DNA of 64,000 bases from Streptomyces kaniharaensis (GTDB lineage Bacteria > Actinomycetota > Actinomycetes > Streptomycetales > Streptomycetaceae), in contig NZ_WBOF01000001.1 in assembly GCF_009569385.1 (NCBI RefSeq), positions 4,453,501-4,517,500 of the forward strand, written 5' to 3'. The translations under genes were made by a program, and so were the position numbers. A model generated the notes under the pieces. The model saw nothing but the letters and a program-made list of their open reading frames with translations. It searched no databases and had not been told where the DNA came from. Positions 1 through 64,000 of this stretch are shown in pieces. Numbering within the stretch: position 1 is the first letter of the stretch; every line of letters starts with the position of its first letter.

Positions 1-4
1 AGCC

Positions 5-379
5 GTGCGCGTGGCGGTGGCCGGCCTGGTGGCTCGGGTGCTGGCCGGGTCGGTGACGGACGTGGGTGTCAGCCCGGATGGCCGGGTCGTCCGTTTGCAG
101 GTGGCGTCGGTGACGGCGCTGTCGGCCTGGCATGACCTGGTCGGCCGGGCGTCGGGCGGGGTGGCCTCGCGGGACGTGGGCGGGCTGTCGTGGTTCGTGG
201 ACCTGCCGCCGCTGGTCGAGCTGCCGGGTGTGCGGGTCGAGTTGACCGCGGTGTCCGGCGAGTTCGAGGTGCTGCCGCGGTCGGCGTTGGTGCGGGCGAT
301 GTGCCCGTGGATGCCGCGACTGTGGGAGATCGAGGACCGCGAGGCCGCGGCTGCAGCCAGGCTGGAGGTAGCGGCGTGA
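5..379 (+). CDS. Hypothetical phage early protein, possibly 5'-partial
   Basis: A 124-residue product reads from a GTG at the extreme left edge, so the true start may lie upstream of the window. I recognise no domain. The protein is rich in Val, Ala and Arg and looks soluble. Its TGA overlaps the GTG of the next gene (GTGA), the same translational-coupling pattern used along the whole early operon, which supports it being a real coding frame. Function unknown. Confidence 0.6.
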   Translation: MRVAVAGLVARVLAGSVTDVGVSPDGRVVRLQVASVTALSAWHDLVGRASGGVASRDVGGLSWFVDLPPLVELPGVRVELTAVSGEFEVLPRSALVRAMCPWMPRLWEIEDREAAAAARLEVAA

Positions 380-699
380 TCACGATGGATCTGACCTCGG
401 TCACCGGGGTGGCGGACATCGTCGTTGACGGTGAGCGGTTGTGGGCGTCGTCGGGCGTGAACGGGTGCGGCCGGTTCTGGGCGCTGGTGACGCCGGCCGA
501 TGTGCGGGCGGGCGTGGTGACGGAGCACGCGGACGGCACGGCGGACGCGGTGGTTGGGACGGTGTCCCGGCACGTCGAGTCGGTGCAGGCGGCTGCGGAG
601 TGGGTGGTGGCGGTCCTGCGGGGCGCGGTTCTGTGCCCGTGTGGCTGCGGCTATCCGTTCCACAAGCACGTCCCGATCGCGTCGGGCGGTGCCCGGTGA
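376..699 (+). CDS. Small hypothetical protein with Cys-rich C-terminus
   Basis: 107 residues. I chose the GTG at 376 because it overlaps the preceding stop as GTGA; an in-frame ATG at 385 is the alternative, and a longer upstream extension would only re-read the previous gene. The C-terminus has a Cys-x-Cys-Gly-Cys cluster followed by two histidines (LCPCGCGYPFHKH), which could bind a metal. No known family recognised. It is coupled to the next gene by another GTGA. Confidence 0.6.
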   Translation: MITMDLTSVTGVADIVVDGERLWASSGVNGCGRFWALVTPADVRAGVVTEHADGTADAVVGTVSRHVESVQAAAEWVVAVLRGAVLCPCGCGYPFHKHVPIASGGAR

Positions 700-1139
700 G
701 TGACTTCTCGAGCTCGGTTGCCCGTCGTGCGACCACACTGCTGGCCCGCACGTACGGGGTCCCGCTGGCTCGCAGTGTGGTCGCGGTCCTGGACGGCGAG
801 GGCTTGTTGGCCCGGGCGGCGGACCGGATCAATGGCGCGTTCCCGGTGTGGGTGCGACGGCGGCCGGTGGGTGTGGAGCTGGACGTGACGCCGCTGGTGT
901 CCGCGCTGGTGGTGTCGCTCGCGGCGGAGGCGGCGGAGGACCCGGAGGGCGTCGGGCAGGAGTTGGCGGACCTGTACGGGGCGTCGGGCCCGGAGCGGGA
1001 CGAGCTGGTGCAGAAGCTGGTTGACCGGCTGGGCGGCGCGAACATGCTGCTGACGGCGGCCGACGCACGGCACCTGGCGGACCGGCTGCTGGTCGCAGCC
1101 GGGGGCCACGTCCCGCAGCAGCGCAAGGGGGTGGCGTGA
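696..1139 (+). CDS. Hypothetical phage protein
   Basis: 147 residues starting at a GTG that overlaps the upstream stop. The product is predicted soluble and largely helical, with an acidic stretch around residues 70-100 (AAEAAEDPEGVGQELADLYG). No catalytic motif or known domain is visible. It sits just upstream of two tiny ORFs and the Sak4-like ATPase, so a DNA-metabolism accessory role is possible, but this rests on position only. Confidence 0.6.
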   Translation: MSDFSSSVARRATTLLARTYGVPLARSVVAVLDGEGLLARAADRINGAFPVWVRRRPVGVELDVTPLVSALVVSLAAEAAEDPEGVGQELADLYGASGPERDELVQKLVDRLGGANMLLTAADARHLADRLLVAAGGHVPQQRKGVA

Positions 1140-1297
1140 TGCTCGCCCTGGTGATCGGCGCCTCGCTCGCGGTGTTCGCGGTGTTGCTGTGGCTGGACTG
1201 GCGGGCGCGCCACCGGGTGCGGTCGGTGCCGGCCCGTGAGGTGACGCCGGAGCAGATCCGGTACGCGACTTTCCACACCGAGGAGGACGGCCGGTGA
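1139..1297 (+). CDS. Small single-pass membrane protein
   Basis: 52 residues. The ATG at 1139 shares its A with the previous TGA (TGATG). Residues 2-18 form one hydrophobic segment (LALVIGASLAVFAVLLW) followed by a basic stretch, suggesting a C-in membrane anchor. The C-terminal half is soluble. Phages of actinobacteria often carry such small membrane proteins in early operons; the function is unknown. Confidence 0.5.
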   Translation: MLALVIGASLAVFAVLLWLDWRARHRVRSVPAREVTPEQIRYATFHTEEDGR

Positions 1298-1416
1298 TCC
1301 GCCGCCTCCGCTCGCTGATCGCCCTGCGCGTCGCCTGGCCGTACCCGGCGCTCGAGCTGGCCCGGCCCGACGGCCGTGGCTGGCTGATCTGCCGGCTCCC
1401 CCACCCCAAGAACTGA
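1294..1416 (+). CDS. Tiny hypothetical protein
   Basis: 40 residues, starting at a GTG overlapping the upstream stop (GTGA). Strongly basic N-terminus (IRRLRSLIALR). Too short for a family assignment. The evidence is the conserved stop-start coupling and typical high-GC codon use; it may be non-functional. Confidence 0.35.
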   Translation: MIRRLRSLIALRVAWPYPALELARPDGRGWLICRLPHPKN

Positions 1417-1468
1417 TCAACCCCGGCCGGGGCCACGGCGCCCCGGCCGCTCTCCAACGGAGACACCC

Positions 1469-2638
1469 ATGAGCTTCACGTTCGCCCCCGCCACGCGGGA
1501 GCAGGCCAAGGCCCGCGTGGCCCTCGCCGGGCCGTCCGGGTCCGGCAAGACCTACACCGCCCTGTCGCTGGCCACCAACATGGCCCCCCGCGTCGCGCTG
1601 ATCGACACTGAGCGCGGATCCGCGTCGAAGTACGCCGCTGGCAAGCTCGGCGCCGGCTTCACCTTCGACACCCTGCAGATGTCCAAGTACGACCCCCGTG
1701 ACCTGGTCAAGGCCCTCGCTGCCGCCGGGCAGGCCGGCTACGGGGCCGTGATCGTCGACAGCCTCTCCCACTTCTGGATGGGTACGGGCGGCATGCTCGA
1801 GCTCGTCGACTCCATCGGCAAGCGCTCTGGCGGTGGCGGCCAGTGGGGCGGTTGGAAGGATGCCCGGCCCTTCGAACGGGCCATGATCGACGCCCTGCTG
1901 TCGTACCCCGGGCACGTCATCGTCACGATGCGAACGAAGTCCGAGTGGGTCATCGAGACGAACGAGCGTGGCAAGCAGCAGCCGAAGAAGGTCGGTACGA
2001 AGGCCGAGCAGCGCGACGGCATCGAGTACGAGTTCGACATCGTGGGTGACCTCGACCTGGAGAACACCCTCGTGATCTCCAAGAGCCGGTGCGACGAGCT
2101 GTCCGGCGCCGTGATCAACCGGCCCGGGTCGGACATGGCCGCCACGGTCCTCGCGTGGCTGGAGGACGGCGTCGAGGTCCCGGACGCCGTGGACCTGGTG
2201 GCCGAGGCGATGAGTCCGGCGCTGACCGTGGACGGCGCGCTCGCCCTGCACGCGAAGACCGAGCGGCACAGGCTGCTGGGCGCGGCGATCCTGCACCCGG
2301 AGACCGGCGCCCCGATGTCCCTGGGGGACCTGATCGTTGAGCGGGGCCGGCAGTTGCGGGCCAACGGCGGCCGTCCGTCCGGAACGCAGGGGCCTACTCA
2401 ACCGCCCAGGCCCATGCCCGGACCTGGCACGACGGGGGCCGGTGTGACGGCTCCTGCTGCGGGGCCTGGAGCCCCTGACCGACAGGCGGCCATCGATGCA
2501 CTGCGGTCGGCTGCGCTGGCCACCGGTGTCGAGCGGACCATCGAAGCGGACTTCCGGCAGTCGTACGGCGTGACGGTCGAGGACGCTCCCGTCGCGGCCA
2601 TCCGCGAGATGACCGAGCTGCTGCGAGGTGCGGCGTGA
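1469..2638 (+). CDS. Sak4-like AAA ATPase (phage recombination/annealing ATPase)
   Basis: 389 residues. A Walker A motif (GPSGSGKT) lies at residues 21-28 and a Walker B-like strand (AVIVDS) at about 93-98, giving the RecA-like core seen in phage Sak4/AAA_24 ATPases. Those proteins assist single-strand annealing recombination, usually with an SSB-type partner. After about residue 250 there is a Pro/Gly-rich linker and a short helical C-terminal tail. An RBS (GGAGA) precedes the ATG. The next two genes (a small protein and a DEDD exonuclease) are coupled to it by GTGA overlaps and probably form one recombination/replication unit. No RecT or Erf homologue is visible. Confidence 0.85.
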   Translation: MSFTFAPATREQAKARVALAGPSGSGKTYTALSLATNMAPRVALIDTERGSASKYAAGKLGAGFTFDTLQMSKYDPRDLVKALAAAGQAGYGAVIVDSLSHFWMGTGGMLELVDSIGKRSGGGGQWGGWKDARPFERAMIDALLSYPGHVIVTMRTKSEWVIETNERGKQQPKKVGTKAEQRDGIEYEFDIVGDLDLENTLVISKSRCDELSGAVINRPGSDMAATVLAWLEDGVEVPDAVDLVAEAMSPALTVDGALALHAKTERHRLLGAAILHPETGAPMSLGDLIVERGRQLRANGGRPSGTQGPTQPPRPMPGPGTTGAGVTAPAAGPGAPDRQAAIDALRSAALATGVERTIEADFRQSYGVTVEDAPVAAIREMTELLRGAA

Positions 2639-3162
2639 ACCTCGCGGATCTGGCCGCCCGTGAGGCGGTGTTGAAGGCCCTCGCCGATGAGATCGGTGAC
2701 CAGCTGAAGGCCGTGCGAGCCGCGGTGCAGGCAGAGCTGGACGAGAACCGGGGCGTGCAGCAGGTTGCGGCGGTCCTGCCGGACGGGCGGCAGGTGGCGA
2801 AGGTCAGCCTGACCGACCCGGCGCCGGCCGCCGTCGTGACCGACCAGGAGGCGTTCGTTGCCTGGGTCCGTGACCATCACCCCGATGAGAACGCGGTCAC
2901 TCGGCGGTTCGTGATCGAGGTCCGGCCGGCCACGCAGGCCGCGCTGCTGGCGGAGATGACCGCCGCCGGGGTGCCGCAGTGGTGCGACACGGAGACGGGC
3001 GAGGTGCACACCGTGCCGGGCGTGGAGATCCGGGCGACGCGGGCCCGCTCGCACTCGGTTCGGTTCGACAAGGGTGGCCGGGACCGCGTCGCCGAAGCCT
3101 GGCGCGCAGGTGAGTTGGCCGCGCTGGTCCTGCCGGAGCTGACCGCCGGGGGTGCCGAGTGA
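2635..3162 (+). CDS. Hypothetical protein between Sak4 ATPase and exonuclease
   Basis: 175 residues from a GTG overlapping the ATPase stop. The N-terminal 45 residues look like an amphipathic helix or coiled coil; the rest is mixed alpha/beta. No domain that I can name. Its placement in a tight three-gene unit between the ATPase and exonuclease suggests a role in phage recombination or replication, but this is only inferred from context. Confidence 0.65.
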   Translation: MNLADLAAREAVLKALADEIGDQLKAVRAAVQAELDENRGVQQVAAVLPDGRQVAKVSLTDPAPAAVVTDQEAFVAWVRDHHPDENAVTRRFVIEVRPATQAALLAEMTAAGVPQWCDTETGEVHTVPGVEIRATRARSHSVRFDKGGRDRVAEAWRAGELAALVLPELTAGGAE

Positions 3163-3911
3163 GCTGGCACCTGACGCCGCTTGTCGGCTTCGACGTGGAA
3201 AGTACGGGCGTGGACCCGGAGTCGGACCGAATCGTGACGGCCGCGGTCCTGTGGGTGGGCCCGCAGCGGTCGGCCAACGCGGAGGACAACGCGATCCGGT
3301 GGAAGGCGATCGACCGGTACGGGTGGGTCGCGAATCCGGGGGTGGAGATCCCCGAGGGCGCCGCGAAGCTGCACAACATCACGACGGAGCACGCCCGCGC
3401 AGTCGGCCGCCCGGCCGCGCGGGTGGTGCAGGAGATCGGCATCGCCCTGGCCGAGCGCATCGCCGAGGGCACGCCCATCGTGGCCATGAACGCGGTTTAC
3501 GACCTGACCATGCTGGACCGGGAGTTGCAGCGCCACGGTCACCGCCCGCTCGCGGTGCAGGCGGGCCGGGAGCCGGTCGTCGTGGACCCGCTGGTGTTGG
3601 ACCGGCAGGTTGACCGGTACCGGCGCGGGAAGCGCACCCTGACCGCGCTGTGCCAGCACTACGGCGTGAAGCTCGACGACGCGCACGAGGCCGCGGCCGA
3701 CGCGCTCGCCGCGATCCGGGTCGCCGTCGCGATCGCCGAGCGCCACCCCGCGATCGGCGGAGCCTCTATCGCTGACCTCCACACGGCCCAGACCGCCTGG
3801 GCTGGCGAGCAGGCCGACAACCTGCGGCAGTACCTGGCCCGGCAGAACCGCGACGTCTCCGGCGTGCACGGGCACTGGCCGCTCATCCCCCGGCAGGGGG
3901 TGGCGCGGTGA
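3159..3911 (+). CDS. DEDD-family 3'-5' exonuclease (DnaQ/RNase T-like)
   Basis: 250 residues from a GTG overlapping the previous stop. All three exonuclease motifs are visible: Exo I with D12 and E14 (GFDVEST), Exo II around residues 111-121 (NAVYDLTMLDREL) with D115, and Exo III around 176-181 (HEAAAD), the H-x4-D form typical of DEDDh enzymes. The product should remove 3' nucleotides from DNA or RNA in the cytoplasm using two metal ions. It is a stand-alone exonuclease with no polymerase domain. Neighbours suggest a role in phage recombination or replication. Confidence 0.88.
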   Translation: MSWHLTPLVGFDVESTGVDPESDRIVTAAVLWVGPQRSANAEDNAIRWKAIDRYGWVANPGVEIPEGAAKLHNITTEHARAVGRPAARVVQEIGIALAERIAEGTPIVAMNAVYDLTMLDRELQRHGHRPLAVQAGREPVVVDPLVLDRQVDRYRRGKRTLTALCQHYGVKLDDAHEAAADALAAIRVAVAIAERHPAIGGASIADLHTAQTAWAGEQADNLRQYLARQNRDVSGVHGHWPLIPRQGVAR

Positions 3912-4789
3912 AGACCGTCACGTTCGAGCACGGCACGGTGACCGGCTACAAGTACCGCGGCTGCAAGTGCCTGGCCTGCTGCAACGCGTACGCCGCCTAC
4001 CAGCGCACCCGAAACCGGAAGCGCGCCTACGGCACCTGGCAGCCCTTGGTCGACGCCGCCCCGGCACGCAAGCACCTGGAGGCCCTGCACGCCCGCGGCA
4101 TGGCATGGGAGCAGATCGCCCGCGTGTCCGGTGTCCCGGTCACGGAGCTGCGACGGCTGCGGATTCCGATGGGCAGCCACCAGCCGCCGGAACGGATCCG
4201 GCGCGAGCGCGCCCAACTACTGCTGGCCGTCGAGTTCGACGTCGCGCCGACCACGCCCAAGGCGCTGGTCCCGTCCGTCGGGACGGCTCGACGAGTCCAG
4301 GGATTGCGGGCGATCGGCTGGCCGCTGCCGGTCCTCACGGAACGGTCCGGTCTGTCCCGGCACGCGCTGACTGGCGCGATGCGCCAGGCCATGGTGCAGG
4401 AGACCACGAGGACCGCAGTCGTCGAGCTGTACGACGACCTGAAGGACCAGGACCCGCGCCGTCACGGCGTGCCCGACGAATCGACTCGGAAGGCCATCAC
4501 CTGGGCGGCTCGCTCAGGTTGGGCGGCGCCGAACTGCTGGCTCAGCAGCGACATCGACGACCCGGACGCGAAGCCGGGCCCGCCGGAGGGCCGCCGCTAC
4601 TCAAGCCCGTCGGCCGGCGACCGTCGGCAGGCGATCGTCGACGACACCGCCGAACTGGCCAGCCAGGGATGCACGCGTGAGGTGATCGCCGTCCGGCTCG
4701 GCGTCAGTTGGGAGGCGGTTCAGCGGGCACACAGCCGCGCCGGTGTCCGCATCCCGCCGATCCTCAGCTCGGGATCGGTGGCGGCATGA
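3908..4789 (+). CDS. Putative DNA-binding protein with N-terminal Cys/His motif
   Basis: 293 residues. The N-terminus has HGTVTGYKYRGCKCLACC followed by a very basic helix, a short motif that recurs in actinophage regulators; a related one is in the LuxR-type gene at 11,043. Three helix-turn-helix-like segments follow, near residues 65-85 (WEQIARVSGVPVTELRR), 145-160 (LTERSGLSRHALTGAM) and 255-275 (REVIAVRLGVSWEAVQRA). This suggests a DNA-binding regulator, possibly of early transcription. The assignment is from motif shape only. Confidence 0.6.
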   Translation: MKTVTFEHGTVTGYKYRGCKCLACCNAYAAYQRTRNRKRAYGTWQPLVDAAPARKHLEALHARGMAWEQIARVSGVPVTELRRLRIPMGSHQPPERIRRERAQLLLAVEFDVAPTTPKALVPSVGTARRVQGLRAIGWPLPVLTERSGLSRHALTGAMRQAMVQETTRTAVVELYDDLKDQDPRRHGVPDESTRKAITWAARSGWAAPNCWLSSDIDDPDAKPGPPEGRRYSSPSAGDRRQAIVDDTAELASQGCTREVIAVRLGVSWEAVQRAHSRAGVRIPPILSSGSVAA

Positions 4790-4965
4790 GCCACTACCGG
4801 GACCCAGCGGCCAAGCCGGACGCCACGATCGCGTCGCTGACGCTCACGCCGGTCGCCGAGGAGGACCGGGAACGGGCCCGCCGGTACGTCGCCCGTCGAG
4901 CCCGGGACGAGGCGGATAAGGCGCTGCTGCTGACCGCTCTCGGCCTCGACCAGCCGCCCGCGTGA
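4786..4965 (+). CDS. Small hypothetical protein
   Basis: 59 residues. The ATG overlaps the upstream stop (ATGA), which sets the start; a longer in-frame extension would duplicate the upstream gene. The C-terminal half is a charged helix (EEDRERARRYVARRARDEA). No known family. Confidence 0.5.
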   Translation: MSHYRDPAAKPDATIASLTLTPVAEEDRERARRYVARRARDEADKALLLTALGLDQPPA

Positions 4966-5108
4966 CCTGCGGCCAGTGGCTGCCCGCAGTCGGCAAGCAC
5001 TGCGGGCAGCCCGCCCGGCCCTACCTTCCGGGGCCCCGTTGCCCCGACCACACGCCGGCCAAGCAGGCCGGACACCCCGAACCACCAGACCCGAAGGACG
5101 CTCAGTGA
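4962..5108 (+). CDS. Tiny Cys/His-rich protein (possible zinc ribbon)
   Basis: 48 residues from a GTG overlapping the previous stop; the next gene also overlaps its stop (GTGA), so both ends are set by coupling. Ordered residues C3, C14 (in KHCGQP), C27 and H30 (in CPDHTP) resemble a short zinc ribbon with two Cys/His pairs. Function unknown; one of several mini zinc proteins in this operon. Confidence 0.5.
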   Translation: MTCGQWLPAVGKHCGQPARPYLPGPRCPDHTPAKQAGHPEPPDPKDAQ

Positions 5109-5560
5109 ACGACGACCAGACCGTCGCCCTGATCCAGCAGGCCATCGGCAGCGCCGCCCACGGTGACATCGACACCGCCGCGCGCGCCCTCGAATCCCTT
5201 GGCCAGGCCAGCGACAACAACCGCATGTACGGGGTGTGCTGCGCGATCGCCACCACCGGCACCCACACCCTCCGGCTCTTGTATGGATCGCAGGCCCCCA
5301 CGGCCGACAACGGCGCCATGTGGGCGACGACCGAACTCACGCCCGGCGCGTTCGCGGCCGACCCGGCCGAGGCGTTCGCGATGCGCTTCCTCGTGGCCTA
5401 CAGCAACGGCGACACGGACACCTGCCTGGCCCTGTTCGAGACCGCGTTGAAGGCGGGCGGCGAACAGTACGTCTCCTCGGTCTGCGCTCTGCTGACGGCG
5501 GTCGCCAAGCTGGTCCGCCTCGCGCTGGACGAGAAGGCCGCCGGACGCCTGCCGGCCTAA
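5105..5560 (+). CDS. Hypothetical phage protein
   Basis: 151 residues from GTG 5105 (GTGA overlap). Mostly alpha-helical, with acidic and alanine-rich segments. No transmembrane helix or catalytic motif. It resembles small helical proteins next to replication genes in Streptomyces phages, but no named family is recognised. A strong hairpin follows the stop, so it probably ends a transcription unit. Confidence 0.6.
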   Translation: MNDDQTVALIQQAIGSAAHGDIDTAARALESLGQASDNNRMYGVCCAIATTGTHTLRLLYGSQAPTADNGAMWATTELTPGAFAADPAEAFAMRFLVAYSNGDTDTCLALFETALKAGGEQYVSSVCALLTAVAKLVRLALDEKAAGRLPA

Positions 5561-5571
5561 CCCGCCTGACT

Positions 5572-5606
5572 GCCTGGGGCGGGGTGTCACCGCCCCCGCC
5601 CCAGGC
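5572..5606 (+). terminator. Strong hairpin between early gene blocks
   Basis: Arms GCCTGGGGCGGGG (5572-5584) and CCCCGCCCCAGGC (5594-5606) are perfect 13-bp complements around a 9-nt loop. There is no U-tract, as is common for actinobacterial terminators. It separates the gene ending at 5560 from the replication initiator at 5649 and could terminate or attenuate transcription. Confidence 0.55.
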
Positions 5607-5648
5607 CACCAACCCACCTCCCCGCACCAACTGACCGGAGACCAGCAC

Positions 5649-6584
5649 ATGGCCGAGAAGGACCGGCGCACTTACGTCCGTGTCCACGACGGGCTGACGG
5701 ACCACCCGAAGATCATCGAGGTGGGCGGGGAGGCCGCGTGGCTGTACGTCAGCGCGCTCTGCTACTCGTCGCGTCAGCTGACCGACGGCCTGGTTCCGAA
5801 GCGTCTGATCCCTCGACTGACCGACGGAAGCCAACCCGAAGCAAGTGCTTCGGCACTGCTTCGCGTTGGCTTGCTTCACGAGGGCGAACACGACTGCCCT
5901 CGATGCCCCGTCGGAGGGCCCGACATGTACGTCGTGCACGACTACCTCGTCCACCAGAGGTCCGCTGCGGAGGTGACAGAGCTCCGCGAGAAGCGCTCCG
6001 CCGCAGGTCAGCGGGGTGGAAGGCGCTCGGGCGAGTCCCGTCGGGCCGCCTCCAGCGCCGAAGCAAACGGTGAAGCAAGTGCTTCAGCAAAACCGAAGCA
6101 AACGCGAACCAAAACCGAAGCAGAGACAGAGACAGAGACAGAGGTAGAAGAAGTACTACGTACTTCTTCACGTACGCGCCGCAAGACCGGCCACGACGAG
6201 CCGCCGAGGGCCGACGTCGAACGCGTCTGCCGAGCCCTCGCCGACGCCGTCGAAGCCAACGGCTCCAAGCGGCCCACCATCACCAAGCAGTGGCGGGACT
6301 CCGCCCGGCTGCTGATCGACAAGGACGGCCGGACCGTTGAGCAGGTCCTCGGCGCCATCGAGTGGTCGCAGAACAACGACTTCTGGCGGGCCGCCGTCCA
6401 GTCGATGCCCAAGCTCCGCAAGCAGTACGACCAGATGCGCCTCCAGGCCATGCGCAACCAGCCCGGCGCGAGCCTCGCCCCGACCGGCACCGGCGGCCAC
6501 CGGCCATCCACCACTGACCAGCGCGTCCAGCAAGGCCTCGCCCTCGTCGAGGAGCTCCGCGCGCTCGAAGGAGAGCACCAGTGA
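5649..6584 (+). CDS. Phage replication initiator / replisome organiser-like protein
   Basis: 311 residues, RBS (GGAGA) upstream. The N-terminal 110 residues (RTYVRVHDGLTDHPKIIEVG, then AWLYVSALCYSSRQLTDG) match the winged-helix N-terminus of phage replisome-organiser proteins. A low-complexity linker spans about residues 137-180, and a helical C-terminal domain (about 190-290, with WRDSARLLIDKDGRTVEQV and FWRAAVQSMPKLRKQYDQM) resembles DnaD/helicase-loader-like tails. The linker is encoded by a locally AT-rich stretch packed with GAAGCA repeats and a perfect dyad, as in lambda O-type initiators that carry the origin inside their gene. The protein probably binds that origin and recruits the host helicase. 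Confidence 0.72.
   Translation: MAEKDRRTYVRVHDGLTDHPKIIEVGGEAAWLYVSALCYSSRQLTDGLVPKRLIPRLTDGSQPEASASALLRVGLLHEGEHDCPRCPVGGPDMYVVHDYLVHQRSAAEVTELREKRSAAGQRGGRRSGESRRAASSAEANGEASASAKPKQTRTKTEAETETETEVEEVLRTSSRTRRKTGHDEPPRADVERVCRALADAVEANGSKRPTITKQWRDSARLLIDKDGRTVEQVLGAIEWSQNNDFWRAAVQSMPKLRKQYDQMRLQAMRNQPGASLAPTGTGGHRPSTTDQRVQQGLALVEELRALEGEHQ
5838..5877. repeat. GAAGCA/TGCTTC repeat cluster in initiator gene (upstream part)
   Basis: An inverted repeat GAAGCA-AG-TGCTTC lies at 5838-5851, followed by further TGCTTC copies at 5857-5862 and 5872-5877. The same 14-bp unit recurs at 6072-6085. These look like iteron half-sites for the initiator encoded here. Confidence 0.5.
6060..6169. other. Candidate phage replication origin inside the initiator gene
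   Basis: This stretch stands out from its ~70% GC surroundings. It has GAAGCAAACG at 6060-6069 and again at 6095-6104, GAAGCAAGTGCTTC at 6072-6085, another GAAGCA at 6117-6122, a run of GAGACA repeats at about 6123-6141, and a perfect dyad with 10-bp arms GAAGAAGTAC (6147-6156) and GTACTTCTTC (6160-6169) around TAC. Iterons, an easily melted purine-rich tract and a dyad inside the initiator ORF are the layout of lambdoid origins. Inferred, not proven. Confidence 0.5.
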
Positions 6585-7123
6585 CCCCGTCCCAGGTAGC
6601 CGAACTCCTCACTATGGCATCCGCCTTCGACCGACGCACCGTCGGTAAGACCGACGTCATGGCCTGGCACCTCGTCCTCCGCGACGTCGACTTCGAGCAG
6701 GCCCAGGCTGCCGTAGCGGCTCACTACGCCGATACCCGCGACTGGATCATGCCGTCCGACATTCGCCACCGGGTTCGCAAGCAACGGGACCAGGCCGCCG
6801 CCGACATTCAGGGCCCCGGTCTGCCCGCCGAAATCCCCGACGCCGACCCCGACGACGTTCCCGCCTACCTTGAGGCACTTCGGCGGCAGCGGTACCGGGC
6901 CGCCATCGGCGCGGACCTTCGGCCCCGATCGGTTGCCGAACTCACCGCCGGCGTCGGCAAGGAGATCCCCGCCGAGCACCAGCCGGTACGCCGTCCCGGC
7001 CCGCTTGGCGTCGAGTGCCCTCGTTGCCACGCCCCGATCGGGCACGCCTGCCGCACCAACGTCTTCGCCAAGCGAATGGCCGACGTCCACCCGTCCCGGC
7101 TCGACGCATCCCGGGCCGCCTGA
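6581..7123 (+). CDS. Replication-associated protein with C-terminal zinc motif
   Basis: 180 residues from a GTG overlapping the initiator stop. The N-terminal part (about 1-75) is helical (VAELLTMASAFDRRTVGKTD, then a tryptophan-containing repeat) and resembles loader-like proteins that follow phage initiators. The C-terminus carries CPRC-x7-C with a downstream HPSRLDA, a small zinc-finger motif common in actinophages and repeated in the next gene. A helicase-loader or primosome accessory role is likely from position but not demonstrated. Confidence 0.6.
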   Translation: MTPSQVAELLTMASAFDRRTVGKTDVMAWHLVLRDVDFEQAQAAVAAHYADTRDWIMPSDIRHRVRKQRDQAAADIQGPGLPAEIPDADPDDVPAYLEALRRQRYRAAIGADLRPRSVAELTAGVGKEIPAEHQPVRRPGPLGVECPRCHAPIGHACRTNVFAKRMADVHPSRLDASRAA

Positions 7124-7311
7124 TGGGCGCCCCGATGCCCGCCGGCCTCCGCCGCAACGAGCGCCCGCCCGAGTGGGCCATCCCCTGCCCCATCCAGCAC
7201 TGCCGTGCCAAGCCCGGCACCCCCTGCCACACCCCCACCGGCCGCCGCCTCGCCGCCGGCAGCCACCCCAGCCGGCTCGAAGCCTGGCTCACCCGCCCGC
7301 ACGCTGCCTGA
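7123..7311 (+). CDS. Mini zinc-finger protein, paralogue of the preceding C-terminus
   Basis: 62 residues. The ATG shares its A with the upstream TGA. It carries CPIQHCRAKPGTPC and a downstream HPSR, the same C/C/C/H layout as the C-terminus of the preceding protein, suggesting local duplication of a zinc-binding module. Likely a nucleic-acid-binding accessory; no partner known. Confidence 0.6.
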   Translation: MGAPMPAGLRRNERPPEWAIPCPIQHCRAKPGTPCHTPTGRRLAAGSHPSRLEAWLTRPHAA

Positions 7312-7326
7312 CCCCAGGAGCACCCA

Positions 7327-7548
7327 GTGACCGACTTCCCGATCCCCACCGGCCCCCTCGACAAGGCCCCCGTCGGCTACCGCGACGACGCCGACAACGA
7401 GACCGCCCTCCTCGCCGCGTTGGCCGCCGCCGGCGTCCAGCTCGGCAAGTACGACGAGCGCCTCGTCACCTGGCTCGCCTCCTGGGAGTGGGCCACCGTC
7501 GCCCCCATCGCCAGCTGGATCACCCGCGCCAACCAGCCCGCCGCCTGA
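7327..7548 (+). CDS. Small hypothetical protein
   Basis: 73 residues, GTG start with AGGAG about 8 nt upstream. Acidic N-terminal half, then a helical segment (DERLVTWLASWEWATVAPIA) ending in an amphipathic tail. Unknown function; typical helical mini-protein of actinophage early operons. Confidence 0.55.
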   Translation: MTDFPIPTGPLDKAPVGYRDDADNETALLAALAAAGVQLGKYDERLVTWLASWEWATVAPIASWITRANQPAA

Positions 7549-7558
7549 GGAGATCACC

Positions 7559-7822
7559 GTGACCACGCCCAGTGCCAGCAGATTCCTCCCGCTCAACGGA
7601 CTCGGCCGCGTTCAGTTCGTCGACTTCGATGGTGACGCCGCGACCATCGTCCCGGCCAGCTTCATCGCCGACGGCCAGACCTGCGCCGCCGTCTACATCG
7701 ACACCAGCGACAACGGCGTGTACGTGCCCCTCGACGCGATCGACGAGTTCATCGCCGCGATCCGTGAGGTCGCCCGTGTCGCCGCCGAGCGCGCCAACAC
7801 CGCCGCGGAGACCGCCCGATGA
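7559..7822 (+). CDS. Small hypothetical protein
   Basis: 87 residues, GTG start preceded by GAGGAG. The N-terminal half is predicted beta-rich (GRVQFVDFDGDAATIVPASF) and the C-terminal half is one long helix (DEFIAAIREVARVAAERANT). No family recognised. Coupled by ATGA to the next gene. Confidence 0.55.
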   Translation: MTTPSASRFLPLNGLGRVQFVDFDGDAATIVPASFIADGQTCAAVYIDTSDNGVYVPLDAIDEFIAAIREVARVAAERANTAAETAR

Positions 7823-8052
7823 GCGCGCCCTGCGTCCCGATGACCGCCCACGTCGGCGCCGAGGAATGCCTCGACGGTGAATGCGACGACTACCTCGATG
7901 AGGACGGCGAGCCGCTCGGCATCGACACCTGCACTCACCTCGACACCGAGCAGGCGTGCGAGACCCACTCCACGGTCGACGGCAACCGGATCCTGCACAC
8001 CGCCCGGTGGCCCTGCACGACCACCGACACCACCGAGGAGACCAGCCGATGA
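7819..8052 (+). CDS. Small acidic Cys-containing protein
   Basis: 77 residues, ATG overlapping the previous stop. Very acidic (DDYLDEDGEPL) with several Cys and His residues (C5, C17, C22, C37, C46, C65) that may coordinate metal. Unknown function. Coupled by ATGA to the following gene. Confidence 0.5.
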   Translation: MSAPCVPMTAHVGAEECLDGECDDYLDEDGEPLGIDTCTHLDTEQACETHSTVDGNRILHTARWPCTTTDTTEETSR

Positions 8053-8840
8053 GCCAGCCCCAGCCCGCCGAGCCCCTCGACCTCGACGCCATCCAGGCCC
8101 GCCACACCCTCCCCGTGGAACCCAACGGCTGCGGCACCTGCCGCGATCGAGCCCGCGACGGACAGAAGCCCATCCACTACGGCTGCGAGCGGCGTGCCAC
8201 CCTTCTGCCCGCCCCCGACGCCCCCGACTACGAAACGCTCCTCGACCTCACCGACGCCCAGCGCCGCGGCCTGCCCACCCGGTTTCACACGCCCGTCTGG
8301 GAAGGCAACGCCGAACCCAACGCCTGGCTGTGCGCTGTCTGCTGGGGAGACGGATGGGTCACCCAGTGGCCCTGCCCGACGGCTGCCGAGCACGGCTCCG
8401 ACGTGTTCACGCCCGAGGACCTGGCCGAACGCGCCCGCACGGACGTCGAGCAGCTCCTCGCCCGGGTCCGGGAGCTGGAGGCCGAACGCGCCCTGTACGT
8501 CGGCGTCGAACCCACCATTGCGCAGGAACTCGCCTACCGCAGCAGCGAGATCGACCGGCTCGAAGCCGAGTACGAGCGGCTCCGCACCGCCTGGCACTCC
8601 GCCAAGACCCGCGCCCGCACCGCACGCGAGCACCTCGAACTCGCCGAACACGGCCGCGACTGCGCCACCGAGGCCATCGAGCAGCTCCAGACCACCCTCA
8701 GCCAGATGCCCCGCTGCCAGGCGCCCCACCCCGTCGCGGATGACGCCCGGTGCGAGCTGATCATCCAGCACCCCGGCTGGCACGCCGCCCACGTCGGCGC
8801 CTGGCCCCACGCCAGTTGGCCCTTCACCCCGCAGACGTAG
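8049..8840 (+). CDS. Coiled-coil protein with N-terminal Cys motif
   Basis: 263 residues from ATG 8049 (ATGA coupling). The N-terminal part has CGTCRDRARDGQKPIHYGC and CAVCW clusters, likely metal-binding. Residues about 125-215 form a long charged coiled coil (LARVRELEAERALYVGVE, then EIDRLEAEYERLRTAW). The C-terminus has C/H-rich residues (CQAPHPVADDARC, then HPGWHAAH). Similar proteins are common in Streptomyces phages without a defined function. Confidence 0.6.
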   Translation: MSQPQPAEPLDLDAIQARHTLPVEPNGCGTCRDRARDGQKPIHYGCERRATLLPAPDAPDYETLLDLTDAQRRGLPTRFHTPVWEGNAEPNAWLCAVCWGDGWVTQWPCPTAAEHGSDVFTPEDLAERARTDVEQLLARVRELEAERALYVGVEPTIAQELAYRSSEIDRLEAEYERLRTAWHSAKTRARTAREHLELAEHGRDCATEAIEQLQTTLSQMPRCQAPHPVADDARCELIIQHPGWHAAHVGAWPHASWPFTPQT

Positions 8841-8982
8841 AGGCCCCGTGCGCGGCCAGGACCGGACCCACAACGGCCGCGCACGCCCCACCCGACACCC
8901 AGCGCCACCCAACAGCCACAGGCCCCCACAAGGGTCGCCACGCCACACAGGCCCCTCGCCCTATACCCCCGGGAGTATTGCC

Positions 8983-9918
8983 GTGACCACCGAACCCGCC
9001 CTGCGGATCCTCTCGCTCGGCGCCGGCGTGCAGTCCACCACCCTCCTCCTGCTCGCCGCCGAAGGCCGTATCCCCACCTTCGACGCCGCGATCTTCGCGG
9101 ACACCGGCTGGGAACCCGCCGCCGTTTACGCGCACCTCGACCGCCTGGAGCAGGAGGTCGCCGCACCCGCAGGCATCCCCATCCACCGCGTTCGGGCCGA
9201 GGCCAGCAAGGGCGGCAGTCGCGTCAACGGGAACCTGCGCACCGACTCCCTCGCCCCCGGCTCCTTCGTGCGCATGCCCGTCTTCGTCCCCGACCGCACC
9301 GGCGCCAAGGCCGCCGTCGTGCGGCGCCAATGCACGGACGAGTACAAGGTCAAGCCCGTCAAGGCAGCCGTCCGGCGACTCATCGGTTACCCCCACCCCA
9401 AGCCCGTCCCCGCGGGCGTCGTGGTCGAGCAGGCCATCGGCATCAGCCGCGACGAGTTCCACCGCGCCAAGGACGCCATGGTCCGCTACCTGCGCAACAC
9501 CTTCCCCCTCCTCGACCTGCCCTCCCCCTCGGGCGTCGGAACCGGCTGGACCCGCACCGACTGCCAGCGCTACCTGCGCTCCAACGGCTGGGGAACCACC
9601 CCCAAGAGCGCCTGCATCGGCTGCCCCTTCCACGGCAACGCCGCCTGGCGCGACCTGCGCGACAACCACCCCGCCGAATGGGCCGACGCCGTCGACTTCG
9701 ACCACCAGCTCAGGGCGGCCACACTGCGCGGCATCAAGGGCGCCCCGTACCTGCACCGCAGCCTCCTGCCGCTCGACCAGGCACCCATCGACCGCGTGAC
9801 CAGGGGCGAGTGGAACCAGCGGCAAGGCGACCTGCTCGACGCGCTCGCCGACCAGAACGACGAGGACGACAAGCCCGGATGCTCGCCCTGGTCCTGCCGC
9901 TCCGGTAGCGACGCCTGA
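8983..9918 (+). CDS. PAPS reductase-like / adenine nucleotide alpha-hydrolase-fold protein
   Basis: 311 residues. The GTG at 8983 is favoured by GGGAG at 8971-8975; upstream in-frame sequence is low-complexity. The PP-loop-like motif SLGAGVQSTT is near residue 11, and DTGWEP and RRQCTDEYKVKP match the nucleotide and sulfate region of PAPS-reductase-family proteins. A later CIGCPF could bind a metal. In phages this family is linked to sulfur-containing DNA modification, nucleotide thiolation or unknown chemistry rather than assimilatory sulfate reduction. No Dnd partner is present, so the substrate is unknown. Confidence 0.75.
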   Translation: MTTEPALRILSLGAGVQSTTLLLLAAEGRIPTFDAAIFADTGWEPAAVYAHLDRLEQEVAAPAGIPIHRVRAEASKGGSRVNGNLRTDSLAPGSFVRMPVFVPDRTGAKAAVVRRQCTDEYKVKPVKAAVRRLIGYPHPKPVPAGVVVEQAIGISRDEFHRAKDAMVRYLRNTFPLLDLPSPSGVGTGWTRTDCQRYLRSNGWGTTPKSACIGCPFHGNAAWRDLRDNHPAEWADAVDFDHQLRAATLRGIKGAPYLHRSLLPLDQAPIDRVTRGEWNQRQGDLLDALADQNDEDDKPGCSPWSCRSGSDA

Positions 9919-9980
9919 CGACCAGCCCGGGCGGCCGGGACATCTGCCCCGACTGCTGGGACGCCGGCCACCGCTGGCCG

Positions 9981-10175
9981 TCAGTCAGCCAGCAGGAGCA
10001 CCACCAGGATCGGCAACCCGAAGACCAGCAGGATCACGAGGAACGTCCCCAGCGGACCGCCTCCACCACCGCTGCCAAAAGGCCCGTTGCCGCCCCCGCC
10101 GGCGCCGCCGAACCACGAGTCACCGCCGTCACCACCGTGATGCCCACCGTCCACCCCAACCACCTCCGCCCGCAT
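9981..10175 (-). CDS. Possible small Gly-rich membrane protein on the opposite strand
   Basis: 64 residues if it starts at the ATG at 10,175. A His/Gly-rich N-terminal half (GGHHGGDGGDSWFGGAGGGG) is followed by one clean transmembrane helix (FLVILLVFGLPILVVLLLAD). The region between 9,919 and 10,253 otherwise holds no convincing + strand gene, although a + frame is open through it without a good start. If real, it is the only leftward gene in the early block apart from the HTH regulator at 12,576. Confidence 0.4.
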   Translation of the reverse strand: MRAEVVGVDGGHHGGDGGDSWFGGAGGGGNGPFGSGGGGGPLGTFLVILLVFGLPILVVLLLAD

Positions 10176-10253
10176 TCTCCGCCCACACCACCGACACCCG
10201 TCAACGCCGCCCGTGACCGCGGGCAGCCCCAACCACCCACCAAGGAGACCACC

Positions 10254-10553
10254 TTGACCGTCCCGTCCATCCGCTGGCAGTGCCCCGAACTGCACGACGG
10301 ACTCCCCGCCGCCACCTTCGGCATCCACTCCAGCCAGGCGGAGTTCATCGCCGACGCCGTTGACCGCCGAGCCTGCGAACACATCACCCCCGCCGAACGC
10401 GCCGAGCTGAAGGCCGGCCGCATCCCGGAGCGGCTCCAGCCCGTGGAGGTGGAGTACTGCCCGACCGGCGAGGACAAGTACGGCGCCGGCTGCATCCACC
10501 CGGCCGGACACGACGGCCCGTGCGACGTCCAGCCCGGCGACCCCGACTACTGA
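10254..10553 (+). CDS. Small hypothetical protein
   Basis: 99 residues. I chose the TTG at 10,254 because AAGGAGACC sits about 6 nt upstream; a GTG/ATG near 10,137 has no RBS and would add a low-complexity Pro/Thr stretch. Contains scattered Cys and His (CPELHD, RACEH, YCPTGEDKYGAGCIHPAGH). Function unknown. Confidence 0.5.
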   Translation: MTVPSIRWQCPELHDGLPAATFGIHSSQAEFIADAVDRRACEHITPAERAELKAGRIPERLQPVEVEYCPTGEDKYGAGCIHPAGHDGPCDVQPGDPDY

Positions 10554-10560
10554 CCGCCCC

Positions 10561-10587
10561 GGCCTGCCGCCCACCCGGCGGCAGGCC
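10561..10587 (+). terminator. Perfect hairpin between small early genes
   Basis: Arms GGCCTGCCGCC (10,561-10,571) and GGCGGCAGGCC (10,577-10,587) pair perfectly around a 5-nt loop, just after the stop at 10,553. No U-tract. Likely an attenuator or partial terminator in the early operon. Confidence 0.5.
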
Positions 10588-10605
10588 ACAACCCGAGGAT
10601 CCACA

Positions 10606-10755
10606 TTGCCGTTCAACGTCGGCGACCCCTGGAGTCTGGAGGACACCCTCCGCGAACTCTGCCAGCCGCCCTGCGACCCGATGTTCCCCAGTGACCCCGA
10701 CAGCCACGACGACAACTGCCCCGCCCGGACCTACAGCCCCGAGAGCGAGTGGTGA
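10606..10755 (+). CDS. Tiny acidic protein
   Basis: 49 residues from a TTG with a GAGGA-type RBS about 8 nt upstream. Acidic with several Cys (LCQPPCDP, DNCPART). The next GTG overlaps its stop (GTGA). No family; short, so confidence is limited. Confidence 0.4.
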   Translation: MPFNVGDPWSLEDTLRELCQPPCDPMFPSDPDSHDDNCPARTYSPESEW

Positions 10756-10982
10756 CCGTCAGCCCCTGGCTGGTCCTGGCCGGCGCCCTCCTCGGCGCCG
10801 GCCTCGGGACCGTCCTTCTGCCATCCACCCACCCACACCCGGAGACGCGCCATGACCGCCTGGACCGTCCTCGCCACCTGCGGACCCGCCACCATCATCG
10901 GCCTGCTCTGGCTCCGCAACATCCGCCGCAACCTCGCCGCCGCAGCCGACACCATCGCCGAACGCGACGCCGTCGACCGTGA
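10752..10982 (+). CDS. Possible small membrane protein overlapping the next gene
   Basis: 76 residues from a GTG overlapping the upstream stop. The first 25 residues form a hydrophobic helix (WLVLAGALLGAGLGTVLLP). The remainder overlaps the next gene in another frame for about 130 bp and reads as Arg/His-rich low complexity, which argues against all of it being functional. Either the N-terminus alone matters or this is spurious. Confidence 0.3.
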   Translation: MTVSPWLVLAGALLGAGLGTVLLPSTHPHPETRHDRLDRPRHLRTRHHHRPALAPQHPPQPRRRSRHHRRTRRRRP

Positions 10983-11046
10983 GTTCGCCGCCCTCATCGC
11001 CCAGCTCGACCCCGACCTCACCGACCAGGAGGACACGACGTGGTGA
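10852..11046 (+). CDS. Small single-pass membrane protein
   Basis: 64 residues, ATG with GGAGA upstream. An N-terminal hydrophobic segment (WTVLATCGPATIIGLLWL) is followed by a basic patch and a helical acidic tail (DREFAALIAQLDPDLTDQED), the plan of an N-out membrane anchor. Function unknown. Confidence 0.5.
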   Translation: MTAWTVLATCGPATIIGLLWLRNIRRNLAAAADTIAERDAVDREFAALIAQLDPDLTDQEDTTW

Positions 11047-11366
11047 CCCTCACCAGCCGGCAGCAACAGATCCTCCGCCTCGTCGCCGAAGGCCACACCA
11101 ACGCCGCCATCGGCCGCCGCCTCAACATCACCGAGCAAGCCGCCGGATCCGCCGTCGCCCGACTCCTCGCCAAACTCGGCGCCCGCGACCGCGCCAACCT
11201 CGTCCACATCGCCCACCAGCACCGACTCCTCACCCACGTCGAATGCGGCACCCACAACGGCTACCGCCGCCACCAGAAGCGCCGCGAACCCGCCTGCACC
11301 GACTGCCGCGAAGCCGAACGCATCCACAGCGCCATCCGACGCGCCCAGACCAGGAGAGCCGCATGA
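11043..11366 (+). CDS. LuxR/GerE-type HTH regulator with C-terminal Cys motif
   Basis: 107 residues. I prefer GTG 11,043, which overlaps the upstream stop, over the adjacent GTG 11,040. The N-terminal ~60 residues are a GerE-type HTH (LTSRQQQILRLVAEGHTNAA, recognition helix around TEQAAGSAVARLLAKLGARD). The C-terminal part has CGTHNGYRRHQKRREPACTDC, the actinophage motif also present in the protein at 3,908. Likely a DNA-binding transcription regulator of the phage; its target is unknown. Confidence 0.7.
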   Translation: MTLTSRQQQILRLVAEGHTNAAIGRRLNITEQAAGSAVARLLAKLGARDRANLVHIAHQHRLLTHVECGTHNGYRRHQKRREPACTDCREAERIHSAIRRAQTRRAA

Positions 11367-11596
11367 CCAGCGCCTACCAGCAGCAGCTCGTCCAGCAACT
11401 CCGCGACTCCGAGGCCCGCATAGCCGCCGTCCGGGCGCTCCACCAGTCCGTTGACGGCCTCGGCTACCACGAGGACGGCAGGTACGAAGGCGACCGCCTG
11501 GCGTGCAGCACCTGCGGCACCCCCGACGAATACGCCGCCTGGTGGCCCTGCTCCACCATCCGCGCCCTCGACGGGGCGCCCGAGGCCCAGCCGTGA
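11363..11596 (+). CDS. Small hypothetical protein
   Basis: 77 residues, ATG overlapping the regulator stop (ATGA) with AGGAGAG upstream. N-terminal helix (QQLVQQLRDSEARIAAVRAL), then a CSTCGTPDEYAAWWPC segment that may bind zinc. Unknown function. Confidence 0.55.
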   Translation: MTSAYQQQLVQQLRDSEARIAAVRALHQSVDGLGYHEDGRYEGDRLACSTCGTPDEYAAWWPCSTIRALDGAPEAQP

Positions 11597-11778
11597 CCTG
11601 CCCCGACGACCTGTGGGACGGCTGGGACGAGAAGGCCTGCCTGTTCGACGACGACGCTGAGTTCGACCTCGTCCCGGCCTACCCGCCGTGGTGGCGTCGG
11701 CCCTGGCCCGTCTACCGCGACACCAGTCGCGCCCTCCCCGCCCTCCCCGACATCGCCACCTACCAGCCCACCAGCTGA
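11593..11778 (+). CDS. Small acidic hypothetical protein
   Basis: 61 residues, GTG overlapping the previous stop. Acidic N-terminus (CPDDLWDGWDEKACLFDDDA) and an aromatic, Pro-rich middle (YPPWWRRPWPVYR). No known family. Confidence 0.5.
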   Translation: MTCPDDLWDGWDEKACLFDDDAEFDLVPAYPPWWRRPWPVYRDTSRALPALPDIATYQPTS

Positions 11779-11811
11779 ACGACGCCCGCACAGCGCACCA
11801 GGAGACCGGAC

Positions 11812-12456
11812 ATGTACTCCCTGCCCGCCCCGCTCGTCGACCGCCTCCGCACCCAGCTCGCCCAGATGCCGGAGCTGATAACCCTCGCCCACCTCGCGCT
11901 CGCCCCTGGCTCCGGTCGGCGTGGGGCCCGCGTCTCCGGCGCCACCCGCACCGCACCCCTCCCGTGCAACCCCGGCACGCTCTCCCTCATCGGCCCGACC
12001 GCGACCGACACCGTCCACGACGAGTACGGCGACCAGGACCAGACCCCCGGCCTCTCTCTCCTCTCCACCTGGGCCCGGACCGTCATCGACGACCGGCAAC
12101 GCGCCAACGACTGGACCGGCTGGACCCGACCGGCCGGCCACGAGCGGGAGCGCACCGTCAGCGTCGCCGTGAAGGTGCTGCTACTGCACCTTGACTGGGC
12201 CGCCACCCGCCCGTACGCCCGTGACATGGCCGACGAAATCGGCCGACTCCACGGCCACCTCAACCGGGCGGCCGGCTACCCGATAGCGCCCACTCCCCAG
12301 CCCCGGCAGGTCTGCCCCCGCTGCCAGCTCATGACCGTCACCGTCCGCCCAGACGGGATGCGCGAGTGCTCCACCCTCGACTGCCGCGCAGTTCTGTCCG
12401 CCGACGAGTACGCCGACCGCGCCGAGTGCACCCTTGCCGAGCTCGCCGCGGCGTGA
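11812..12456 (+). CDS. Hypothetical phage protein with C-terminal zinc ribbon
   Basis: 214 residues, ATG with AGGAGA upstream. The N-terminal ~165 residues are mostly helical. The C-terminus has CPRC-x12-ECSTLDC, a four-Cys zinc ribbon. Proteins of this plan are frequent in Streptomyces phage and mobile-element early regions, with no established role; nucleic-acid binding is likely. It is the last + strand early gene before a bidirectional terminator. Confidence 0.65.
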   Translation: MYSLPAPLVDRLRTQLAQMPELITLAHLALAPGSGRRGARVSGATRTAPLPCNPGTLSLIGPTATDTVHDEYGDQDQTPGLSLLSTWARTVIDDRQRANDWTGWTRPAGHERERTVSVAVKVLLLHLDWAATRPYARDMADEIGRLHGHLNRAAGYPIAPTPQPRQVCPRCQLMTVTVRPDGMRECSTLDCRAVLSADEYADRAECTLAELAAA

Positions 12457-12534
12457 CTGCCAACGAACGCCGGGCCAACCGGTGATGCGCCGGTGATGCG
12501 CGGCTGATACGCCGCAGGTCAGCGGCATGACAAC

Positions 12535-12562
12535 GGCCCCACCCGAGACGCCGGGTGGGGCC
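12535..12562. terminator. Bidirectional terminator between convergent genes
   Basis: Arms GGCCCCACCCG (12,535-12,545) and CGGGTGGGGCC (12,552-12,562) pair perfectly around a 6-nt loop. It lies between the early operon end (12,456, +) and the leftward HTH gene end (12,576, -), so it can stop transcription from both sides. Confidence 0.7.
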
Positions 12563-12575
12563 ATGATGCGTCCGG

Positions 12576-12884
12576 CTATGCCTCGGATGCGTTGGGATCC
12601 TGCGCCGCCTTCTTCGGCCGACTCTTGCCGGATCCGGAGTAGCCCTTGGAGATGTCCTGCACGGTCGAGAAGCTGATGCCGAGCTCTGCGCCGACCGATC
12701 GCAGTGACGCGCCGTCCCGGGCAAGCAGTTCGTTGACTGCTCGCTGGCGGAGCTCCTTCAGCTGCTTGTTCCGGTCGGGCAGTGCCTTCAGTACCTCGCC
12801 CACGGCGAGCGCTCTCTCTTTGGGATCGCTGATCCCTTCGAGCGCATCGATGGCTTCGAACACTCGTCGCGCCTCCTCGGTCAT
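12576..12884 (-). CDS. HTH transcriptional regulator (leftward)
   Basis: 102 residues. An N-terminal helical region (FEAIDALEGISDPKERALAV) is followed by a HTH around residues 55-75 (GASLRSVGAELGISFSTVQD). The C-terminal tail is basic and Lys/Ser-rich. It is divergent from the membrane-protein operon, with a 21-bp palindrome between them that is its likely operator. It could be the phage or element's local repressor; it lacks the large dimerisation or protease domain of CI-type repressors. Confidence 0.7.
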   Translation of the reverse strand: MTEEARRVFEAIDALEGISDPKERALAVGEVLKALPDRNKQLKELRQRAVNELLARDGASLRSVGAELGISFSTVQDISKGYSGSGKSRPKKAAQDPNASEA

Positions 12885-12919
12885 GCCCGGCCCCTTCCCA
12901 TGGGTGGGCTACTTCCCAA

Positions 12920-12940
12920 CTGTAGGGGGATCCCCTACAG
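12920..12940. promoter_or_regulatory. 21-bp operator-like palindrome in the divergent promoter region
   Basis: CTGTAGGGG (12,920-12,928) and CCCCTACAG (12,932-12,940) are perfect inverted repeats around GAT, between the leftward HTH gene and the rightward membrane operon. Size and position fit a dimeric HTH operator. The rightward gene chain begins about 115 bp downstream. Confidence 0.6.
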
Positions 12941-12975
12941 TGATGGAAGGCAGCCCGTGCTGCTCCAACAAGAAA

Positions 12976-13012
12976 GCCCCGGCCGGCGCTTGCGACGCCA
13001 TATGGCCGGGGC
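12976..13012 (+). promoter_or_regulatory. Leader hairpin (attenuator-like) before the membrane operon
   Basis: Arms GCCCCGGCC (12,976-12,984) and GGCCGGGGC (13,004-13,012) enclose an inner GGCG/CGCC stem. It lies inside a possible 30-residue Cys-containing leader ORF from ATG 12,943 to TAA 13,035, which would start only 3 nt after the operator. It may be an attenuator; no U-tract is seen. Confidence 0.4.
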
Positions 13013-13053
13013 CAGTCCCACCCTCACGCCGCTAAGCCGAGGAGAGCAGGACC

Positions 13054-13392
13054 ATGCAGCAGAGTACCCGCACCCGCCGCCAGAACCTCCGGGACCGCGC
13101 CCGCACCACCCGGGCCGCCGCCCGCATCAACCGCCGCGGCGAGGCCTCCCTCGCGACCCACGGCATCGCCCAGGGCCTCCGCCCGGCCGAGGCCCGCAGC
13201 ATGGCCGGCACCCTCCGCAAGGAGGCCGCAGCCCTGTGGATCGACGGCAGCGAGCACCGCGTCCACGTCCGCCGCCAGATGCGGACGACCCACCGCTACA
13301 CGCCCGCGCAGGTCGCGCTCATCGCCGTCATGTACCGGCCCCGCAAGCCGGCCTACAAGACCGCCGCCGCCCGCCTCGCCCTCGCCGCCTGA
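13054..13392 (+). CDS. Basic hypothetical protein, first gene of the membrane block
   Basis: 112 residues, ATG preceded by GAGGAGAG. The N-terminus is strongly basic (RTRRQNLRDRARTTRAAARI), suggesting nucleic-acid or membrane-surface binding. The rest is helical. I recall similar small basic proteins heading Spd-type gene blocks in Streptomyces mobile elements, but I cannot name a family. Confidence 0.55.
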   Translation: MQQSTRTRRQNLRDRARTTRAAARINRRGEASLATHGIAQGLRPAEARSMAGTLRKEAAALWIDGSEHRVHVRRQMRTTHRYTPAQVALIAVMYRPRKPAYKTAAARLALAA

Positions 13393-13442
13393 CGCTGCCC
13401 AGACCCACCCACCCAAACACCACCACTAGAAAGGCAAACGTC

Positions 13443-13916
13443 GTGACCCCCAGCCTCGCCCTCGTCGCCACCGTCACCGGCACCCTCATCACCCTCGCCC
13501 CGATCGACCCGGCCGCCGTCCGCGCCAGCCTCCGCACGCTCGACCCCGATGCCCCCTTCGAGCAGACCGCCGAGGTCACCGCCGACCTCAGGCTCATCGA
13601 CCACATCACGACGTGGCTTCCCGCCTGGCAGCAGCACGGCCTCGCCGCACTGGACCACAAGCTCCGGCTCCGCGACCAGTCCGAGAACAGGCTCCTCGCC
13701 GCCCACGGCTACCCGATCCCGACCGAGCAGCAGCAGTACCGCGCCCGCCAGGCCATCGCTGCAGCAACCGCGGCCATCCAGACCGCTGCCGACCAGGCCC
13801 ACCCGCCCACGGAATGCCCGGCCTGTCACGGCTGGGAGGACTGCCCGGACGCCGACCGGGCCTACCGGAACGCGCTTCACACCGCCTGGGTCAACCGCTG
13901 GACCACCTCGGCCTGA
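13443..13916 (+). CDS. Hypothetical protein with CPAC zinc-type motif
   Basis: 157 residues from GTG 13,443, with AGAAAGG upstream. Mostly helical, with a ECPACHGWEDCPDADRAYR segment near residue 130 whose three Cys and one His may bind metal. No transmembrane helix. Function unknown; lies in the Spd-like block. Confidence 0.55.
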   Translation: MTPSLALVATVTGTLITLAPIDPAAVRASLRTLDPDAPFEQTAEVTADLRLIDHITTWLPAWQQHGLAALDHKLRLRDQSENRLLAAHGYPIPTEQQQYRARQAIAAATAAIQTAADQAHPPTECPACHGWEDCPDADRAYRNALHTAWVNRWTTSA

Positions 13917-13985
13917 CAGTGCAGGCCAGTCCGGCGGCCGCCGGACCCACCACGACCCGCCCCGCTTCCCCGGAGCACAACCACC

Positions 13986-15005
13986 ATGATTCGCCGCACC
14001 CGCACTGAGCAGCACGAGCAGCTCGTCCCGCACACCATCAACGGCATCACCGAGATGGTCACCGAGAAGTACGCCACCGCCGTACCCATCCCGCCCCGCG
14101 ACTGGGACCGCATCGTCCGCGGCGCCGTCACCGGAGCCACCGCCCTCACCGTGGCTGGCAGCATCGCGTGGTCCACCGCCAGCATCGGCGACCTGCTCTC
14201 CCGCACCGTTCACCCCGTCATCGGCTACGGCGCCGCCGGAGTCTTCGACCTCGCGTGGATCAGCTGCATGGCCCTGGAGTGGCTCGCCCGCTACGACCGA
14301 CGCAAGGCCGCAGGCCCCCGAAAGGCCGGCCACGTGGCGCTCGTCATCGCCATGGCCGCCGTCTGCGCCCACGGCATCCTCCAGGGCGGCCACGGCGCGA
14401 TCGTCGTCGGCATCATCGGCGCCCTCGTATCCGCCCTCGCCAAGGGCATGTGGACGATGACCATGCGGCACCACTCGGTGGAACTCGACGACCGCTCCCA
14501 GCAGTGGGTGGAAGCCCGGTTTTCCGCCGCCCACGCCCGTCTCGCGACCGCCGCCGTCCACCGCGAACTTGCGCGCGTTGACGGCAACACCGCAGACATG
14601 CAGGCCGCCTACCAGACGACCGCGGTCGAGCCCTGGCCCGGCCCCGACCGGCCCCGCGGACAGCGTCCGGACAACGTGGACCCGGTTGTCCGAGGCGCCA
14701 TCCTCGCCGCCATCGCCACCATGCCCGGCGCCACGCCCCGCGAGATCGTCGACCAGCTCGTCCACGCCCGCATCACGACCGACGAGAACACTGTCCGGAC
14801 CGTGTCCGGACAGACGGACAGCAGGTCAGCGACCCTGCACGACCTCGACGAGCGCCGGGGCAAGGACAACATCTCGGACACCGTCCGGCACCTTGTCCGG
14901 ACCGGAGTCACCGACGACGACGCGCTCCTCGTGCTCGTCCGCTACGTCCACGGCGACGACGTCAAGCCCGACACCGTCCGACGCCTGGCACAGCGCGTCG
15001 GTTGA
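13986..15005 (+). CDS. SpdB-like (DUF2637-type) membrane protein
   Basis: 339 residues. Residues about 40-155 hold three to four hydrophobic segments (AVTGATALTVAGSIAW, VIGYGAAGVFDLAWISCMAL, HVALVIAMAAVCAHGIL, IVVGIIGALVSALAKGMW), the plan of DUF2637/SpdB proteins from Streptomyces conjugative plasmids and AICEs. The cytoplasmic C-terminal ~180 residues are helical and acidic. In plasmids such proteins act in intramycelial spreading, together with a TraB translocase, which is absent here. Four more small membrane genes follow. Family name is recalled from sequence style, not searched. Confidence 0.65.
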   Translation: MIRRTRTEQHEQLVPHTINGITEMVTEKYATAVPIPPRDWDRIVRGAVTGATALTVAGSIAWSTASIGDLLSRTVHPVIGYGAAGVFDLAWISCMALEWLARYDRRKAAGPRKAGHVALVIAMAAVCAHGILQGGHGAIVVGIIGALVSALAKGMWTMTMRHHSVELDDRSQQWVEARFSAAHARLATAAVHRELARVDGNTADMQAAYQTTAVEPWPGPDRPRGQRPDNVDPVVRGAILAAIATMPGATPREIVDQLVHARITTDENTVRTVSGQTDSRSATLHDLDERRGKDNISDTVRHLVRTGVTDDDALLVLVRYVHGDDVKPDTVRRLAQRVG

Positions 15006-15016
15006 AGGGGCGCCCC

Positions 15017-15166
15017 GTGTCCGCCTGGCTCCTCGCGCTCACCGCCGCACTTGCGTTCGCCGGCGTCTACCGCGTCTCCGACCACCCGGTCCGCCAGACG
15101 CTCCGCTTCGCCGGCGTCATCGCCCTCTGGGCCACCTGCATCGTCCTGATCACCACCTGGAGATAG
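15017..15166 (+). CDS. Two-helix mini membrane protein
   Basis: 49 residues from GTG 15,017 with GAAGGGG about 6 nt upstream. Two hydrophobic helices (WLLALTAALAFAGVYRV and FAGVIALWATCIVLITTW) are joined by a short polar loop. Member of the Spd-like membrane block. Confidence 0.5.
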   Translation: MSAWLLALTAALAFAGVYRVSDHPVRQTLRFAGVIALWATCIVLITTWR

Positions 15167-15168
15167 CC

Positions 15169-15297
15169 ATGGGCCTCGTGTCCAAGCTCACCGCCGCACT
15201 CGGCGGCAGCAAGACCACCAGCACCGCCATCGGTACCGGCTGCACTGATTGGGAGCGCACCGGCGGCCGCGGCCCCCGCAAGGAGACCTGGCTGTGA
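15169..15297 (+). CDS. Tiny hypothetical protein
   Basis: 42 residues, ATG 3 nt after the previous stop, with GGAG overlapping that stop as RBS. Ser/Thr/Gly-rich N-terminal half and a basic C-terminus. The next gene overlaps its stop (GTGA). Confidence 0.4.
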   Translation: MGLVSKLTAALGGSKTTSTAIGTGCTDWERTGGRGPRKETWL

Positions 15298-16055
15298 CCC
15301 CGCCGCCCCCGCCGCCAACCCGGCCGCCCACCATCGGCGACCCTCCCGGCGCCAAGTGGTGGAGCAAGGGCGGCCCATGGAGCCAGCCCGCTCCCGAGCC
15401 CGAGCCCGTCGACCTCCACAAGCCCGACGTCTCCAGCGAATCCGGGGACCAGGCCGCCGCCGAGACCGAACCCGCCGGCAACGACCAGGCCGCCGAGCCG
15501 CAGGCCACGGGGGAGACCGACAACGACCCCCGAATCTGGGTGTCCGAGTTCGCCGACAACCTCGCCAAAAGGCTGGGCTCCGAGATCGGCACGATCCTCA
15601 CCGAGACACCGGAAGAACGCGCCAACCGCCAGCGGGAGGAACGCGAGGCCGCGTACGAGGCCGCCGAGGAAACCGACTCCCAGCGCAAAGCCCGCCACCG
15701 GCGCGAGGCCCTGGCCCGCCGCCACAAGGCCGACGCCCTGTGGCACCAAGACCACGCCGAACGCACCAAGAGATTCCGGCGCTGGTGCATCCTCACCACC
15801 CTTTCCGCTTCCGCCGGATACGCCGTGCACCTGCCCCAGGCCCTCGCTCACCTGCCGCTCCCGGTCGGCATCGGCGCCCTCAGCCTCGCCTGGGCCTTCG
15901 ACCTCAAGATGCGCGGATGGGGCCACATCCGCGTCACCCAGGTCCGCGGCCCCGCCGTGCTCTACCTCTGCCTGGTCCGCGTCCCCGTCGCCTCCGCCCT
16001 GGTCGCCGTCCTCGGCCTCGCCCCCCTCCTCGCCCTCACCGGCCCCCACCACTGA
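15294..16055 (+). CDS. Spd-like membrane protein with Pro/Glu-rich N-terminus
   Basis: 253 residues from GTG 15,294. The N-terminal ~75 residues are Pro/Glu/Ala-rich and disordered, followed by a charged coiled coil (about residues 95-160, with RANRQREEREAAYEAAEETD). Then come three hydrophobic segments (LTTLSASAGYAVHL, LPVGIGALSLAWAFDL, VPVASALVAVLGLAPLLAL). The plan of soluble coiled coil plus C-terminal membrane domain fits Spd proteins of Streptomyces elements. Confidence 0.6.
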   Translation: MTPPPPPPTRPPTIGDPPGAKWWSKGGPWSQPAPEPEPVDLHKPDVSSESGDQAAAETEPAGNDQAAEPQATGETDNDPRIWVSEFADNLAKRLGSEIGTILTETPEERANRQREEREAAYEAAEETDSQRKARHRREALARRHKADALWHQDHAERTKRFRRWCILTTLSASAGYAVHLPQALAHLPLPVGIGALSLAWAFDLKMRGWGHIRVTQVRGPAVLYLCLVRVPVASALVAVLGLAPLLALTGPHH

Positions 16056-16070
16056 CAGGAGTCACCAACC

Positions 16071-16478
16071 ATGCTCGGCACCTTCGGCGCCGGCGGTGTC
16101 CTCATCGTCGTCGCGCTCGCTCTCATCGCCCACAAGCGCGGCGGCGGGAAGTTCCAGCCGGTCAAGGGCCACCACGTCTTCTACTGGGGTGCGGTCATCG
16201 GGATCGTCGCAGCCAGCGCGGGCACAGCCCTCCAGAAGATCAGCCTGGTCGGCACCCAGTTCTCCGACACGCTCACCAAGCAGTCCGAGACGTTCGGCAC
16301 CGTCGGCCCGGCCGCCGTCGCCGCGTTCCTGGTCGGCGTCGCCTTCTGGTTCAAGCCCTCGTTCGTCAAGGACTTGATCTGCGGGATCGCCGCCCCCGGC
16401 GTCCTCAGCGCCGCCGCTGGCGTGTGGGCGATCCCCGTCGGCATCGTCACCTCCCTCATCCACACCGTGGTGAACTGA
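16071..16478 (+). CDS. Membrane protein, four predicted helices
   Basis: 135 residues. Hydrophobic segments at about 8-22 (GVLIVVALALIAH), 38-52 (WGAVIGIVAASAG), 80-95 (AAVAAFLVGVAFWF) and 105-128 (GIAAPGVLSAAAGVWAIPVG). No enzymatic motif. Its ATG follows AGGAG; its stop overlaps the next ATG. Part of the membrane block. Confidence 0.6.
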   Translation: MLGTFGAGGVLIVVALALIAHKRGGGKFQPVKGHHVFYWGAVIGIVAASAGTALQKISLVGTQFSDTLTKQSETFGTVGPAAVAAFLVGVAFWFKPSFVKDLICGIAAPGVLSAAAGVWAIPVGIVTSLIHTVVN

Positions 16479-17308
16479 TGCGCTACCTCGAAGGGGTCTC
16501 CGTGGCCGCGTTCGCCCGGGGTAATCGGCGCATGCTGGCCCCGCTCAAGACCCGGCACGCCGACGCCAAGGCCAGCCACGCCGAAGCACTGGCCGCCTGG
16601 AAGGAACGCCGCGCCAAGATTACGGAGGTCAAGGACCCCGAGCAGCGGTCCGCCGCACTCGAAGCCCTCAAGGGGGAGCGGCCCACCCACCCCCTACTCG
16701 TCGCCACCGGATGCACAGTCGTCGCCTCCGTGGTCGTGTGGCCGATGCTCCACGGCCACCACGCGGCCATCATCGCCGGAGGGTTGACCCTCTGGGTCCT
16801 GGCCGCGCTCGTCCTGGGCAACACCGACCAGCGTGCCGAGCCGGCCAAGGGGACCCCCCCGAAGGAGGACGGGCACCCGGAAGCGACCGAAGCGACCGGC
16901 GAACCCGAAGCGGTCGACGAGCAGGCCGAGTTCCTCACCCTGCTGCACCGCCTCATGCCCGGAGCCACCCCCGGCAGGGACGACCGGATCCACCTCGTCC
17001 AGATCGCCCACGAGTGGGCCGACAACGGCGCCGACACCGCCCCCGTCCGGGCCCTCCTCGCCGACCTCGGCATCCCCATCACCGACTGCCGAGTACCCGG
17101 CCGCGGCCCCTCCAAGGGCGTCTACCTCCGGGACGTGCCCCCACTCCCCGACCCCTCTCGGGTGCCCCATCCGGGTGTTGTTGCCGGGCCTGACCAGCAA
17201 CAACAACAGCAACAACGCTCGGCGGCAACCGCCGAGAAGGGGTTCTGGACCAAGGCCCACCCCGACCAGCCGAATCGAACGATCATCCAATGGGAGAACG
17301 CATCATGA
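16478..17308 (+). CDS. Membrane protein with TraB/Spd-type C-terminal domain and poly-Gln run
   Basis: 276 residues from ATG 16,478 (shared A with the upstream TGA). A helical N-terminal part is followed by two hydrophobic segments at about 70-110 (LVATGCTVVASVVVWPML and AAIIAGGLTLWVLAALVLG). The soluble C-terminal part (FLTLLHRLMPGATPGRDDRI, VRALLADLGIPITDCRVP) resembles winged-helix-like tails I associate with TraB/Spd proteins of actinobacterial elements. A run of seven glutamines (CAA/CAG codons, about 17,198-17,218) is unusual. It couples by ATGA to the next gene. Confidence 0.55.
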   Translation: MRYLEGVSVAAFARGNRRMLAPLKTRHADAKASHAEALAAWKERRAKITEVKDPEQRSAALEALKGERPTHPLLVATGCTVVASVVVWPMLHGHHAAIIAGGLTLWVLAALVLGNTDQRAEPAKGTPPKEDGHPEATEATGEPEAVDEQAEFLTLLHRLMPGATPGRDDRIHLVQIAHEWADNGADTAPVRALLADLGIPITDCRVPGRGPSKGVYLRDVPPLPDPSRVPHPGVVAGPDQQQQQQQRSAATAEKGFWTKAHPDQPNRTIIQWENAS

Positions 17309-17484
17309 TCGCCGACGAGCAGATCGCCGAGCAGCTTGACGCCGCGAACGGCCGACTCACCGAACTCCAGCAGCGTCTCATCGAGTACGCCTCCGACGCC
17401 GACGAGCGCGGCCGAATCTTCGACCAGATCCGCGCGACCCGCCGCGAGATCGACCGCCTGTCCACGCTCCAGCCGACCACCTGA
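17305..17484 (+). CDS. Small coiled-coil protein
   Basis: 59 residues. ATG 17,305 overlaps the previous stop and has GGGAG 9 nt upstream; an ATG at 17,290 is less likely. Nearly the whole protein is one charged helix (LDAANGRLTELQQRLIEYAS), likely a coiled coil. Last gene of the membrane block before a strong hairpin. Confidence 0.55.
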   Translation: MIADEQIAEQLDAANGRLTELQQRLIEYASDADERGRIFDQIRATRREIDRLSTLQPTT

Positions 17485-17490
17485 CCACGC

Positions 17491-17535
17491 CCCGGGGCGG
17501 CCGTCACAGCCTGCCAGCCCGCCGGCCGCCCCGGG
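17491..17535 (+). terminator. Perfect 13-bp hairpin ending the membrane block
   Basis: CCCGGGGCGGCCG (17,491-17,503) pairs perfectly with CGGCCGCCCCGGG (17,523-17,535) across a 19-nt loop, directly after the stop at 17,484. No U-tract. Confidence 0.6.
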
Positions 17536-17572
17536 CCTCCACCACCCACCAGAGCAGCAGAGGAGCACCATC

Positions 17573-17692
17573 ATGGCGTTCGCCAACGGTTCCGACCAGC
17601 AGCCCGAACCCGTCGTCGTCGAGAGGGGTGGCGGCATCAGCCTCGAATGGCGCCAGGCCGATCCGCAGCCGCCGACTGAGCCCAGCCGATGA
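17573..17692 (+). CDS. Tiny hypothetical protein
   Basis: 39 residues, ATG preceded by GAGGAG. Polar and Pro/Glu-rich. The following 21-codon ORF overlaps its stop by ATGA, so the pair may serve mainly to couple translation. Confidence 0.4.
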   Translation: MAFANGSDQQPEPVVVERGGGISLEWRQADPQPPTEPSR

Positions 17693-17754
17693 CCGAACCG
17701 CCCGCCCCAGGACCTACCCGGGCGGGCGCCCGCGCGAGAGGATCAGCAGCATGA
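17689..17754 (+). CDS. 21-codon coupling ORF
   Basis: An ATG overlapping the upstream stop opens a 21-residue frame (Pro/Ala/Arg-rich) whose own stop overlaps the ATG of the next gene. A two-sided ATGA chain this short suggests a translational-coupling leader rather than a functional peptide. Confidence 0.25.
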   Translation: MTEPPAPGPTRAGARARGSAA

Positions 17755-17978
17755 GCCGTCGTCCGTACCCCGACCGCAACAAGGCACTCCACCAGCTGTG
17801 GCGACACGGACCGCGCAGACCAGCCGCTGCCAACGTGATGGTCACTCTCGCATCCGATGCAAGTCCGTTCCTCACCGCAGTCCGGCAGGCACAAGCCAAC
17901 TTGGTGTTCGACTGGCACCCTGACCTTCAGGAGATCAACGGCACGCTCGACAACCTGTACCCGGAGATGAACGAATGA
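17751..17978 (+). CDS. Small hypothetical protein
   Basis: 75 residues, ATG with GAGAGGATC upstream. Basic N-terminus (RRPYPDRNKALHQLWRHGPR), then a mixed region. Lower GC than its neighbours. No known family. ATGA coupling to the DUF6221-like gene. Confidence 0.5.
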   Translation: MSRRPYPDRNKALHQLWRHGPRRPAAANVMVTLASDASPFLTAVRQAQANLVFDWHPDLQEINGTLDNLYPEMNE

Positions 17979-18352
17979 CCGATGGCCTGATCGAGTTCCT
18001 CCGCGCCCGCATCGCCGACGACGAGCAGGCAGCGCGGGCAGCCGGTGGAGACTCGTGGACGGTCCGCGAGCACACCGCAGACACAGTTGCGATCTACGAC
18101 TCACGTCGCGAGCCAGTTGTGTATGACGAGGGTTGGCCGTCCGGCGAGCAGATGGAGTACATCGCCCGCTACGATCCGGCGCGGGTGCTGGCCGAGGTCG
18201 ATGCCAAGCAGCGCATCCTCGCCGAGTGCGCGGCCGCACCGAACCATGACAACTGGGGCATGAGTTCGCTCGCTGAGAGCATCCTGCAGAGGCTCGCGCT
18301 GCCGTACGCCAACCACTCCGACTACCGGTCCGAGTGGGCGCCAGACGCCTGA
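17975..18352 (+). CDS. DUF6221-like protein
   Basis: 125 residues. It has the family's usual layout: an N-terminal LIEFLRARIADDEQAARAA helix, then a RVLAEVDAKQRILAEC helix in the middle third. This family is widespread in Streptomyces phages and mobile elements and has no known function. The ATG overlaps the upstream stop. It is the last gene before the late-operon promoter. Confidence 0.75.
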   Translation: MTDGLIEFLRARIADDEQAARAAGGDSWTVREHTADTVAIYDSRREPVVYDEGWPSGEQMEYIARYDPARVLAEVDAKQRILAECAAAPNHDNWGMSSLAESILQRLALPYANHSDYRSEWAPDA

Positions 18353-18365
18353 CTGGTCATGCCGC

Positions 18366-18394
18366 TTGCGCTTGATCGGCGCGCGTCGTAACCT
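18366..18394 (+). promoter_or_regulatory. Candidate late-operon promoter
   Basis: TTGCGC (18,366-18,371) and TAACCT (18,389-18,394) are separated by exactly 17 nt in the only sizeable gap between early and late genes. This is a reasonable sigma-70-type (HrdB) match, and it is followed by the hairpin at 18,432 and the packaging genes. Confidence 0.45.
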
Positions 18395-18431
18395 GCGTTG
18401 CAGCAGGTAGCCCCTGCCCAGAAACGCCCCG

Positions 18432-18463
18432 AAGGCCCCGCAGCCGAGCAGCAGCGGGGCCTT
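18432..18463 (+). terminator. Leader hairpin ahead of the packaging genes
   Basis: AAGGCCCCGC (18,432-18,441) pairs with GCGGGGCCTT (18,454-18,463) across a 12-nt loop, followed by CGTGCTG. It is downstream of the candidate promoter and upstream of the first late gene. Similar GGGGCC-TTCGT hairpins precede other late genes. Confidence 0.55.
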
Positions 18464-18484
18464 CGTGCTGCCCGGGGAGGTGCC

Positions 18485-18760
18485 GTGCCTGTCTACCCCA
18501 ACCCGCCACTCGACCTGATCGATCCGGTCGACATCGCCGACCGAGCTGGCACCGCCGCCGCGTTCGGGGTCTCCGAGTCCGCGGTGAAGAAGTGGGTGAT
18601 GCTCGGTCTGATTGAGGCCCTGCCGATCCCCGGCGGCCCGCTCCTCTACCACCTGCCGACCGTCGCCTTGGCCGAGCGCCACTGCTGGCTCAACGGCGCC
18701 GACCGGCCCGCACGTGGCGGCCGACGCCCCGGCTGGCGAGTCGGACAAGCAGCCGCCTGA
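18485..18760 (+). CDS. HTH protein upstream of terminase
   Basis: 91 residues from GTG 18,485 with GGGGAGG just upstream. Residues about 20-50 form a HTH (RAGTAAAFGVSESAVKKWVM) resembling a MerR/excisionase-type helix-turn-helix. It may be a late-gene regulator or a terminase accessory; position favours the latter. The small-terminase candidate is the gene at 19,120. Confidence 0.55.
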   Translation: MPVYPNPPLDLIDPVDIADRAGTAAAFGVSESAVKKWVMLGLIEALPIPGGPLLYHLPTVALAERHCWLNGADRPARGGRRPGWRVGQAAA

Positions 18761-18792
18761 CCATCCCCACCCTCACTGACCAGGAGAAGCCA

Positions 18793-19104
18793 ATGTCGCG
18801 CGCCGATGACTTCCATGCCCTTGCCGACCGCCTCCAGGCCGAGGGGCACCACCTCGCCGACGAGGCACACCGGCTCTGGCTCCGCCTTCGCAGCGACGAG
18901 ACCGCCCTTACGTCCGAAGTCGGCGCCGACGCACACAAGGTGGCGATCGACGCCGGCCCCGTCGTCGCCGAGATCAAGACCGACGCCGCATCCATCGGCG
19001 GTGACGTCGCCGAGGAGACCAAGGCCATGGGCGCCGAAGCCGTCGCCGACCTCAAGGCCGCGGCCGTGGCCGTGGCCGTCGAGAAGCCCAACCCGCAGGC
19101 CTGA
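18793..19104 (+). CDS. Helical hypothetical protein
   Basis: 103 residues, ATG with AGGAGAAG upstream. Predicted as one long amphipathic helix (ALADRLQAEGHHLADEAHRL, later EVGADAHKVAIDAGPVVAEI). Unknown function; lies between the HTH gene and the terminase. Confidence 0.55.
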   Translation: MSRADDFHALADRLQAEGHHLADEAHRLWLRLRSDETALTSEVGADAHKVAIDAGPVVAEIKTDAASIGGDVAEETKAMGAEAVADLKAAAVAVAVEKPNPQA

Positions 19105-19119
19105 CCGCAGGGGGTGACC

Positions 19120-19578
19120 ATGGCCTCCCGTCGGCCGCCCGCCAACCACCGCGACGCCCACCAAGTTTCCGTCGTCGAGCGCCGGCGCGAAGCGGTCAAG
19201 CTCCGCATCGGGGGCAAGACGTGGCAGGAGATCGCCGACCTCCTCGGCTACGACTCCAAGGGCGGCGCCTGCAAGGACGTCTCCAGGGCTTTGCAGAAGG
19301 CCGTCACCGACCTCGCCCTGCCGTTGGAGGAGTACCGGCAGCTCGAACTCGACCGTCTCGACGCCATGCAGAACGCCCTCTGGCCCAAGGTCCTCGACGG
19401 CGACACCCGAGCCATCGACACTGCCCTGCGACTCATGGACCGCCGCGCCAAGCTGTTGGGCCTCGATGCCCCGACCCGCACCGAGGGGGTGCTGAGCCTC
19501 GATGTCATCGACGCCAGCATCGCCCAGCTCACAGCCCAGGTCGACGCTGCTCGAACACAAACTGGCCCGGCTGACTGA
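19120..19578 (+). CDS. Terminase small subunit-like protein
   Basis: 152 residues. ATG 19,120 has AGGGGG 5 nt upstream; GTG 19,114 is the alternative. A HTH-like N-terminal part (EAVKLRIGGKTWQEIADLLG) precedes a helical core (LPLEEYRQLELDRLDAMQNA) and a C-terminal helix, the plan of small terminases that recognise the packaging site and recruit the large subunit. It overlaps the large subunit start by about 77 bp. Confidence 0.7.
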   Translation: MASRRPPANHRDAHQVSVVERRREAVKLRIGGKTWQEIADLLGYDSKGGACKDVSRALQKAVTDLALPLEEYRQLELDRLDAMQNALWPKVLDGDTRAIDTALRLMDRRAKLLGLDAPTRTEGVLSLDVIDASIAQLTAQVDAARTQTGPAD

Positions 19579-21100
19579 ACTCCGCAGCCTCATCGCCGAG
19601 CGCGACCGGCTCCACGCCGAACGCCTCCGCAACGTCGACGTGTTCGCCTTGCTCGGCTATGAACCGACAGGTCGGCAGCGGGAGTTCCACAACGCCGCCG
19701 AGTTCGACGTTCTATACGGAGGAGCGGCCGGCGGCGGCAAGACGAAGGCCCTGCTCATGGAAGGCATCCGGGCCTGCATCCGCTACCCCGGGCTGCGAGT
19801 TGGTGCGTTCCGACGTACCTACCCGGAGCTGAAAGAGAGCCTGCTCGCCGAACTCGCCCAGGCCGAATACGCCGCACCCCTCGGCGCCGTGTGGAACGCC
19901 AGCGAGTACGAACTGCGCTTCCCCAACGGCAGCCTGCTGATGTTCCGGTACGCCGAGTCCCTCAAGGACGCGACACGGAGGCAGGGCGGCCAGTACCAGC
20001 TGATCCTGTTCGACGAGCGGACCCTGACCGCGCCCGAGGTGTGTGCCTTCCTAGAGAGCCGCCTGCGCTCCGGCCGGGAGGACCTCCCGGTGCTCGGCAT
20101 CCGCTCGGGTACCAACCCTGGCGGCCCCGGCCACGGCACCGTGAAGGCCCGCTACATCGACTCAACCGCCTACGGCAGCAAGGTCATCACCGACCAGCGA
20201 GACCGCACCGTCCGCTTCATCCCGTCCAAGCTGGCGGACAACCCGCACGTCAACGCCGAATACGCCGACGACCTTCGCAACCTGCCCGAGCAACTCCGCA
20301 AAGCATTCGTGGACGGGGATTGGGACAGCTTCATGGGCCAGGCCTTCGGCGAGTGGAGCCACGACCGACACACCCTCGACCCGATCACCATCCCCGCCGA
20401 GTGGCGGCGCGTCATGGGCATCGACTGGGGCTACGCCGCCCCTTGGGCGGCCCTGTGGCTCGCCGTCGACGAGGACGGCCGGGCCTGGGTATACCGGGAG
20501 CTCTACGCCCGGCAGGTCGGCGAACAGCAGCAGGCCGAACGGATCCTGGCAGCCGAGGCGGGCGAGACCGTCGGGCCGCGCTGGGCCGACGACGCCATGT
20601 GGGCCACCCGCGGCGACGCCAAACCAATCGCCCGGGTCTACGCCGACCACGGCGTACACCTCACCGAGGCCGGCAAGGGCGGACGAGTAGCCGGATGGCA
20701 GCGCCTGCGCTCCTACCTCGCCGACGGCCCGGCCTGCCCACACCACCGCGCCCAGGGCTGGGAGACCTGCCCGCGACTGCACGTGTTCCGGACCTGCGAG
20801 AACCTGATCCGCGAAATCCCGGCCCTGCCGTTCGCCACCAGTGGCGACCCAGAGGACGTGGACAGCAACGCCTCCGACCACGCGGCCGACGCCCTCAGGT
20901 ACGCACTGATCAACCTCGGCAGCGGCCCGAAGTTCCCGGTGTTCGACGAGGCCACGCCACACCCAGCGGCAGAGACACTGAAGGCGCCGTTCGCTGGCGT
21001 CTTCGCCCACACGGCCGACTCGACGGCGCCCGGCTACGACGATGAGACCCCCGAGCGAGGGGCGGTGAGGAGGTCTCCGTGGGCTTCTGGTCCCGACTGA
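19502..21100 (+). CDS. terL: Terminase large subunit
   Basis: 532 residues. Walker A GGAAGGGKT lies at about residue 73-81, Walker B with catalytic Glu at LILFDE (about 166-171), and the nuclease domain starts at GIDWGY (about 308) with later acidic residues near DSNASDHAADALRY. This is the ATP-driven DNA-packaging motor/nuclease that docks on the portal. The start is uncertain: ATG 19,502 gives a 77-bp overlap with the small subunit, and an internal start near LLEHKLARL is possible. It couples to the portal gene by a 22-bp overlap. Confidence 0.92.
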   Translation: MSSTPASPSSQPRSTLLEHKLARLTELRSLIAERDRLHAERLRNVDVFALLGYEPTGRQREFHNAAEFDVLYGGAAGGGKTKALLMEGIRACIRYPGLRVGAFRRTYPELKESLLAELAQAEYAAPLGAVWNASEYELRFPNGSLLMFRYAESLKDATRRQGGQYQLILFDERTLTAPEVCAFLESRLRSGREDLPVLGIRSGTNPGGPGHGTVKARYIDSTAYGSKVITDQRDRTVRFIPSKLADNPHVNAEYADDLRNLPEQLRKAFVDGDWDSFMGQAFGEWSHDRHTLDPITIPAEWRRVMGIDWGYAAPWAALWLAVDEDGRAWVYRELYARQVGEQQQAERILAAEAGETVGPRWADDAMWATRGDAKPIARVYADHGVHLTEAGKGGRVAGWQRLRSYLADGPACPHHRAQGWETCPRLHVFRTCENLIREIPALPFATSGDPEDVDSNASDHAADALRYALINLGSGPKFPVFDEATPHPAAETLKAPFAGVFAHTADSTAPGYDDETPERGAVRRSPWASGPD

Positions 21101-22680
21101 CCCGCCGGCCCGAGCCCATCGAAGAGGCCGCCACCACGACGACAGCCCCCGCCGGCCCGACCCCGCAGCAGGCCGCACGCCGCGGCTACGAGTACGGCAT
21201 CCCCCGCGGCGGCACCACCGAGCACAACCAGGGCGGCGGAGACCTCGGCGGCGACCGGCGCGAACTCCTCCAGCAGCTCTACCAGGTGTACAACACCTGC
21301 ACCTGGGCCTCGGCGTGCGTGGACGCCATCGCCCGCACCGTCACCGCTGGCGGCCTCTACATCGACTGGGAAAGCAACGACCAGGAAGGCACGAAGAAAG
21401 CGCCGGAACGGTCGCCGAACGTCCAACGTCTGCAGCAGCTGATCGACTACTGCAACCCGTACGAGGACATGCAGCAGTTGGTGCGCGGCGCCGTCACGGA
21501 CCTCGAAGTCGCCGCTGACGCGTACATCGAGCTGGTGTGGTTCCTCGGCGAGCCGATCGCCCTCTACAGCCTTGATGCCGCATCGATGCGGATCATCTCC
21601 GACCCGCACGGCCAGGTCACCCAGTACGTGCAGATTACCGACGACGGCCAGAAGGCCTACTTCGAACCGCACGAGATCATCCACATCACCATGGACACCC
21701 CCCGGTCCGGACTGCACGGAACCAGCCCGACCGAGAAGGCCCTGCTGCCGATCACGACTTGGCTGTACGCGTCCGGGCTGCTCAAAGAGACGATGCGCAA
21801 GGGCGACCCGCCCACGCTGCACGTCGATTTCCCCGAGTCGATGTCCGAGAACGCGATCAAGCGGTGGCTGAGCCAGTTCAGGGTGCGGAACCTCGGCCCC
21901 AAGAACAAGGGCGAGCCGGTCACCACCATCGGCGGCGGCAAGGTCACAGAGCTCCAGCCCTCCCGTGTCCCCGACCTGCACGCTACGAAGAACCAGGCCC
22001 GAGACGAGATCCTCTCCGAGTACGGCGTCCCGCCGGCCCAGGTCGGCGTGATCGAGTCCGGCAACCTCGGCGGAGGTACCGGCGAGTCCCAGCGGCAGAC
22101 GTTCAAGACCAACACCTGCGGACCGGTCGCGGCGCTGATCCTGGAGAAGCTGAACTTCCACCTGACCAAGCAGGGCTTCGGCATCGACGGTTGGACGCTC
22201 AAGTTCCGTGACGTCGACATGCGGGACTCCAAGACCATCGAGGAGATCCGCGACATGCGGATCCGCAACGGCTTGTGGACCCTGGACCGCGCTCGCGCCG
22301 AAATCGGCGAGCCGCCGGTCGAGGGCGGATCCGATCCAGTGCTGATTGATCGCCAGAACATGGTGCTCTGGTCGGACATCGCTGTCATGTCGAAGGCCGT
22401 CATCGCGCGCAACGCGGCTCCCGGCCTTCAGGCAGGGGCACAGATCGACGGCATCGACATGGCGCCCGAACCGGATCCGCAGCCGGTGCCACCGGAGTTG
22501 GCCGCCCACGCTGCGGCGACGGCCGGCGGTCAGCAGCCTCCGCTGCCCGGGCAGCCGCCCACGCCACCGGGCAGCCCGCAGGAATCCCTGTACGACTGGC
22601 GGCACTACGAGGACACGTCAGACGAGGAGGAGCCCAATGACTTCGCCTCCCGTCTCCGGCGAGCCCTCGCAGCCGCCTGA
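21079..22680 (+). CDS. Portal protein (HK97-type)
   Basis: 533 residues, GTG preceded by GAGGAGG. The phage portal core is visible: ASACVDAIARTVTAGGLYID (about 80), LEVAADAYIELVWFLGEPIA (about 140), FEPHEIIHITMDTPRSGLHG (about 195), then ARDEILSEYGVPPAQVGVIE (about 310). The C-terminal ~70 residues are Pro/Gly-rich. It forms the dodecameric vertex ring through which the terminase pumps DNA. Confidence 0.92.
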   Translation: MGFWSRLTRRPEPIEEAATTTTAPAGPTPQQAARRGYEYGIPRGGTTEHNQGGGDLGGDRRELLQQLYQVYNTCTWASACVDAIARTVTAGGLYIDWESNDQEGTKKAPERSPNVQRLQQLIDYCNPYEDMQQLVRGAVTDLEVAADAYIELVWFLGEPIALYSLDAASMRIISDPHGQVTQYVQITDDGQKAYFEPHEIIHITMDTPRSGLHGTSPTEKALLPITTWLYASGLLKETMRKGDPPTLHVDFPESMSENAIKRWLSQFRVRNLGPKNKGEPVTTIGGGKVTELQPSRVPDLHATKNQARDEILSEYGVPPAQVGVIESGNLGGGTGESQRQTFKTNTCGPVAALILEKLNFHLTKQGFGIDGWTLKFRDVDMRDSKTIEEIRDMRIRNGLWTLDRARAEIGEPPVEGGSDPVLIDRQNMVLWSDIAVMSKAVIARNAAPGLQAGAQIDGIDMAPEPDPQPVPPELAAHAAATAGGQQPPLPGQPPTPPGSPQESLYDWRHYEDTSDEEEPNDFASRLRRALAAA

Positions 22681-22798
22681 CCCTCCCGGCCCCACCAGTG
22701 ACCAACCCGAGCCGCCCCGTACCGGATCGCACCAGGCACCGGACGGGGCACTCACCGCCGCCGGCGCTTGGCCGCTGATCCGCAAGCAGGTCTTCTGA
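22637..22798 (+). CDS. Small Pro-rich protein overlapping the portal end
   Basis: 53 residues, ATG 22,637 with GGAGGAG upstream, overlapping the last 44 bp of the portal gene. Pro/Ser-rich, probably disordered, ending LIRKQVF. Its stop shares an A with the ATG of the MuF-like gene (TGATG), so it may couple translation of the two head genes. Confidence 0.45.
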   Translation: MTSPPVSGEPSQPPDPPGPTSDQPEPPRTGSHQAPDGALTAAGAWPLIRKQVF

Positions 22799-23598
22799 TG
22801 GCCGACCGAGCGCCGACTCTGGCACTCGGCCGGCTGGCCGGGACCTGGGCGGCGGTCTACCGGCGCCGCGACCAACTGGAGGCCGACGCAAGTGAGCAGG
22901 TCCTGGCCGCATGGCGGGCGGTCGCTGCCGGCCTGGACCTGGCGGACATCGTGACCGTCCTGCGGGACCAGGTCGGCCCCGCCGAGACCGCCGACCAGGA
23001 CAGGCGTCGGCACCTGCGGCAGGTCACCGCCGCCGCGGTACTCGCCCGGCTCGCCGCCCTCGCCCGCCGCCCGGCGTGGCCCGGCCTGATCACGGCGATC
23101 ACCAGCGTGCTGCGTCGCGCCCGGAAGGCCGGCCGGAGCGCCGCCGACGCCGTCATCGATGACACCGGCGACACCGACCTCCCCGACGACGGCGACGACC
23201 TCAATGATCCGGACGAGGACCTCGTCGCCGCCTACACCATCACCGCCGCGGCCCTGCGCGGCACTGCACAGACCATCGCCAGCAACCTCCTGTCCGCGGC
23301 AGAGCAGGGGGACGACGAGCAGGCGATGCAGGACCAGGCCGACGCCGACCTCACCACCGGCGCGGCCTGGTCCATCGCCGCCGCCACAGCCTCGGCCGCC
23401 GCGTTCACAACCGGCATGGCCGATGCCTACCAAACCCGAGACGTCCAGCAACTGGACTACGTGACCGCCGGAGACGGCCGCGTGTGCGCCGCCTGCTCAA
23501 ACGTCGAGGACCGCAACCCGCACCCGGCCAACTCGGTGCCCCTGCCGCCGCTGCACCCGCGCTGCCGCTGCACCCTCCAGCCCACCCGCGCCACCTGA
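22798..23598 (+). CDS. Phage head morphogenesis (MuF-like) protein
   Basis: 266 residues. The N-terminal two thirds are helical. The C-terminal signature has VTAGDGRVCAACSNVEDRNP and LPPLHPRCRCTLQP, with paired Cys residues, as in Mu gpF-like minor head proteins. These are structural proteins inside the capsid, sometimes carrying fused toxins; none is fused here. Confidence 0.85.
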   Translation: MADRAPTLALGRLAGTWAAVYRRRDQLEADASEQVLAAWRAVAAGLDLADIVTVLRDQVGPAETADQDRRRHLRQVTAAAVLARLAALARRPAWPGLITAITSVLRRARKAGRSAADAVIDDTGDTDLPDDGDDLNDPDEDLVAAYTITAAALRGTAQTIASNLLSAAEQGDDEQAMQDQADADLTTGAAWSIAAATASAAAFTTGMADAYQTRDVQQLDYVTAGDGRVCAACSNVEDRNPHPANSVPLPPLHPRCRCTLQPTRAT

Positions 23599-23610
23599 CC
23601 GGAGGTCCCG

Positions 23611-24000
23611 ATGCCCCACGGCCCGCTCATCAACGCCGGCCCCCGGGACCCAATCACGGTCTACTCTGCGACCGGGCAGACCGTCACGGCCTCCGGCGAC
23701 TCCGGCCCGTTGGACTTCACCGCGATCAGCTCCGGGCTCGCCAGTGTGTTCGTCACAGGCGCCGCCGGGACCACACCGTCCCTGACCTGCTACATCGACG
23801 TCCAGGACGCCAACGGACACTGGTACCAGATCGCCACCGTGGGCGTCGCTCTCACGAGCGGCCCCAACTTCACGTTCGGCAACTTCGGCCCGGTCTCCGG
23901 CTCCGGCTACGTGCTGACCGGTGTCGGCCGCTTTCGGTGGGTCGTGTCGGGCACCAGCCCCTCGTTCACGGGCGTCGACTTCTCCGTGGTCGGGAGGTGA
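23611..24000 (+). CDS. Beta-rich capsid-associated protein (possible decoration protein)
   Basis: 129 residues, ATG with GGAGG upstream. Gly/Ser/Thr-rich with alternating beta-strand-like segments (SLTCYIDVQDANGHWYQIAT). The position between the minor head and protease genes suits a head decoration or fibre protein, but there is no clear family match. Confidence 0.5.
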   Translation: MPHGPLINAGPRDPITVYSATGQTVTASGDSGPLDFTAISSGLASVFVTGAAGTTPSLTCYIDVQDANGHWYQIATVGVALTSGPNFTFGNFGPVSGSGYVLTGVGRFRWVVSGTSPSFTGVDFSVVGR

Positions 24001-24002
24001 CG

Positions 24003-25499
24003 GTGGCAGCCATCGCCAAGATCCGGGGCACGGCGATCGCGCCGGGCGTCTCCCGCAACGGTCGCCTGTACACCGCCGAGATGCTCGGCCGAGCCGTCGA
24101 GCGGGCCAGTGCTGCGATCGCACGCGGCGAGCCCCACACCATGCTGACCCACCACGGCGCGGAGGACGACTCCACCCGCATCGTCGGCCGTGTCACTTCC
24201 CTGTCACAGCGCGAGGACGGATCGGTCGCGTTCGAGGCGGAGATCGCCGACACTGCGCACGGCCGCGACATCGCTGCCCTCGTCACCGGCGACCAGCCGT
24301 TCCTCGACGGCGTGTCCATCCGGGGAGCCTGGCGCGGCCCGATCCGCCGCGAGAAGTACGAGGACCGCACCGTCGAAACCGCCGACGATCTCGACTTGTT
24401 CGGCCTCGACTTCACCAAGACCCCGGGGGTACTGGCCGCCCGAATCGAGCGCGGCGCGGCCCGGACGGAGTCCGCCGAGCCCGGCCGGCTGGTGTACGAG
24501 TCGGTCACCGAGGCCATCGCCGCCAAGGTCAAGGCTCCGTACGGGCCCGTGCAGTACGCCGACCCCGGCTACCGGGACAGCGTCAAGCGCTACCCGATCG
24601 ACACCGCCAAGCACGCCCGCGCCGCCTGGTCCTACATCAACGAGGCCTCCAACGCGGCCGACTACACCCCCCAGCAGCTAAAGCGGATCCGCTCGCGGAT
24701 CAAGGCGGCCCTGAAGAAGTTCGGAGTGAGCGTGTCTGAGACCACCAGCTTCGGTGACGTCACCGAGTTCTACGGGGACGAGCCAGCCGGGACGGGTGGC
24801 GGGTTCTGCATCGACGCCCACAACGGGCCTGTGAGCGTCACCGTTCGGTGCTGCGGGATCGATCCGGCCGAGCTGCGGGTCATCGCAGCAGCCGCCATGG
24901 ATGCCGCGGTGGACGCGCTGCAGTGCCTCGACCCGAACATGGACGCGGACATCGACGGGCCCGGCGCCCCGAATGCCGACAACGACGGCGACATGGAGAG
25001 CCGGCGTCCGGACGACGACCAGATGGAGACCACTCCGTCCCCACCCCTCGCCGAGACCGCCCCGCCGATCCCGGCCGGGGAACCCACCACCCCTCAGGAG
25101 GTGCCCGCCGTGAGCGAGCCCACCCCGGCCGTCGAGACGGCCAGCACCCCGATGATCGCCCTCACCCAGGAGCAGTTCCAGCAGCTCCTCGCCCGCACCA
25201 ACCCTGCCCCCGCCACCGAGACGGCCTCGCCGGCCCCGGCCGCCGCCGCTCCGGTCGAGGAGACCGACGAGCAGCGCATCGCCCGCATCGTCGCCGAGCG
25301 CCTCGCCGCCGAACGCGAGCAGCTCATGGAGTCGCTGCGCGACGAGGTCCGCCAGACCGGCCCCGCCCGCAAGGGCCTGCGTACCGAGACGCCCGGCGGT
25401 GCGGCCGTCGGAGGCCCGAGCCAGGACGAGATCCGCCGCAATACCAACGAAGCGCTCCTCAGCTGGGTCTCCAACGGCCGCTACTCGCTGGCCGACTGA
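24003..25499 (+). CDS. Prohead protease - DUF6582 - scaffold fusion
   Basis: 498 residues. GTG 24,003 has GGGAGG 5 nt upstream; GTG 23,997 overlaps the upstream stop and is the alternative. Residues 1-170 match phage prohead proteases (AIAPGVSRNGRLYTAEML, LTHHGAEDDSTRIVGRV with candidate catalytic His, then LDGVSIRGAW with candidate Ser). Residues about 175-240 have a DUF6582-like module (YADPGYRDSVKRYPIDTAKH and an RIRSRIKAALKKFGV helix). A Cys-rich segment and a Pro/Glu/Ala linker lead to a C-terminal coiled coil (about 420-460). Protease and scaffold in one chain would process itself during capsid maturation. Confidence 0.8.
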   Translation: MAAIAKIRGTAIAPGVSRNGRLYTAEMLGRAVERASAAIARGEPHTMLTHHGAEDDSTRIVGRVTSLSQREDGSVAFEAEIADTAHGRDIAALVTGDQPFLDGVSIRGAWRGPIRREKYEDRTVETADDLDLFGLDFTKTPGVLAARIERGAARTESAEPGRLVYESVTEAIAAKVKAPYGPVQYADPGYRDSVKRYPIDTAKHARAAWSYINEASNAADYTPQQLKRIRSRIKAALKKFGVSVSETTSFGDVTEFYGDEPAGTGGGFCIDAHNGPVSVTVRCCGIDPAELRVIAAAAMDAAVDALQCLDPNMDADIDGPGAPNADNDGDMESRRPDDDQMETTPSPPLAETAPPIPAGEPTTPQEVPAVSEPTPAVETASTPMIALTQEQFQQLLARTNPAPATETASPAPAAAAPVEETDEQRIARIVAERLAAEREQLMESLRDEVRQTGPARKGLRTETPGGAAVGGPSQDEIRRNTNEALLSWVSNGRYSLAD

Positions 25500-25565
25500 C
25501 CAAACCCGCAGCTTCTGACCGCCACCCGCAGCAGGGTGGTGCCGGCCACGGCAGGAATGGTCCCC

Positions 25566-25592
25566 GCCCCCGCAGCGCGCCGCGCCGGGGGC
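25566..25592 (+). terminator. Hairpin upstream of the capsid gene
   Basis: GCCCCCG (25,566-25,572) pairs with CGGGGGC (25,586-25,592) around a GC-rich loop, followed by CTTCTCACTT. It lies 36 nt before the major capsid ATG and may protect or attenuate the capsid mRNA. Confidence 0.5.
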
Positions 25593-25628
25593 CTTCTCAC
25601 TTCCATCTCCCGCCCTGGAGGCACCCCC

Positions 25629-27005
25629 ATGTCTGCCGAGCTCCGCGAGGCACTGACCGCGGCCGGCGCATCCGCGCTCGTCCCGAAGGTCATCGACCCG
25701 AACCTCTTCGAGAGGATCCGGCGGTACTCGCCGCTGATCGAGGCCCTGCCCTCGCAGAAGATCAAGACCACGGACTACTACTTCAACACCCGCAACGGCC
25801 TCGCCTCCGGTGGTGCCGTCACCGACGGCGGCGCCCGACAGGTGTCCGTCGGCACGTACTTCCAGAACAAGTTCACGATCAAGCAGCTCCAGGTCGTCGG
25901 CGCGGTCACCGGCTACGCCGAGGAGGTCACCGCCGATGTCATCGGTGACCTGCGGGCCCGCGAGATCATGGGCGCCATCAAGGGCCTGCGCTGGGACACC
26001 GAGCAGCAGCTCGTCGCCGGCAACGCGGGCGCGACCCAGTTCGGGCCGTACCCGCAGTTCGACGGCCTCGCATCGCTGATCAACCAGTACACGGCCACCG
26101 GCAGCGCCGGCCAGAACAGCATCGATGCCGGTGGTGGCAACGTCTCCCTTTCGCTGCTGAACCAGCTGATCGACCTGGTCGAGTCGTACACCGCCGCCCA
26201 GGTCACCACCGGCGGCTCGGACTGGATGCTCGTGATGTCGAGCACCGCCGAGGGCGCGCTCGCGAGCCTGTTCACCAACCAGCAGCGGTTCATGGACGTG
26301 GAGGTCACCCCCGGCCTCGTCGTCCCGAGCTACCGCAACATCCCGATCATCCGGTCCTCCTACCTCGGGACTAAGGGCACCAGCATGGGTACCGTCACCG
26401 GGACCCCGGCCACCACCGGCGGCACCCTCGCGGCAGGCACCTACTACTACAAGGTCGCGCCGGTCATGTCCCGCCAGGGCGAGGCCGCCGCATCGGCCGA
26501 GGTGACCGTCACCACCACCGGGTCGACCTCAACGGCGACGCTGGCGTTCACCCCGCCGACCGGCTTCCAGTCCAGCACCCCGCAGCACTACATGGTGTAC
26601 CGGGCGACCGCGACCGGCCAGGAGACCCTCCTCGGCGCCGTGGACGCGACCGTGGGCCTGGCCGCCGACGGGATCACCCCGATCCTGACCACCAGCATCG
26701 TCGACACCGGCACGGCTCTGGTGCCGCAGAACGGCGCGACCGTCCCGGCCCAGACCCCCGCCACGTACGTCGGCACCAACACCGGCCTCAAGCCCCGCAG
26801 CGTGGGCCAGGAGGACATCTACCTGATGTCCCGTGACCGCGACAACGTGCTGCGGCCGTACGTGCGTGACCTGATGCCCAAGGACGTGTACCCGACCACC
26901 AGCAGCCCCGACTCGATGCCGTTCGCCGTCGTCTCGGACACCTGCCTCGCAGTCCGAGGCGCGGAGTGGATCGGCCGTCTGTCCCGCGTCACACCGGCGC
27001 TGTAA
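25629..27005 (+). CDS. Major capsid protein (HK97 fold) with inserted Ig/Fn3-like domain
   Basis: 458 residues; ATG 25,629 has CTGGAGG upstream. Residues 1-250 show HK97-fold capsid features (LFERIRRYSPLIEALPSQKI, VVGAVTGYAEEVTADVIGD). Residues about 255-385 are a Thr/Ala-rich beta insert (GTLAAGTYYYKVAPVMSRQG, HYMVYRATATGQETLLGAVD) that looks like a fibronectin-III or Ig-like domain. The capsid fold then resumes (PRSVGQEDIYLMSRDRDNVL). Such insertions usually decorate the capsid surface. The protein forms the icosahedral shell after proteolysis. Confidence 0.9.
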   Translation: MSAELREALTAAGASALVPKVIDPNLFERIRRYSPLIEALPSQKIKTTDYYFNTRNGLASGGAVTDGGARQVSVGTYFQNKFTIKQLQVVGAVTGYAEEVTADVIGDLRAREIMGAIKGLRWDTEQQLVAGNAGATQFGPYPQFDGLASLINQYTATGSAGQNSIDAGGGNVSLSLLNQLIDLVESYTAAQVTTGGSDWMLVMSSTAEGALASLFTNQQRFMDVEVTPGLVVPSYRNIPIIRSSYLGTKGTSMGTVTGTPATTGGTLAAGTYYYKVAPVMSRQGEAAASAEVTVTTTGSTSTATLAFTPPTGFQSSTPQHYMVYRATATGQETLLGAVDATVGLAADGITPILTTSIVDTGTALVPQNGATVPAQTPATYVGTNTGLKPRSVGQEDIYLMSRDRDNVLRPYVRDLMPKDVYPTTSSPDSMPFAVVSDTCLAVRGAEWIGRLSRVTPAL

Positions 27006-27020
27006 CCCCCTCTGCTGGCT

Positions 27021-27049
27021 GGCCGTCGCAACTACTTCGCGTGACGGCC
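27021..27049 (+). terminator. Hairpin after the capsid gene
   Basis: GGCCGTC (27,021-27,027) pairs with GACGGCC (27,043-27,049), extended by flanking GC pairs, 15 nt after the capsid stop. Likely reduces transcription beyond the highly expressed capsid gene. Confidence 0.45.
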
Positions 27050-27075
27050 GGCCCCAACACCCGGCGGGAGTCCCT

Positions 27076-27336
27076 GTGTTCGTCACCAAGAAGCATCCCG
27101 GCGGCAGCTCGCACGGCTACCAGTGGCCCAAGGGCGGCGAGTTCATCGAGATGAGCCCCGAGCACGCCCACGAGCTGGTCACCATCCAGCCGGGCGAGTT
27201 CGAGGCCGTACCCGAGCTGCCGAAGGGCGCCAAGGCCCACGTGCCGCCGACCGCCCTAGGGCGGGTATCGGGTCGTGATCAATCTGTGGGATTCGCTCTC
27301 ACGGCGAGGCCTGATCAGGTAGACCATGTCGCGTGA
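27076..27336 (+). pseudogene. Small head gene broken near its 3' end by the IS element
   Basis: The frame starts at GTG 27,076 and reads MFVTKKHPGGSSHGYQWPKG onward, a typical small actinophage head-region protein. At codon 61 (CTA, 27,256-27,258) it enters the IS and gains a 25-residue foreign tail ending at TGA 27,334-27,336. Joining CTA directly to the sequence after the IS (28,359) restores the frame as AADTVVEE and a stop at 28,383-28,385, giving an original length of 69 residues. The stop of the altered frame overlaps the transposase GTG. Confidence 0.8.
27259..27282 (+). repeat. Left terminal inverted repeat of the IS
   Basis: Begins GGGCGGGTATCGGG and ends GATCAA; pairs with the right end with 5 mismatches over 24 bp. 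A TA target duplication lies immediately outside at 27,257-27,258. Confidence 0.85.
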
Positions 27337-28336
27337 CGCGAGTGCAACTGACTGATGCAGAGTGGGAGTTCATCGGGCCTTACCTGCCGATCGGCGAGTA
27401 CGGCCCGTATCCGGAGCGGCTGCGGCAGCAGTTCGAGGGCGTGATCTGGCGGTTCAGGACCGGAGGGCAGTGGCGGGAGATGCCGGCGGAGTTCGGCGCG
27501 TGGTCGACCGTCTCCAACCGCTTCCGGCAGTGGCGTGACGCGGGCGTCTTCGAAGCCCTGCTCGAGGGCGCGATCGCGGAGGCCGCGAGGCGGGGCGAGG
27601 TGGACTTGTCGCTGGTCAGCGTGGATTCCACCACCGTTCGGGCCCACCACGACGCCGCCGGGATGCACCTGCGCCCCGACGCCCTGGCGGCCCTGGAGAA
27701 GGCCGCCGACGAGGCGGAGAAGGCCCGGCAAAAAGGGGCGGCCCGGAAGAACAAGACGGACAGTGCACCGCAAATGATCCAGAACGCGAAGAACGACGAC
27801 GTGCCCGGCGGCGGCGCAAGCTCCGCCTGAAGGCCGCACTGCTCGGACGCTCCAGAGGCGGGCAAACCAGCAAGATCCATGTTGCCGGCGAGCGGAAGTG
27901 CCGACCGCTGGTGTTCGTGCTGACCGAGGGGCAGGCCGCCGACAGCCCGCAGTTCATCCCCGTGCTCAAGAAATTACGGGTCCGCGGGCCGGTCGGCCGT
28001 CCCCGCACCCGGCCCGACGCGGTCGCCGGGGACAAGGCCTACTCGTCCCGCGGCAACCGCGCCCACCTGCGTCAACGCGCGATCAAGGCCGTCATCCCGG
28101 AGAAGAAGGACCAGGCCGCCAACCGGACGAAGAAGGGCAGCCGTGGCGGCCGGCCCGTCAGCCACGACGCCGACCTCTACAAAGAGCGCAACACCGTCGA
28201 GCGCCTGATCAACAAGCTGAAAGCCTGGCGAGGCATCGCCACCCGCTACGACAAGACGCCCGCCAGCTACCTCGCCGGCCTCCACCTCCGCGGCGCGATG
28301 ATCTGGATCAAAGACCTCAGCAGGACCACTCCTTGA
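27333..28336 (+). CDS. IS5-family DDE transposase, expressed by -1 frameshift
   Basis: Two overlapping frames encode one enzyme. The first (GTG 27,333 to 27,830) has the N-terminal domain and first catalytic Asp (SLVSVDSTTVRAHH). The second runs stop-free through to 28,336, with GRSRGGQTSKIHVAGERKC, the second Asp (DAVAGDKAYSSRG) and the Glu region (ERNTVERLINKLKAWRG). An AAAAAGGGG run at 27,730-27,738 (C just before) is a classic slippery site; a -1 shift there joins the frames. So the transposase appears intact, not a pseudogene. It cuts and joins the IS ends. Confidence 0.85.
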
Positions 28337-28356
28337 TCGCGACCGAATACGCTCCC
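28333..28356 (-). repeat. Right terminal inverted repeat of the IS
   Basis: Reverse complement begins GGGAGCGTATTCGG and ends GATCAA, matching the left end. A TA duplication follows at 28,357-28,358. Confidence 0.85.
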
Positions 28357-28388
28357 TAGCCGCCGACACCGTCGTGGAGGAGTAACCA

Positions 28389-29057
28389 GTGGCCGCCGAC
28401 ACGCCCACCCCGCTCGCGACGTTCGCGCAGCTCCAGGAAGGCGCGTTCGCGGACCTCGTACGCTCCTACACCAGCCCCCAAGTCCAGCAGGACCTCATGT
28501 TCGAGTCCACCCGGCTGTGCGAACGCGCCGCCGGCCGCCGCCTCGCGCCGTTCACCGGCCTGACGGAGACCGAGCGCGCCACCGGCATCGACCCGGACGA
28601 GTACATCGACGCCGGCAACGTGCCACTCGACCTCGCCGGGACACTGGGCCGCTCCTACGCCTACGCCATGGGCACCACCAGCCTGGTCCGGCACGGCTGG
28701 CTACGCCAGTTCGCCCCGCACTACCCGGAGTTGTGGACCTACAGCCTCCAGTCGATCACCATCCACCGTTCCTACGGCGGCGACCAGGTGGTGAACCTCG
28801 CGAACGTGCGGGGCCCGGACCCCGACACGGGACACATCTGGTACCCGATCGGCACGTTCCTGCCGATCGGGAGCTACGTGACGTACGTGTACGGCGGCGG
28901 CTACAGCACAGTCCCCGCCGACCTGGTCAGGGCCTGCAAGTACATGGCCGCCTCCATCGCAGTCCGCGAGTTGGACCCGACGATGGCCGGCCACGGGCAC
29001 GACCCGGACGCGCTCGCCGCAGACGCCCACGCCATCTGCGCCGACTACCAGGGCTGA
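28389..29057 (+). CDS. Head-tail connector protein
   Basis: 222 residues from GTG 28,389; its RBS (GGAGGAG at 28,375-28,381) lies in the displaced 3' end of the IS-interrupted gene, so the IS now separates this gene and everything downstream from upstream promoters. Helical N-terminus (LMFESTRLCERAAGRRLAPF), a beta-rich middle (TYSLQSITIHRSYGG, VTYVYGGGYSTVPADLVRAC) and a helical C-terminus resemble the gp6/adaptor family that extends the portal ring. Confidence 0.75.
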   Translation: MAADTPTPLATFAQLQEGAFADLVRSYTSPQVQQDLMFESTRLCERAAGRRLAPFTGLTETERATGIDPDEYIDAGNVPLDLAGTLGRSYAYAMGTTSLVRHGWLRQFAPHYPELWTYSLQSITIHRSYGGDQVVNLANVRGPDPDTGHIWYPIGTFLPIGSYVTYVYGGGYSTVPADLVRACKYMAASIAVRELDPTMAGHGHDPDALAADAHAICADYQG

Positions 29058-29062
29058 CGGCC

Positions 29063-29716
29063 GTGTGGGGCACTCCTCAGCCGTCCGGCGCACGGCACAC
29101 AACCCGGCGCCACCTGTCTGCTGCAGCCCGCGCGAAGCTGTCCGCCCGCATGAAGGGCCGCAAGCGACCCCACCGGGGCCATGCGCTCTCCGCATCAGCA
29201 CGCGCGAAGATCAGTGCGAAGCTCCGGGGACGGCACCCCGCGGGCCACAGGATGTCGGCGACCGCCAGGGCGAAGGTGTCCGCCAAGCTCAAGGGGCGTC
29301 ACCACCCTGGCCACAAGCTGTCCGCCTCCGCGAAGGCCAAGCTCTCCGCCAAGCTCAAGGGCAGGCATCGCACCCTGTCGGCCACCGCCCGCGCCAAGCT
29401 GAAGGCGCGCCGGCACAAGCCGCTCTCGGCCGCAGCCCGGGCGAAGCTCAGCGCGAGGATGAAGGGCCGCCATCACAAGGGCTCGCGCCACAAGATGAGC
29501 CCGGCCGCTCGGGCGAAGCTGTCCGCCCGGATGCGCGGTCGCCACCACAGGCCCGGCCACCGCAAGCCCATGTCGGCCGCCGCGAAAGCCAAGTTGTCCG
29601 CGCGGATGCGCGGCAAGCACCGCCGCGGGCACCCGATGTCTGCTGCCGCGCGCGCCAAGGCCGCCGTCACCAGACGCGCCCACCAGCGCAAGCAGACCCG
29701 CCGGAGGCGACGGTGA
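29063..29716 (+). CDS. Highly basic protein made of ~9 NUMOD3-like repeats
   Basis: 217 residues from GTG 29,063. After a 20-residue start, the protein consists almost wholly of about nine ~22-residue repeats with the core [LM]SAxARAKLSARMKGRHHxGH (for example LSAAARAKLSARMKGR, MSATARAKVSAKLKGR), and an RKQTRRRRR tail. This core matches NUMOD3, a short DNA-binding module usually found attached to homing endonucleases (GIY-YIG or HNH). Here no nuclease domain is attached. A virion or DNA-condensing role is possible from its place among connector genes. It couples by GTGA to the next gene. Confidence 0.8.
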   Translation: MWGTPQPSGARHTTRRHLSAAARAKLSARMKGRKRPHRGHALSASARAKISAKLRGRHPAGHRMSATARAKVSAKLKGRHHPGHKLSASAKAKLSAKLKGRHRTLSATARAKLKARRHKPLSAAARAKLSARMKGRHHKGSRHKMSPAARAKLSARMRGRHHRPGHRKPMSAAAKAKLSARMRGKHRRGHPMSAAARAKAAVTRRAHQRKQTRRRRR

Positions 29717-30216
29717 CCAACACGCCGGCCAACGCCGTCACTCGTGAGGCCGCGTGGCTTACCACCTTCGGGGACGGACTGCCCGCCCTACTGAAGGCGA
29801 ACGGCGGGCCGTGGGACGTGATCCAGGCGTACATGCCCCGCACTCCTGCCGCGCAGAAGACACAGCTGTACGTGCTGCGGCGCCGCTGGCAGACCGACCG
29901 GCTCTCCATCGGCCGGCGCTTGCCCTCCTATCACTTCCACCTGGTGGCGTACTGGCCGATCGGCGCGACCACCACCGGCACCCAGATCGCCGAGACCGAG
30001 CAGGCCGCGTTCGACAACGCGCTCTACCTGCTGGTGCAGCGCATCGAAGGATTCGCCACCGACCACTCTCACGGCGGCCGTTTCCTGTCCGTGGCAGAGG
30101 CGCCACCGACCACGGTGATCGACGTCGAGTACGGCGACCCGGCGCACGCCATCAGCGCCGGCTTCCTCACCGCGACCGTCACCTACACCGCGGACGACCA
30201 GGACTACACGGCCTGA
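29713..30216 (+). CDS. Putative tail terminator / tail completion protein
   Basis: 167 residues from GTG 29,713 overlapping the previous stop. Alpha/beta layout with IGRRLPSYHFHLVAYWPIGA and a helix (EQAAFDNALYLLVQRIEGFA), followed by a beta-rich C-terminus. It sits where siphoviruses encode the tail terminator (gpU/gp17-like), just before the major tail protein. Assignment is mostly by gene order. Confidence 0.55.
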   Translation: MTNTPANAVTREAAWLTTFGDGLPALLKANGGPWDVIQAYMPRTPAAQKTQLYVLRRRWQTDRLSIGRRLPSYHFHLVAYWPIGATTTGTQIAETEQAAFDNALYLLVQRIEGFATDHSHGGRFLSVAEAPPTTVIDVEYGDPAHAISAGFLTATVTYTADDQDYTA

Positions 30217-30237
30217 CGCCCGCTCCCCAGCAGCCCC

Positions 30238-30261
30238 GGCCCCCGGCACCGCACGGGGGCC
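30238..30261 (+). terminator. Hairpin upstream of the tail genes
   Basis: GGCCCCCG (30,238-30,245) pairs with CGGGGGCC (30,254-30,261) around an 8-nt loop, followed by TTCGTCCTT, directly before the RBS of the next gene. Same form as the hairpins at 18,432 and 42,285. Confidence 0.55.
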
Positions 30262-30283
30262 TTCGTCCTTCCGGAGGCCCTCC

Positions 30284-30523
30284 GTGTCCGACACGGCCCC
30301 CTACCTGCAGCGCAACCCCGGGCCGGACCCGGTGGACGTACCGGCGATCCCGGCAACCGTCGGCGCCGGCGAATCTGTGGCCTGGCACATCCCCATCGCC
30401 GGCTTCGAACTCGTCCCCGATGACGCTCCGGCCCCGTCGCCAGAGGCGGCCACCGACCCCGCGCCGGACGTCCCGGCCAAGACCACCACTCGGGCCCGGA
30501 CCGCCGTGGCCGGCGAGGAGTAG
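30284..30523 (+). CDS. Small hypothetical head-tail region protein
   Basis: 79 residues, GTG with CGGAGG upstream. The N-terminal half is Pro/Val-rich with a beta-like segment (ESVAWHIPIAGFELVPDD); the C-terminal half is Pro/Ala/Thr-rich. Three nt before the major tail protein ATG. No known family. Confidence 0.55.
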   Translation: MSDTAPYLQRNPGPDPVDVPAIPATVGAGESVAWHIPIAGFELVPDDAPAPSPEAATDPAPDVPAKTTTRARTAVAGEE

Positions 30524-30526
30524 ACG

Positions 30527-31708
30527 ATGACCCAGCTCGCCCGCTACGGCACCCTCGGCCTCGGCAAGGAAGGGTCAGGTACGCCGGGAACCTACGCGGC
30601 GCCGACGGTCGGCATCCCGTACACCGGCTCGTCCGGCTTCGAGGACATGATCGCGCAGATCAAGGACGAGAGCGTTCGCGGTAACGACACGATTCTGCAG
30701 GGCTCGTACCAGGGGCCCGCGCACGCCGAGTGGACCATCGACTGCCTCGCCTACCCCGACCTGACCGGCCACTTCCTCGCGGCGACCGTCGGCCCGGACA
30801 CCGTCACCGCTGGCACGAGCACCACGCTGTCCGCGGCCACCACTGTCGGGGCGACAGCGATCCAAGTGCCGGTATCGCTGGCGGCCGGCACGATCGTCAA
30901 GGTCGGTACCGGCGCGGCGATCGAGTACGCGATCACCGACGGCGCTCCGACAGGCACCGGCCCCTACACGTCGAACGTGACCACCGTGCTCGGCAAGACC
31001 GGCGTCAACCGCGTCGGCTTCGCCAACGCGCACTCCTCGTCGGACCCCGTGGTCGGGGCGACCACTCATACGTTCAAGCAGAACCCGGCCATCGCGTTGC
31101 CGACCTACTCGCTGACGTACTTCGACACCGTCAGCTACGTCAGCTGCAGCTACGTCCGGTTCTCCGAGCTTCAGATCAAGATCGATCCCAAGGGTGCGGT
31201 GACGCTCGGCACCAAGGCCACCAGTTTCCCCTCGGTCGCGGCCTCCACGGTCAGCGAGACCTACTCCCAGTACGATCCGCTGCTCGGCTGGTCCTGGAAC
31301 CTCACCAACGCCGGGGCCTCCAGCACCCGCGGCAAGAGCCTGGACGCGACGATCAAACGCGCCGTCGAGGCGATCGAGAGCAGCGACGGCACCCAGGTCC
31401 CGCGCGAGATCTTCGCCGGCGCGATCGAGTACGACGCCACGCTGAAAGCGATCTTCGAGAACAGCACCGACCTCAACCTGTTCCTCAACAACTCCCAGCA
31501 GCCCCTGACTGCGAGCATGCAGCAGCCACTGACCCGCGGCGGCCAGTCCCTCACACTGACCGCCTCCAAGACCGCCTGGCACAAGGGCAAGCGCGACATG
31601 TCCGGCAGCTACGCGCAGGCCGACTTCAGCATCAGCGGCATCTGGAACTCGACGGACGGCGGTGCGGTGCAGGCCACGCTGCTGAACTGGCAGACCACCG
31701 CCTACTGA
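30527..31708 (+). CDS. Major tail protein
   Basis: 393 residues. Long for a tail tube protein, with beta-strand-rich, Thr/Gly-rich sequence (AGTSTTLSAATTVGATAIQV, RFSELQIKIDPKGAVTLGTK, WNLTNAGASSTRGKSLDATI). Its position upstream of a frameshifted chaperone pair and the tape measure, followed by a strong terminator, is the standard siphovirus order for the tail tube subunit. Confidence 0.8.
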   Translation: MTQLARYGTLGLGKEGSGTPGTYAAPTVGIPYTGSSGFEDMIAQIKDESVRGNDTILQGSYQGPAHAEWTIDCLAYPDLTGHFLAATVGPDTVTAGTSTTLSAATTVGATAIQVPVSLAAGTIVKVGTGAAIEYAITDGAPTGTGPYTSNVTTVLGKTGVNRVGFANAHSSSDPVVGATTHTFKQNPAIALPTYSLTYFDTVSYVSCSYVRFSELQIKIDPKGAVTLGTKATSFPSVAASTVSETYSQYDPLLGWSWNLTNAGASSTRGKSLDATIKRAVEAIESSDGTQVPREIFAGAIEYDATLKAIFENSTDLNLFLNNSQQPLTASMQQPLTRGGQSLTLTASKTAWHKGKRDMSGSYAQADFSISGIWNSTDGGAVQATLLNWQTTAY

Positions 31709-31724
31709 CGGCGGTCCCTCGAAC

Positions 31725-31790
31725 GTCCCGGCGCGACGGCGGGCGCGCGAGCGTTGAGGGCGCGGGGACGCGCCCACGCCGCGCCGGGAC
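31725..31790 (+). terminator. Two-tier hairpin after the major tail gene
   Basis: GTCCCGGCGCG (31,725-31,735) pairs perfectly with CGCGCCGGGAC (31,780-31,790); an inner GGGCGCG/CGCGCCC stem nests within. Followed by CCCCTCCCC rather than U's. It should limit read-through from the highly expressed tail tube gene. Confidence 0.6.
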
Positions 31791-31818
31791 CCCCTCCCCA
31801 CCCCTCAAGGAGCACAAC

Positions 31819-32163
31819 ATGGCTGGCTACGCCAACCGCATCGTCACCCTCGACTTCCCCGAACTCACCGAGCCAGGCGACGAGATGATCCGCGTCGTCA
31901 TGCGCAACCCCAAGACGGTACCCGGCCCCGAGCTGATGGCCGACACCCCCGATAACGTCACCTCCGAGCAGGCCTTCCAGGCCGGCCTCGCCATCCTCGC
32001 CAAGCTCATCGTCGGCTGGCACGTCTACGACGCCACCAGCACCGCCGACGACCAGCCACCGCTGCCGATGCCCGCAACGGCCGACAGCGTCGGACGGCTA
32101 CCGATGGAGATCCAGAACCGGATGGCCGCCGAGCTCAAGGCGGTGACCGGCGCGGGAGCCTAG
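31819..32163 (+). CDS. Tail assembly chaperone, short (G) form
   Basis: 114 residues, ATG with AAGGAG upstream. Predicted helical; sits immediately before the tape measure as in lambda G. Near its end (GAGA-TAG) the -1 frame is open and continues into the gene at 32,190, so a minority of ribosomes should make a longer G-T fusion. Confidence 0.75.
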   Translation: MAGYANRIVTLDFPELTEPGDEMIRVVMRNPKTVPGPELMADTPDNVTSEQAFQAGLAILAKLIVGWHVYDATSTADDQPPLPMPATADSVGRLPMEIQNRMAAELKAVTGAGA

Positions 32164-32189
32164 GGCCGGATGACCCGTACCTCGTCGAT

Positions 32190-32411
32190 GTGCTCTGGGC
32201 AGCCGAGAGCATCTACGACGGGACGTGGTCATCCGGCCCGCCGCCGGACGAGGTCGTGGACTTCGAGCTGATGCTGGCCACCGGCTGGACGTGGCAGGAG
32301 CTGCAGAACACGCCCTGGTACGTGCGCCGGTACACCTGGGACCTGATGCTCACCCGCCGCCAGGCCGAGCAGGACGCCCAGGAACGAGCGAACCGGAGGA
32401 ACGGTGCCTGA
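32190..32411 (+). CDS. Tail assembly chaperone, T extension via -1 frameshift
   Basis: The frame can be read from GTG 32,190 (73 residues) but has no RBS. It is open upstream across the G stop, so the natural route is a -1 slip near 32,150-32,160 (around GCGGGAGCC), giving LGPDDPYLVDVLWAAESIYD onward. The extension has the T-type WQELQNTPWYVRRYTWDLML pattern. G and GT bind the tape measure during tail assembly. The exact slip site is not proven. Confidence 0.65.
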   Translation: MLWAAESIYDGTWSSGPPPDEVVDFELMLATGWTWQELQNTPWYVRRYTWDLMLTRRQAEQDAQERANRRNGA

Positions 32412-32862
32412 ACTCCGACCAGGGGTGATGACCGCCGTCTTCACCAAGGTCAGCGCACAAGGCATCGCCCGGACACCCATCGCCCTGGCGGACCTGGCCG
32501 ACGCGATCCTCAAACAAGCCAAGACCAACGCCAGCAACGGCTCACACGCCTGGGGAACCCCCACACCGGCCCGACCCGGCGAGGGGCCGGCACGGATCTC
32601 CGGAACCCTGGTGCGCTCGCTGGCCCGCACATCGGTCAACCGCACGGTGACCGGCGCCGAGGTCCGCGTCGGAACCCAGCCCGGCATGGCGCCGCCGTAC
32701 AGCCGGACCCCGAGCAGCAAGTACGGCTCCTACCTGGAACAGGGGTTGAAGAACGGCGCCAGGTATCCGTTCCTGACCACGGCGTTCGTCTTCGGCGTGC
32801 ACGTCGCCGCTCCCGCGATCTACCGCAAGGCGTACGGCGATGGCTGGAAGCGTCTGGCCTGA
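32404..32862 (+). CDS. Tail completion/neck protein (HK97 gp10-like)
   Basis: 152 residues from GTG 32,404 overlapping the T frame by 8 bp. Pattern ISGTLVRSLARTSVNRTVTG then YGSYLEQGLKNGARYPFLTT resembles HK97 gp10-type neck proteins, although these usually precede the tail tube. Family assignment by sequence style; could also be another minor tail component. Confidence 0.6.
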   Translation: MPELRPGVMTAVFTKVSAQGIARTPIALADLADAILKQAKTNASNGSHAWGTPTPARPGEGPARISGTLVRSLARTSVNRTVTGAEVRVGTQPGMAPPYSRTPSSKYGSYLEQGLKNGARYPFLTTAFVFGVHVAAPAIYRKAYGDGWKRLA

Positions 32863-32880
32863 CAACTTCAGGGGGGTGCC

Positions 32881-35712
32881 GTGGCCTCCGAGGTTGCAGA
32901 TCTCTTCGTTGTTCTGCGGGCGGAGACGGCGCCGTTTCTCGCTGGCATGCGGACTGCTGGCGAGGAGGGTGAGGCGTTCGGCGGCCGGATGGCGGGCCCG
33001 CTGGGTGTTCTGTCCAAGATCGGTGTGGCGGCGGGCGCGGTCGGGATTGGCGTCGCCGCCGCGAGTATCAAGCTCGCCGGCGACTTCCAGGCTTCCATGC
33101 AGAAGCTCGTCAGCACGGCTGGCGAGTCGCAAAGCGCGCTGAAGATGGTGTCGGACGGGGTCCTTCAGCTCGCACGGGACACGGGCACCGGTACCAAGGA
33201 ACTCGCCGACGGCATGTACATGGTCGAGTCGGCGGGGTATCACGGCGCCGAGGGATTGACCGTACTCAAGGCCGCCGCTGAGGGCGCACGTGCCGAGCAG
33301 GCGCCGCTCGCCGAGGTCAGCAACGCCGTCACGAGCGCCCTGAAGAGCTACCACCTCGGCGCCGACCAGGCGACGACGATGACCAACCAGATGATCGCCG
33401 CGGTCGGCCACGGCAAGATGACGTTCGGGGAGTTCGCGGGCTCCCTGTCGACCGTGCTGCCGATCGCGTCCGCCGCCCACTTGCAGTTCGACCAGGTCGG
33501 CGGCGCGATTGCCACGCTAACCAACCACGGCACCAGCGCGCGTGAGGCCACGCAGGAGCTGGCCAACACGATCCGCAACCTCCAGGCGCCCAACAACGTG
33601 GCGATCCAGGAGATGCAACGCCTCGGGCTCTCTTCGATCGACATTCAGCAGCACCTCGGTGAGCGAGGGCTGACCGGCACGATCGACCTGCTGCAGCGGG
33701 CGATCATGCAGCACATGGGCCCGGCCGGGACCGTGCTGCTGGATGTGTTCAACCGCAGCAAGCAGGCCGCGGATGACGCGAACCGCATGATCGCCGCGAT
33801 GCCGAAGAGCCTGCAGGGGCTGGCCCAGGAGTTCCAGCAGGGCAAGATCTCGATGGGCGACTGGCGGAAGGCCCTGAAGGAACTTCCCGTCGACCAGGCC
33901 AACTTGGCCAGCCAGTTCGCCACTTTGATCAACAAGAGCGAAGGGTTCAACCAGCAGCTCAAGAATGGCGGCCCGGCCGAGCAGTCCTTCAACGACGCCA
34001 TGAAGCGCATGCTCGGCGGCGCGACCGGCCTCAACACCGCCCTCATGCTGGGCGGCGAGAACATGGTCGACTTCCGCAACAACGTCGCGGCGGTCGGCGA
34101 GGCCGCGAAGCACAGCGGCCAGGACGTCGAGGGCTGGGGCGAGATCCAGCAGACGTTCAACTTCAAGCTGGACCAGCTGAAGCAGACCGTCATCACCCTC
34201 GCTATCAGGCTCGGCACGGCCCTGATGCCGTACGCGGAGCGGTTCATCGCCTGGCTGAAGACGGGCGTCGACTGGCTGACCCAGCACAAGGCCGCTGTGC
34301 AGGTCGCGGCGGCGGTGATCGGCACGACGCTCGTCGCCGCGCTCCTTGCCCTCGCCGGCGCCGCGGCAGCCGCGATCGGCCCGGAACTGCTGCTCGCCGG
34401 CGCCATCATGGCGATCGTCGGTGCCGTCGTCTACGCCTACAAGCACTTCCAGGGCTTCCACGACGCCGTCGACGCACTTGGCCGCTACCTGTCCACCGCG
34501 TTCGCCGCCGCCTGGCGCATGGCTGGTCAGGCAGTCGACTGGTTCCGGGCCAGCGTGCTGCCGCACGTCATCGCCGGCATCCAGCACCTGTTCGCCTGGT
34601 TCCAGGCTCACCAGGCCGAGTTCGCCTCGGCCTGGCGCACCCTGGTGCAGACCGTCGCCGCGATCGCCGCGTGGTTCAAGAGCAGCGTGCTGGACTGGCT
34701 GGTCGCGCGGCTCGGCGACCTGTGGGCATGGATGCATGCTCACAAGGCCGAGTTCTCGGCCGCCTTCCACTCGGCATTCGAGAGCGTTCGCGACAGCGCC
34801 GTGTGGTTCAAACAGCACGTCGTCGACTGGGTGATCACGCAGGTCGCGGAGCTGATCGCCTGGTGGCGCGGCAACAGCCAGCAGATCCACGAGGTCTGGT
34901 CGTCGGTATGGAACCGGGTCGCCGACCAGGCGCGGTTCGTCTGGGACATCATCTCGACCGGGCTGCAGGTCATGAGCGGGGCCTGGCGCTTCGGCTGGGG
35001 CCTGATCCGCGACACTGCGCGAACTGCCTGGGATCTGATCCGCGACGAGGTGACGATGGCGATCCATGCCGTCCACAACGTCGTGTCGTTCGTTCTCAAT
35101 CTGCTCACCGGGCGCTGGGGTGAGGCCTGGCAATCTCTCAAGAATCTCGCCAGCCAGGGTCTACATGACGCCATGAACCTGGTCTCCAACCTGGCCGGCA
35201 ACTTCGGAACGCTCCTGGTCAACGCTGGAAAGAACTTGATCAACGGATTGCTCAACGGGATCAAGTCGGCCGTCGGCGGCGTGAAGAACTACCTGAGCGA
35301 CCTGACCGACTCGATCAAGTCCTGGAAGGGCCCGCCCGACAAGGACGCAACGCTGCTGACCGGCGCCGGCAAGGTGATCATCGACGGGCTGATGGTCGGC
35401 TTCGACAGTCGGATCCCCGCTCTCAAGGGCCAACTCCAAGGGATTACCAGCGACATCGCCTCTACCTTCGGCAATGTGGACGCGCAGGTCTCTGTCACCG
35501 GACGGGGGGCGGGCAGGGCCCTGACGCCAGTTGCCGGCACGCAGGCCCTCTCCATGGCCGGTGCCGGCGGCAGCTCGCCGGTGTACGTCGTCAACGTCAC
35601 CGTGCAGGGCAGCGTCCTCGCCGAGGACGACCTGCGACAGACCCTGGAACGGCAGATGTACCAGATCGGCATGCGCAACTCCATGACCTGGCAGCCCTAC
35701 GCGCGCCGATAG
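32881..35712 (+). CDS. Tape measure protein (TP901-type)
   Basis: 943 residues, GTG with CAGGGGGG upstream. N-terminal TP901-type region (ADLFVVLRAETAPFLAGMRT, LAGDFQASMQKLVSTAGESQ), hydrophobic segments around residues 35-60 and 470-520 (VAAAVIGTTLVAALLALAGA), a Trp-rich repetitive middle (AWRTLVQTVAAIAAWFKSSV) and a C-terminal NGIKSAVGGVKNYLSDLTDS region. It sets tail length; at ~1.5 A per residue this suggests a tail of roughly 140 nm. The hydrophobic parts may help channel DNA through the host membrane. Confidence 0.9.
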   Translation: MASEVADLFVVLRAETAPFLAGMRTAGEEGEAFGGRMAGPLGVLSKIGVAAGAVGIGVAAASIKLAGDFQASMQKLVSTAGESQSALKMVSDGVLQLARDTGTGTKELADGMYMVESAGYHGAEGLTVLKAAAEGARAEQAPLAEVSNAVTSALKSYHLGADQATTMTNQMIAAVGHGKMTFGEFAGSLSTVLPIASAAHLQFDQVGGAIATLTNHGTSAREATQELANTIRNLQAPNNVAIQEMQRLGLSSIDIQQHLGERGLTGTIDLLQRAIMQHMGPAGTVLLDVFNRSKQAADDANRMIAAMPKSLQGLAQEFQQGKISMGDWRKALKELPVDQANLASQFATLINKSEGFNQQLKNGGPAEQSFNDAMKRMLGGATGLNTALMLGGENMVDFRNNVAAVGEAAKHSGQDVEGWGEIQQTFNFKLDQLKQTVITLAIRLGTALMPYAERFIAWLKTGVDWLTQHKAAVQVAAAVIGTTLVAALLALAGAAAAAIGPELLLAGAIMAIVGAVVYAYKHFQGFHDAVDALGRYLSTAFAAAWRMAGQAVDWFRASVLPHVIAGIQHLFAWFQAHQAEFASAWRTLVQTVAAIAAWFKSSVLDWLVARLGDLWAWMHAHKAEFSAAFHSAFESVRDSAVWFKQHVVDWVITQVAELIAWWRGNSQQIHEVWSSVWNRVADQARFVWDIISTGLQVMSGAWRFGWGLIRDTARTAWDLIRDEVTMAIHAVHNVVSFVLNLLTGRWGEAWQSLKNLASQGLHDAMNLVSNLAGNFGTLLVNAGKNLINGLLNGIKSAVGGVKNYLSDLTDSIKSWKGPPDKDATLLTGAGKVIIDGLMVGFDSRIPALKGQLQGITSDIASTFGNVDAQVSVTGRGAGRALTPVAGTQALSMAGAGGSSPVYVVNVTVQGSVLAEDDLRQTLERQMYQIGMRNSMTWQPYARR

Positions 35713-35721
35713 GAGGACTCA

Positions 35722-38556
35722 GTGGCGATCAACCCGAACTGGCCGGTCCTCATGTACGACTGGGGGCCGTTCTGGAACGCCAACGGCGCCGCCGCTCCCG
35801 GTGGAAAGTTCACCGATCTCACCTCCCGCACCAGAGGCCGCGTTGGGATCCAGCGGGGACGGCAGTATGAACTTGATCAGATCCGTGCCGGCACCATGAG
35901 CATGTCCGTCGTCAACACCGATGGCAGTCTCGACCCGGCCAGCGTGTCCGGCCCGTGGTACGGGCACATCATGCCGTACCAGCCGGTCAGGGTACGTGCG
36001 CAGTGGCCGCCGACCGCCAATCTCCTCACGCAGTGTCAGGCCACTGGTGGAGACCTCGGCGGCTACGCCATCGGCAGCATCGCCTCTCAGCCAGGCGTCG
36101 GAGTCCTCTCGGACACTGACACCGGCAGCGCGATCGCCTTCTCGGCGCTCGCCTGGCAGGGCCAGCGCGTGTTCCAGGCCACCGTCCCCAACGGGAGCGC
36201 TTCCGGCGCGGCCCCGCTCTACACGCAAACCGTCAGCGGCGAGCGGTCTGCCACCTATACCGCGCAGATCAGGGTCAGGAACGTCACGCCGTCAACGACC
36301 CTGCAGGTAGCGGCGTTCATCTCCTGGAGTACGGCGGCAGGCACCGCCACCCGGATCCTGGGCACACCAACCACGCTTACCGGCTCATACACCGCCCCGT
36401 GGACCCAACTGACTGTCACCGGGACGCTGGGCGCGGCCACGGCCTACATGTCGGTGGGCGTGGTCCTGACGTCCGCAGCCACTGCGGACGTGATCATCCA
36501 GGCTGACGGGTGGCAGTTGGAACGGGGCAGCACGGCCACGTCGTGGACGGCGCCCGGTGTGTGGTATCCGGTCTATGCCGGGTTCGTGGAGAGGTACCCG
36601 TCGTCGTGGACGATGTCGGGCACCTACGGCACCGTGAACACGACCTCGGTCGACGCCATCTCCCTGCTCAGCCAGCGCGTCCTACGGGATCCTCTGACAG
36701 AGGAGATCTACTCGCGGAACCCCCGATTCCTCTACACCCTCGGGGACCCGCAGAACTCTCAATCCTGCGCGGACGCAGTGGGCGCCAATCCTGCGGCGCC
36801 GCTGGTCGTTTCCAAGTCGGGTCCGGGGAGCCTGACTTTCGGAAACCAGATCACCTCCACGACGTCCGGCGGTACATACACGGGCAGCACCGGCACCGTG
36901 GTCACCATCAACAACCCCGGCGCGGGGGCATTCTCATACAACCCGGCAACCCTGATCTCCCTCGATCAGGCCGGGATCAAGGGGCCAGCAAACCCCGGAG
37001 CGTGGACCCGCATGATTGCGTTCCGCTACACGGGGCCGATTCCCGCCGACCACGCCGTCATCTGGTGCTCCAGCGACAGTCAGCGCTCGGGCCACTATTC
37101 GTCTGGCTCGGCGGTCACCGTCTCGATCACCTCCAACGGCTGGCCAGCCGTCTACCTCAGCGGCCCCACCGGAGTGGTATCCAACTACTACTTCGGCGGA
37201 GCAACGAACTGTGCCGACGGAAACTGGCATCTCTTGATCTTCGGCTACTCGCAATCAAGCAGCCAGATGGTCCTCTCTCAGGACGGCTTTTACTCCATAG
37301 CCCCGGTCGGAGCGGGCAGCACCCCAACCGGCCTTCAGTTTGATTCCCTGGGAAACTGGGTCGACCCCGTTTACGGAAACGAAACCCTCTGGAACTATCA
37401 AGGGGATATCTCATTCGCCGCTGAATGGCCCATCGTATTCGGCGCAAGCGACATCACAGCGGTTTACACCGCTTGGAAAAACAGCTTCGCCGGGGACTCC
37501 TCAGACGCACGCTACAAGCGGATCCTCGGCTGGGCCGGATACACAGGCCCCAAGAGCATCCAGACCGGGGTCACCACCACCATGGGTCCTGCCGCAGTGG
37601 CCGGCCAGGACGCGATGTCGGCGCTGCAAGCCGTCGTCGATACCGAGAACGGCGAGCACTTCGTGGCGGCCGACGGCACCGTGACGTTCAGGGCCCGCAG
37701 CGCCCGCTACAACGCCCTGGTGCCGGTGTACACGTTCGGAGAGATGGCCTCGCTGGGAGAGATCCCCTACGAGGAGTGTCACCTCGATCTCGACCCCACC
37801 CGGCTCGCCAACATCGTCAAGATCACACAGGCGTCAACCAACCAGGCGTTCACCGCATCGGACGCAACATCGCAGGCCAACTTCTTCCCCCGCTCGTTCG
37901 CCCGGACGATCAACTCCGCCTCTACACAGGAGTGCCAGGACGCCGCCAACTATCTCCTGTCGCGGTACCGAAGCCCCGCTGTGCGCGTCGCGTCGGTCAG
38001 ACTCCACCCGAGCGCCAACCCGACAGCGCTCTGGCCGGTCTGCCTGGGCCTCGAACTCGGTACCCGAATCAGGGTGATGCGCCGTCCACCAGCACCCGCG
38101 GCCCCGATCCAGGTCGAGTGCTTTGTCGAGAGCATCAGCTGGGAGTTCAGTGACGCAGGCGACGCTTATGTCACCCTCCAGTGCAGCCCAGCCGACCTCA
38201 CCCCGTACGGCCTGTTCGCCGCCTTCCACACCACCCTCGCGACGTCACCGGCCGCTGGCGTCTCCACCATCACCATCAACGCGGGATCAGACAACACCAA
38301 TCCCGCGGCGGCTCAACTCGGCCCCGGCCAGCAGCTCGTCCTCGGGCTCGGCACCGCCACCCAGGAGACCGTCACCATCCAGTCCGTCGGCACCACCACG
38401 GCCGGATGGACGACGGCAACCATCACCCTCACTGCAGCCACCACCCAGGCCCACACGGCAGGTGACACGGTCTGTGAGCCACTGCCATCCGGCGTGACCA
38501 GCGCCACCACCTGGGACGCCATCGCGAAGTTCGACTCCGCTGCATTCGCCTACTAA
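35722..38556 (+). CDS. Large minor tail protein with LamG-like middle domain
   Basis: 944 residues, ATG with AGGAGG upstream. The N-terminal ~120 residues match distal-tail or baseplate proteins (WPVLMYDWGPFWNANGAAAP, ELDQIRAGTMSMSVVNTDGS). Residues ~400-600 have a concanavalin/LamG-like look (RMIAFRYTGPIPADHAVIWC, NWHLLIFGYSQSSSQMVLSQ). The C-terminal part (RVASVRLHPSANPTALWPVC, ECFVESISWEFSDAGDAYVT) returns to baseplate-hub style. The middle is less GC-rich than the flanks, suggesting an exchanged module that may bind host surface sugars. Confidence 0.8.
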   Translation: MAINPNWPVLMYDWGPFWNANGAAAPGGKFTDLTSRTRGRVGIQRGRQYELDQIRAGTMSMSVVNTDGSLDPASVSGPWYGHIMPYQPVRVRAQWPPTANLLTQCQATGGDLGGYAIGSIASQPGVGVLSDTDTGSAIAFSALAWQGQRVFQATVPNGSASGAAPLYTQTVSGERSATYTAQIRVRNVTPSTTLQVAAFISWSTAAGTATRILGTPTTLTGSYTAPWTQLTVTGTLGAATAYMSVGVVLTSAATADVIIQADGWQLERGSTATSWTAPGVWYPVYAGFVERYPSSWTMSGTYGTVNTTSVDAISLLSQRVLRDPLTEEIYSRNPRFLYTLGDPQNSQSCADAVGANPAAPLVVSKSGPGSLTFGNQITSTTSGGTYTGSTGTVVTINNPGAGAFSYNPATLISLDQAGIKGPANPGAWTRMIAFRYTGPIPADHAVIWCSSDSQRSGHYSSGSAVTVSITSNGWPAVYLSGPTGVVSNYYFGGATNCADGNWHLLIFGYSQSSSQMVLSQDGFYSIAPVGAGSTPTGLQFDSLGNWVDPVYGNETLWNYQGDISFAAEWPIVFGASDITAVYTAWKNSFAGDSSDARYKRILGWAGYTGPKSIQTGVTTTMGPAAVAGQDAMSALQAVVDTENGEHFVAADGTVTFRARSARYNALVPVYTFGEMASLGEIPYEECHLDLDPTRLANIVKITQASTNQAFTASDATSQANFFPRSFARTINSASTQECQDAANYLLSRYRSPAVRVASVRLHPSANPTALWPVCLGLELGTRIRVMRRPPAPAAPIQVECFVESISWEFSDAGDAYVTLQCSPADLTPYGLFAAFHTTLATSPAAGVSTITINAGSDNTNPAAAQLGPGQQLVLGLGTATQETVTIQSVGTTTAGWTTATITLTAATTQAHTAGDTVCEPLPSGVTSATTWDAIAKFDSAAFAY

Positions 38557-38568
38557 CGAGAGGAGGTC

Positions 38569-39105
38569 ATGGTGCCCAACCTCCCTGTCCCCATCCCGGC
38601 CAACGAGGTTCCCGGCAACCTCGTCACCGGAGCGCTTTGGAACACCAACGTCTACAACGGCCTGACGTTTCTGCTCAACCGGCCGCTGTGCAGTGTGTGG
38701 CAGAACGCGGCGCAGTCGGTCCCCAACGCAACGAACACCCCGATCCTCTTCGACTCCACCAACCTGGACACCTACGGCGGTCACTCCAACACCACGAACA
38801 GCAGCCGCTACACCGCGCAGGTCGCGGGCTGGTACTGGGTCTACGGGAACATCTCGTACTCGACCAACTCCACCGGCATCCGTACGGCAGCCATCAACAA
38901 GAACGGCTCCACCGTTGCCGGCGGCTTCGGCTCAAATGGCGGCAACACCGCCTACTACACGACCGTTTCGGTCGCCGTGCCGGTTCTGATGGCCGTAGGC
39001 GACTACGTCGAGACCGTCGCCTACCAGTCTTCCGGCACCGCCCTCAACACCGCGGTCGGCTCAGGGCAGGGGTCCGGCATGGTCGTCTGGTTCATCCACG
39101 CCTGA
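38569..39105 (+). CDS. Minor tail protein, C1q-like jelly roll
   Basis: 178 residues, ATG with GAGAGGAGG upstream. A short collar-like N-terminus (LPVPIPANEVPGNLVTGALW) is followed by a beta-sandwich region (RYTAQVAGWYWVYGNISYST, GDYVETVAYQSSGTALNTAV) resembling C1q/TNF-like tips used for host attachment. Follows the baseplate gene; probable receptor-binding tip, by analogy only. Confidence 0.65.
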   Translation: MVPNLPVPIPANEVPGNLVTGALWNTNVYNGLTFLLNRPLCSVWQNAAQSVPNATNTPILFDSTNLDTYGGHSNTTNSSRYTAQVAGWYWVYGNISYSTNSTGIRTAAINKNGSTVAGGFGSNGGNTAYYTTVSVAVPVLMAVGDYVETVAYQSSGTALNTAVGSGQGSGMVVWFIHA

Positions 39106-39118
39106 TCGGGAGGTCCAC

Positions 39119-39469
39119 ATGGCCAACGCAATGCCCGCCTGCTGGGCCCATGCCTGCACCGGCCAGGTGGCGGTGCAGTGGGCTCAGCGCGCCAACGTCA
39201 ACTCGGCGGACACCACGCCGGTGTACGCGTGCGCGGCTCACGCCATCTCCCGTGACGGCGCCGGACACGTCCACCAGCCATCGTGCGTCCCGGACCCTGC
39301 GCGCCTCCCGTCATGCGGGTGCACGCCGGAGCCGCTGCCCGCCCCGCCGGCACCTCCGGCATCGGTCACCCTGCCGACCGGCTGGTCGATACCGGCCAAG
39401 TCGGAGGCTGAAAAGCCGCCGTCGCCCTCTCCTGCCCAGCCCCCCAGGCCGGCCGGCATGGCTCCGTAG
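39119..39469 (+). CDS. Hypothetical tail-region protein with Cys-rich N-terminus
   Basis: 116 residues, ATG with GGAGG upstream. The N-terminal half has Cys and His residues (CWAHACTGQ, VYACAAHA, HQPSC, LPSCGC) suggesting disulfides or metal binding; the C-terminal half is a Pro/Ala/Ser-rich tail. Similar proteins occur in Streptomyces phage tail regions; function unknown. Confidence 0.55.
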   Translation: MANAMPACWAHACTGQVAVQWAQRANVNSADTTPVYACAAHAISRDGAGHVHQPSCVPDPARLPSCGCTPEPLPAPPAPPASVTLPTGWSIPAKSEAEKPPSPSPAQPPRPAGMAP

Positions 39470-39522
39470 CTCAGGTCCCTCCATCAGCTCACGCCTCCGC
39501 GCCGTCGGCCGGGGGCTTTCCC

Positions 39523-39972
39523 ATGTCCGGAGTCACAATGACCGCCCACCACGGCGAGATCGCAGCCCACGGCCAGGCCGTCGCCCATCACTACACGGTC
39601 CACTACCCCGCCCATCCGCCCCGCGAGGGTGACCCGCACTACCGCGACTTCGAGCACTACCGGAAGGCCACCAAGGACACCGCGGTCTGCCGCTTCGCCG
39701 AACGTCGGCGCGGTGACACTTCCGAGTGTGCTGGCGGCCTCGAACTGCACCATGCACACGTCGAGTTCAGCCTGCAGAATGGGGTCGATCTCGCCGTCCT
39801 GGAGGCCGACTACCCGGGTATCAGCAATCCGGACCAGGTCGGAGAGTGGGTGGAGTCCGCCGCGAACCTGGTCTGGTACTGCGAACGGCACCACCGCGGC
39901 CACGGTGGCGTCCACACGGCCAGCGCCTCGGACTTCGAGGCGTCGGTCTACGTCCGGGGGCTGATCAGCTGA
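39523..39972 (+). CDS. HNH-type nuclease-like protein
   Basis: 149 residues; ATG 39,523 has GGGGG upstream, ATG 39,538 is the alternative. CRFAERRRGDTSECAGGLEL, LELHHAHVEFSLQNG and NLVWYCERHHRGHGGVH form an H-H...N...H-H pattern typical of actinophage HNH-like proteins. It could nick DNA; its placement between tail and lysis genes suggests a moron-like insertion. Confidence 0.6.
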   Translation: MSGVTMTAHHGEIAAHGQAVAHHYTVHYPAHPPREGDPHYRDFEHYRKATKDTAVCRFAERRRGDTSECAGGLELHHAHVEFSLQNGVDLAVLEADYPGISNPDQVGEWVESAANLVWYCERHHRGHGGVHTASASDFEASVYVRGLIS

Positions 39973-40127
39973 TGGCCTGGCTCCTGAGCTCGTGGTCGCA
40001 GATCTGGCCCAACCTTGCCGCGTCCGCGATCTGGGCCACGCCTGCGGTCGTCACCCACCACCTGCTCGTCCGGCGTCACCTGCGGCGCATTCATGCGGCC
40101 CTGGCCAAGGGGGAGGAGTCGTCATGA
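39972..40127 (+). CDS. Small membrane protein before the lysin
   Basis: 51 residues; the ATG shares its A with the upstream TGA. Hydrophobic segment (WPNLAASAIWATPAVVTHHLL) followed by a basic tail (RRHLRRIHAALAKGEE). Couples to the lysin gene by ATGA. Possibly a lysis accessory or an extra holin-like protein. Confidence 0.55.
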   Translation: MAWLLSSWSQIWPNLAASAIWATPAVVTHHLLVRRHLRRIHAALAKGEESS

Positions 40128-41719
40128 CGAACGCGCGGGGCTACGACGTCTCCGACTACCAGTCCTCAATCCCGTCGGACGCCGACTTCGTGTTCATCAA
40201 GGCCTCCGAAGGGGCTCGCACCGAGCAGAGCGGCTACGTGGCCAAGCGGGACAAGGCCCGCCGCCGTGGGATCCTCCTAGGGCACTACCACTTCCTGCAC
40301 GCCGAGAACGATGTTGCGGGCGAGGTCGAACACTTCTGCCGGGTGGTCGGCGATGTTCCACCCGGAGAACTCCTGGTGCTGGACTTCGAGCCGTACGGCC
40401 AGCCGGTCTCAGACGCCCAGGCGACGGCGGCGAAGAACGCCTGGCTCGCGGCGGTGAAAGCCCGCTACCCGAACAACAAGGTGGGCCTGTACACGAGCGT
40501 CGACTGGTGGCGCAGGACGAACGACGGCTGTGGGGACTTCCTGTGGATCGCCGATTACGTCCAGGCCGGCTCTCCGCGGATCCAGGCACCCTGGCGGTTC
40601 CACCAGTACACCGACAGCCCGCTCGACAGCGACGTGTACAACGGCACGACCGACGACCTGCGGGCATGGGCCGGTGCTGCGGCGCCTGTCCCGGTTCCAC
40701 CGCACGCCGCCCCGTGGCAGGGCCTGCAGTTGGTCACCCGTGATCAGTGGGGCGCCCGCCCGTGGCGGGAGCCGAACGGCTCGATCCCGTACGCGGGCCC
40801 CCGGCAGGGCGTAAAGATCCACTACCTGGGCAGTCCCTATGACTTCGGCGACCACTCCACCTGTCCCGCCTACGTCCGCAAGATCCAGGCCGAGCACATG
40901 GACGGCAATGGCTGGTCCGACATCGGCTACTCGTTCGTCATCTGCGAGCACGGCTACACGTTCGAGGGCCGCGGGCTCACCCGCCGCAACAGTGCCAACG
41001 GCGACGTCCCGCTGAACGAAGCCCACTACGCCGTGTGCGCGCTCCTCGGCTCCAGCGGCTCCACCGAGCCCACGCCTGAACAGCTTCAGGGGCTGCGTGA
41101 CGCCATCGAGTACTGCCAGCAGCACGGCCCTGCCGGCCCCGAGATCAAGGGCCACAAGGACGGCTACCAGACCGACTGCCCCGGCGGGCCCCTGTATGCG
41201 TGGGTGCAGGCCGGCGCCCCCCGCCCCACCGCACCCGCTCCCGCCTCGGAGGACGACATGCCCCTCAGCGACGCTGACATCGCGCGCATCAGCGCTGCCG
41301 TCGCCAGCACCGTCAGCAGCCAGCCCGTGCGCGACGCCATCGCCTTCGCCGTCCACTACACCGACGACAACCCGGACGGCATCCGAACCCTGATCCGCTC
41401 GCTGCCCCAGCAGGTCTGGGACCACAAGCTCCCGCACCTGCGGGACGACTGGACGGCGGACGGCGACCTGGAGGCGTATTGGTACGTCGCTGGGAAGGAC
41501 GTCAGCGACCGGGCCACGGCGCGGGCGTTCGCCGAGCTCCAGGTGACGCTGGCCGCCCAGTCCGCCGCGATCACCACCCTCGCCTCGCAGCTCGGCGAGC
41601 AGCACCAGGGCGTCGACACGGCCGCGGTCGTTGCCGCTGTGCAGCAGGCCATCGCGAGCGCGACGGTGCACGTCCAGGTGGACGTGGCCGGCACCCCCAC
41701 CACTCCGAAGGGAAACTGA
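40124..41719 (+). CDS. Bifunctional endolysin: GH25 muramidase + amidase
   Basis: 531 residues; GGGAGGAG precedes ATG 40,124. Residues 1-190 are a GH25 lysozyme domain (GYDVSDYQ, FVFIKASEGARTEQSGY, GHYHFLH, LLVLDFEPYG with catalytic acids). Residues ~205-375 form an Amidase_2/PGRP-type domain (WGARPWREPNG, KIHYLGSPYDFGDHSTC, IGYSFVICEHGYTFEGRG, GHKDGYQTDCPGG as zinc ligands). A C-terminal helical region (380-531) is uncharacterised and may bind the wall or the holin. It would cut both glycan and peptide links of peptidoglycan at lysis. Confidence 0.92.
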   Translation: MTNARGYDVSDYQSSIPSDADFVFIKASEGARTEQSGYVAKRDKARRRGILLGHYHFLHAENDVAGEVEHFCRVVGDVPPGELLVLDFEPYGQPVSDAQATAAKNAWLAAVKARYPNNKVGLYTSVDWWRRTNDGCGDFLWIADYVQAGSPRIQAPWRFHQYTDSPLDSDVYNGTTDDLRAWAGAAAPVPVPPHAAPWQGLQLVTRDQWGARPWREPNGSIPYAGPRQGVKIHYLGSPYDFGDHSTCPAYVRKIQAEHMDGNGWSDIGYSFVICEHGYTFEGRGLTRRNSANGDVPLNEAHYAVCALLGSSGSTEPTPEQLQGLRDAIEYCQQHGPAGPEIKGHKDGYQTDCPGGPLYAWVQAGAPRPTAPAPASEDDMPLSDADIARISAAVASTVSSQPVRDAIAFAVHYTDDNPDGIRTLIRSLPQQVWDHKLPHLRDDWTADGDLEAYWYVAGKDVSDRATARAFAELQVTLAAQSAAITTLASQLGEQHQGVDTAAVVAAVQQAIASATVHVQVDVAGTPTTPKGN

Positions 41720-41720
41720 C

Positions 41721-42008
41721 ATGTCCGACTCCGCACGTCGCACGATCCGTACGGTTGTCGCCGTCGCCCTGGCGCTCCTCGCCGGCTTGCCTCTGCTCGT
41801 CCGCACCGCGGCCCTGCCAGACACGCTGCCCGGCCTTGGCACCGTGCTGGCCGTCGCCGCGGCCATCACCCGTGCCATGGCCCTGCCGCAGGTCAACGGG
41901 CGGCTGCCCGACTGGCTCCAGATGACGCCGACCAAGGCGCCGTTGCTCGACCCGACGGCCACCACCGTGCCGACGACGACCGAGCCCTCGCCCGGGAGCC
42001 GCGAGTGA
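41721..42008 (+). CDS. Holin-like membrane protein
   Basis: 95 residues; ATG 41,721 follows the lysin stop by 1 nt, with AAGGG upstream. Two hydrophobic segments (TVVAVALALLAGLPLLV and GTVLAVAAAITRAMALP) and a Pro/Thr-rich C-terminal tail. Gene order after the lysin supports a class II holin. Couples by GTGA to the next gene. Confidence 0.75.
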   Translation: MSDSARRTIRTVVAVALALLAGLPLLVRTAALPDTLPGLGTVLAVAAAITRAMALPQVNGRLPDWLQMTPTKAPLLDPTATTVPTTTEPSPGSRE

Positions 42009-42277
42009 CCAGCCCGGCCCCTACCCCGACGACGGTGGATCTGCTGGTGGTGCTGACTCGACTCGAAACGAAGCTCGACGCCGCCACGGCTGGTATCGCC
42101 GATCACGAGATTCGGCTCCGCACGGTCGAGCAGTCCGCCGTCACCGAGACGGACATCGCCCAGCTCCGGGCCGACGTCGAAGCCCTCAAGCGCCACCGCT
42201 GGCCGCTGCCCACCATCGGCGCGCTCGGCGGCGTCGTCGGGGCAGTCGCAGCTGTGTACGCGGCGCTCCACCCCTGA
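42005..42277 (+). CDS. Second holin-like protein (coiled coil + C-terminal TM)
   Basis: 90 residues from GTG 42,005. Helical coiled-coil N-terminus (LLVVLTRLETKLDAATAGIA, TETDIAQLRADVEALKRHRW) and one C-terminal transmembrane helix (IGALGGVVGAVAAVYAAL), the plan of XhlA-type holin partners. Last gene of the lysis cassette. Confidence 0.75.
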   Translation: MTSPAPTPTTVDLLVVLTRLETKLDAATAGIADHEIRLRTVEQSAVTETDIAQLRADVEALKRHRWPLPTIGALGGVVGAVAAVYAALHP

Positions 42278-42284
42278 ACCACCA

Positions 42285-42316
42285 CGCCCCCGCTCGGCTC
42301 CGGCCGGGCGGGGGCG
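42285..42316 (+). terminator. Terminator after the lysis cassette
   Basis: CGCCCCCGC (42,285-42,293) pairs with GCGGGGGCG (42,308-42,316) with inner complementary bases, followed by CTTCGTCG, immediately after the last lysis gene. Probable end of the late operon. Confidence 0.7.
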
Positions 42317-42397
42317 CTTCGTCGTGAGTGGCGGCGAGCCGCCGCATGAACCCGGGGCAGAGCTGCGGCAACGGCGGCCCGGCTGGGACCCCGCGAG

Positions 42398-42793
42398 CTA
42401 TGTCCGGTCTCTGCGGCTGAGGCGATAGATGAGGTAGGTGATTCCGAGGATGATGTCGACTGCAGCCCAAAGACCGATGATCAGACCGATGCCGATGGTT
42501 GTGCCCGCGTGCCCTGCGCTGATGCAGTTGGTGAAGTCCTGGCCAGTCAAGCCGGCGCAGCTCCTGCTGGCCGACTTGGTACTGCTCACGGTTCCGGCGA
42601 TGATCCAGATCACGAACAGCGCCTGAACAGCGAGGAAGATCCAAAAGAACACCCTGCGGGGCCTCGTGCGGGGCGCGGGCTGTGAGGGATGGGCTTCCTC
42701 GTCCCGGCGAGTCCACCGTCCATCGCCGCCTCCGCCACGGGGAGGCAGCGGGGTCTTGGATTGAGGCTCTCCAGAAGGTTGATGGTCGGACAT
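42398..42793 (-). CDS. Two-helix membrane protein (leftward)
   Basis: 131 residues. I chose the ATG at 42,793 because GGAGG lies 6 nt upstream on this strand; the longer frame upstream has no support. The Pro/Glu-rich cytoplasmic N-terminus (~55 residues) is followed by helices VFFWIFLAVQALFVIWIIAG and TIGIGLIIGLWAAVDIILGI, with Cys residues in the loop between. A leftward membrane protein just beyond the late operon is a common place for superinfection-exclusion morons, but the family is not recognised. Confidence 0.65.
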   Translation of the reverse strand: MSDHQPSGEPQSKTPLPPRGGGGDGRWTRRDEEAHPSQPAPRTRPRRVFFWIFLAVQALFVIWIIAGTVSSTKSASRSCAGLTGQDFTNCISAGHAGTTIGIGLIIGLWAAVDIILGITYLIYRLSRRDRT

Positions 42794-42996
42794 GGCCGCC
42801 TCCAGTCGAATGCGAGTAGCCCTACTTTCAGGACGCCACTCGGCTCGGCTCGGGTCAACCACGATGCCTTCTAGGCAGTTGCCCTGCGTCATGGCGCTGC
42901 CCGTAATTCCGCCCGCAGTGGCCGCGTGTCGACGAGAAACTCGACGTCGCCGCACATCGACAGGCAGCGCGGGGTGGCCGGCCAGCTGACATGCCA

Positions 42997-43030
42997 GCGT
43001 CCCCGCTCTCCTTCAGGAGGGCGGGGGCGC
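42997..43030. terminator. Terminator of the leftward regulator/SLOG group
   Basis: A hairpin with arms around CCCCGCTCTCC and GGAGGGCGGGG and a TTCA loop follows the end of the leftward gene at 43,046. The 42,794-43,045 gap otherwise holds no convincing gene. Confidence 0.55.
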
Positions 43031-43045
43031 TCTCATCGTGCTCGG

Positions 43046-43300
43046 TTAGGCAGCGGTCTCGGCGTCGAGCGCTGCCTTGGCCGCGTCGAGGCTGGCCTGC
43101 CACAGCCTGTGGTGCTTCCCGTTCTGCCGGGCCGGCTCCCAGATCGGGTGGGCGCGGAGGGCGAGCGCCGCCTCCACGTACGCATCCCGCGCGGCGTCGA
43201 CGTCCCCGCCCTGCTCCCGCGCCGTCGTCATCGCCCGGTCCGCCCGCAGCGCGGCGACATGGAGGGGCAGCAGGTCGGCGGGGAGATCAAGATCGGCCAT
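43046..43300 (-). CDS. Small helical protein
   Basis: 84 residues from ATG 43,300. On this strand a TACGAT hexamer lies 7 nt upstream of the ATG, suggesting a leaderless transcript; an in-frame ATG at 43,309 overlaps that hexamer. Mostly helical (LLPLHVAALRADRAMTTARE, DAARDAYVEAALALRAHPIW). Downstream partner of the SLOG gene. Function unknown. Confidence 0.6.
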   Translation of the reverse strand: MADLDLPADLLPLHVAALRADRAMTTAREQGGDVDAARDAYVEAALALRAHPIWEPARQNGKHHRLWQASLDAAKAALDAETAA

Positions 43301-43346
43301 GGCGCCCATCGTACGACTGTGATCGAACTGGCCTGGAGCGGTGCTC

Positions 43347-43817
43347 CTACCTTTTCGCGCCTTCTGGCCAGAGAATCCGGACTGGGACTCCGCAGCGCTC
43401 GGCGTAGGCAACGACATCTGCTGTGCCGCCGTAGCCGCGCGCGGGGAGTCCGTCCCACACGGCCAGCACAAGGTCCGCCAATCCGACCAAGACTTCGCTG
43501 CCTGCCATGTGGGCAGCTGAGTCCGAGACGGTGATGCCGGTGTGGTGGACCTCCGCCGCCCGGTTCAGCAGCTGGTCGTACAGCGGATGATGGTCAGCGG
43601 GGAGTGAGTCACGGTATTCCTCAGCGGGGACGACGACCTCAAGTGATCCGCCCCGGTCCAGGATCATCTCTGCGAACCAGGCGTCGGGCCCGTCCGCGAT
43701 ACAGGAAATTCCCGTAAGTGGCCCCATCTGCTCGTCCAGAGCCGCAGCGAGGAACTGGCGGACCTTCCGCTCCACATCGCCGTTGAGACCCCTATGGCCA
43801 GTGATTCCGATCCGCAT
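43347..43817 (-). CDS. SLOG-domain protein (Rossmann-type nucleotide/ligand sensor)
   Basis: 156 residues; ATG 43,817 with GGAGGGG upstream. N-terminal MRIGITGHRGLNGDVERKVR, then ISCIADGPDAWFAEMILDRG, LADLVLAVWDGLPARGYGGT and a final PVRILWP strand match the SLOG/LOG-DprA-type Rossmann fold. SLOG proteins bind nucleotides and often partner with effectors in conflict systems; others are house-keeping. It is 10 nt from the end of the XRE-TPR regulator, almost certainly in one operon. Confidence 0.8.
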   Translation of the reverse strand: MRIGITGHRGLNGDVERKVRQFLAAALDEQMGPLTGISCIADGPDAWFAEMILDRGGSLEVVVPAEEYRDSLPADHHPLYDQLLNRAAEVHHTGITVSDSAAHMAGSEVLVGLADLVLAVWDGLPARGYGGTADVVAYAERCGVPVRILWPEGAKR

Positions 43818-43827
43818 GCTGCCCCTC

Positions 43828-45045
43828 CTACAGGTACACGTCGTGTAGACGGTCATCGAAGTCCCGCACTACGCGGGGCGGTGTCGTGGTGGTGAGGGTA
43901 CGCCGCAGAGCTCTGGCACGTTCCACGATCCGTCCGGACCGGTAGGTGAGCCCGATGTCAAGGGCTCGGTCGGCGATAGCGAATGCGCCGTCGATGCGCC
44001 CGGCGGCCAGGTGGCCAGCGGCGATGTCCAGCATCAGTAGGGCTCGCTGTTTCGTGTGACCCGTGGCCAGAGCCTGTGTGTCGGCGGACAGCACCCAGTC
44101 CGACAGGCCCAGCCGCGCCCCACACGTCACGCGGACGGCTGCGACCTTGGACTCGTCGAACGTGAAGACCCATGGCCACGGAGGTGTATGCGCGCGGTCG
44201 AGGCGAAGCGCGAGTTTCCGACTGCGGTCGAGCGCTTGGTCCGCACGTTCGCGGTCCCCGCCTGCTGCGTGCGCCAACGACTCCACCGAGGTGAGCCAGG
44301 CGTCCGCGATGGCTGGCGCCTCCTCGGCCTGCACCGTTCGAGCTTTCCCAACGAGGTTGAGCGCTTGAGCGGCGTTGCCCGCGTGGGCCTCGAACTGGGC
44401 AAGGCTGCCGATCTGGTAGGCGGCTAGCAGGGAGTTCTTCGCCGTACGGGCGGAGTTGATTGCCTGGCCATACCAGGATCGGGCAGAGCCGTGGTCACCC
44501 ATATCCCAGGCCAGCCATCCCGCGAACGAGGCTGCCTCGGACCCTACTGCGGCCAGGCGGGCCCGGTCCCCGCCGACGCTTAGCCGCTGGATCAGTTGAA
44601 TGTGGCTGCGGACGGCGTCGGCAAGATCCCTGGACGGTGTCGATCCGTCCAGGCGGCGGTATGCGGCGGTACCCAGCCGCAAGGCTGCTGGCTGGCCGGT
44701 CTCAGGCTGAGCGGGGAGCGCTGCAAGGACGGGTGCCGCCGCCGCTGCGGCGACACCGCCGAGAAACTCGCGTCGTTCCACTGCCGATCCTGCTGGGGCG
44801 CCCGCCAGGCCTACGAGGCCGGCGGGGATGTTCAGATGGGCTGCTGCGCGTCCGAGTAACGCCATGTCGTAAGCGCCGCCCGCACCGCGCTTCTCCAGGC
44901 GGGAGATTGCCGACTGGGACAGACCGATGGCGTCGCCGAGTTGGCGTTGAGTGAGACGCCGTTCCTGGCGACACAGTTCCACCACTCTGCCGTAGTCCCC
45001 GTTCCGCGACGCTGCCTGAATTGCGCTCCGCCAGTCCACCAGCAC
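43828..45045 (-). CDS. XRE-family HTH regulator with TPR-type C-terminus
   Basis: 405 residues from a GTG. The XRE HTH is at about residues 20-60 (VVELCRQERRLTQRQLGDAI, LSQSAISRLEKRGAGG). A Ala/Pro linker leads to a long helical repeat region (SARSWYGQAINSARTAKNSL, AYQIGSLAQFEAHAGNAAQA, ADQALDRSRKLALRLDRAHT) of TPR type. Such proteins (NsdA-like) regulate development or respond to peptides in Streptomyces. Upstream dyads with CGCATAC half-sites are its likely operators. It leads the SLOG gene and small partner. Confidence 0.8.
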   Translation of the reverse strand: MLVDWRSAIQAASRNGDYGRVVELCRQERRLTQRQLGDAIGLSQSAISRLEKRGAGGAYDMALLGRAAAHLNIPAGLVGLAGAPAGSAVERREFLGGVAAAAAAPVLAALPAQPETGQPAALRLGTAAYRRLDGSTPSRDLADAVRSHIQLIQRLSVGGDRARLAAVGSEAASFAGWLAWDMGDHGSARSWYGQAINSARTAKNSLLAAYQIGSLAQFEAHAGNAAQALNLVGKARTVQAEEAPAIADAWLTSVESLAHAAGGDRERADQALDRSRKLALRLDRAHTPPWPWVFTFDESKVAAVRVTCGARLGLSDWVLSADTQALATGHTKQRALLMLDIAAGHLAAGRIDGAFAIADRALDIGLTYRSGRIVERARALRRTLTTTTPPRVVRDFDDRLHDVYL

Positions 45046-45066
45046 GCCCCTTGGTTGCCTGTGCCC

Positions 45067-45109
45067 GTATGCGCCTCCCGCATACCCGCATGCGTGTACC
45101 GCCTATGCG
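45067..45109. promoter_or_regulatory. Clustered TATGCG operator sites between divergent operons
   Basis: GTATGCG (45,067-45,073) and CGCATAC (45,079-45,085) form a perfect 19-bp palindrome. CGCATGCG (45,087-45,094) and TATGCG (45,104-45,109) follow. Several half-sites within 45 bp in the divergent region between the XRE gene and the gene at 45,177 suggest cooperative binding by the XRE protein. Confidence 0.6.
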
Positions 45110-45176
45110 ATTCTCCCACGGAGGTGATCGCTAGTTGACTGTCTGTCACGCAGCCGCCCAGCACAGAGGAGCGCGC

Positions 45177-45506
45177 ATGACGACTGCCAACCAGCCGAGC
45201 CGCCCGTGGACGCGTGAATTGGCAGGCACCAGTGACCTGACGGTCACGGTGGACGGGTACCTGGAGCCGATGATGCTGCCGTTCGACGTGGCATTGACCA
45301 CCTTGTGGCAGGTCGTGCGCCAGCTTCCGATCGGCGAATATCAGCACCGGGCGATGCACCGCCTGCTGGGCGCGGGTCGCACGTTGGAGATGGAGCGTCT
45401 GCTCGACGGCACTGGCTCGATGGAACTGCGGCTCGACCTCACTGGAGGCGGTACTGCTGTCGTCCGTGTCTGCCGTGCGGGGGCGGAAGGGCTGGAGACG
45501 CCGTGA
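45177..45506 (+). CDS. Hypothetical protein, first of a divergent three-gene unit
   Basis: 109 residues; ATG 45,177 has AGAGGAG upstream. Alpha/beta, with DLTVTVDGYLEPMMLPFDVA and LEMERLLDGTGSMELRLDLT. Not recognised. TTGACT at 45,135-45,140 could be part of a promoter, but no good -10 is seen at the right spacing. Couples by GTGA to the next gene. Confidence 0.6.
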   Translation: MTTANQPSRPWTRELAGTSDLTVTVDGYLEPMMLPFDVALTTLWQVVRQLPIGEYQHRAMHRLLGAGRTLEMERLLDGTGSMELRLDLTGGGTAVVRVCRAGAEGLETP

Positions 45507-45721
45507 CCACGGTTGTCAGGCCCGACACGCCAACGGGCATCGTCATCACTCTGGACACGTCCAAGGCTGGCCGGTACATCTCGGCCGAATGCCAGCTGGA
45601 CGCCCACCACGGGTGCCCTGGCGGGATCTGGGACGAGGGCGGCGCCCGGGTGCTGGTGTGCCTCTGCGGCCACGCCGGATGCTCTTGCGCCCGCAACCTG
45701 CCCGGCGGTGATGCCGAGTGA
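45503..45721 (+). CDS. Small Cys/His-rich protein
   Basis: 72 residues from GTG 45,503 overlapping the previous stop. C-terminal half has CQLDAHHGCPGG and CLCGHAGCSC, a likely zinc-binding arrangement. GTGA coupling to the next gene. Unknown function. Confidence 0.55.
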   Translation: MTTVVRPDTPTGIVITLDTSKAGRYISAECQLDAHHGCPGGIWDEGGARVLVCLCGHAGCSCARNLPGGDAE

Positions 45722-45903
45722 GCGTCGTCGGCGGGACGCCCAGCGAGTCGACTTACACGACGATGGGGCACTGCCCGCGCTGCTACGCGTACACCCGCGG
45801 GCGCCTGCTCAGGACGGTGGACGAGCGGCGCGAGCTGATCCAGCACGATGACTGCCCGGGATCGCCGCCGACGGAGGTCCGGGCCTGTACGTACAACGGC
45901 TGA
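45718..45903 (+). CDS. Small zinc-motif protein
   Basis: 61 residues from GTG 45,718 overlapping the previous stop. CPRC in the middle with HDDCPG and C near the end suggest a short zinc ribbon. The three tiny genes of this unit are always coupled and probably act together. Confidence 0.5.
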   Translation: MSVVGGTPSESTYTTMGHCPRCYAYTRGRLLRTVDERRELIQHDDCPGSPPTEVRACTYNG

Positions 45904-46074
45904 CCGTCGCGACGCCCAGAACGGTCGCGCCGGCGGCACCCGGCAGACTCTCCCCTGCGGGCGCACACCCCATGTTCGCCTACCTTCCCGGTCGGGCTAA
46001 GCGCGCAGATTTTCAGCACAACTTCCATAGCTAAACGCATATATGACTGGAAATCAGATTCGTCGACGACAGCA

Positions 46075-47087
<1,013 letters not shown>

Positions 47088-47130
47088 CCCCCAAGGCGCG
47101 GGGACGGCGCCCGGGAAAGGAACCGTCCCC

Positions 47131-48294
47131 GTGTCCTCCACCCTCATCGTCGGCGCCGGCATCACCGGCCTGCTCACCGCCCTGCGCCTGGCCCACGCCG
47201 GCCACCAGGTCACGGTCCTGGACGCCGAACGCATCGGCTCCGGCGCCACCTGCGCCAACCACGGCATGCTCCACTCCGGCGCCATGTACGCCCGCCAGTC
47301 CCCGCACGTCGTCGCCGACTGCCGCAACGCCCAGGAGTTCTTCACCCTCCTCGCCCCCGACGCCCAGGTCACCGCCGCCGACGCCGTCTACGTCCTCAAC
47401 GACGCCGACGAACGCGCCTTCCGCACCGCCCTCGACACCCACCACCTGCCCCACCACACCGTCAAGCCCGCCGACCTCCCCCACCTGCGCCCCGACGCCG
47501 TCGCCGGACAGCACCTGATCGCCGTCGCCGAACGCGCCATCTCCTCCCGGCGCCTGCTGACCGCCGCCACCGCCCAATGCCTGGCCGCCGGCGTGCGCTT
47601 CATCCTCGGCACCGCCGCCCACACCATCCACCGCACCGGCAACCGCGCCACCGCCGTCATCACCGGCGGCGGCGAACACCTCGCCGCCGACCACATCGTC
47701 CTCGCCGCAGGGCTGGGCACCGCCCGACTCCTCGCCGGCCTCGACTCCGCCCACGCCGCCGACCTACGCTCACGCCTGGACATGATGATGCACCTGCCCG
47801 GCAACCTGCCCTGCGGCATCATTTTCACCAACCAGTCCGGCCCCGTCGCCATGCCCGCGCACGGCGCCGTCCTCGCCTCCCTCTACGGCGGTATCCAGCC
47901 CCCCGTCACCGGCTGCCGCCGCTACCCCGTCACCCTGGAACGCACCCAGCTGCTCCTGCACCAGCTCGGCCAGCTGCTGGAGCCCGGCACCGTCGACCTG
48001 CCCTCCGCGACCGCCTACACGGTCGGCAAGACCGACTACGTCGCCACCGCCGACGCCCTCGCGGGCCGCTTCAACCCAGGCTGGCACATCATCAACCACG
48101 CCGAGAGCGAAGGCATCACCGGCCTGCACACCGTCTTCCCCGGCAAGATGACCCTCGCCGGTCGCGCCTCCGCCGACTGCGCCGCGCAGATCCTCGGCCA
48201 CCCCGTGCCCCTGCTCATCCAGCCCCGGCCCGCCGTTGACGTGCCCGCCGGCCTGGTCGCCGTCGAGCCGTGGGCCCCGGCCCTGGCCGCCTGA
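47131..48294 (+). CDS. FAD-dependent oxidoreductase (DAO family)
   Basis: 387 residues from GTG 47,131, with GGGAAAGGAA upstream. Dinucleotide-binding GxGxxG (VGAGITG) at 7-13 with an acidic end of strand two (VTVLDAERIGSGATCANHGM). Second FAD region ADHIVLAAGLGTARLLAG. Fits D-amino-acid oxidase/glycine oxidase-type flavoproteins, which oxidise C-N or C-O bonds. Between a 4,6-dehydratase and an aminotransferase, it may oxidise a sugar or amino-sugar intermediate. The substrate is not evident. Confidence 0.8.
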   Translation: MSSTLIVGAGITGLLTALRLAHAGHQVTVLDAERIGSGATCANHGMLHSGAMYARQSPHVVADCRNAQEFFTLLAPDAQVTAADAVYVLNDADERAFRTALDTHHLPHHTVKPADLPHLRPDAVAGQHLIAVAERAISSRRLLTAATAQCLAAGVRFILGTAAHTIHRTGNRATAVITGGGEHLAADHIVLAAGLGTARLLAGLDSAHAADLRSRLDMMMHLPGNLPCGIIFTNQSGPVAMPAHGAVLASLYGGIQPPVTGCRRYPVTLERTQLLLHQLGQLLEPGTVDLPSATAYTVGKTDYVATADALAGRFNPGWHIINHAESEGITGLHTVFPGKMTLAGRASADCAAQILGHPVPLLIQPRPAVDVPAGLVAVEPWAPALAA

Positions 48295-48316
48295 ACCCGG
48301 CAAGGAGAACAGCACC

Positions 48317-49405
48317 GTGATTCCGCCGTTCCGCACCGAGTTCACCACCGCGCAGAAGGCCGACTTCCTCACCGCCGCCGCCGGCATCGTCGACAGCGGC
48401 CGCCTCACCCTCGGCCCCTACACCCGCCGCCTCGAAACGGCCTTCACCGCGACCGCCGGCACCCAGTACGCGATCGCGGTCTCCTCCGGCACCACCGCCA
48501 TCGAGATCACCCTGCGCGCCCTCGGCCTCACCGGCGCCGACATCCTCGTCCCCGCGAACACCAACTACGCCACCGCCGAAGCCGTCCTGCGTGCCGGTGC
48601 CCGCCCGGTCCTGTACGACGCCGGACTCGCCGCCACCCTCGACGCGATCGACGCCGCCCGCACCCCGGCCACTCGCGCCGTCATCCTCGTCCACCTCGGC
48701 GGCCACATCACCCCCGACCTCGACAAGATCACCGACTACTGCACCACCCACAACCTCCTGGTCGTCGAAGACGCCGCCCACGCCCACGGCTCCAGCACCG
48801 GTGGCCGCCCGGCCGGTTCCCTCGGCGCCGCCGCCGCGTTCTCCACCTTCGCCACCAAGATCCTCACCACCGGCGAAGGCGGCCTCATCACCACCGACGA
48901 CCCCCACCTCGCCGACCTTGCCCGCCAGTACCGCGACCAGGGCAAGAACGAGGACGGCCACAACACGGTCTTCGGCAGCGCCTGGCGCCTGCCCGAACTC
49001 TCCGCCGCCCTCGGCCTCGTCCAGCTCACCACCACCCCCACCCCCATGCAGCGCGCCCACGACCTCCTGCGCACCTACGCCCAGCGCATCCGCCACCCCC
49101 AGGTCTCCGTCCCCTTCGAACCCGGACACCGTTACAGCGGCCACAAGGCGATCATCCAACTCCCCAGCCGCACCCTGCGCGACCACCTGCGCCGCCACCT
49201 CACTGCGGCCGGAATCACCCCGGCCCGCGGCGTCTATGACAACCCCCTCCACCACCAGCCTGCCCTCGGCCTCACCGGCGCCTATCCCCTCGCCGATCAC
49301 TTCGCCGACACCCATCTGTGCCTGCCCCTGTGGCTCGGTCTCACGCCCGACCAGCAGCATCGCGTCATCGACACCGTCAACGCCTGGAACCCGCCCGCCG
49401 CGTGA
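48317..49405 (+). CDS. DegT/DnrJ/EryC1-family aminotransferase
   Basis: 362 residues from GTG 48,317 with AAGGAGA upstream. PLP-binding features: SSGTTAIEI (phosphate), VVEDAAHAHGS (pyridine-N Asp), and catalytic K181 in FATKILTTGEGG. The family installs amino groups on 4- or 3-keto nucleotide sugars, or makes AHBA-type units. With RmlB upstream, amination of a dTDP-keto-deoxyhexose is the simplest reading. A perfect hairpin follows. Confidence 0.9.
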   Translation: MIPPFRTEFTTAQKADFLTAAAGIVDSGRLTLGPYTRRLETAFTATAGTQYAIAVSSGTTAIEITLRALGLTGADILVPANTNYATAEAVLRAGARPVLYDAGLAATLDAIDAARTPATRAVILVHLGGHITPDLDKITDYCTTHNLLVVEDAAHAHGSSTGGRPAGSLGAAAAFSTFATKILTTGEGGLITTDDPHLADLARQYRDQGKNEDGHNTVFGSAWRLPELSAALGLVQLTTTPTPMQRAHDLLRTYAQRIRHPQVSVPFEPGHRYSGHKAIIQLPSRTLRDHLRRHLTAAGITPARGVYDNPLHHQPALGLTGAYPLADHFADTHLCLPLWLGLTPDQQHRVIDTVNAWNPPAA

Positions 49406-49437
49406 TCCTTGTCCGGCCGTCAGCGGCCGGACAAGGA
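49406..49437 (+). terminator. Terminator of the sugar cassette
   Basis: TCCTTGTCCGGCCG (49,406-49,419) pairs perfectly with CGGCCGGACAAGGA (49,424-49,437) around TCAG. The stem starts at the aminotransferase stop. The 366-nt gap to the next gene also has an AT-rich region around 49,525-49,590 that may hold the regulator's promoter. Confidence 0.75.
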
Positions 49438-49771
49438 CAACTCCGAGCCGATACAGCTGGACGGCCCCCGTTGTTGCGGGCAGCACCCGCCGTTCGCCCA
49501 GCTGTTACCAGATGAACCCCTCAATCTTGATCATTCGTTTGGAAGATCACTAGGCACTGACACCAGACGCATGGGAATATCTGTTCGAACTCCAGCGCAT
49601 GTCCGCAGGTCCCGATGTCACAGGAGACCCATTGACAACAGGCTGCTTCGCCCCACAGACCGCAGCCACCACGCCACCTCACACCTACTGGCTACAGAGC
49701 CGTCGCCTGTTACCGCTGGCCCCAACACCCCGGCAGGACGGACCCTCTCACCAGCCAGAAGGAGCAACACG

Positions 49772-50947
49772 ATGCCAACGACAGACGAGGCGGCCCGCCT
49801 CCAGGCCATCCTTCGACAGCAGGAAGAAGCGCTCGAAGCAAGCGCGGCAACTGTACGAGCATCGGCCCTGCAGTTCCTCATGCTCGGCCAGGTCGACGCC
49901 TTTCGACGCGTCATCACCGGCCACCTGAACCTCGACGCGTTCGACGCCGGCGCTTCTCGCGTCTACATCCTGAAGGGCCCCGCCGGCGAGCGCGACCGCA
50001 TCGCCACGACGTGCCACGCCGCCATCGGCACCATCGCCCTGGTCACCAGGTGCCCGGCCGACGATGAGGACACCATCGTGGTGGCCAGCGAGGAGTACCG
50101 AGCCGCGGTCGAGACGGCGCTGGTAACCGTGGTTGAGGCCGCCGCCGCCCGGTACCTCGGCGGCTCCGGGCCGTCCACTCTCGCGGACACCGCCAGCGCC
50201 TACCAGGACGCCGCCAGCGGCATCCTCCACGCACAGGTCACCCCCGGCCGGATAGCTCTGTCCATCACCGAGACGCGACTGGCACACGTCCTCGATCATC
50301 GCGCGGATGCATGGGCTACCGGCGTTCTGGAGCCGTTGCTCCGTCTGAGGCGAGGCCGCCGCGATGAACTGATGTCTGGTGTGCTGAACGGGCTCGCGTT
50401 CGGAGCTGATGGCGCCGGAAAGCTCCTCGGGCGGCACCGCAACACGATCGGCCGGCACATGTCCACGGTCGGGGAGCTCCTTCACCTGGATCTCAACGGT
50501 TACCCGGACCGCGCCGTGGTCAGCCTCGCCCTGGACGTGGAGGCCGTGGGCACGAACACCCAGGACCCTGAGCCCGGGCCCGTCCACCTGACGAGCCCGG
50601 ACGGAACCGGTCTCCTTGACACCCCTGCGGTTCGCGGGTGGGCGGAAGCGCTGATGCGGCGTATGGAGCGGAGCAAGCGCCCTCTGCGCCGGACCTTGAT
50701 CGCGTGGCTGGAGCATGACGGCAACGCGACGGGTGCGGCCAAGGACCTGTGCCTCAGGGATGCGACCGTGCGCGAGCACATCCGGATCGCGGAGAGGCTG
50801 CTCGCGCGTCGTCTCGTTCACGGGCATGATCCGAAGCCGTGTGAGACCTCAGGCGCCCATGACGTCTATCTGGCTCTCGTGGTTCTCGGGGACATCACGA
50901 TGGCGCAGTGGCCGAAATGTTCACAACAAGCCGATACGAAGAGTTAG
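49772..50947 (+). CDS. PucR-type HTH regulator
   Basis: 391 residues; ATG 49,772 has AAGGAG upstream, and the longer open frame to 49,409 would cross the terminator. N-terminal helical/sensor-like part, a middle region with GKLLGRHRNTIGRHMSTVGE, and a C-terminal PucR-type HTH (LIAWLEHDGNATGAAKDLCL, TVREHIRIAERLLARR). PucR regulators act as ligand-responsive activators. It may control the upstream sugar cassette or the downstream gene under the TGGTGCATAAACG repeats. Confidence 0.7.
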   Translation: MPTTDEAARLQAILRQQEEALEASAATVRASALQFLMLGQVDAFRRVITGHLNLDAFDAGASRVYILKGPAGERDRIATTCHAAIGTIALVTRCPADDEDTIVVASEEYRAAVETALVTVVEAAAARYLGGSGPSTLADTASAYQDAASGILHAQVTPGRIALSITETRLAHVLDHRADAWATGVLEPLLRLRRGRRDELMSGVLNGLAFGADGAGKLLGRHRNTIGRHMSTVGELLHLDLNGYPDRAVVSLALDVEAVGTNTQDPEPGPVHLTSPDGTGLLDTPAVRGWAEALMRRMERSKRPLRRTLIAWLEHDGNATGAAKDLCLRDATVREHIRIAERLLARRLVHGHDPKPCETSGAHDVYLALVVLGDITMAQWPKCSQQADTKS

Positions 50948-50980
50948 CTACGCCCCTCGACTGTCACTCATGGTAGTAAA

Positions 50981-51026
50981 TGGTGCATAAACGACGGTCG
51001 GGCACCCCGAAAGTGGTGCATAAACG
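50981..51026. promoter_or_regulatory. Direct repeat TGGTGCATAAACG, 33 bp apart
   Basis: Identical 13-bp copies at 50,981-50,993 and 51,014-51,026, so centre-to-centre 33 bp (about three helical turns), upstream of the gene at 51,111. Likely regulator binding sites on the same face of DNA. Confidence 0.6.
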
Positions 51027-51110
51027 CCGTTTCGCGTGCCGGGTGTGTGCGCCTACCGTAGATCCCTCGCGCAGGAGATCAATGAATCTCAGCCAGCCTG
51101 GAGGCATACG

Positions 51111-51626
51111 GTGAGCACGCTCGCAGTCCTCGGCAACACGACCCTCACGACCCAGATCGCCAACCGCCTCACGCGCGCCGGCCACACCGTACGCACCCAC
51201 GGCCTCCTCGGCACTGACGACTCATCCACCGCGTCGACAGTCCAGGAGGCCGTGGCGGGTGCTGTCGCGGTCCTCGCTGTGTTCGACTCCGCCGCGGCGG
51301 TGGCGGCGTCCATGGCGAGCGCACTGCCCGCCATGGATCCCGGCACCCACTGGCTCGACCTCGGCCCGGCCGCCGGCGAGGACACCGCCATCGCCGCGCG
51401 AGCAGAACGGCACGGCATCACCCGCGTCACCGCCCCGCTCGCCGAGTTCCGCGGCATCCTCGTTGCGACCGCGCCCGCCGTCCTCGATCACCGCAGCCGA
51501 CTGGCCTGCGAGCCGATCCTGGACGCCGTCGCGGACCTGGTCATCATCAGCAGCCAGCCCGAGCTTGGCGTCGTCGGCCTGGAGGCTCAGTTCGGCGATC
51601 TCGTGGCGCCCACGTCGGGCGTGTAA
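51111..51626 (+). CDS. Rossmann NAD(P)-binding protein
   Basis: 171 residues from GTG 51,111 (GGAGGCATACG upstream). VLGNTTLTTQIANRLTRAGH and HWLDLGPAAGEDTAIAARAE resemble the NADP-binding domain of 6-phosphogluconate/beta-hydroxyacid dehydrogenases, but the classic GxGxxG is degenerate and the C-terminal catalytic domain is missing or replaced. May be a truncated or non-catalytic member. Regulated by the 33-bp-spaced repeat just upstream. Confidence 0.6.
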   Translation: MSTLAVLGNTTLTTQIANRLTRAGHTVRTHGLLGTDDSSTASTVQEAVAGAVAVLAVFDSAAAVAASMASALPAMDPGTHWLDLGPAAGEDTAIAARAERHGITRVTAPLAEFRGILVATAPAVLDHRSRLACEPILDAVADLVIISSQPELGVVGLEAQFGDLVAPTSGV

Positions 51627-51745
51627 CACCTGGCGCTCCTGGCAGGTGGGGCTGGCGATGCGGCCCACAGGACTGCCTGGCTGGCGATCTCGAAATCATG
51701 CAACTCGGCCACGCGGCCTAACGACGGAACCGAAGGGACGGACAA

Positions 51746-51985
51746 GTGCGCGACCTGACCCTCACATCCCGTAACGAGGTGATTGCTGCCTACGAGTGGT
51801 CGCCGGGCAAGTGCTACCGATGCCGGGCGGCTGGGCGGAGCGCGGTTGTCGGCCAGCTCGTGCAGCAGCACGGTCGCGTACCGATCCGAGCCTGCGAGGA
51901 CTGCACGGTCTCCCTTGAGAGCCAGCGAGAGGCGGCCGCTCACCGGTACGGCTGGCCGTACGTCCCAGGGGAGCAGTCGCCGTAG
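51746..51985 (+). CDS. Small zinc-motif protein
   Basis: 79 residues from GTG 51,746 with AAGGGACGG upstream. CYRC-x25-CEDC forms a four-Cys zinc motif inside an otherwise soluble mini-protein. Unknown function. Confidence 0.5.
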   Translation: MRDLTLTSRNEVIAAYEWSPGKCYRCRAAGRSAVVGQLVQQHGRVPIRACEDCTVSLESQREAAAHRYGWPYVPGEQSP

Positions 51986-52113
51986 AGCCTACGTAGGGTG
52001 GAGCTTCCCGTAGGGGGCCCATAGGGGCTCAGCGGTCATAGGACGGTAGTACTGCGTCTCAAGACGTCTCACTGCATCACAGCAGGTCAAAGCCACTTTG
52101 CACCGTCGGCACC

Positions 52114-52242
52114 ATGATCGATGACATCGCCCGAGGAAAGCGGGGGCGCTGCGTAGAGTGGTACGGCTACTTCATGCGCCGCCTCGCCGAGCGCCCGGCC
52201 AACCTCACCTTCTTCCTGCGCGCCATGGCCACCCGCAACTGA
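52114..52242 (+). CDS. Small basic protein
   Basis: 42 residues from ATG 52,114; weak RBS. Basic and aromatic (RGRCVEWYGYFMRRLAERPA), followed by a strong terminator, which supports a real transcript. The gap 51,986-52,113 has two GTAGGG-type repeats but no other ORF. Confidence 0.4.
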   Translation: MIDDIARGKRGRCVEWYGYFMRRLAERPANLTFFLRAMATRN

Positions 52243-52259
52243 CGCGCTGCGCACGACCC

Positions 52260-52301
52260 GTACGGCCCGCACCCCTTGTGGAAGGGGGGTGCGGGCCGTA
52301 C
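52260..52301 (+). terminator. Strong terminator
   Basis: GTACGGCCCGCACCCC (52,260-52,275) pairs perfectly with GGGGTGCGGGCCGTAC (52,286-52,301) over 16 bp, followed by GCGTTCCCC. It separates the small basic gene from the RraA-like gene. Confidence 0.75.
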
Positions 52302-52363
52302 GCGTTCCCCCGCCTTAGGATCAGCGGTGTCGTGAACTGCGCTGTCGGTGGGAGGAGTTGGGG

Positions 52364-53056
52364 ATGCTGAAGGAGTTCGAGGGGCTGTCGACGCCGTTGG
52401 TGGCGGATGCCTGTGTGCGGTTGGGAGTGGAGCTGCGGGCCGCGCCGGCGGGGGTTTCCGGGGTGGTCGCGGGGGGACGGGTCGCGGGGCGGGTGCTGCC
52501 GGTGCGGCACTACGGGAGCGTGGACGTGTTCCTGGAGGCGTACGGCGCGGCCCGGGACGGGGACGTGCTGGTGATCGACAACGGCGGGCGGACGGACGAG
52601 GCCTGCATCGGGGACCTCGCGGTGCTCGAGGCGCGCTCCGCCGGGGTAACCGGGATCGTGGTGTGGGGGCTGCACCGGGACACGCCGGAGCTGGTGGAGA
52701 TCGGGCTGCCGGTGTTCAGCTACGGCGCTCTGCCGCTCGGGCCGGTGCGGCTGGACGGGCGGGAGCCGGAGGCGCTGGTCACGGCGCGGTTCGGACCGCA
52801 CCTGGTGGGCGCCGACGACGTGGTGTTCGGGGATGCCGACGGCGTGCTGTTCGTCCCGTTCGACCGCGTCGAGGAGGTCCTGGCGACGGCCGCCGGGATC
52901 GCCCGCACCGAGCGCGCCCAGGCCGAGCGGATCCGCTCCGGCGACACGCTCCGCCGGCAGACCGCGTTCGACGAGTACCTGGAGCGGCGCGCCGCCGATC
53001 CGTCGTACAGCTTCCGGCAGCACCTGCGCCGGGTCGGCGGGGCGATCGAGGAGTAG
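52364..53056 (+). CDS. RraA-family protein (HMG aldolase/oxaloacetate decarboxylase-like)
   Basis: 230 residues; ATG 52,364 with GGGAGGAG upstream. RraA-like fold: PLVADACVRLGVEL, VLPVRHYGSVDVFLEAYGAA, GDVLVIDNGGRTDEACIGDL (metal-binding region), RSAGVTGIVVWGLHRDTPEL, HLVGADDVVFGDADGVLFVP. Members include RNase E inhibitors (RraA) and class II HMG aldolases/oxaloacetate decarboxylases; the latter is more likely for an actinobacterium. Metal-dependent cytoplasmic enzyme. Confidence 0.8.
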   Translation: MLKEFEGLSTPLVADACVRLGVELRAAPAGVSGVVAGGRVAGRVLPVRHYGSVDVFLEAYGAARDGDVLVIDNGGRTDEACIGDLAVLEARSAGVTGIVVWGLHRDTPELVEIGLPVFSYGALPLGPVRLDGREPEALVTARFGPHLVGADDVVFGDADGVLFVPFDRVEEVLATAAGIARTERAQAERIRSGDTLRRQTAFDEYLERRAADPSYSFRQHLRRVGGAIEE

Positions 53057-53074
53057 GCCCGTCGAGCAAGTGCC

Positions 53075-53563
53075 TTACAGCGGCCGGTACATGACGTGCA
53101 GGCCGACGTAGCCGTCCGTGGGGTGGTGGAAGGCCTCGGGGACGGTGCCGACGATCCGGAAACCGAGCGACTCGTACAGCTTCACGGCGTGGCGGTTGTT
53201 GGCCACCACCGCGTTGAACTGCATGGCGCGGTAGCCGCTGCGGCGGGCCCAGTCGAGGGTGTACTCGACCAGGGCCCGCCCGATGCCCCGACCGTGGTGG
53301 GCCGGATCGACCATGTAGCTGGCGCTGGCCACGTGTGCGCCGTTGCCCGGTCGGTTGCGGCACATGTTGGCGGTGCCGACGATCGTGCCCGCGTCGTCCA
53401 CCGCGACCACCGTGCGGTTGGGCGCGGGCAGCAGCCACCACTCGCGGCCGAGCTCGGAGGAGAGGTCCAGCGGGTAGGGGAAGGTCTCGCCCGCGGCGAC
53501 GACGGTGTGGAAGAACGGCCAGATGGCCGGCCAGTCCTCGGCGGTGGCTTCTCTGATCTGCAT
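53075..53563 (-). CDS. GNAT acetyltransferase
   Basis: 162 residues. Acetyl-CoA-binding pattern at SYMVDPAHHGRGIGRALVEY and a C-terminal AVKLYESLGFRIVGTVPEAF typical of GNAT N-acetyltransferases. Substrate unknown. The GNAT gene at 53,597 runs in the same direction, 34 nt upstream. Confidence 0.85.
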   Translation of the reverse strand: MQIREATAEDWPAIWPFFHTVVAAGETFPYPLDLSSELGREWWLLPAPNRTVVAVDDAGTIVGTANMCRNRPGNGAHVASASYMVDPAHHGRGIGRALVEYTLDWARRSGYRAMQFNAVVANNRHAVKLYESLGFRIVGTVPEAFHHPTDGYVGLHVMYRPL

Positions 53564-53596
53564 GCGGACAGCTTGGGCTCCGGCGGCGTGGGGCCG

Positions 53597-54172
53597 CTAC
53601 CGGATTTCGGCCGACCAGTCGGCGCGGGCGAGGGCGTACTCGACGTCGCCGTGCTCGGCGCCCGGGAGCGGGTCCGGCCAGTCCTCGTGGAAGGTGCGGA
53701 CGTGGCGGAGCTCCGCCTTCTCCATGACGCGGCGCGAGGCGGTGTTGACGGTCATGGTGGTGGCGACGACCCGGGCCGCGTCGAGGTTCAGGAAGGCGTG
53801 CCGGACGAGGGCTCGCGCGCCCTCGGTGGCGTAGCCGCGGCCCCAGTCGGCCGGGTGGAGGCGGTAGCCGAGTTCGAGGTCGCCGGTGGCGGCAGTGAGG
53901 CCGACGCTGCTCGCCGGGCGGAGCGAGAGCCAGCCGAGGAAGCGGTACCCGGTGCGGGTGACGGCCGCGAACTGGCCCTGGCCGGGCGGGAGTTCCCGGT
54001 AGTCGCGGAGGATCGAAGGAAGCGTCACGGTCGCGGTGACGGCGGGCGGCACCGGCCGGCCGTCGTCGATGAGGCGCATCACGGCCGGGTCGGCGTGCAG
54101 GGCGGCGAGGTCGTCGGCGTCCGCCTCGGTGAAGTGGCGGAGGATCAGGCGGTCGGTGATGAGGATCGGCAC
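53597..54172 (-). CDS. GNAT acetyltransferase (RimJ/RimL-like)
   Basis: 191 residues. I chose the GTG at 54,172 because it begins the domain (PILITDRLILRHFTEADADD); the longer upstream frame is Pro/Arg-rich and unlikely to be coding. LELGYRLHPADWGRGYATEG and MTVNTASRRVMEKAELRHVR match RimJ/L-type acetyltransferases. Independent substrate from the neighbouring GNAT, as the two share little sequence. Confidence 0.8.
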   Translation of the reverse strand: MPILITDRLILRHFTEADADDLAALHADPAVMRLIDDGRPVPPAVTATVTLPSILRDYRELPPGQGQFAAVTRTGYRFLGWLSLRPASSVGLTAATGDLELGYRLHPADWGRGYATEGARALVRHAFLNLDAARVVATTMTVNTASRRVMEKAELRHVRTFHEDWPDPLPGAEHGDVEYALARADWSAEIR

Positions 54173-54236
54173 CGGGGGATTGGAGCACCGGCGGGGCGGG
54201 CGGGGCAACGGGTTTCGCCCCGCCCGGTCCGGCGGG

Positions 54237-55493
54237 TCAGAGCAGGGCGGCCGAGGGTTCGACCATCGCACGGGCGGTCCTGGCGTCGACGTACTCGCCG
54301 AGCGCGGTCATCACCCACTCGCCGGAGGCCTGGCGGACCAGCTTGCACATGACCACGCCGGTGCGCGGCTCGGAGCGGGTGAGGTCGAAGCGGACCAGCT
54401 CCTGCCCGGTGGAGGCGTCCAGCAGGCGGCAGTAGGCGTTCTGCACCTCGGTGAAGCGCTGGCCGGAGAAGGAGTTGACGACGAAGACCAGGCCGGCGAC
54501 CTCGGGCGGCAGGCCCTCCAGGTGGACGGTGATCGACTCGTCGTCGCCGGTGCCGTCGCCGGTGAGGTTGTCGCCGGAGTGGGCGATCGCGCCGTTGAAG
54601 ACGGTGAGCTTCATGAACCAGGCCGTCTCCAGCTTCCGGTGCCGGTCGTCGAAGGCGATGCAGGAGGCGTCGAGGTCGATGCTGCGGCCCCGGCCGGCGG
54701 GCTCCCAGCCGAGCGCCATCCGGACGGAGGAGAGGAACGGGCGGCCGTTCTTCACCAGGGACACCGAGCTGCCCTTGACCAGGCTGACCCGGCCCTTGTC
54801 CAGGGTGACCTTCGCGGGGGCGGGCGGGGCGGGCGGAGTGGCCGGAGCGGGCGGGGCCGGGGGCATCGGGGGAGCGGTGGCGAGGGCGATCCGCGGGTCG
54901 AGCGGGGCGGCGGGCGGAGCCGCAGGAGCCGCGTGAGAGGCCGCGGGCGGGACGGGCGGAGCCGCGGGCGCCGGCGGGGCGGCGGGGGCGTCGTCCACGG
55001 TGACGCCGAAGTCGGTGGCGATGCCCGCGAGGCCGTCGGCGTACCCCTGGCCGACCGCGCGCACCTTCCAGGCGCCGTTGCGCAGGTAGATCTCGACCAC
55101 GATGAGCGCGGTCTCCCGGCTGAGCGGCGGCGGGGTGAAGGACGCCAGGACCTCGCCGGTGTCGGCGTCGCGGACGGTCGCGGTCGGCTCCATCCCCGCG
55201 AAGGTGCTGTCCTGGTCGGCGGGGCTGGCGGTGACCACGACCGTGGTGATGCCGTCCGGGACGGCCCGGGTGTCGACGGTGATCGCGTCCGGCACGTCGG
55301 CGGTGGCCGGGCGGTGGCTGACGCCGGGGCCGTGCGGGGCGTTGAAGAAGACGAAGTCGGCGTCCGAGCGGACCTTCCCGGCGGCGGTCAGCAGCAGGCC
55401 GGAGACGTCCAGCGCCTTGGGGGCGGTGACCTCGACGGTCACCCGCGCGGCGGTCAGCGGTGCGTTGCCGCCTTGGGTCAGGACGGTGGACAC
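54237..55493 (-). CDS. Double TerD-domain protein with Pro/Ala linker
   Basis: 418 residues. The first TerD-like domain is ~1-165 (SDADFVFFNAPHGPGVSHRP, ETALIVVEIYLRNGAWKVRA). A ~70-residue Pro/Ala linker follows, then a second domain 250-418 with RSIDLDASCIAFDD and GDDESITVHLEGLP, acidic clusters typical of the calcium-binding TerD fold. TerD proteins act in tellurite resistance and in membrane-associated stress responses; several paralogues per genome are normal in Streptomyces. Confidence 0.9.
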   Translation of the reverse strand: MSTVLTQGGNAPLTAARVTVEVTAPKALDVSGLLLTAAGKVRSDADFVFFNAPHGPGVSHRPATADVPDAITVDTRAVPDGITTVVVTASPADQDSTFAGMEPTATVRDADTGEVLASFTPPPLSRETALIVVEIYLRNGAWKVRAVGQGYADGLAGIATDFGVTVDDAPAAPPAPAAPPVPPAASHAAPAAPPAAPLDPRIALATAPPMPPAPPAPATPPAPPAPAKVTLDKGRVSLVKGSSVSLVKNGRPFLSSVRMALGWEPAGRGRSIDLDASCIAFDDRHRKLETAWFMKLTVFNGAIAHSGDNLTGDGTGDDESITVHLEGLPPEVAGLVFVVNSFSGQRFTEVQNAYCRLLDASTGQELVRFDLTRSEPRTGVVMCKLVRQASGEWVMTALGEYVDARTARAMVEPSAALL

Positions 55494-55710
55494 GGACTCC
55501 TCCTCGAATGCGGGACTGCGGCCGTGCGGGGGCCGATCGGGCCGCCGTGCCGGATGCTGCCCACAGTAACGAACGGGGTGGCGGAGATGAGCCCCGGCTC
55601 CGCGGTGACCTGGTGTGACCTGTCGGCCCGTCGGGTCGAAGCGCTGCGCCGACTGCTGGTCGTGGCAGGAGCCGGTGCGAAGGGCCGAGCGGTGCGACAG
55701 CGGTGTCGCT

Positions 55711-56997
55711 TCAGCGGGCGGCGGGGGGCTTCAGGGCGCCGGGTCGGGGTGCCGGCTGCTGCGCGGTGGCGGGCTGCGGGGCCGTCTGATGTGCGTCGGC
55801 CGTGGCGAAGGAGCCGAGGGCGGCGACGGCGCGCGGGTGGGTGAGGCCGAAGGCGGCGGCGTTCCAGCTCTCCGCCGCCGCCGGCTTGCGCGCTCCCGTG
55901 ACCGTGACGGCGCCGGCGGGGACGGCCGGGCGGGTGCCGCGGACGGCGAAGGTGTAGTGGCCGGGGCGGACGTCGGTGCCGGCCGGGGTGGTGAACCGGT
56001 AGACCAGGGTGCCGCGTTCCTGGTGGGCGGTGACGACGGCGCCGGGCAGGTCGGTCCAGGCGGTGCCGCTGCCGGGGGCCAACTCGCCTGCGGTGAGCCG
56101 GAATTCGGCCTGCAGTGCGGTGACGGGCTCGGTGACGCCGAGGCCGAGCACGTGCCGGGTGCCGTCGGGGCCGAGCGGTGTGACCAGCGCGGTGCCGGTC
56201 AGGACCTGGTCGGCCTCGTGGTCGCCGCCCGTGTCGGGGGTGTCGGTCGTCCCGGCGGCTCCGGCTCCGGGTGCGGTGGCCGGGGTCGGAGCGGGCGGGA
56301 CGGACGGGCCGCTCGGAAGGGTGGGCGCAAGAGGCGTGCCGAGGGACGGCCGGTTCGCGTGCGGCGAGGGGGACGGCTGCTCGCAGGGCTGCGCGGGCTG
56401 CTGCGGGACGGGCTGCTGCTGGGCAGCCGCCGGGCCGTGGGCCTGGGCGGACGGGTCGTCCGTGGAGGCGAGCCCGCCGTCGTGCGTGCCGGGCTCGTTG
56501 CCCGCCGACGGCGTGCCGGTCGGGCCGGGCGTGGGCTTGCGGGACCCGGAGGCGCCGGGCGAGGCCGTTCCGGACAGCGGCGCCGCCGAGCGGGCCGCCG
56601 ACGGCCGTCCGCCGGTCGCGGGAGTGGTTGCGGGAGCGGTCGCCGCAGTGGTCGGGGGCGCAGTCGGGGCCCGGTCGGCGGACGCGTCGGCCTGCTCGCC
56701 GCCGGTCGGGGTGGGCGGCGGTGTGGTGCCGACCCGGGCGACCCCGGCCCGCCGGCCGATGCCCTGCTGCTCGTGGAGGAGCAGCGTGGTGGCGATGCTG
56801 ATGCCGACGACGGTGGACATGGCCATCGCGGCGCCGGAGAAGCGCAGGGTGGGCAGCCGGAGCCGGCCGCCGAACGGGCGTGGCCGGCCGTGCCGGCCGT
56901 GCGGTGCGGGCTCGTGGTGCACGTCCCGTGTCGCGCCCTGGTGCACGGCATCCTCGCGCACAGCACCCTTGTGCACAGCGTCCTCGCGCACAGCCAC
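55711..56997 (-). CDS. Membrane-anchored Pro/Ala-rich protein
   Basis: 428 residues. I chose GTG 56,997 because GGGAGGGAGGGG lies 4 nt upstream; the longer frame to 57,588 runs antisense through the SsgA-like gene. Short N-terminus with repeated AVREDAVH[KQ]G units, one TM helix (STVVGISIATTLLLHE), ~200 residues of Pro/Ala/Ser/Thr, and a C-terminal beta domain (LGLGVTEPVTALQAEFRLTA, GTLVYRFTTPAGTDVRPGHY). Likely an extracytoplasmic sensor- or wall-facing protein. Partner unknown. Confidence 0.65.
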   Translation of the reverse strand: MAVREDAVHKGAVREDAVHQGATRDVHHEPAPHGRHGRPRPFGGRLRLPTLRFSGAAMAMSTVVGISIATTLLLHEQQGIGRRAGVARVGTTPPPTPTGGEQADASADRAPTAPPTTAATAPATTPATGGRPSAARSAAPLSGTASPGASGSRKPTPGPTGTPSAGNEPGTHDGGLASTDDPSAQAHGPAAAQQQPVPQQPAQPCEQPSPSPHANRPSLGTPLAPTLPSGPSVPPAPTPATAPGAGAAGTTDTPDTGGDHEADQVLTGTALVTPLGPDGTRHVLGLGVTEPVTALQAEFRLTAGELAPGSGTAWTDLPGAVVTAHQERGTLVYRFTTPAGTDVRPGHYTFAVRGTRPAVPAGAVTVTGARKPAAAESWNAAAFGLTHPRAVAALGSFATADAHQTAPQPATAQQPAPRPGALKPPAAR

Positions 56998-57206
56998 CGG
57001 ACCCCTCCCTCCCCGAAGTCGCCGTCGCGGTCGCCGCATTCTCCCATGTGCCGCGCGGCGCCCGCGCTGGGAGGGGGCGAGCGTACCAGCGGACGGCCAC
57101 GCTTCGGACGGATTCCATCCATTTCGTGGACACCCGTTCGACAAGCGGAAGTTGACATACCGTCTGACAAGGACCGGTAAGGACCGGCGCTCGTGGGCGA
57201 GGGTTA

Positions 57207-57225
57207 TTGCAACCTCCTTGCAACC
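57207..57225. promoter_or_regulatory. TTGCAACC direct repeat before the SsgA-like gene
   Basis: TTGCAACC occurs at 57,207-57,214 and 57,218-57,225, 11 bp apart (one helical turn), 65 nt before the SsgA-like ATG in the 57,001-57,289 gap. Possible regulator binding site. The gap has a TTGACA near 57,155 but no clear paired -10. Confidence 0.4.
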
Positions 57226-57289
57226 CTTGCCCGCCGGGCCGGAGGTGGCGCACGCTGAGGTCATCCCACGCCGTCCCGGAGAGACCGTC

Positions 57290-57790
57290 ATGCCGCCCGA
57301 CCCGCTGTCTGCAGCCTCCAGTGCACCCCTCGCCGCCACCCCCACGGGCGGCGATGGGGAACGCTCCACCGCCGCCCCGGCGGCGGTGGAGGAGGTTCTG
57401 ACGCTGCGGATCTCGCTGGGCGAGGAGGTGGTCGGCGAGGTCCGCACCAGGTTCCGGTTCGACGCCGCGCGGCCGTACGAGGTGCTGCTGACCTTCCATC
57501 TGGGCCGGCCGGACGAGGCCGACTGGGTGTTCTCGCGCGAACTGCTGCGCGACGGCCTGCGGACGCTGAGCGGCCAGGGCGACGTCAAGCTGTGGCCGGC
57601 CTACTGCCCGTGCCACGGCTCGACGTTGCACCTCGCGCTGGAGTCCCCGCACGGCAGCGCGCTGCTGGAGGTCTCCAGGCCCCGGGTGCAGGACTGGCTG
57701 GACCGCACCTACGCGCTGGTCTCCGAGGAGGCGGAGCGCGCCTGCGGGCCTACCGACGCCCAGCTGGCCGCGCTGCTCGCGGGCGGCTGA
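57290..57790 (+). CDS. SsgA-like (SALP) sporulation protein
   Basis: 166 residues; ATG 57,290 with GGAGAGACC upstream. After a ~40-residue variable N-terminus come SALP signatures: YEVLLTFHLGRPDEADWVFS, RELLRDGLRTLSGQGDVKLW and LHLALESPHGSALLEVSRPR. SALPs are unique to morphologically complex actinomycetes and control septum placement and spore-wall steps. Its 3' 82 bp overlap the opposite-strand regulator. Confidence 0.85.
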   Translation: MPPDPLSAASSAPLAATPTGGDGERSTAAPAAVEEVLTLRISLGEEVVGEVRTRFRFDAARPYEVLLTFHLGRPDEADWVFSRELLRDGLRTLSGQGDVKLWPAYCPCHGSTLHLALESPHGSALLEVSRPRVQDWLDRTYALVSEEAERACGPTDAQLAALLAGG

Positions 57791-59358
57791 GGCGCCGCCG
57801 GCGGGAGCGCCGCGCTCCTCGGACCGCGTGGCGCCGGCACCGGCGCGCCCGGCAGCCGGACCGTCCCCGCGGCCAGTCCGGCCCGCAGCCGGCGTACGGC
57901 CGGGGCCGAGGAGGACGGCAGCAGGTCGTAGGGGTCGTCCGGCCCGAGCACGGTGACCAGCACCGGCTCGGCGAACCGGTACGGCCGGTGGGCGAGCAGG
58001 CCGCCCAGGTAGCGGCGCAGCCGGGACAGCTCGGCGCGGACCGTCACGGTCCGGGCCGGATCGCCGAACAGGGCGTCCGCGAGCTGTGCGGCGGTGCTGC
58101 CGTCGCGCCTGGTGGCGAGCAGGAGCAGTAACTCGGCGTGGCGCGGGCTGAGCGTGTGCGACCAGCCGCCGGCCGCGCCCTCGACGGAGAGCCGGGGGCG
58201 GTCGGCGCGGCGCAGGTCGAGCCGGAGCCGGGCGCCCTCGGCCTGCTCGGCGCCGGGCGCGCCGGAGCCGCCCTCCTCCGGCGGCCGGACCGGCCGCACC
58301 AGCCAGCCGTCCGCGAGCGGTTCGAGGACGCACTCGCCGAGGCCCGGGACCCACTGGACGGCGGCGCCGCCCCAGCCCTCGGCGGGCAGCCGCAGCCGGG
58401 TGGGCGGCGGGAGCCCGGCCGCGGCGGCGGTCCAGCCGGCCCCGTCCACGACCAGGGCCGGTCCGGCCACCCGGGCGAGCAGCGGGGCGGCGAGGGTGCG
58501 CAGCTGGTGGAGGGACTCCAGCCGGTGGGCGCGCAGTTCGGTCTCGGCGAGCCGGGCGGCGGTGGCGGTGAGCCGGAGCAGGTAGGGGCGGACGCTGTGG
58601 GCGGGGCCGCTGAGGTTGACGGCGCCGATCAGCTGTCCGGTGCCGGGGTCGTGGACGGGGGCGGCGACGCAGGTCCAGGAGTGGTGGCTGCGCAGGTAGT
58701 GCTCGGCGGAGTGGACGTGCATCGGGCGCTGGGTGCGCAGGGCGACGGCGATGCCGTTGGTGCCGACGTTCTCCTCCACCCAGCGGGCGCCGACCAGGAA
58801 GCCGATCCGGTCGGCGCTGCGGCGCAGGGTGCGTTCGCCGTCCTGCCAGAGCACGTGGCCCTCAGCGTCGGCGATGGCGAGGATCAGCGGCGTCTGGTCG
58901 AGGGGCTGGACAAGGGTCTCGCGCAGGACGGGTATGACCGCTTCGAGGCCGCTCGCACGGCGGCGCAACTCGATCTCGGCAGGGCTGAGGTGGACGGCGG
59001 CGGCGCCGGCGTCGGGGTCGAGGCCGAGGCGGCGCAGCCGGGCCCATGAGTCGCCGATCTCGGGGCGGGGTGCGAGCGGGCCAGGGCCGGCGGGTTCGGG
59101 GAAGCCGTCGTGGTCGGGTTCGCGGGCGGCGGTTTCGGCGAGGGTGTGGTCGTGGACCTGGGCCAGTTCGGCCGCGGTCGGCGGGATTCGACGTTCTGCT
59201 CGCCGGGTCTGCCGTCCGGTCTGCCGCACTCGGGTTGCTCCTCGCCGCCGATCGAGGTCGCGCCGGGGCCGACGCGCTGACGAAAGAGTACGGGTGCGGT
59301 GGGTTTCTGGGGATGGGGTCTGCGAACTCGGCATACCGGCCGGTATGAGAGTGGGCAT
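57709..59358 (-). CDS. GAF-domain transcriptional regulator
   Basis: 549 residues; ATG 59,358 or an internal start nearer RRIPPTAAELAQ. The N-terminal part after a basic stretch has SWARLRRLGLDPDAGAAAVH and a GAF-type region with the AcoR-like signature WVEENVGTNGIAVALRTQRP and HSWTCVAAPVHDPGTGQLIG. The C-terminal part has a winged-HTH-like ARTVTVRAELSRLRRYLGGL. Common Streptomyces architecture, often controlling alcohol/aldehyde metabolism. The last ~27 residues are encoded antisense to the SsgA-like gene. Confidence 0.75.
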   Translation of the reverse strand: MPTLIPAGMPSSQTPSPETHRTRTLSSARRPRRDLDRRRGATRVRQTGRQTRRAERRIPPTAAELAQVHDHTLAETAAREPDHDGFPEPAGPGPLAPRPEIGDSWARLRRLGLDPDAGAAAVHLSPAEIELRRRASGLEAVIPVLRETLVQPLDQTPLILAIADAEGHVLWQDGERTLRRSADRIGFLVGARWVEENVGTNGIAVALRTQRPMHVHSAEHYLRSHHSWTCVAAPVHDPGTGQLIGAVNLSGPAHSVRPYLLRLTATAARLAETELRAHRLESLHQLRTLAAPLLARVAGPALVVDGAGWTAAAAGLPPPTRLRLPAEGWGGAAVQWVPGLGECVLEPLADGWLVRPVRPPEEGGSGAPGAEQAEGARLRLDLRRADRPRLSVEGAAGGWSHTLSPRHAELLLLLATRRDGSTAAQLADALFGDPARTVTVRAELSRLRRYLGGLLAHRPYRFAEPVLVTVLGPDDPYDLLPSSSAPAVRRLRAGLAAGTVRLPGAPVPAPRGPRSAALPPAAPQPPASSAASWASVGPQARSASSETSA

Positions 59359-59447
59359 GCCAAGGAGCTATGACTAACCGGTGGCGCGGGGTTCGGGCTG
59401 CCGGGTGGCCGGGAGCGTCAGCGGCGGCGGGGTCCGGACGGCGAGGA

Positions 59448-59837
59448 TCACGGCGCGTGCGCCCCGGGAGCGCCGTCGCCCAGCAGTTCGCGGAGCAGCT
59501 GCTCGTCCTCGGCGGAGAGGTCGGACACGAAGCGGGCCAGGACGGTGGACCGGTCGGCCTCGCGACCGAGCTCGGTGTGCATCCGGCGGGCGGCGAGGCC
59601 GGCCGGGTCCTGGACGGTCGGGGTGTAGGCGTAGGCGCGGCCCGCCCGGGTGCGCTCCACGGTGCCCTTGTCGTGCAGCCGGGCGAGGATCGTGGCGATG
59701 GTGGTGCGGGCGAGGTCCCCGCCGAGCGCCGTCTGGACGTCCTGCGGCGTCATCGGGTGCTGGGCCGACCAGAGGGCGGCCAGCACCTCGGCCTCCAGCT
59801 CGCCGGCGGGCCGGCGGGCGGACGGTGCGTCGGACAT
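59448..59837 (-). CDS. BlaI/MecI-type repressor
   Basis: 129 residues. Winged HTH (SAQHPMTPQDVQTALGGDLA, RTTIATILARLHDKGTVERT) and a C-terminal dimerisation helix region (VLARFVSDLSAEDEQLLREL). Such repressors are normally inactivated by an adjacent BlaR1/M56 protease; none is seen on either side, though only a short downstream stretch was available. Divergent from a DedA gene across a long palindrome that is its likely operator. Confidence 0.85.
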   Translation of the reverse strand: MSDAPSARRPAGELEAEVLAALWSAQHPMTPQDVQTALGGDLARTTIATILARLHDKGTVERTRAGRAYAYTPTVQDPAGLAARRMHTELGREADRSTVLARFVSDLSAEDEQLLRELLGDGAPGAHAP

Positions 59838-59859
59838 GACGGCGTTTCCTCCAGATGTC

Positions 59860-59896
59860 GTCTACAGTCACGTAGACCGTCTACGTCACTGTAGAC
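59860..59896. promoter_or_regulatory. 37-bp near-perfect palindrome, probable BlaI operator
   Basis: GTCTACAGTCACGTAGAC (59,860-59,877) and GTCTACGTCACTGTAGAC (59,879-59,896) are near reverse complements around a central C (one mismatched pair). TACAGT/ACTGTA ends resemble BlaI TACA/TGTA half-sites. It separates the BlaI-type gene from the DedA-PAP2 operon and may control both. Confidence 0.75.
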
Positions 59897-59952
59897 GGTC
59901 GGGGCGGTCCCCGCTGCGAGCCGCCCTCCAACGTACGGGAGGTCCGCCAGCC

Positions 59953-60621
59953 TTGCTCCAGTTCCCCGGCGATCCGGCCGTTCACCTCGCGGTGAACCCG
60001 CTGGACGCCTCCTCGCTGCTCGCCGCCTTCGGCGCGCTCGGCATCGCCGTGGTGCTGTTCGCCGAGACCGGCCTGCTGGTGGGCTTCTTCCTGCCCGGCG
60101 ACTCGCTGCTGTTCACCGCCGGCGTGCTCTGCGCGCCCGGCGTCACCAAGGGCCCGCAGCTGGAGCTGTGGCAGGTGCTGCCCGCCGCCCTGGTCGGGGC
60201 GGTGGCCGGCGCCCAGACCGGCTACCTGATCGGACGGCGCGGCGGGCGAGCGCTGCTGCGCCGCACCAGCCGCAAGAGCCTGCTGCAGGGCGTCGAGCGG
60301 GCGGAGGGGCTGCTGGCCAAGTACGGCCACGGCAAGGCGATCGTGCTAGCCCGCTTCATCCCGGTGGTCCGGACGGTGCTCAACCCGCTGTGCGGCGTGC
60401 TCGACGTACCGGTGCGCACGTTCACCGTCTGGCAGGTGGTCGGCGGCGCGGTGTGGACCGTCGGGCTCGTGCTGGCCGGGTACGCCCTCGGTTCCTCGGT
60501 CCCCAACATCGACCGTTATCTGCTACCGATCGTCGGTCTGGTAGTAGTTGTCTCCGTGCTCCCCATTGTTCTCGAACTGTTCCGCGCCCGTAAGGCGCGC
60601 CGTCACGGAGGTGACGCGTGA
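59953..60621 (+). CDS. DedA-family membrane protein
   Basis: 222 residues from TTG 59,953 with GGGAGG about 11 nt upstream. DedA/SNARE-associated pattern: LFAETGLLVGFFLPGDSLLF, QTGYLIGRRGGRALL and LARFIPVVRTVLNPLCGVLD, with several transmembrane helices. DedA proteins flip undecaprenyl phosphate or phospholipids and support envelope integrity. Its stop overlaps the next ATG, so it forms an operon with the PAP2 phosphatase. Confidence 0.85.
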   Translation: MLQFPGDPAVHLAVNPLDASSLLAAFGALGIAVVLFAETGLLVGFFLPGDSLLFTAGVLCAPGVTKGPQLELWQVLPAALVGAVAGAQTGYLIGRRGGRALLRRTSRKSLLQGVERAEGLLAKYGHGKAIVLARFIPVVRTVLNPLCGVLDVPVRTFTVWQVVGGAVWTVGLVLAGYALGSSVPNIDRYLLPIVGLVVVVSVLPIVLELFRARKARRHGGDA

Positions 60622-61289
60622 TGTCCTACCGGGCTCTCGCCGTGTACGACGGCAGTGGTATCGACGGCAGCCTCTACAGCCAGGTGAACCGCTGGGCCGA
60701 GGCCGCCCCGTACTGGCTCGACGAGCTGATCAGGATCTGGTCGGCGATCGGCCTCGGCCTGTTCGCGGTCTTCATGGTGTTCGCCTGGTGGCGGGCGCGC
60801 GGCGCCGACTCGGCCGTGATGGCCAAGGTGCTGGCCTCGCCGGCGATCGTGGTCGTCGCGTACGCCGTCAACTCGGTGTTCAAGAGCCTGGTCGAGGAGG
60901 TCCGGCCGTGCGCCCAGATCCCCGGCAGCGTCTCGCTGGAGACCTGCCCGGGCACCGGTGACTGGTCCTTCCCGAGCAACCACTCGGTGATCGCCTTCGC
61001 CGCCGCCGGGGCGCTCTGGTTCGCCGACCGGCGGCTCGGCTGGATCGCCGGGATCTTCGCCGCCCTGATGGCCGCCTCCCGGGTCTGGGTCGGCGTGCAC
61101 TACCCGCACGACGTGGCGGTCGGCGCGCTGGTCGGCATCGTGGCCGCCGTGGTGCTGGCTCCGCTCGCCGGGCGCTGCGCGCCGCTCGTCGACCGGATGC
61201 GGGCGGGGGCGCTGCGCCCGCTGCTCGGCCCGGGCGCGCTGCCCGTCGTGATCCGTGGGCAGGCGTCGTACGAGGCGCGACGGTACTGA
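60621..61289 (+). CDS. PAP2-family phosphatase
   Basis: 222 residues; ATG 60,621 with GGAGG upstream (GTG 60,618 is the alternative). All PAP2 motifs are present: KSLVEEVRP, PSNHS and SRVWVGVHYPHD, within several transmembrane helices. Probable phosphatase for undecaprenyl pyrophosphate or phosphatidate, fitting the co-transcribed DedA. Confidence 0.88.
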   Translation: MSYRALAVYDGSGIDGSLYSQVNRWAEAAPYWLDELIRIWSAIGLGLFAVFMVFAWWRARGADSAVMAKVLASPAIVVVAYAVNSVFKSLVEEVRPCAQIPGSVSLETCPGTGDWSFPSNHSVIAFAAAGALWFADRRLGWIAGIFAALMAASRVWVGVHYPHDVAVGALVGIVAAVVLAPLAGRCAPLVDRMRAGALRPLLGPGALPVVIRGQASYEARRY

Positions 61290-61340
61290 TTCCGCGGCTC
61301 GCCCGACCCTTGTCCGTACGGGGTGGCGGGTGGAGCATGT

Positions 61341-61383
61341 GAGCCGGGCGTGGGGCCCCTCCTGAGGGGAACCCGCCCGGCTC
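61341..61383 (+). terminator. Terminator after the DedA-PAP2 operon
   Basis: GAGCCGGGCG (61,341-61,350) pairs with CGCCCGGCTC (61,374-61,383), with an inner CCCCTCCTGAGGGG hairpin. Lies between the PAP2 and PNPOx genes. Confidence 0.6.
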
Positions 61384-61436
61384 AGTCGTGTCCGGGCGCG
61401 GGGAGCGCCTCGGACGTGCCAGCGGAGGGAGCGCCA

Positions 61437-61949
61437 ATGCCGTACCGACTCGACATCACGCAGGGGGACTGGCCGGCCGACCTGCTGCGCAAGGGCGTCG
61501 AGGGCCTGCTCGCCGAGGCCATGGTGCTCACCCTCGCCACCTCGGGCCACGAGCGCGGGCCGCACGCCAACCTGGCCTTCTTCGCGTACGACGACGACCT
61601 CGTCCTGTACTTCGTCAGCGAGCGCTCCACCAGACACAGCCACCACCTCGCCGAGGAGGCCCGGGCCGCCGCCACCGTCTTCCTGCCGCCGCCGGTCTTC
61701 GGCGAGCAGCTGCGCGGCCTCCAGCTCACCGGGAGCGCGGGCGAGGCGTGGGGGAGGCAGGCCGAGGCGGCGCTGGCCGCGTACCAGGGCCGGTACCCGT
61801 CCTTCGCGCAGGACGAGGACGTCCGGCGGCAGTACCTCACCGGGGCCGGGGCGGGGGCGCTGTACCGCTTCGAGGTGGACGAGCTGACGGCGGTGGACGA
61901 GCCGAACTTCGGGCGGCGCAACTACCTGCGCGCCCGGGTGGTGCGCTGA
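61437..61949 (+). CDS. Pyridoxamine 5'-phosphate oxidase-like (FMN-binding split barrel) protein
   Basis: 170 residues; ATG 61,437 with GCGGAGGG upstream. VLTLATSGHERGPHANLAFF, DLVLYFVSERSTRHSHHLAE and GEQLRGLQLTGSAGEAW fit the PNPOx-like flavin-binding split-barrel fold. These bind FMN/F420/heme and act on diverse small molecules; the specific reaction is unknown. Confidence 0.78.
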   Translation: MPYRLDITQGDWPADLLRKGVEGLLAEAMVLTLATSGHERGPHANLAFFAYDDDLVLYFVSERSTRHSHHLAEEARAAATVFLPPPVFGEQLRGLQLTGSAGEAWGRQAEAALAAYQGRYPSFAQDEDVRRQYLTGAGAGALYRFEVDELTAVDEPNFGRRNYLRARVVR

Positions 61950-62274
61950 GCCCGGCGGGCTCATGTCGGCCGTACGACGTTTCGGCTGATTCATCCGCGG
62001 ACGACGATCCGACGGCCCCGGGGCACTCGTGCTTCGAAGTCGCCCCGCCCCGGCCTGACGCGAGGCGTGCCGAGAAAAGTGTTATCCGGCCGGCCGGGGG
62101 TGGTCTCCGAGGCGTGGGAACGAACACGGGCCGTCGCCGCAGGCAAGGCGGCGACGAGGTGCGGGGCTTCGAGCCGGGCCGCTCCGCCGGAAGGGGGCGG
62201 CCACCGGGCAGCGCCGCCCGCGACCGTGTTCGTCGTCCGCCGTGCCGTCCGGTTTCCCCGTTTCGGTCGGCACA

Positions 62275-62389
62275 CCCCGGCAGTCCGTGGGGCACTCCTG
62301 CGGCCGCGGACTGCCGGGGCGGCCGTCCACCGGAGGTCCGGGGAGAGTCCCGGACCCGGTGAACTCGCCTGCCGCGCACGGCAGGTGAG
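62275..62389 (+). promoter_or_regulatory. Structured leader before the protease gene
   Basis: Three strong stems lie in tandem: CCCCGGCAGTCCG/CGGACTGCCGGGG (62,275-62,319, perfect 13 bp), a nested CACCGG...GTCCGGG/CCCGGAC...CCGGTG stem (62,328-62,361), and CTCGCCTGCCG/CGGCAGGTGAG (62,364-62,389). I do not recognise a known riboswitch class. The 61,950-62,274 part of this gap holds no gene I can support. Confidence 0.5.
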
Positions 62390-62453
62390 AGACAGTCCGC
62401 AGCACGGGGAGCCGCCCCGTACAGACCACCCGACGAGTCAAGGGACCAGAGCA

Positions 62454-63932
62454 ATGTCACATAGCACGTCCTCGCATCGCAGTGCAGCCGGCCGCTCCGC
62501 CGAGCTCTCGCAGCGCCGGAAGAGCGGGGTCGCGCCGCTCCTCGCCGCCACCGCCGCGGCCGTGCTGACGCTCTCCGGTACCGTGCTCACCACCCCCGCA
62601 CTGGCCGATCCCGGCCCGCAGACCACCGACCGGCACGTCGTCGTCCTGGTCAACTTCCGCAACGCGAGCCTGGCCCACGCCGACGCCGACCGCGAGGCGG
62701 CCCGGAAGAACTTCTTCGGCTCCGCCGACTCCCTCACCACCTACTACGCGGCCAACTCCGGGAACCGGTTCGGCGTGGTGCCGGCCAAGGGGGACGGCGT
62801 GTTCGGGCCGTTCACCCTGGACATGGACGGCTCCGGGTGCGAGACGAGCAAGATGGCCGAGCTCGCCCGCAAGACCATCCCCGACGTGACCTACGACCAC
62901 CTGTCGATCGTCATGCCCAGCACCGACGCGTGCCAGTGGTGGGGTCTCGGCATGCAGCCTGGCAACGTCACCTGGTTCCAGGAAGGGGCGGTCGAGTCCC
63001 AGGCGGCCATCTTCCACGAGATCGGCCACAACCTCGGTTTCGCCCACGAGGAACGGCAGGTGTGCCCGGCCGGCGCCTTCACCTCGTGCAGCGAGGACGG
63101 CTACAGCGACCGCACCCCGATGGGCGGGGGCGGCGAGAAGAAGGGCCTGTCGGCGCCCGAGCTGATGTCCCGGAAGTGGCTGACCGAGCAGCAGATCGCC
63201 GCGCCCACGTCCACCACGACCGTGCACCTCACGCCGCTGCACGCCGCGGGCGCCTCCGGGGTGCGGGCCGTCGACCTGCCGCTGGGCACGACCGGCGACC
63301 GGATCGTCGTCGAGTACCGCACGCCGGACGCCGGCACGCTGGACAAGGACGTCGCGCAGGGCGTCGACGTCTTCCGTGCCCCGCACGGGAACTACGAGCA
63401 CTCCGTCATGATCGGCAACGGCCGGCACGACGAGAAGTCCGTCGTCGGATCGTTCACGGGCTCCGCCGCCCTGACGGACACGGCCTCGGGGCTGTCCGTC
63501 AGCGTGGTGGGGATGACGGCCGACGGCGCGGACGTCCGCATCCAGCTGGGTGCCGGCCCGAACCCCACCCCGACCCCGACCTCGGTCACGGCCTCGCCCA
63601 CCGCGCCGGCTCCGACGGCCACGGCGACCGCCACTGCCACCCCCAAGCCGGGCTCCGCGACGCCGACCCAGCAGGCCCCGACCGCGCCCGCGCCCACCTC
63701 GGCGACGAAGCCGGCCGAGGACGTGACGGCCATCGGTGTCACCGGCAGCCCGCGGCCCGCCGCCCCGACCACCGCGTCCGCGAGCCCCACCGCCAACGGT
63801 GACTCCGCACTCGCGTCCACCGGTGCGAAGGTCGCCACCCCGGGACTGATCGGCGCGGCTCTGGTCGCGGTCGGAGGCTCGGCCACGATCCTGCTCCGCC
63901 GCCGCCGGACCGCCCAGCACCGTAAGCACTGA
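62454..63932 (+). CDS. Secreted metzincin-like metalloprotease with LAXTG wall anchor
   Basis: 492 residues; ATG 62,454 with AGGGACC upstream. N-terminal signal peptide (basic start, LLAATAAAVLTLSGTVLTTP, cut near ALADPG). Zinc motif HEIGHNLGFAH with H188, E189, H192 and H198, as in metzincins of the gametolysin-like (M11) type. A Pro/Thr/Ala-rich stalk precedes LASTG (453-457), a hydrophobic helix and RRRRTAQHRKH. That is a class E sortase substrate, so it is displayed on the cell wall. Host target unknown. Confidence 0.88.
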   Translation: MSHSTSSHRSAAGRSAELSQRRKSGVAPLLAATAAAVLTLSGTVLTTPALADPGPQTTDRHVVVLVNFRNASLAHADADREAARKNFFGSADSLTTYYAANSGNRFGVVPAKGDGVFGPFTLDMDGSGCETSKMAELARKTIPDVTYDHLSIVMPSTDACQWWGLGMQPGNVTWFQEGAVESQAAIFHEIGHNLGFAHEERQVCPAGAFTSCSEDGYSDRTPMGGGGEKKGLSAPELMSRKWLTEQQIAAPTSTTTVHLTPLHAAGASGVRAVDLPLGTTGDRIVVEYRTPDAGTLDKDVAQGVDVFRAPHGNYEHSVMIGNGRHDEKSVVGSFTGSAALTDTASGLSVSVVGMTADGADVRIQLGAGPNPTPTPTSVTASPTAPAPTATATATATPKPGSATPTQQAPTAPAPTSATKPAEDVTAIGVTGSPRPAAPTTASASPTANGDSALASTGAKVATPGLIGAALVAVGGSATILLRRRRTAQHRKH

Positions 63933-64000
63933 CCACGCGCCACCTCACGGGAGCGGGAAGTTGGCGTCGGCGCGGAAAGTCGGGCCCGCCGACTTTCCGC

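Follow-up and report, generated by a model that had tools for sequence, protein, structure and literature searches.

The window, a stretch of 64,000 nucleotides from Streptomyces kaniharaensis, carries a run of phage structural genes from a major capsid protein to a probable major tail protein, within which a small and extremely basic protein is encoded between a head-tail adaptor and a tail terminator (Table 1; L and G numbers are our handles for loci and genomes). The terminator gene recovered no match among the PHROGs and was recognized from its predicted fold, the model of which matched 8gtf, lambda gpU (3fz2) and T5 p142 (8bcp) in Foldseek searches (E 3.6e-6 to 4.3e-5) and aligned with 8bcp_B over 137 residues in VIA-align (Z 13.4, rmsd 2.5). 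The gene assigned as the tail protein occupies the place of the annotated major tail protein of the phages Sonali and Mufasa8; PHROG searches recovered for it only a weak unknown family, and a distant relative in L209 (profile, 86 bits) matches phrog_290, a 'minor tail protein'. Upstream of the adaptor an insertion sequence breaks the last residues of a small gene; it is absent from this position in L019 and L020 and may imply that the prophage copy in the window is defective. When compared with 50,697 phage records by tblastn, the array protein, the adaptor and the terminator recovered nothing, a result in which low-complexity masking may hide the array. In phage records the capsid protein had weak matches in only two Leptospira phages (four records), and the portal had matches of low identity in 179 records.

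Table 1. Positions of the genes and elements discussed in the text, in the window and in other loci
Feature	Record	Position	Strand	Basis or remark
Major capsid protein	window	25536..27005	+	phrog_752, E 5.9e-29
Small gene upstream of adaptor	window	27076..27336	+	compared with L019 and L020; last residues replaced by insertion sequence
IS4/5-type insertion sequence	window	27333-28336	+	DUF4096 half and DDE transposase half, each in its own frame
Head-tail adaptor, 5' neighbor of slot	window	28389..29057	+	phrog_442, E 8.5e-4, weak; homologues aligned
NUMOD3-array gene	window	29063..29716	+	217 aa; nine units of helix and linker; tail rich in Arg; acid-free
Tail terminator (from predicted fold), 3' neighbor of slot	window	29713..30216	+	AF2 pLDDT 90.8, pTM 0.87
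Probable major tail protein	window	30527..31708	+	by position
Free five-unit NUMOD3 array	L200	5995-6345	+	116 aa
Slot protein with hydrophobic stretches	L038 (Streptomyces griseocarneus prophage)	10753-11529	+	258 aa
Gene between adaptor and array	L115	10665-12173	-	502 aa, opposite strand
Gene between adaptor and array	L117	3911-5419	-	502 aa, opposite strand
Mufasa8 gp10 (QGJ93460.1)	L232 (MN586027.1)	5313-5786		157 aa, KKPVYTHPR repeats; annotated hypothetical

The array gene opens with a GTG codon a few bases 3' of the adaptor stop and closes with a TGA that overlaps the GTG of the terminator gene by 4 nt. Its product (24.0 kDa, computed pI 12, the ceiling of the program) contains 27 lysines, 42 arginines and 20 histidines, together 89 residues or 41%, with neither aspartate, glutamate nor cysteine; an acid-free and extremely basic composition of this kind is that of protamine-like virion proteins. 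The sequence contains nine repeats of the pattern [LM]SAxARAKLSARMKGRHH, which begin at residues 18, 42, 64, 86, 105, 121, 145, 170 and 192, with a spacing of 16-25 residues (mean 21.75), the fifth and ninth being degenerate. A sequence-only reading of this DNA had described about nine NUMOD3-like repeats in a protein devoid of a nuclease and encoded among connector genes, and each of these points stands. The Pfam NUMOD3 profile (PF07460) matches six stretches with 34.4 bits against a gathering cut-off of 20.4 (E 2.1e-8), Pfam detected neither a GIY-YIG nor an HNH nuclease domain in the protein, and the flanking genes are those of the head-tail connection, as judged from the weak phrog_442 match upstream and the tail-terminator fold downstream. 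Single NUMOD3-like units are weak matches, and a NUMOD3 family search of the organism's own genome did not report the gene at E <= 0.001. The units share a mean core identity of 62% in DNA and 64% in protein, and as they thus diverge about equally at both levels the array is not the product of a recent duplication. Pfam matches to IF3_C, DUF1833 and LacI were judged to be compositional.

As other frames are also open across this GC-rich stretch, the array could in principle be a high-GC open frame lying beside a real gene. This is refuted by the substitution pattern. When compared with the copy in genome G007, the array frame has a pN/pS of 0.25, against 1.72 and 1.66 for the two other frames, and the substitutions fall on codon positions 1, 2 and 3 in the numbers 28, 26 and 79. 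Values of 0.18-0.33 were likewise obtained in all 11 pairs of relatives hand-chosen among 15 close members, and in homologous loci the array frame stays open, with stop codons interrupting the other frames in several cases. Thus, the array frame is under purifying selection.

In the genus the array is present in 5 of 70 genomes, its own included, and the terminator in 10 of 394 genomes of the family drawn from a larger group. Seven of these ten have a basic gene between adaptor and terminator (hereafter the slot), and in the remaining three the terminator match starts 10-30 bp after the adaptor stop. For a wider survey, loci were selected by their flanking genes and not by NUMOD3, combining relatives of the adaptor in 17 genome contigs and in the best 80 of 119 viral contigs with the 10 family genomes, which gave 107 loci, 93 of them distinct, the window included. 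The terminator lies downstream of the adaptor in all 107. The sequence-only reading had placed its gene in the head-tail cluster, and this position recurs: the slot is occupied by a gene with a highly basic and almost acid-free product in 67 of the 93 distinct loci (66 found automatically and L115 by eye). Of the two outcomes named with that reading as refuting it, a profile search without NUMOD3 similarity and related phages without the gene at this place, neither was observed. In 24 others adaptor and terminator are adjacent with nothing between them, and in L069 the slot is likewise empty, with an acid-free array directly after the terminator. In L038 the slot instead encodes an unrelated protein with hydrophobic stretches, which recovered no Pfam match. 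In the viral contigs L115 and L117 a gene on the opposite strand is intercalated between adaptor and array, the product of which appears by eye to be an aminotransferase or a cysteine desulfurase-like protein and is possible cargo.

When mapped on a tree of the adaptors, the state of the slot changes 6 times against a mean of 23.5 in shuffled data, none of 200 shuffles being as low, though related rows cluster anyway; 23 of the 24 empty loci lie inside a single group of 27 (support 87/88). The array gene therefore appears mostly to have been inherited together with its neighbors and is mainly missing in one group. A search for NUMOD3 elsewhere in the whole records of 8 of the 24 empty loci recovered none, with 4 of 4 controls found, by a procedure that is blunt for degenerate arrays and on records that may be fragments. 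As 24 of 93 loci do without the gene, it is not essential to the assembly route.

The composition of the slot proteins is more persistent than their sequence motif. Among the 66 automatically identified members, K+R+H ranges from 33 to 69% (median 42%) and D+E from 0 to 4.4% (median 0), with no acidic residue at all in 36; 57 have at least four K/R among their last six residues. Pfam recovers NUMOD3 at E <= 0.01 in 53 of the 66 (best E 9e-28), and no nuclease domain is among the Pfam families listed for them. By motif count L087, L099 and L112 contain no NUMOD3-like unit, and still have 57-69% K/R/H and 0-2% D/E. Hence, the conserved feature of the slot is charge, the composition being kept even in members without NUMOD3. 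In a scan of 1045 plausible genes from the 93 loci (1.297 Mb; at least 100 aa, third-position GC of at least 75%, greedy choice), K+R+H of at least 32% combined with D+E of at most 5% was found in 67, namely the 66 slot genes and the gene of L069 one gene away. The slot genes had been preselected for charge and forced into the scan, and the others had not, so that the informative part of this result is the absence of such genes elsewhere in the loci; the scan missed the array of L115, and its sensitivity is therefore not full. A looser version (third-position GC > 60%, Lys of at least 6%) on 91 of the 93 loci recovered, besides upstream extensions of slot frames, only L069.

Searches seeded with arrays extended this picture to at least 86 distinct IMG/VR contigs (43 + 8 + 35, the last from the best 80 of 86 loci), the tally and its classes being counted by hand. 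Among the matches listed, 69 of the 86 have an adaptor and/or a terminator of the window type beside the array, as common descent would predict; six distinct contigs of this type (L069, L132, L133, L154, L191 and L210) have the array after the terminator. Twelve further contigs carry acid-free or nearly acid-free arrays among structural genes, each with at least one structural neighbor identified by a search tool no more than about 2 kb away, and the adaptor and terminator profiles of the window recovered no match in them. A phrog_442 head-tail adaptor lies near the array in L213, L224 and L227, one resembling the adaptor of Sonali in L209, and a major head protein together with a 'tail completion or Neck1' protein in L172, while relatives of the window tail protein (101-147 bits) are present in L141, L145, L146, L153, L173, L174, L224, L227 and L229. 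The array stands before the tail protein in L173, L209 and L224; in L141 and L153 it follows an adaptor-sized gene, and in L145 it lies between a capsid-sized and an adaptor-sized gene, these neighbors being named, like the adaptors and terminators in most of the twelve, by place and size. The tail protein of L224 has relatives in three contigs, two of them new, and in both new ones the array follows a gene of 174 aa.

In profile comparisons the adaptors of these further contigs had no similarity to that of the window (probability 0.5-1.5%). For the terminators the same comparison gave weak support, with 29% for the set of L224, Mufasa8, L209 and L173, and 71% for L145 and L171, which match each other at 97%; for L141 and L153 a relationship was not supported (0.1%). 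Five contigs fall outside the neck pattern. In L201 the array lies between terminase and portal, and in L206, as judged by eye, it neighbors a tail-like gene and, on the other strand, a terminase-like one. L200 contains a free array next to genes that appear by eye to be of a viral queuosine/preQ0 type, far from neck genes. L208 encodes, by eye, a GIY-YIG-like enzyme with NUMOD3 and 11% D+E. L215 is the fifth.

These arrangements bear on the idea that the protein is a structural part of the neck, such as a positively charged piece that plugs, clamps or lines the channel formed by portal, adaptor and terminator, in the place of a head-completion stopper. In the window the array gene indeed stands alone between adaptor and terminator, as might be anticipated for such a part. 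Nevertheless, the gene is not present lineage-wide, nothing being encoded at this point in the empty loci; it comes after the terminator gene in the six contigs listed above and precedes an adaptor-sized gene in L145. The predicted structure may also argue against such a part: the AlphaFold2 model, built from a 15-sequence alignment and of low confidence (pLDDT 63.5, pTM 0.19), appears as nine short helices with linkers and without tertiary packing, that is, without a globular fold. We accordingly regard a structural neck role as improbable. Searches of solved structures recovered no match for the 15-sequence array profile and only unrelated chains for a canonical array; a 14-sequence profile matched 14-3-3 proteins (E about 0.1) and the DNA-binding domain of I-TevI (1i3j; E 0.67), both too weak to build on.

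Among cultured phages, the adaptor of L224 has matches in the Arthrobacter phages Sonali and Mufasa8. In the latter, gp10 is 41% K/R/H and 0% D/E, recovers no Pfam match at E <= 0.01, and sits between gp9, a hypothetical protein in the terminator's place, and gp11 with the major tail protein gp12; its relative Sonali has no counterpart of gp10. When another array was compared with phage records, two matches were recovered (E 1-2). The one in Xanthomonas phage MK21 is an annotated homing endonuclease with 8% acidic residues, and the one in Myxococcus phage Mx1 lies on the strand opposite to the phage genes and was taken as chance. Ottawa, Wheelbite, THSA-485A and MMB025 were inspected by annotation, and none of the five THSA-485A genes with a computed composition is basic like the array protein.

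A further explanation is that the array is a selfish relic, namely the DNA-binding tail of an inserted GIY-YIG or HNH homing endonuclease that has lost its nuclease. NUMOD3 is a known appendage of such enzymes, as two papers describe (PMC1564403, PMC5107563), weak matches to phrog_314 were obtained, and the endonuclease model TIGR01453 matches 6 of the 66 slot proteins (best E 1.9e-4). In L078, moreover, a 246-aa ORF that is NUMOD4/HNH-like by eye lies between the terminator (about 5107) and the tail protein (about 6376). Against this, the TIGR01453 matches probably stem from the NUMOD3 part of that model, Pfam reports no nuclease domain among the slot proteins, and the GIY-YIG-like enzymes retain acidic residues, as seen in L208 (by eye) and MK21. 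A relic would also sit poorly with the purifying selection on the frame, with the NUMOD3-free members that keep the composition and perhaps with the clustering of the slot state on the adaptor tree, although related rows would cluster in any case. We regard a selfish relic as very unlikely.

More weight may be given to a nucleic-acid binder that is made late and never packaged, one that targets DNA of the host or the phage, or RNA, as the cell dies and whose gene simply lies in the late operon, with possible roles in compaction of the host nucleoid, late regulation or protection of concatemers. The same data on composition and position can be read in this way, and the free array of L200 demonstrates that NUMOD3 arrays do occur away from structural genes. 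Yet proteins of this class are encoded again between capsid and tail genes in contigs whose adaptors and terminators are not recognizably related to those of the window, and the linkage to the neck genes is closer than a general DNA-binding protein would need. On balance an unpackaged binder appears rather unlikely, if still worth keeping in mind.

We instead consider it somewhat more probable than the contrary that the array protein acts in virion assembly as a late, polycationic DNA-binding protein, its binding, packaging and late expression all being inferred. Each unit would pair a short helix with a Gly-Arg-His linker, as in the NUMOD3 motifs with which I-TevI-type homing endonucleases bind DNA. 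As nine such units are combined without a nuclease or acidic residues, strong and sequence-independent binding might be expected; as the gene is tightly enclosed by those of the adaptor and the tail terminator, the protein is probably made when heads fill and join tails. It could then coat or bridge phage DNA, either by being packaged with the genome in a protamine-like fashion, neutralizing its charge, or by being placed at the neck, where it would grip the DNA end packaged last. With 69 Lys/Arg charges per copy, about 145 copies would be required to neutralize a tenth of a 50-kb genome, whereas a dozen neck-bound copies could act only locally. The sequence-only reading had proposed that such an array could condense or organise packaged DNA, be ejected as a DNA-binding protein or mimic host nucleoid proteins; the late-structural position and acid-free composition favor a role in virion assembly over such a mimic.

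A bolder version of the virion-assembly reading, offered tentatively, is that there is an actinophage 'protamine' class: neck genes selected for charge and not for sequence, with products that are packed with the virion genome or clamp it. Such genes might have been built repeatedly, from repeats that range from NUMOD3 helices through YHLKHKRH-type and KKPVYTHPR-type units to plain K/R/H tracts. The broad reading is kept only a little above even, and the bold one clearly below, because a quarter of the loci lack the gene, the fold model is weak, L200 has a free array and the function is a predicted one.

The NUMOD3 motif itself is known. It is described as an appendage of homing endonucleases (PMC1564403, PMC5107563), with two repeats in tandem in a Vibrio phage enzyme (PMC5107563). 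The T4 intron endonucleases, including I-TevI, bind in the minor groove (PMC2988022). In a full-text search that covered few subscription journals, no NUMOD3 protein of a phage neck was found, nor was a paper on basic head-tail, Arg/Lys-rich or internal condensing proteins; related searches gave eukaryotic viruses only. An array that lacks both nuclease and acidic residues and is linked to the neck of a phage has no counterpart in the literature searched. The array protein shares with the I-TevI-type GIY-YIG enzymes (PF07460, phrog_314) the unit S-x-x-x-R-A-K-(I/L)-S-A-x-x-K-G-R and its tandem use; it differs from them in the lack of a nuclease, in its nine units, in the absence of acidic residues and in its conserved slot among structural genes, and may represent a DNA-binding motif of homing endonucleases put to another use.

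The DNA packaged by tailed phages is usually described as being held by pressure, metal ions and polyamines, and few dedicated DNA-condensing proteins are known from these phages. A neck gene conserved for its charge, with natural relatives that have or lack it, would make protamine-like proteins in phages a testable proposition, and with gp10 of Mufasa8 the question of a place in the virion becomes answerable in culture. The baculovirus protein P6.9 and the adenovirus protein VII are protamine- or histone-like virion proteins that condense DNA. The array protein resembles them in its small size, extreme positive charge and low complexity, and in keeping its composition while its sequence changes; it differs in coming from a tailed phage and in its predicted helical repeats. 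Like the internal proteins of T4, it would enter the head of a tailed phage together with the DNA if it is indeed packaged. A parallel from a cultured phage is gp10 of Mufasa8, which, in spite of its distinct KKPVYTHPR repeat and its lack of a Pfam match, resembles the array protein in its location among neck genes, its acid-free basic composition, its repetitive build and its absence from a relative.
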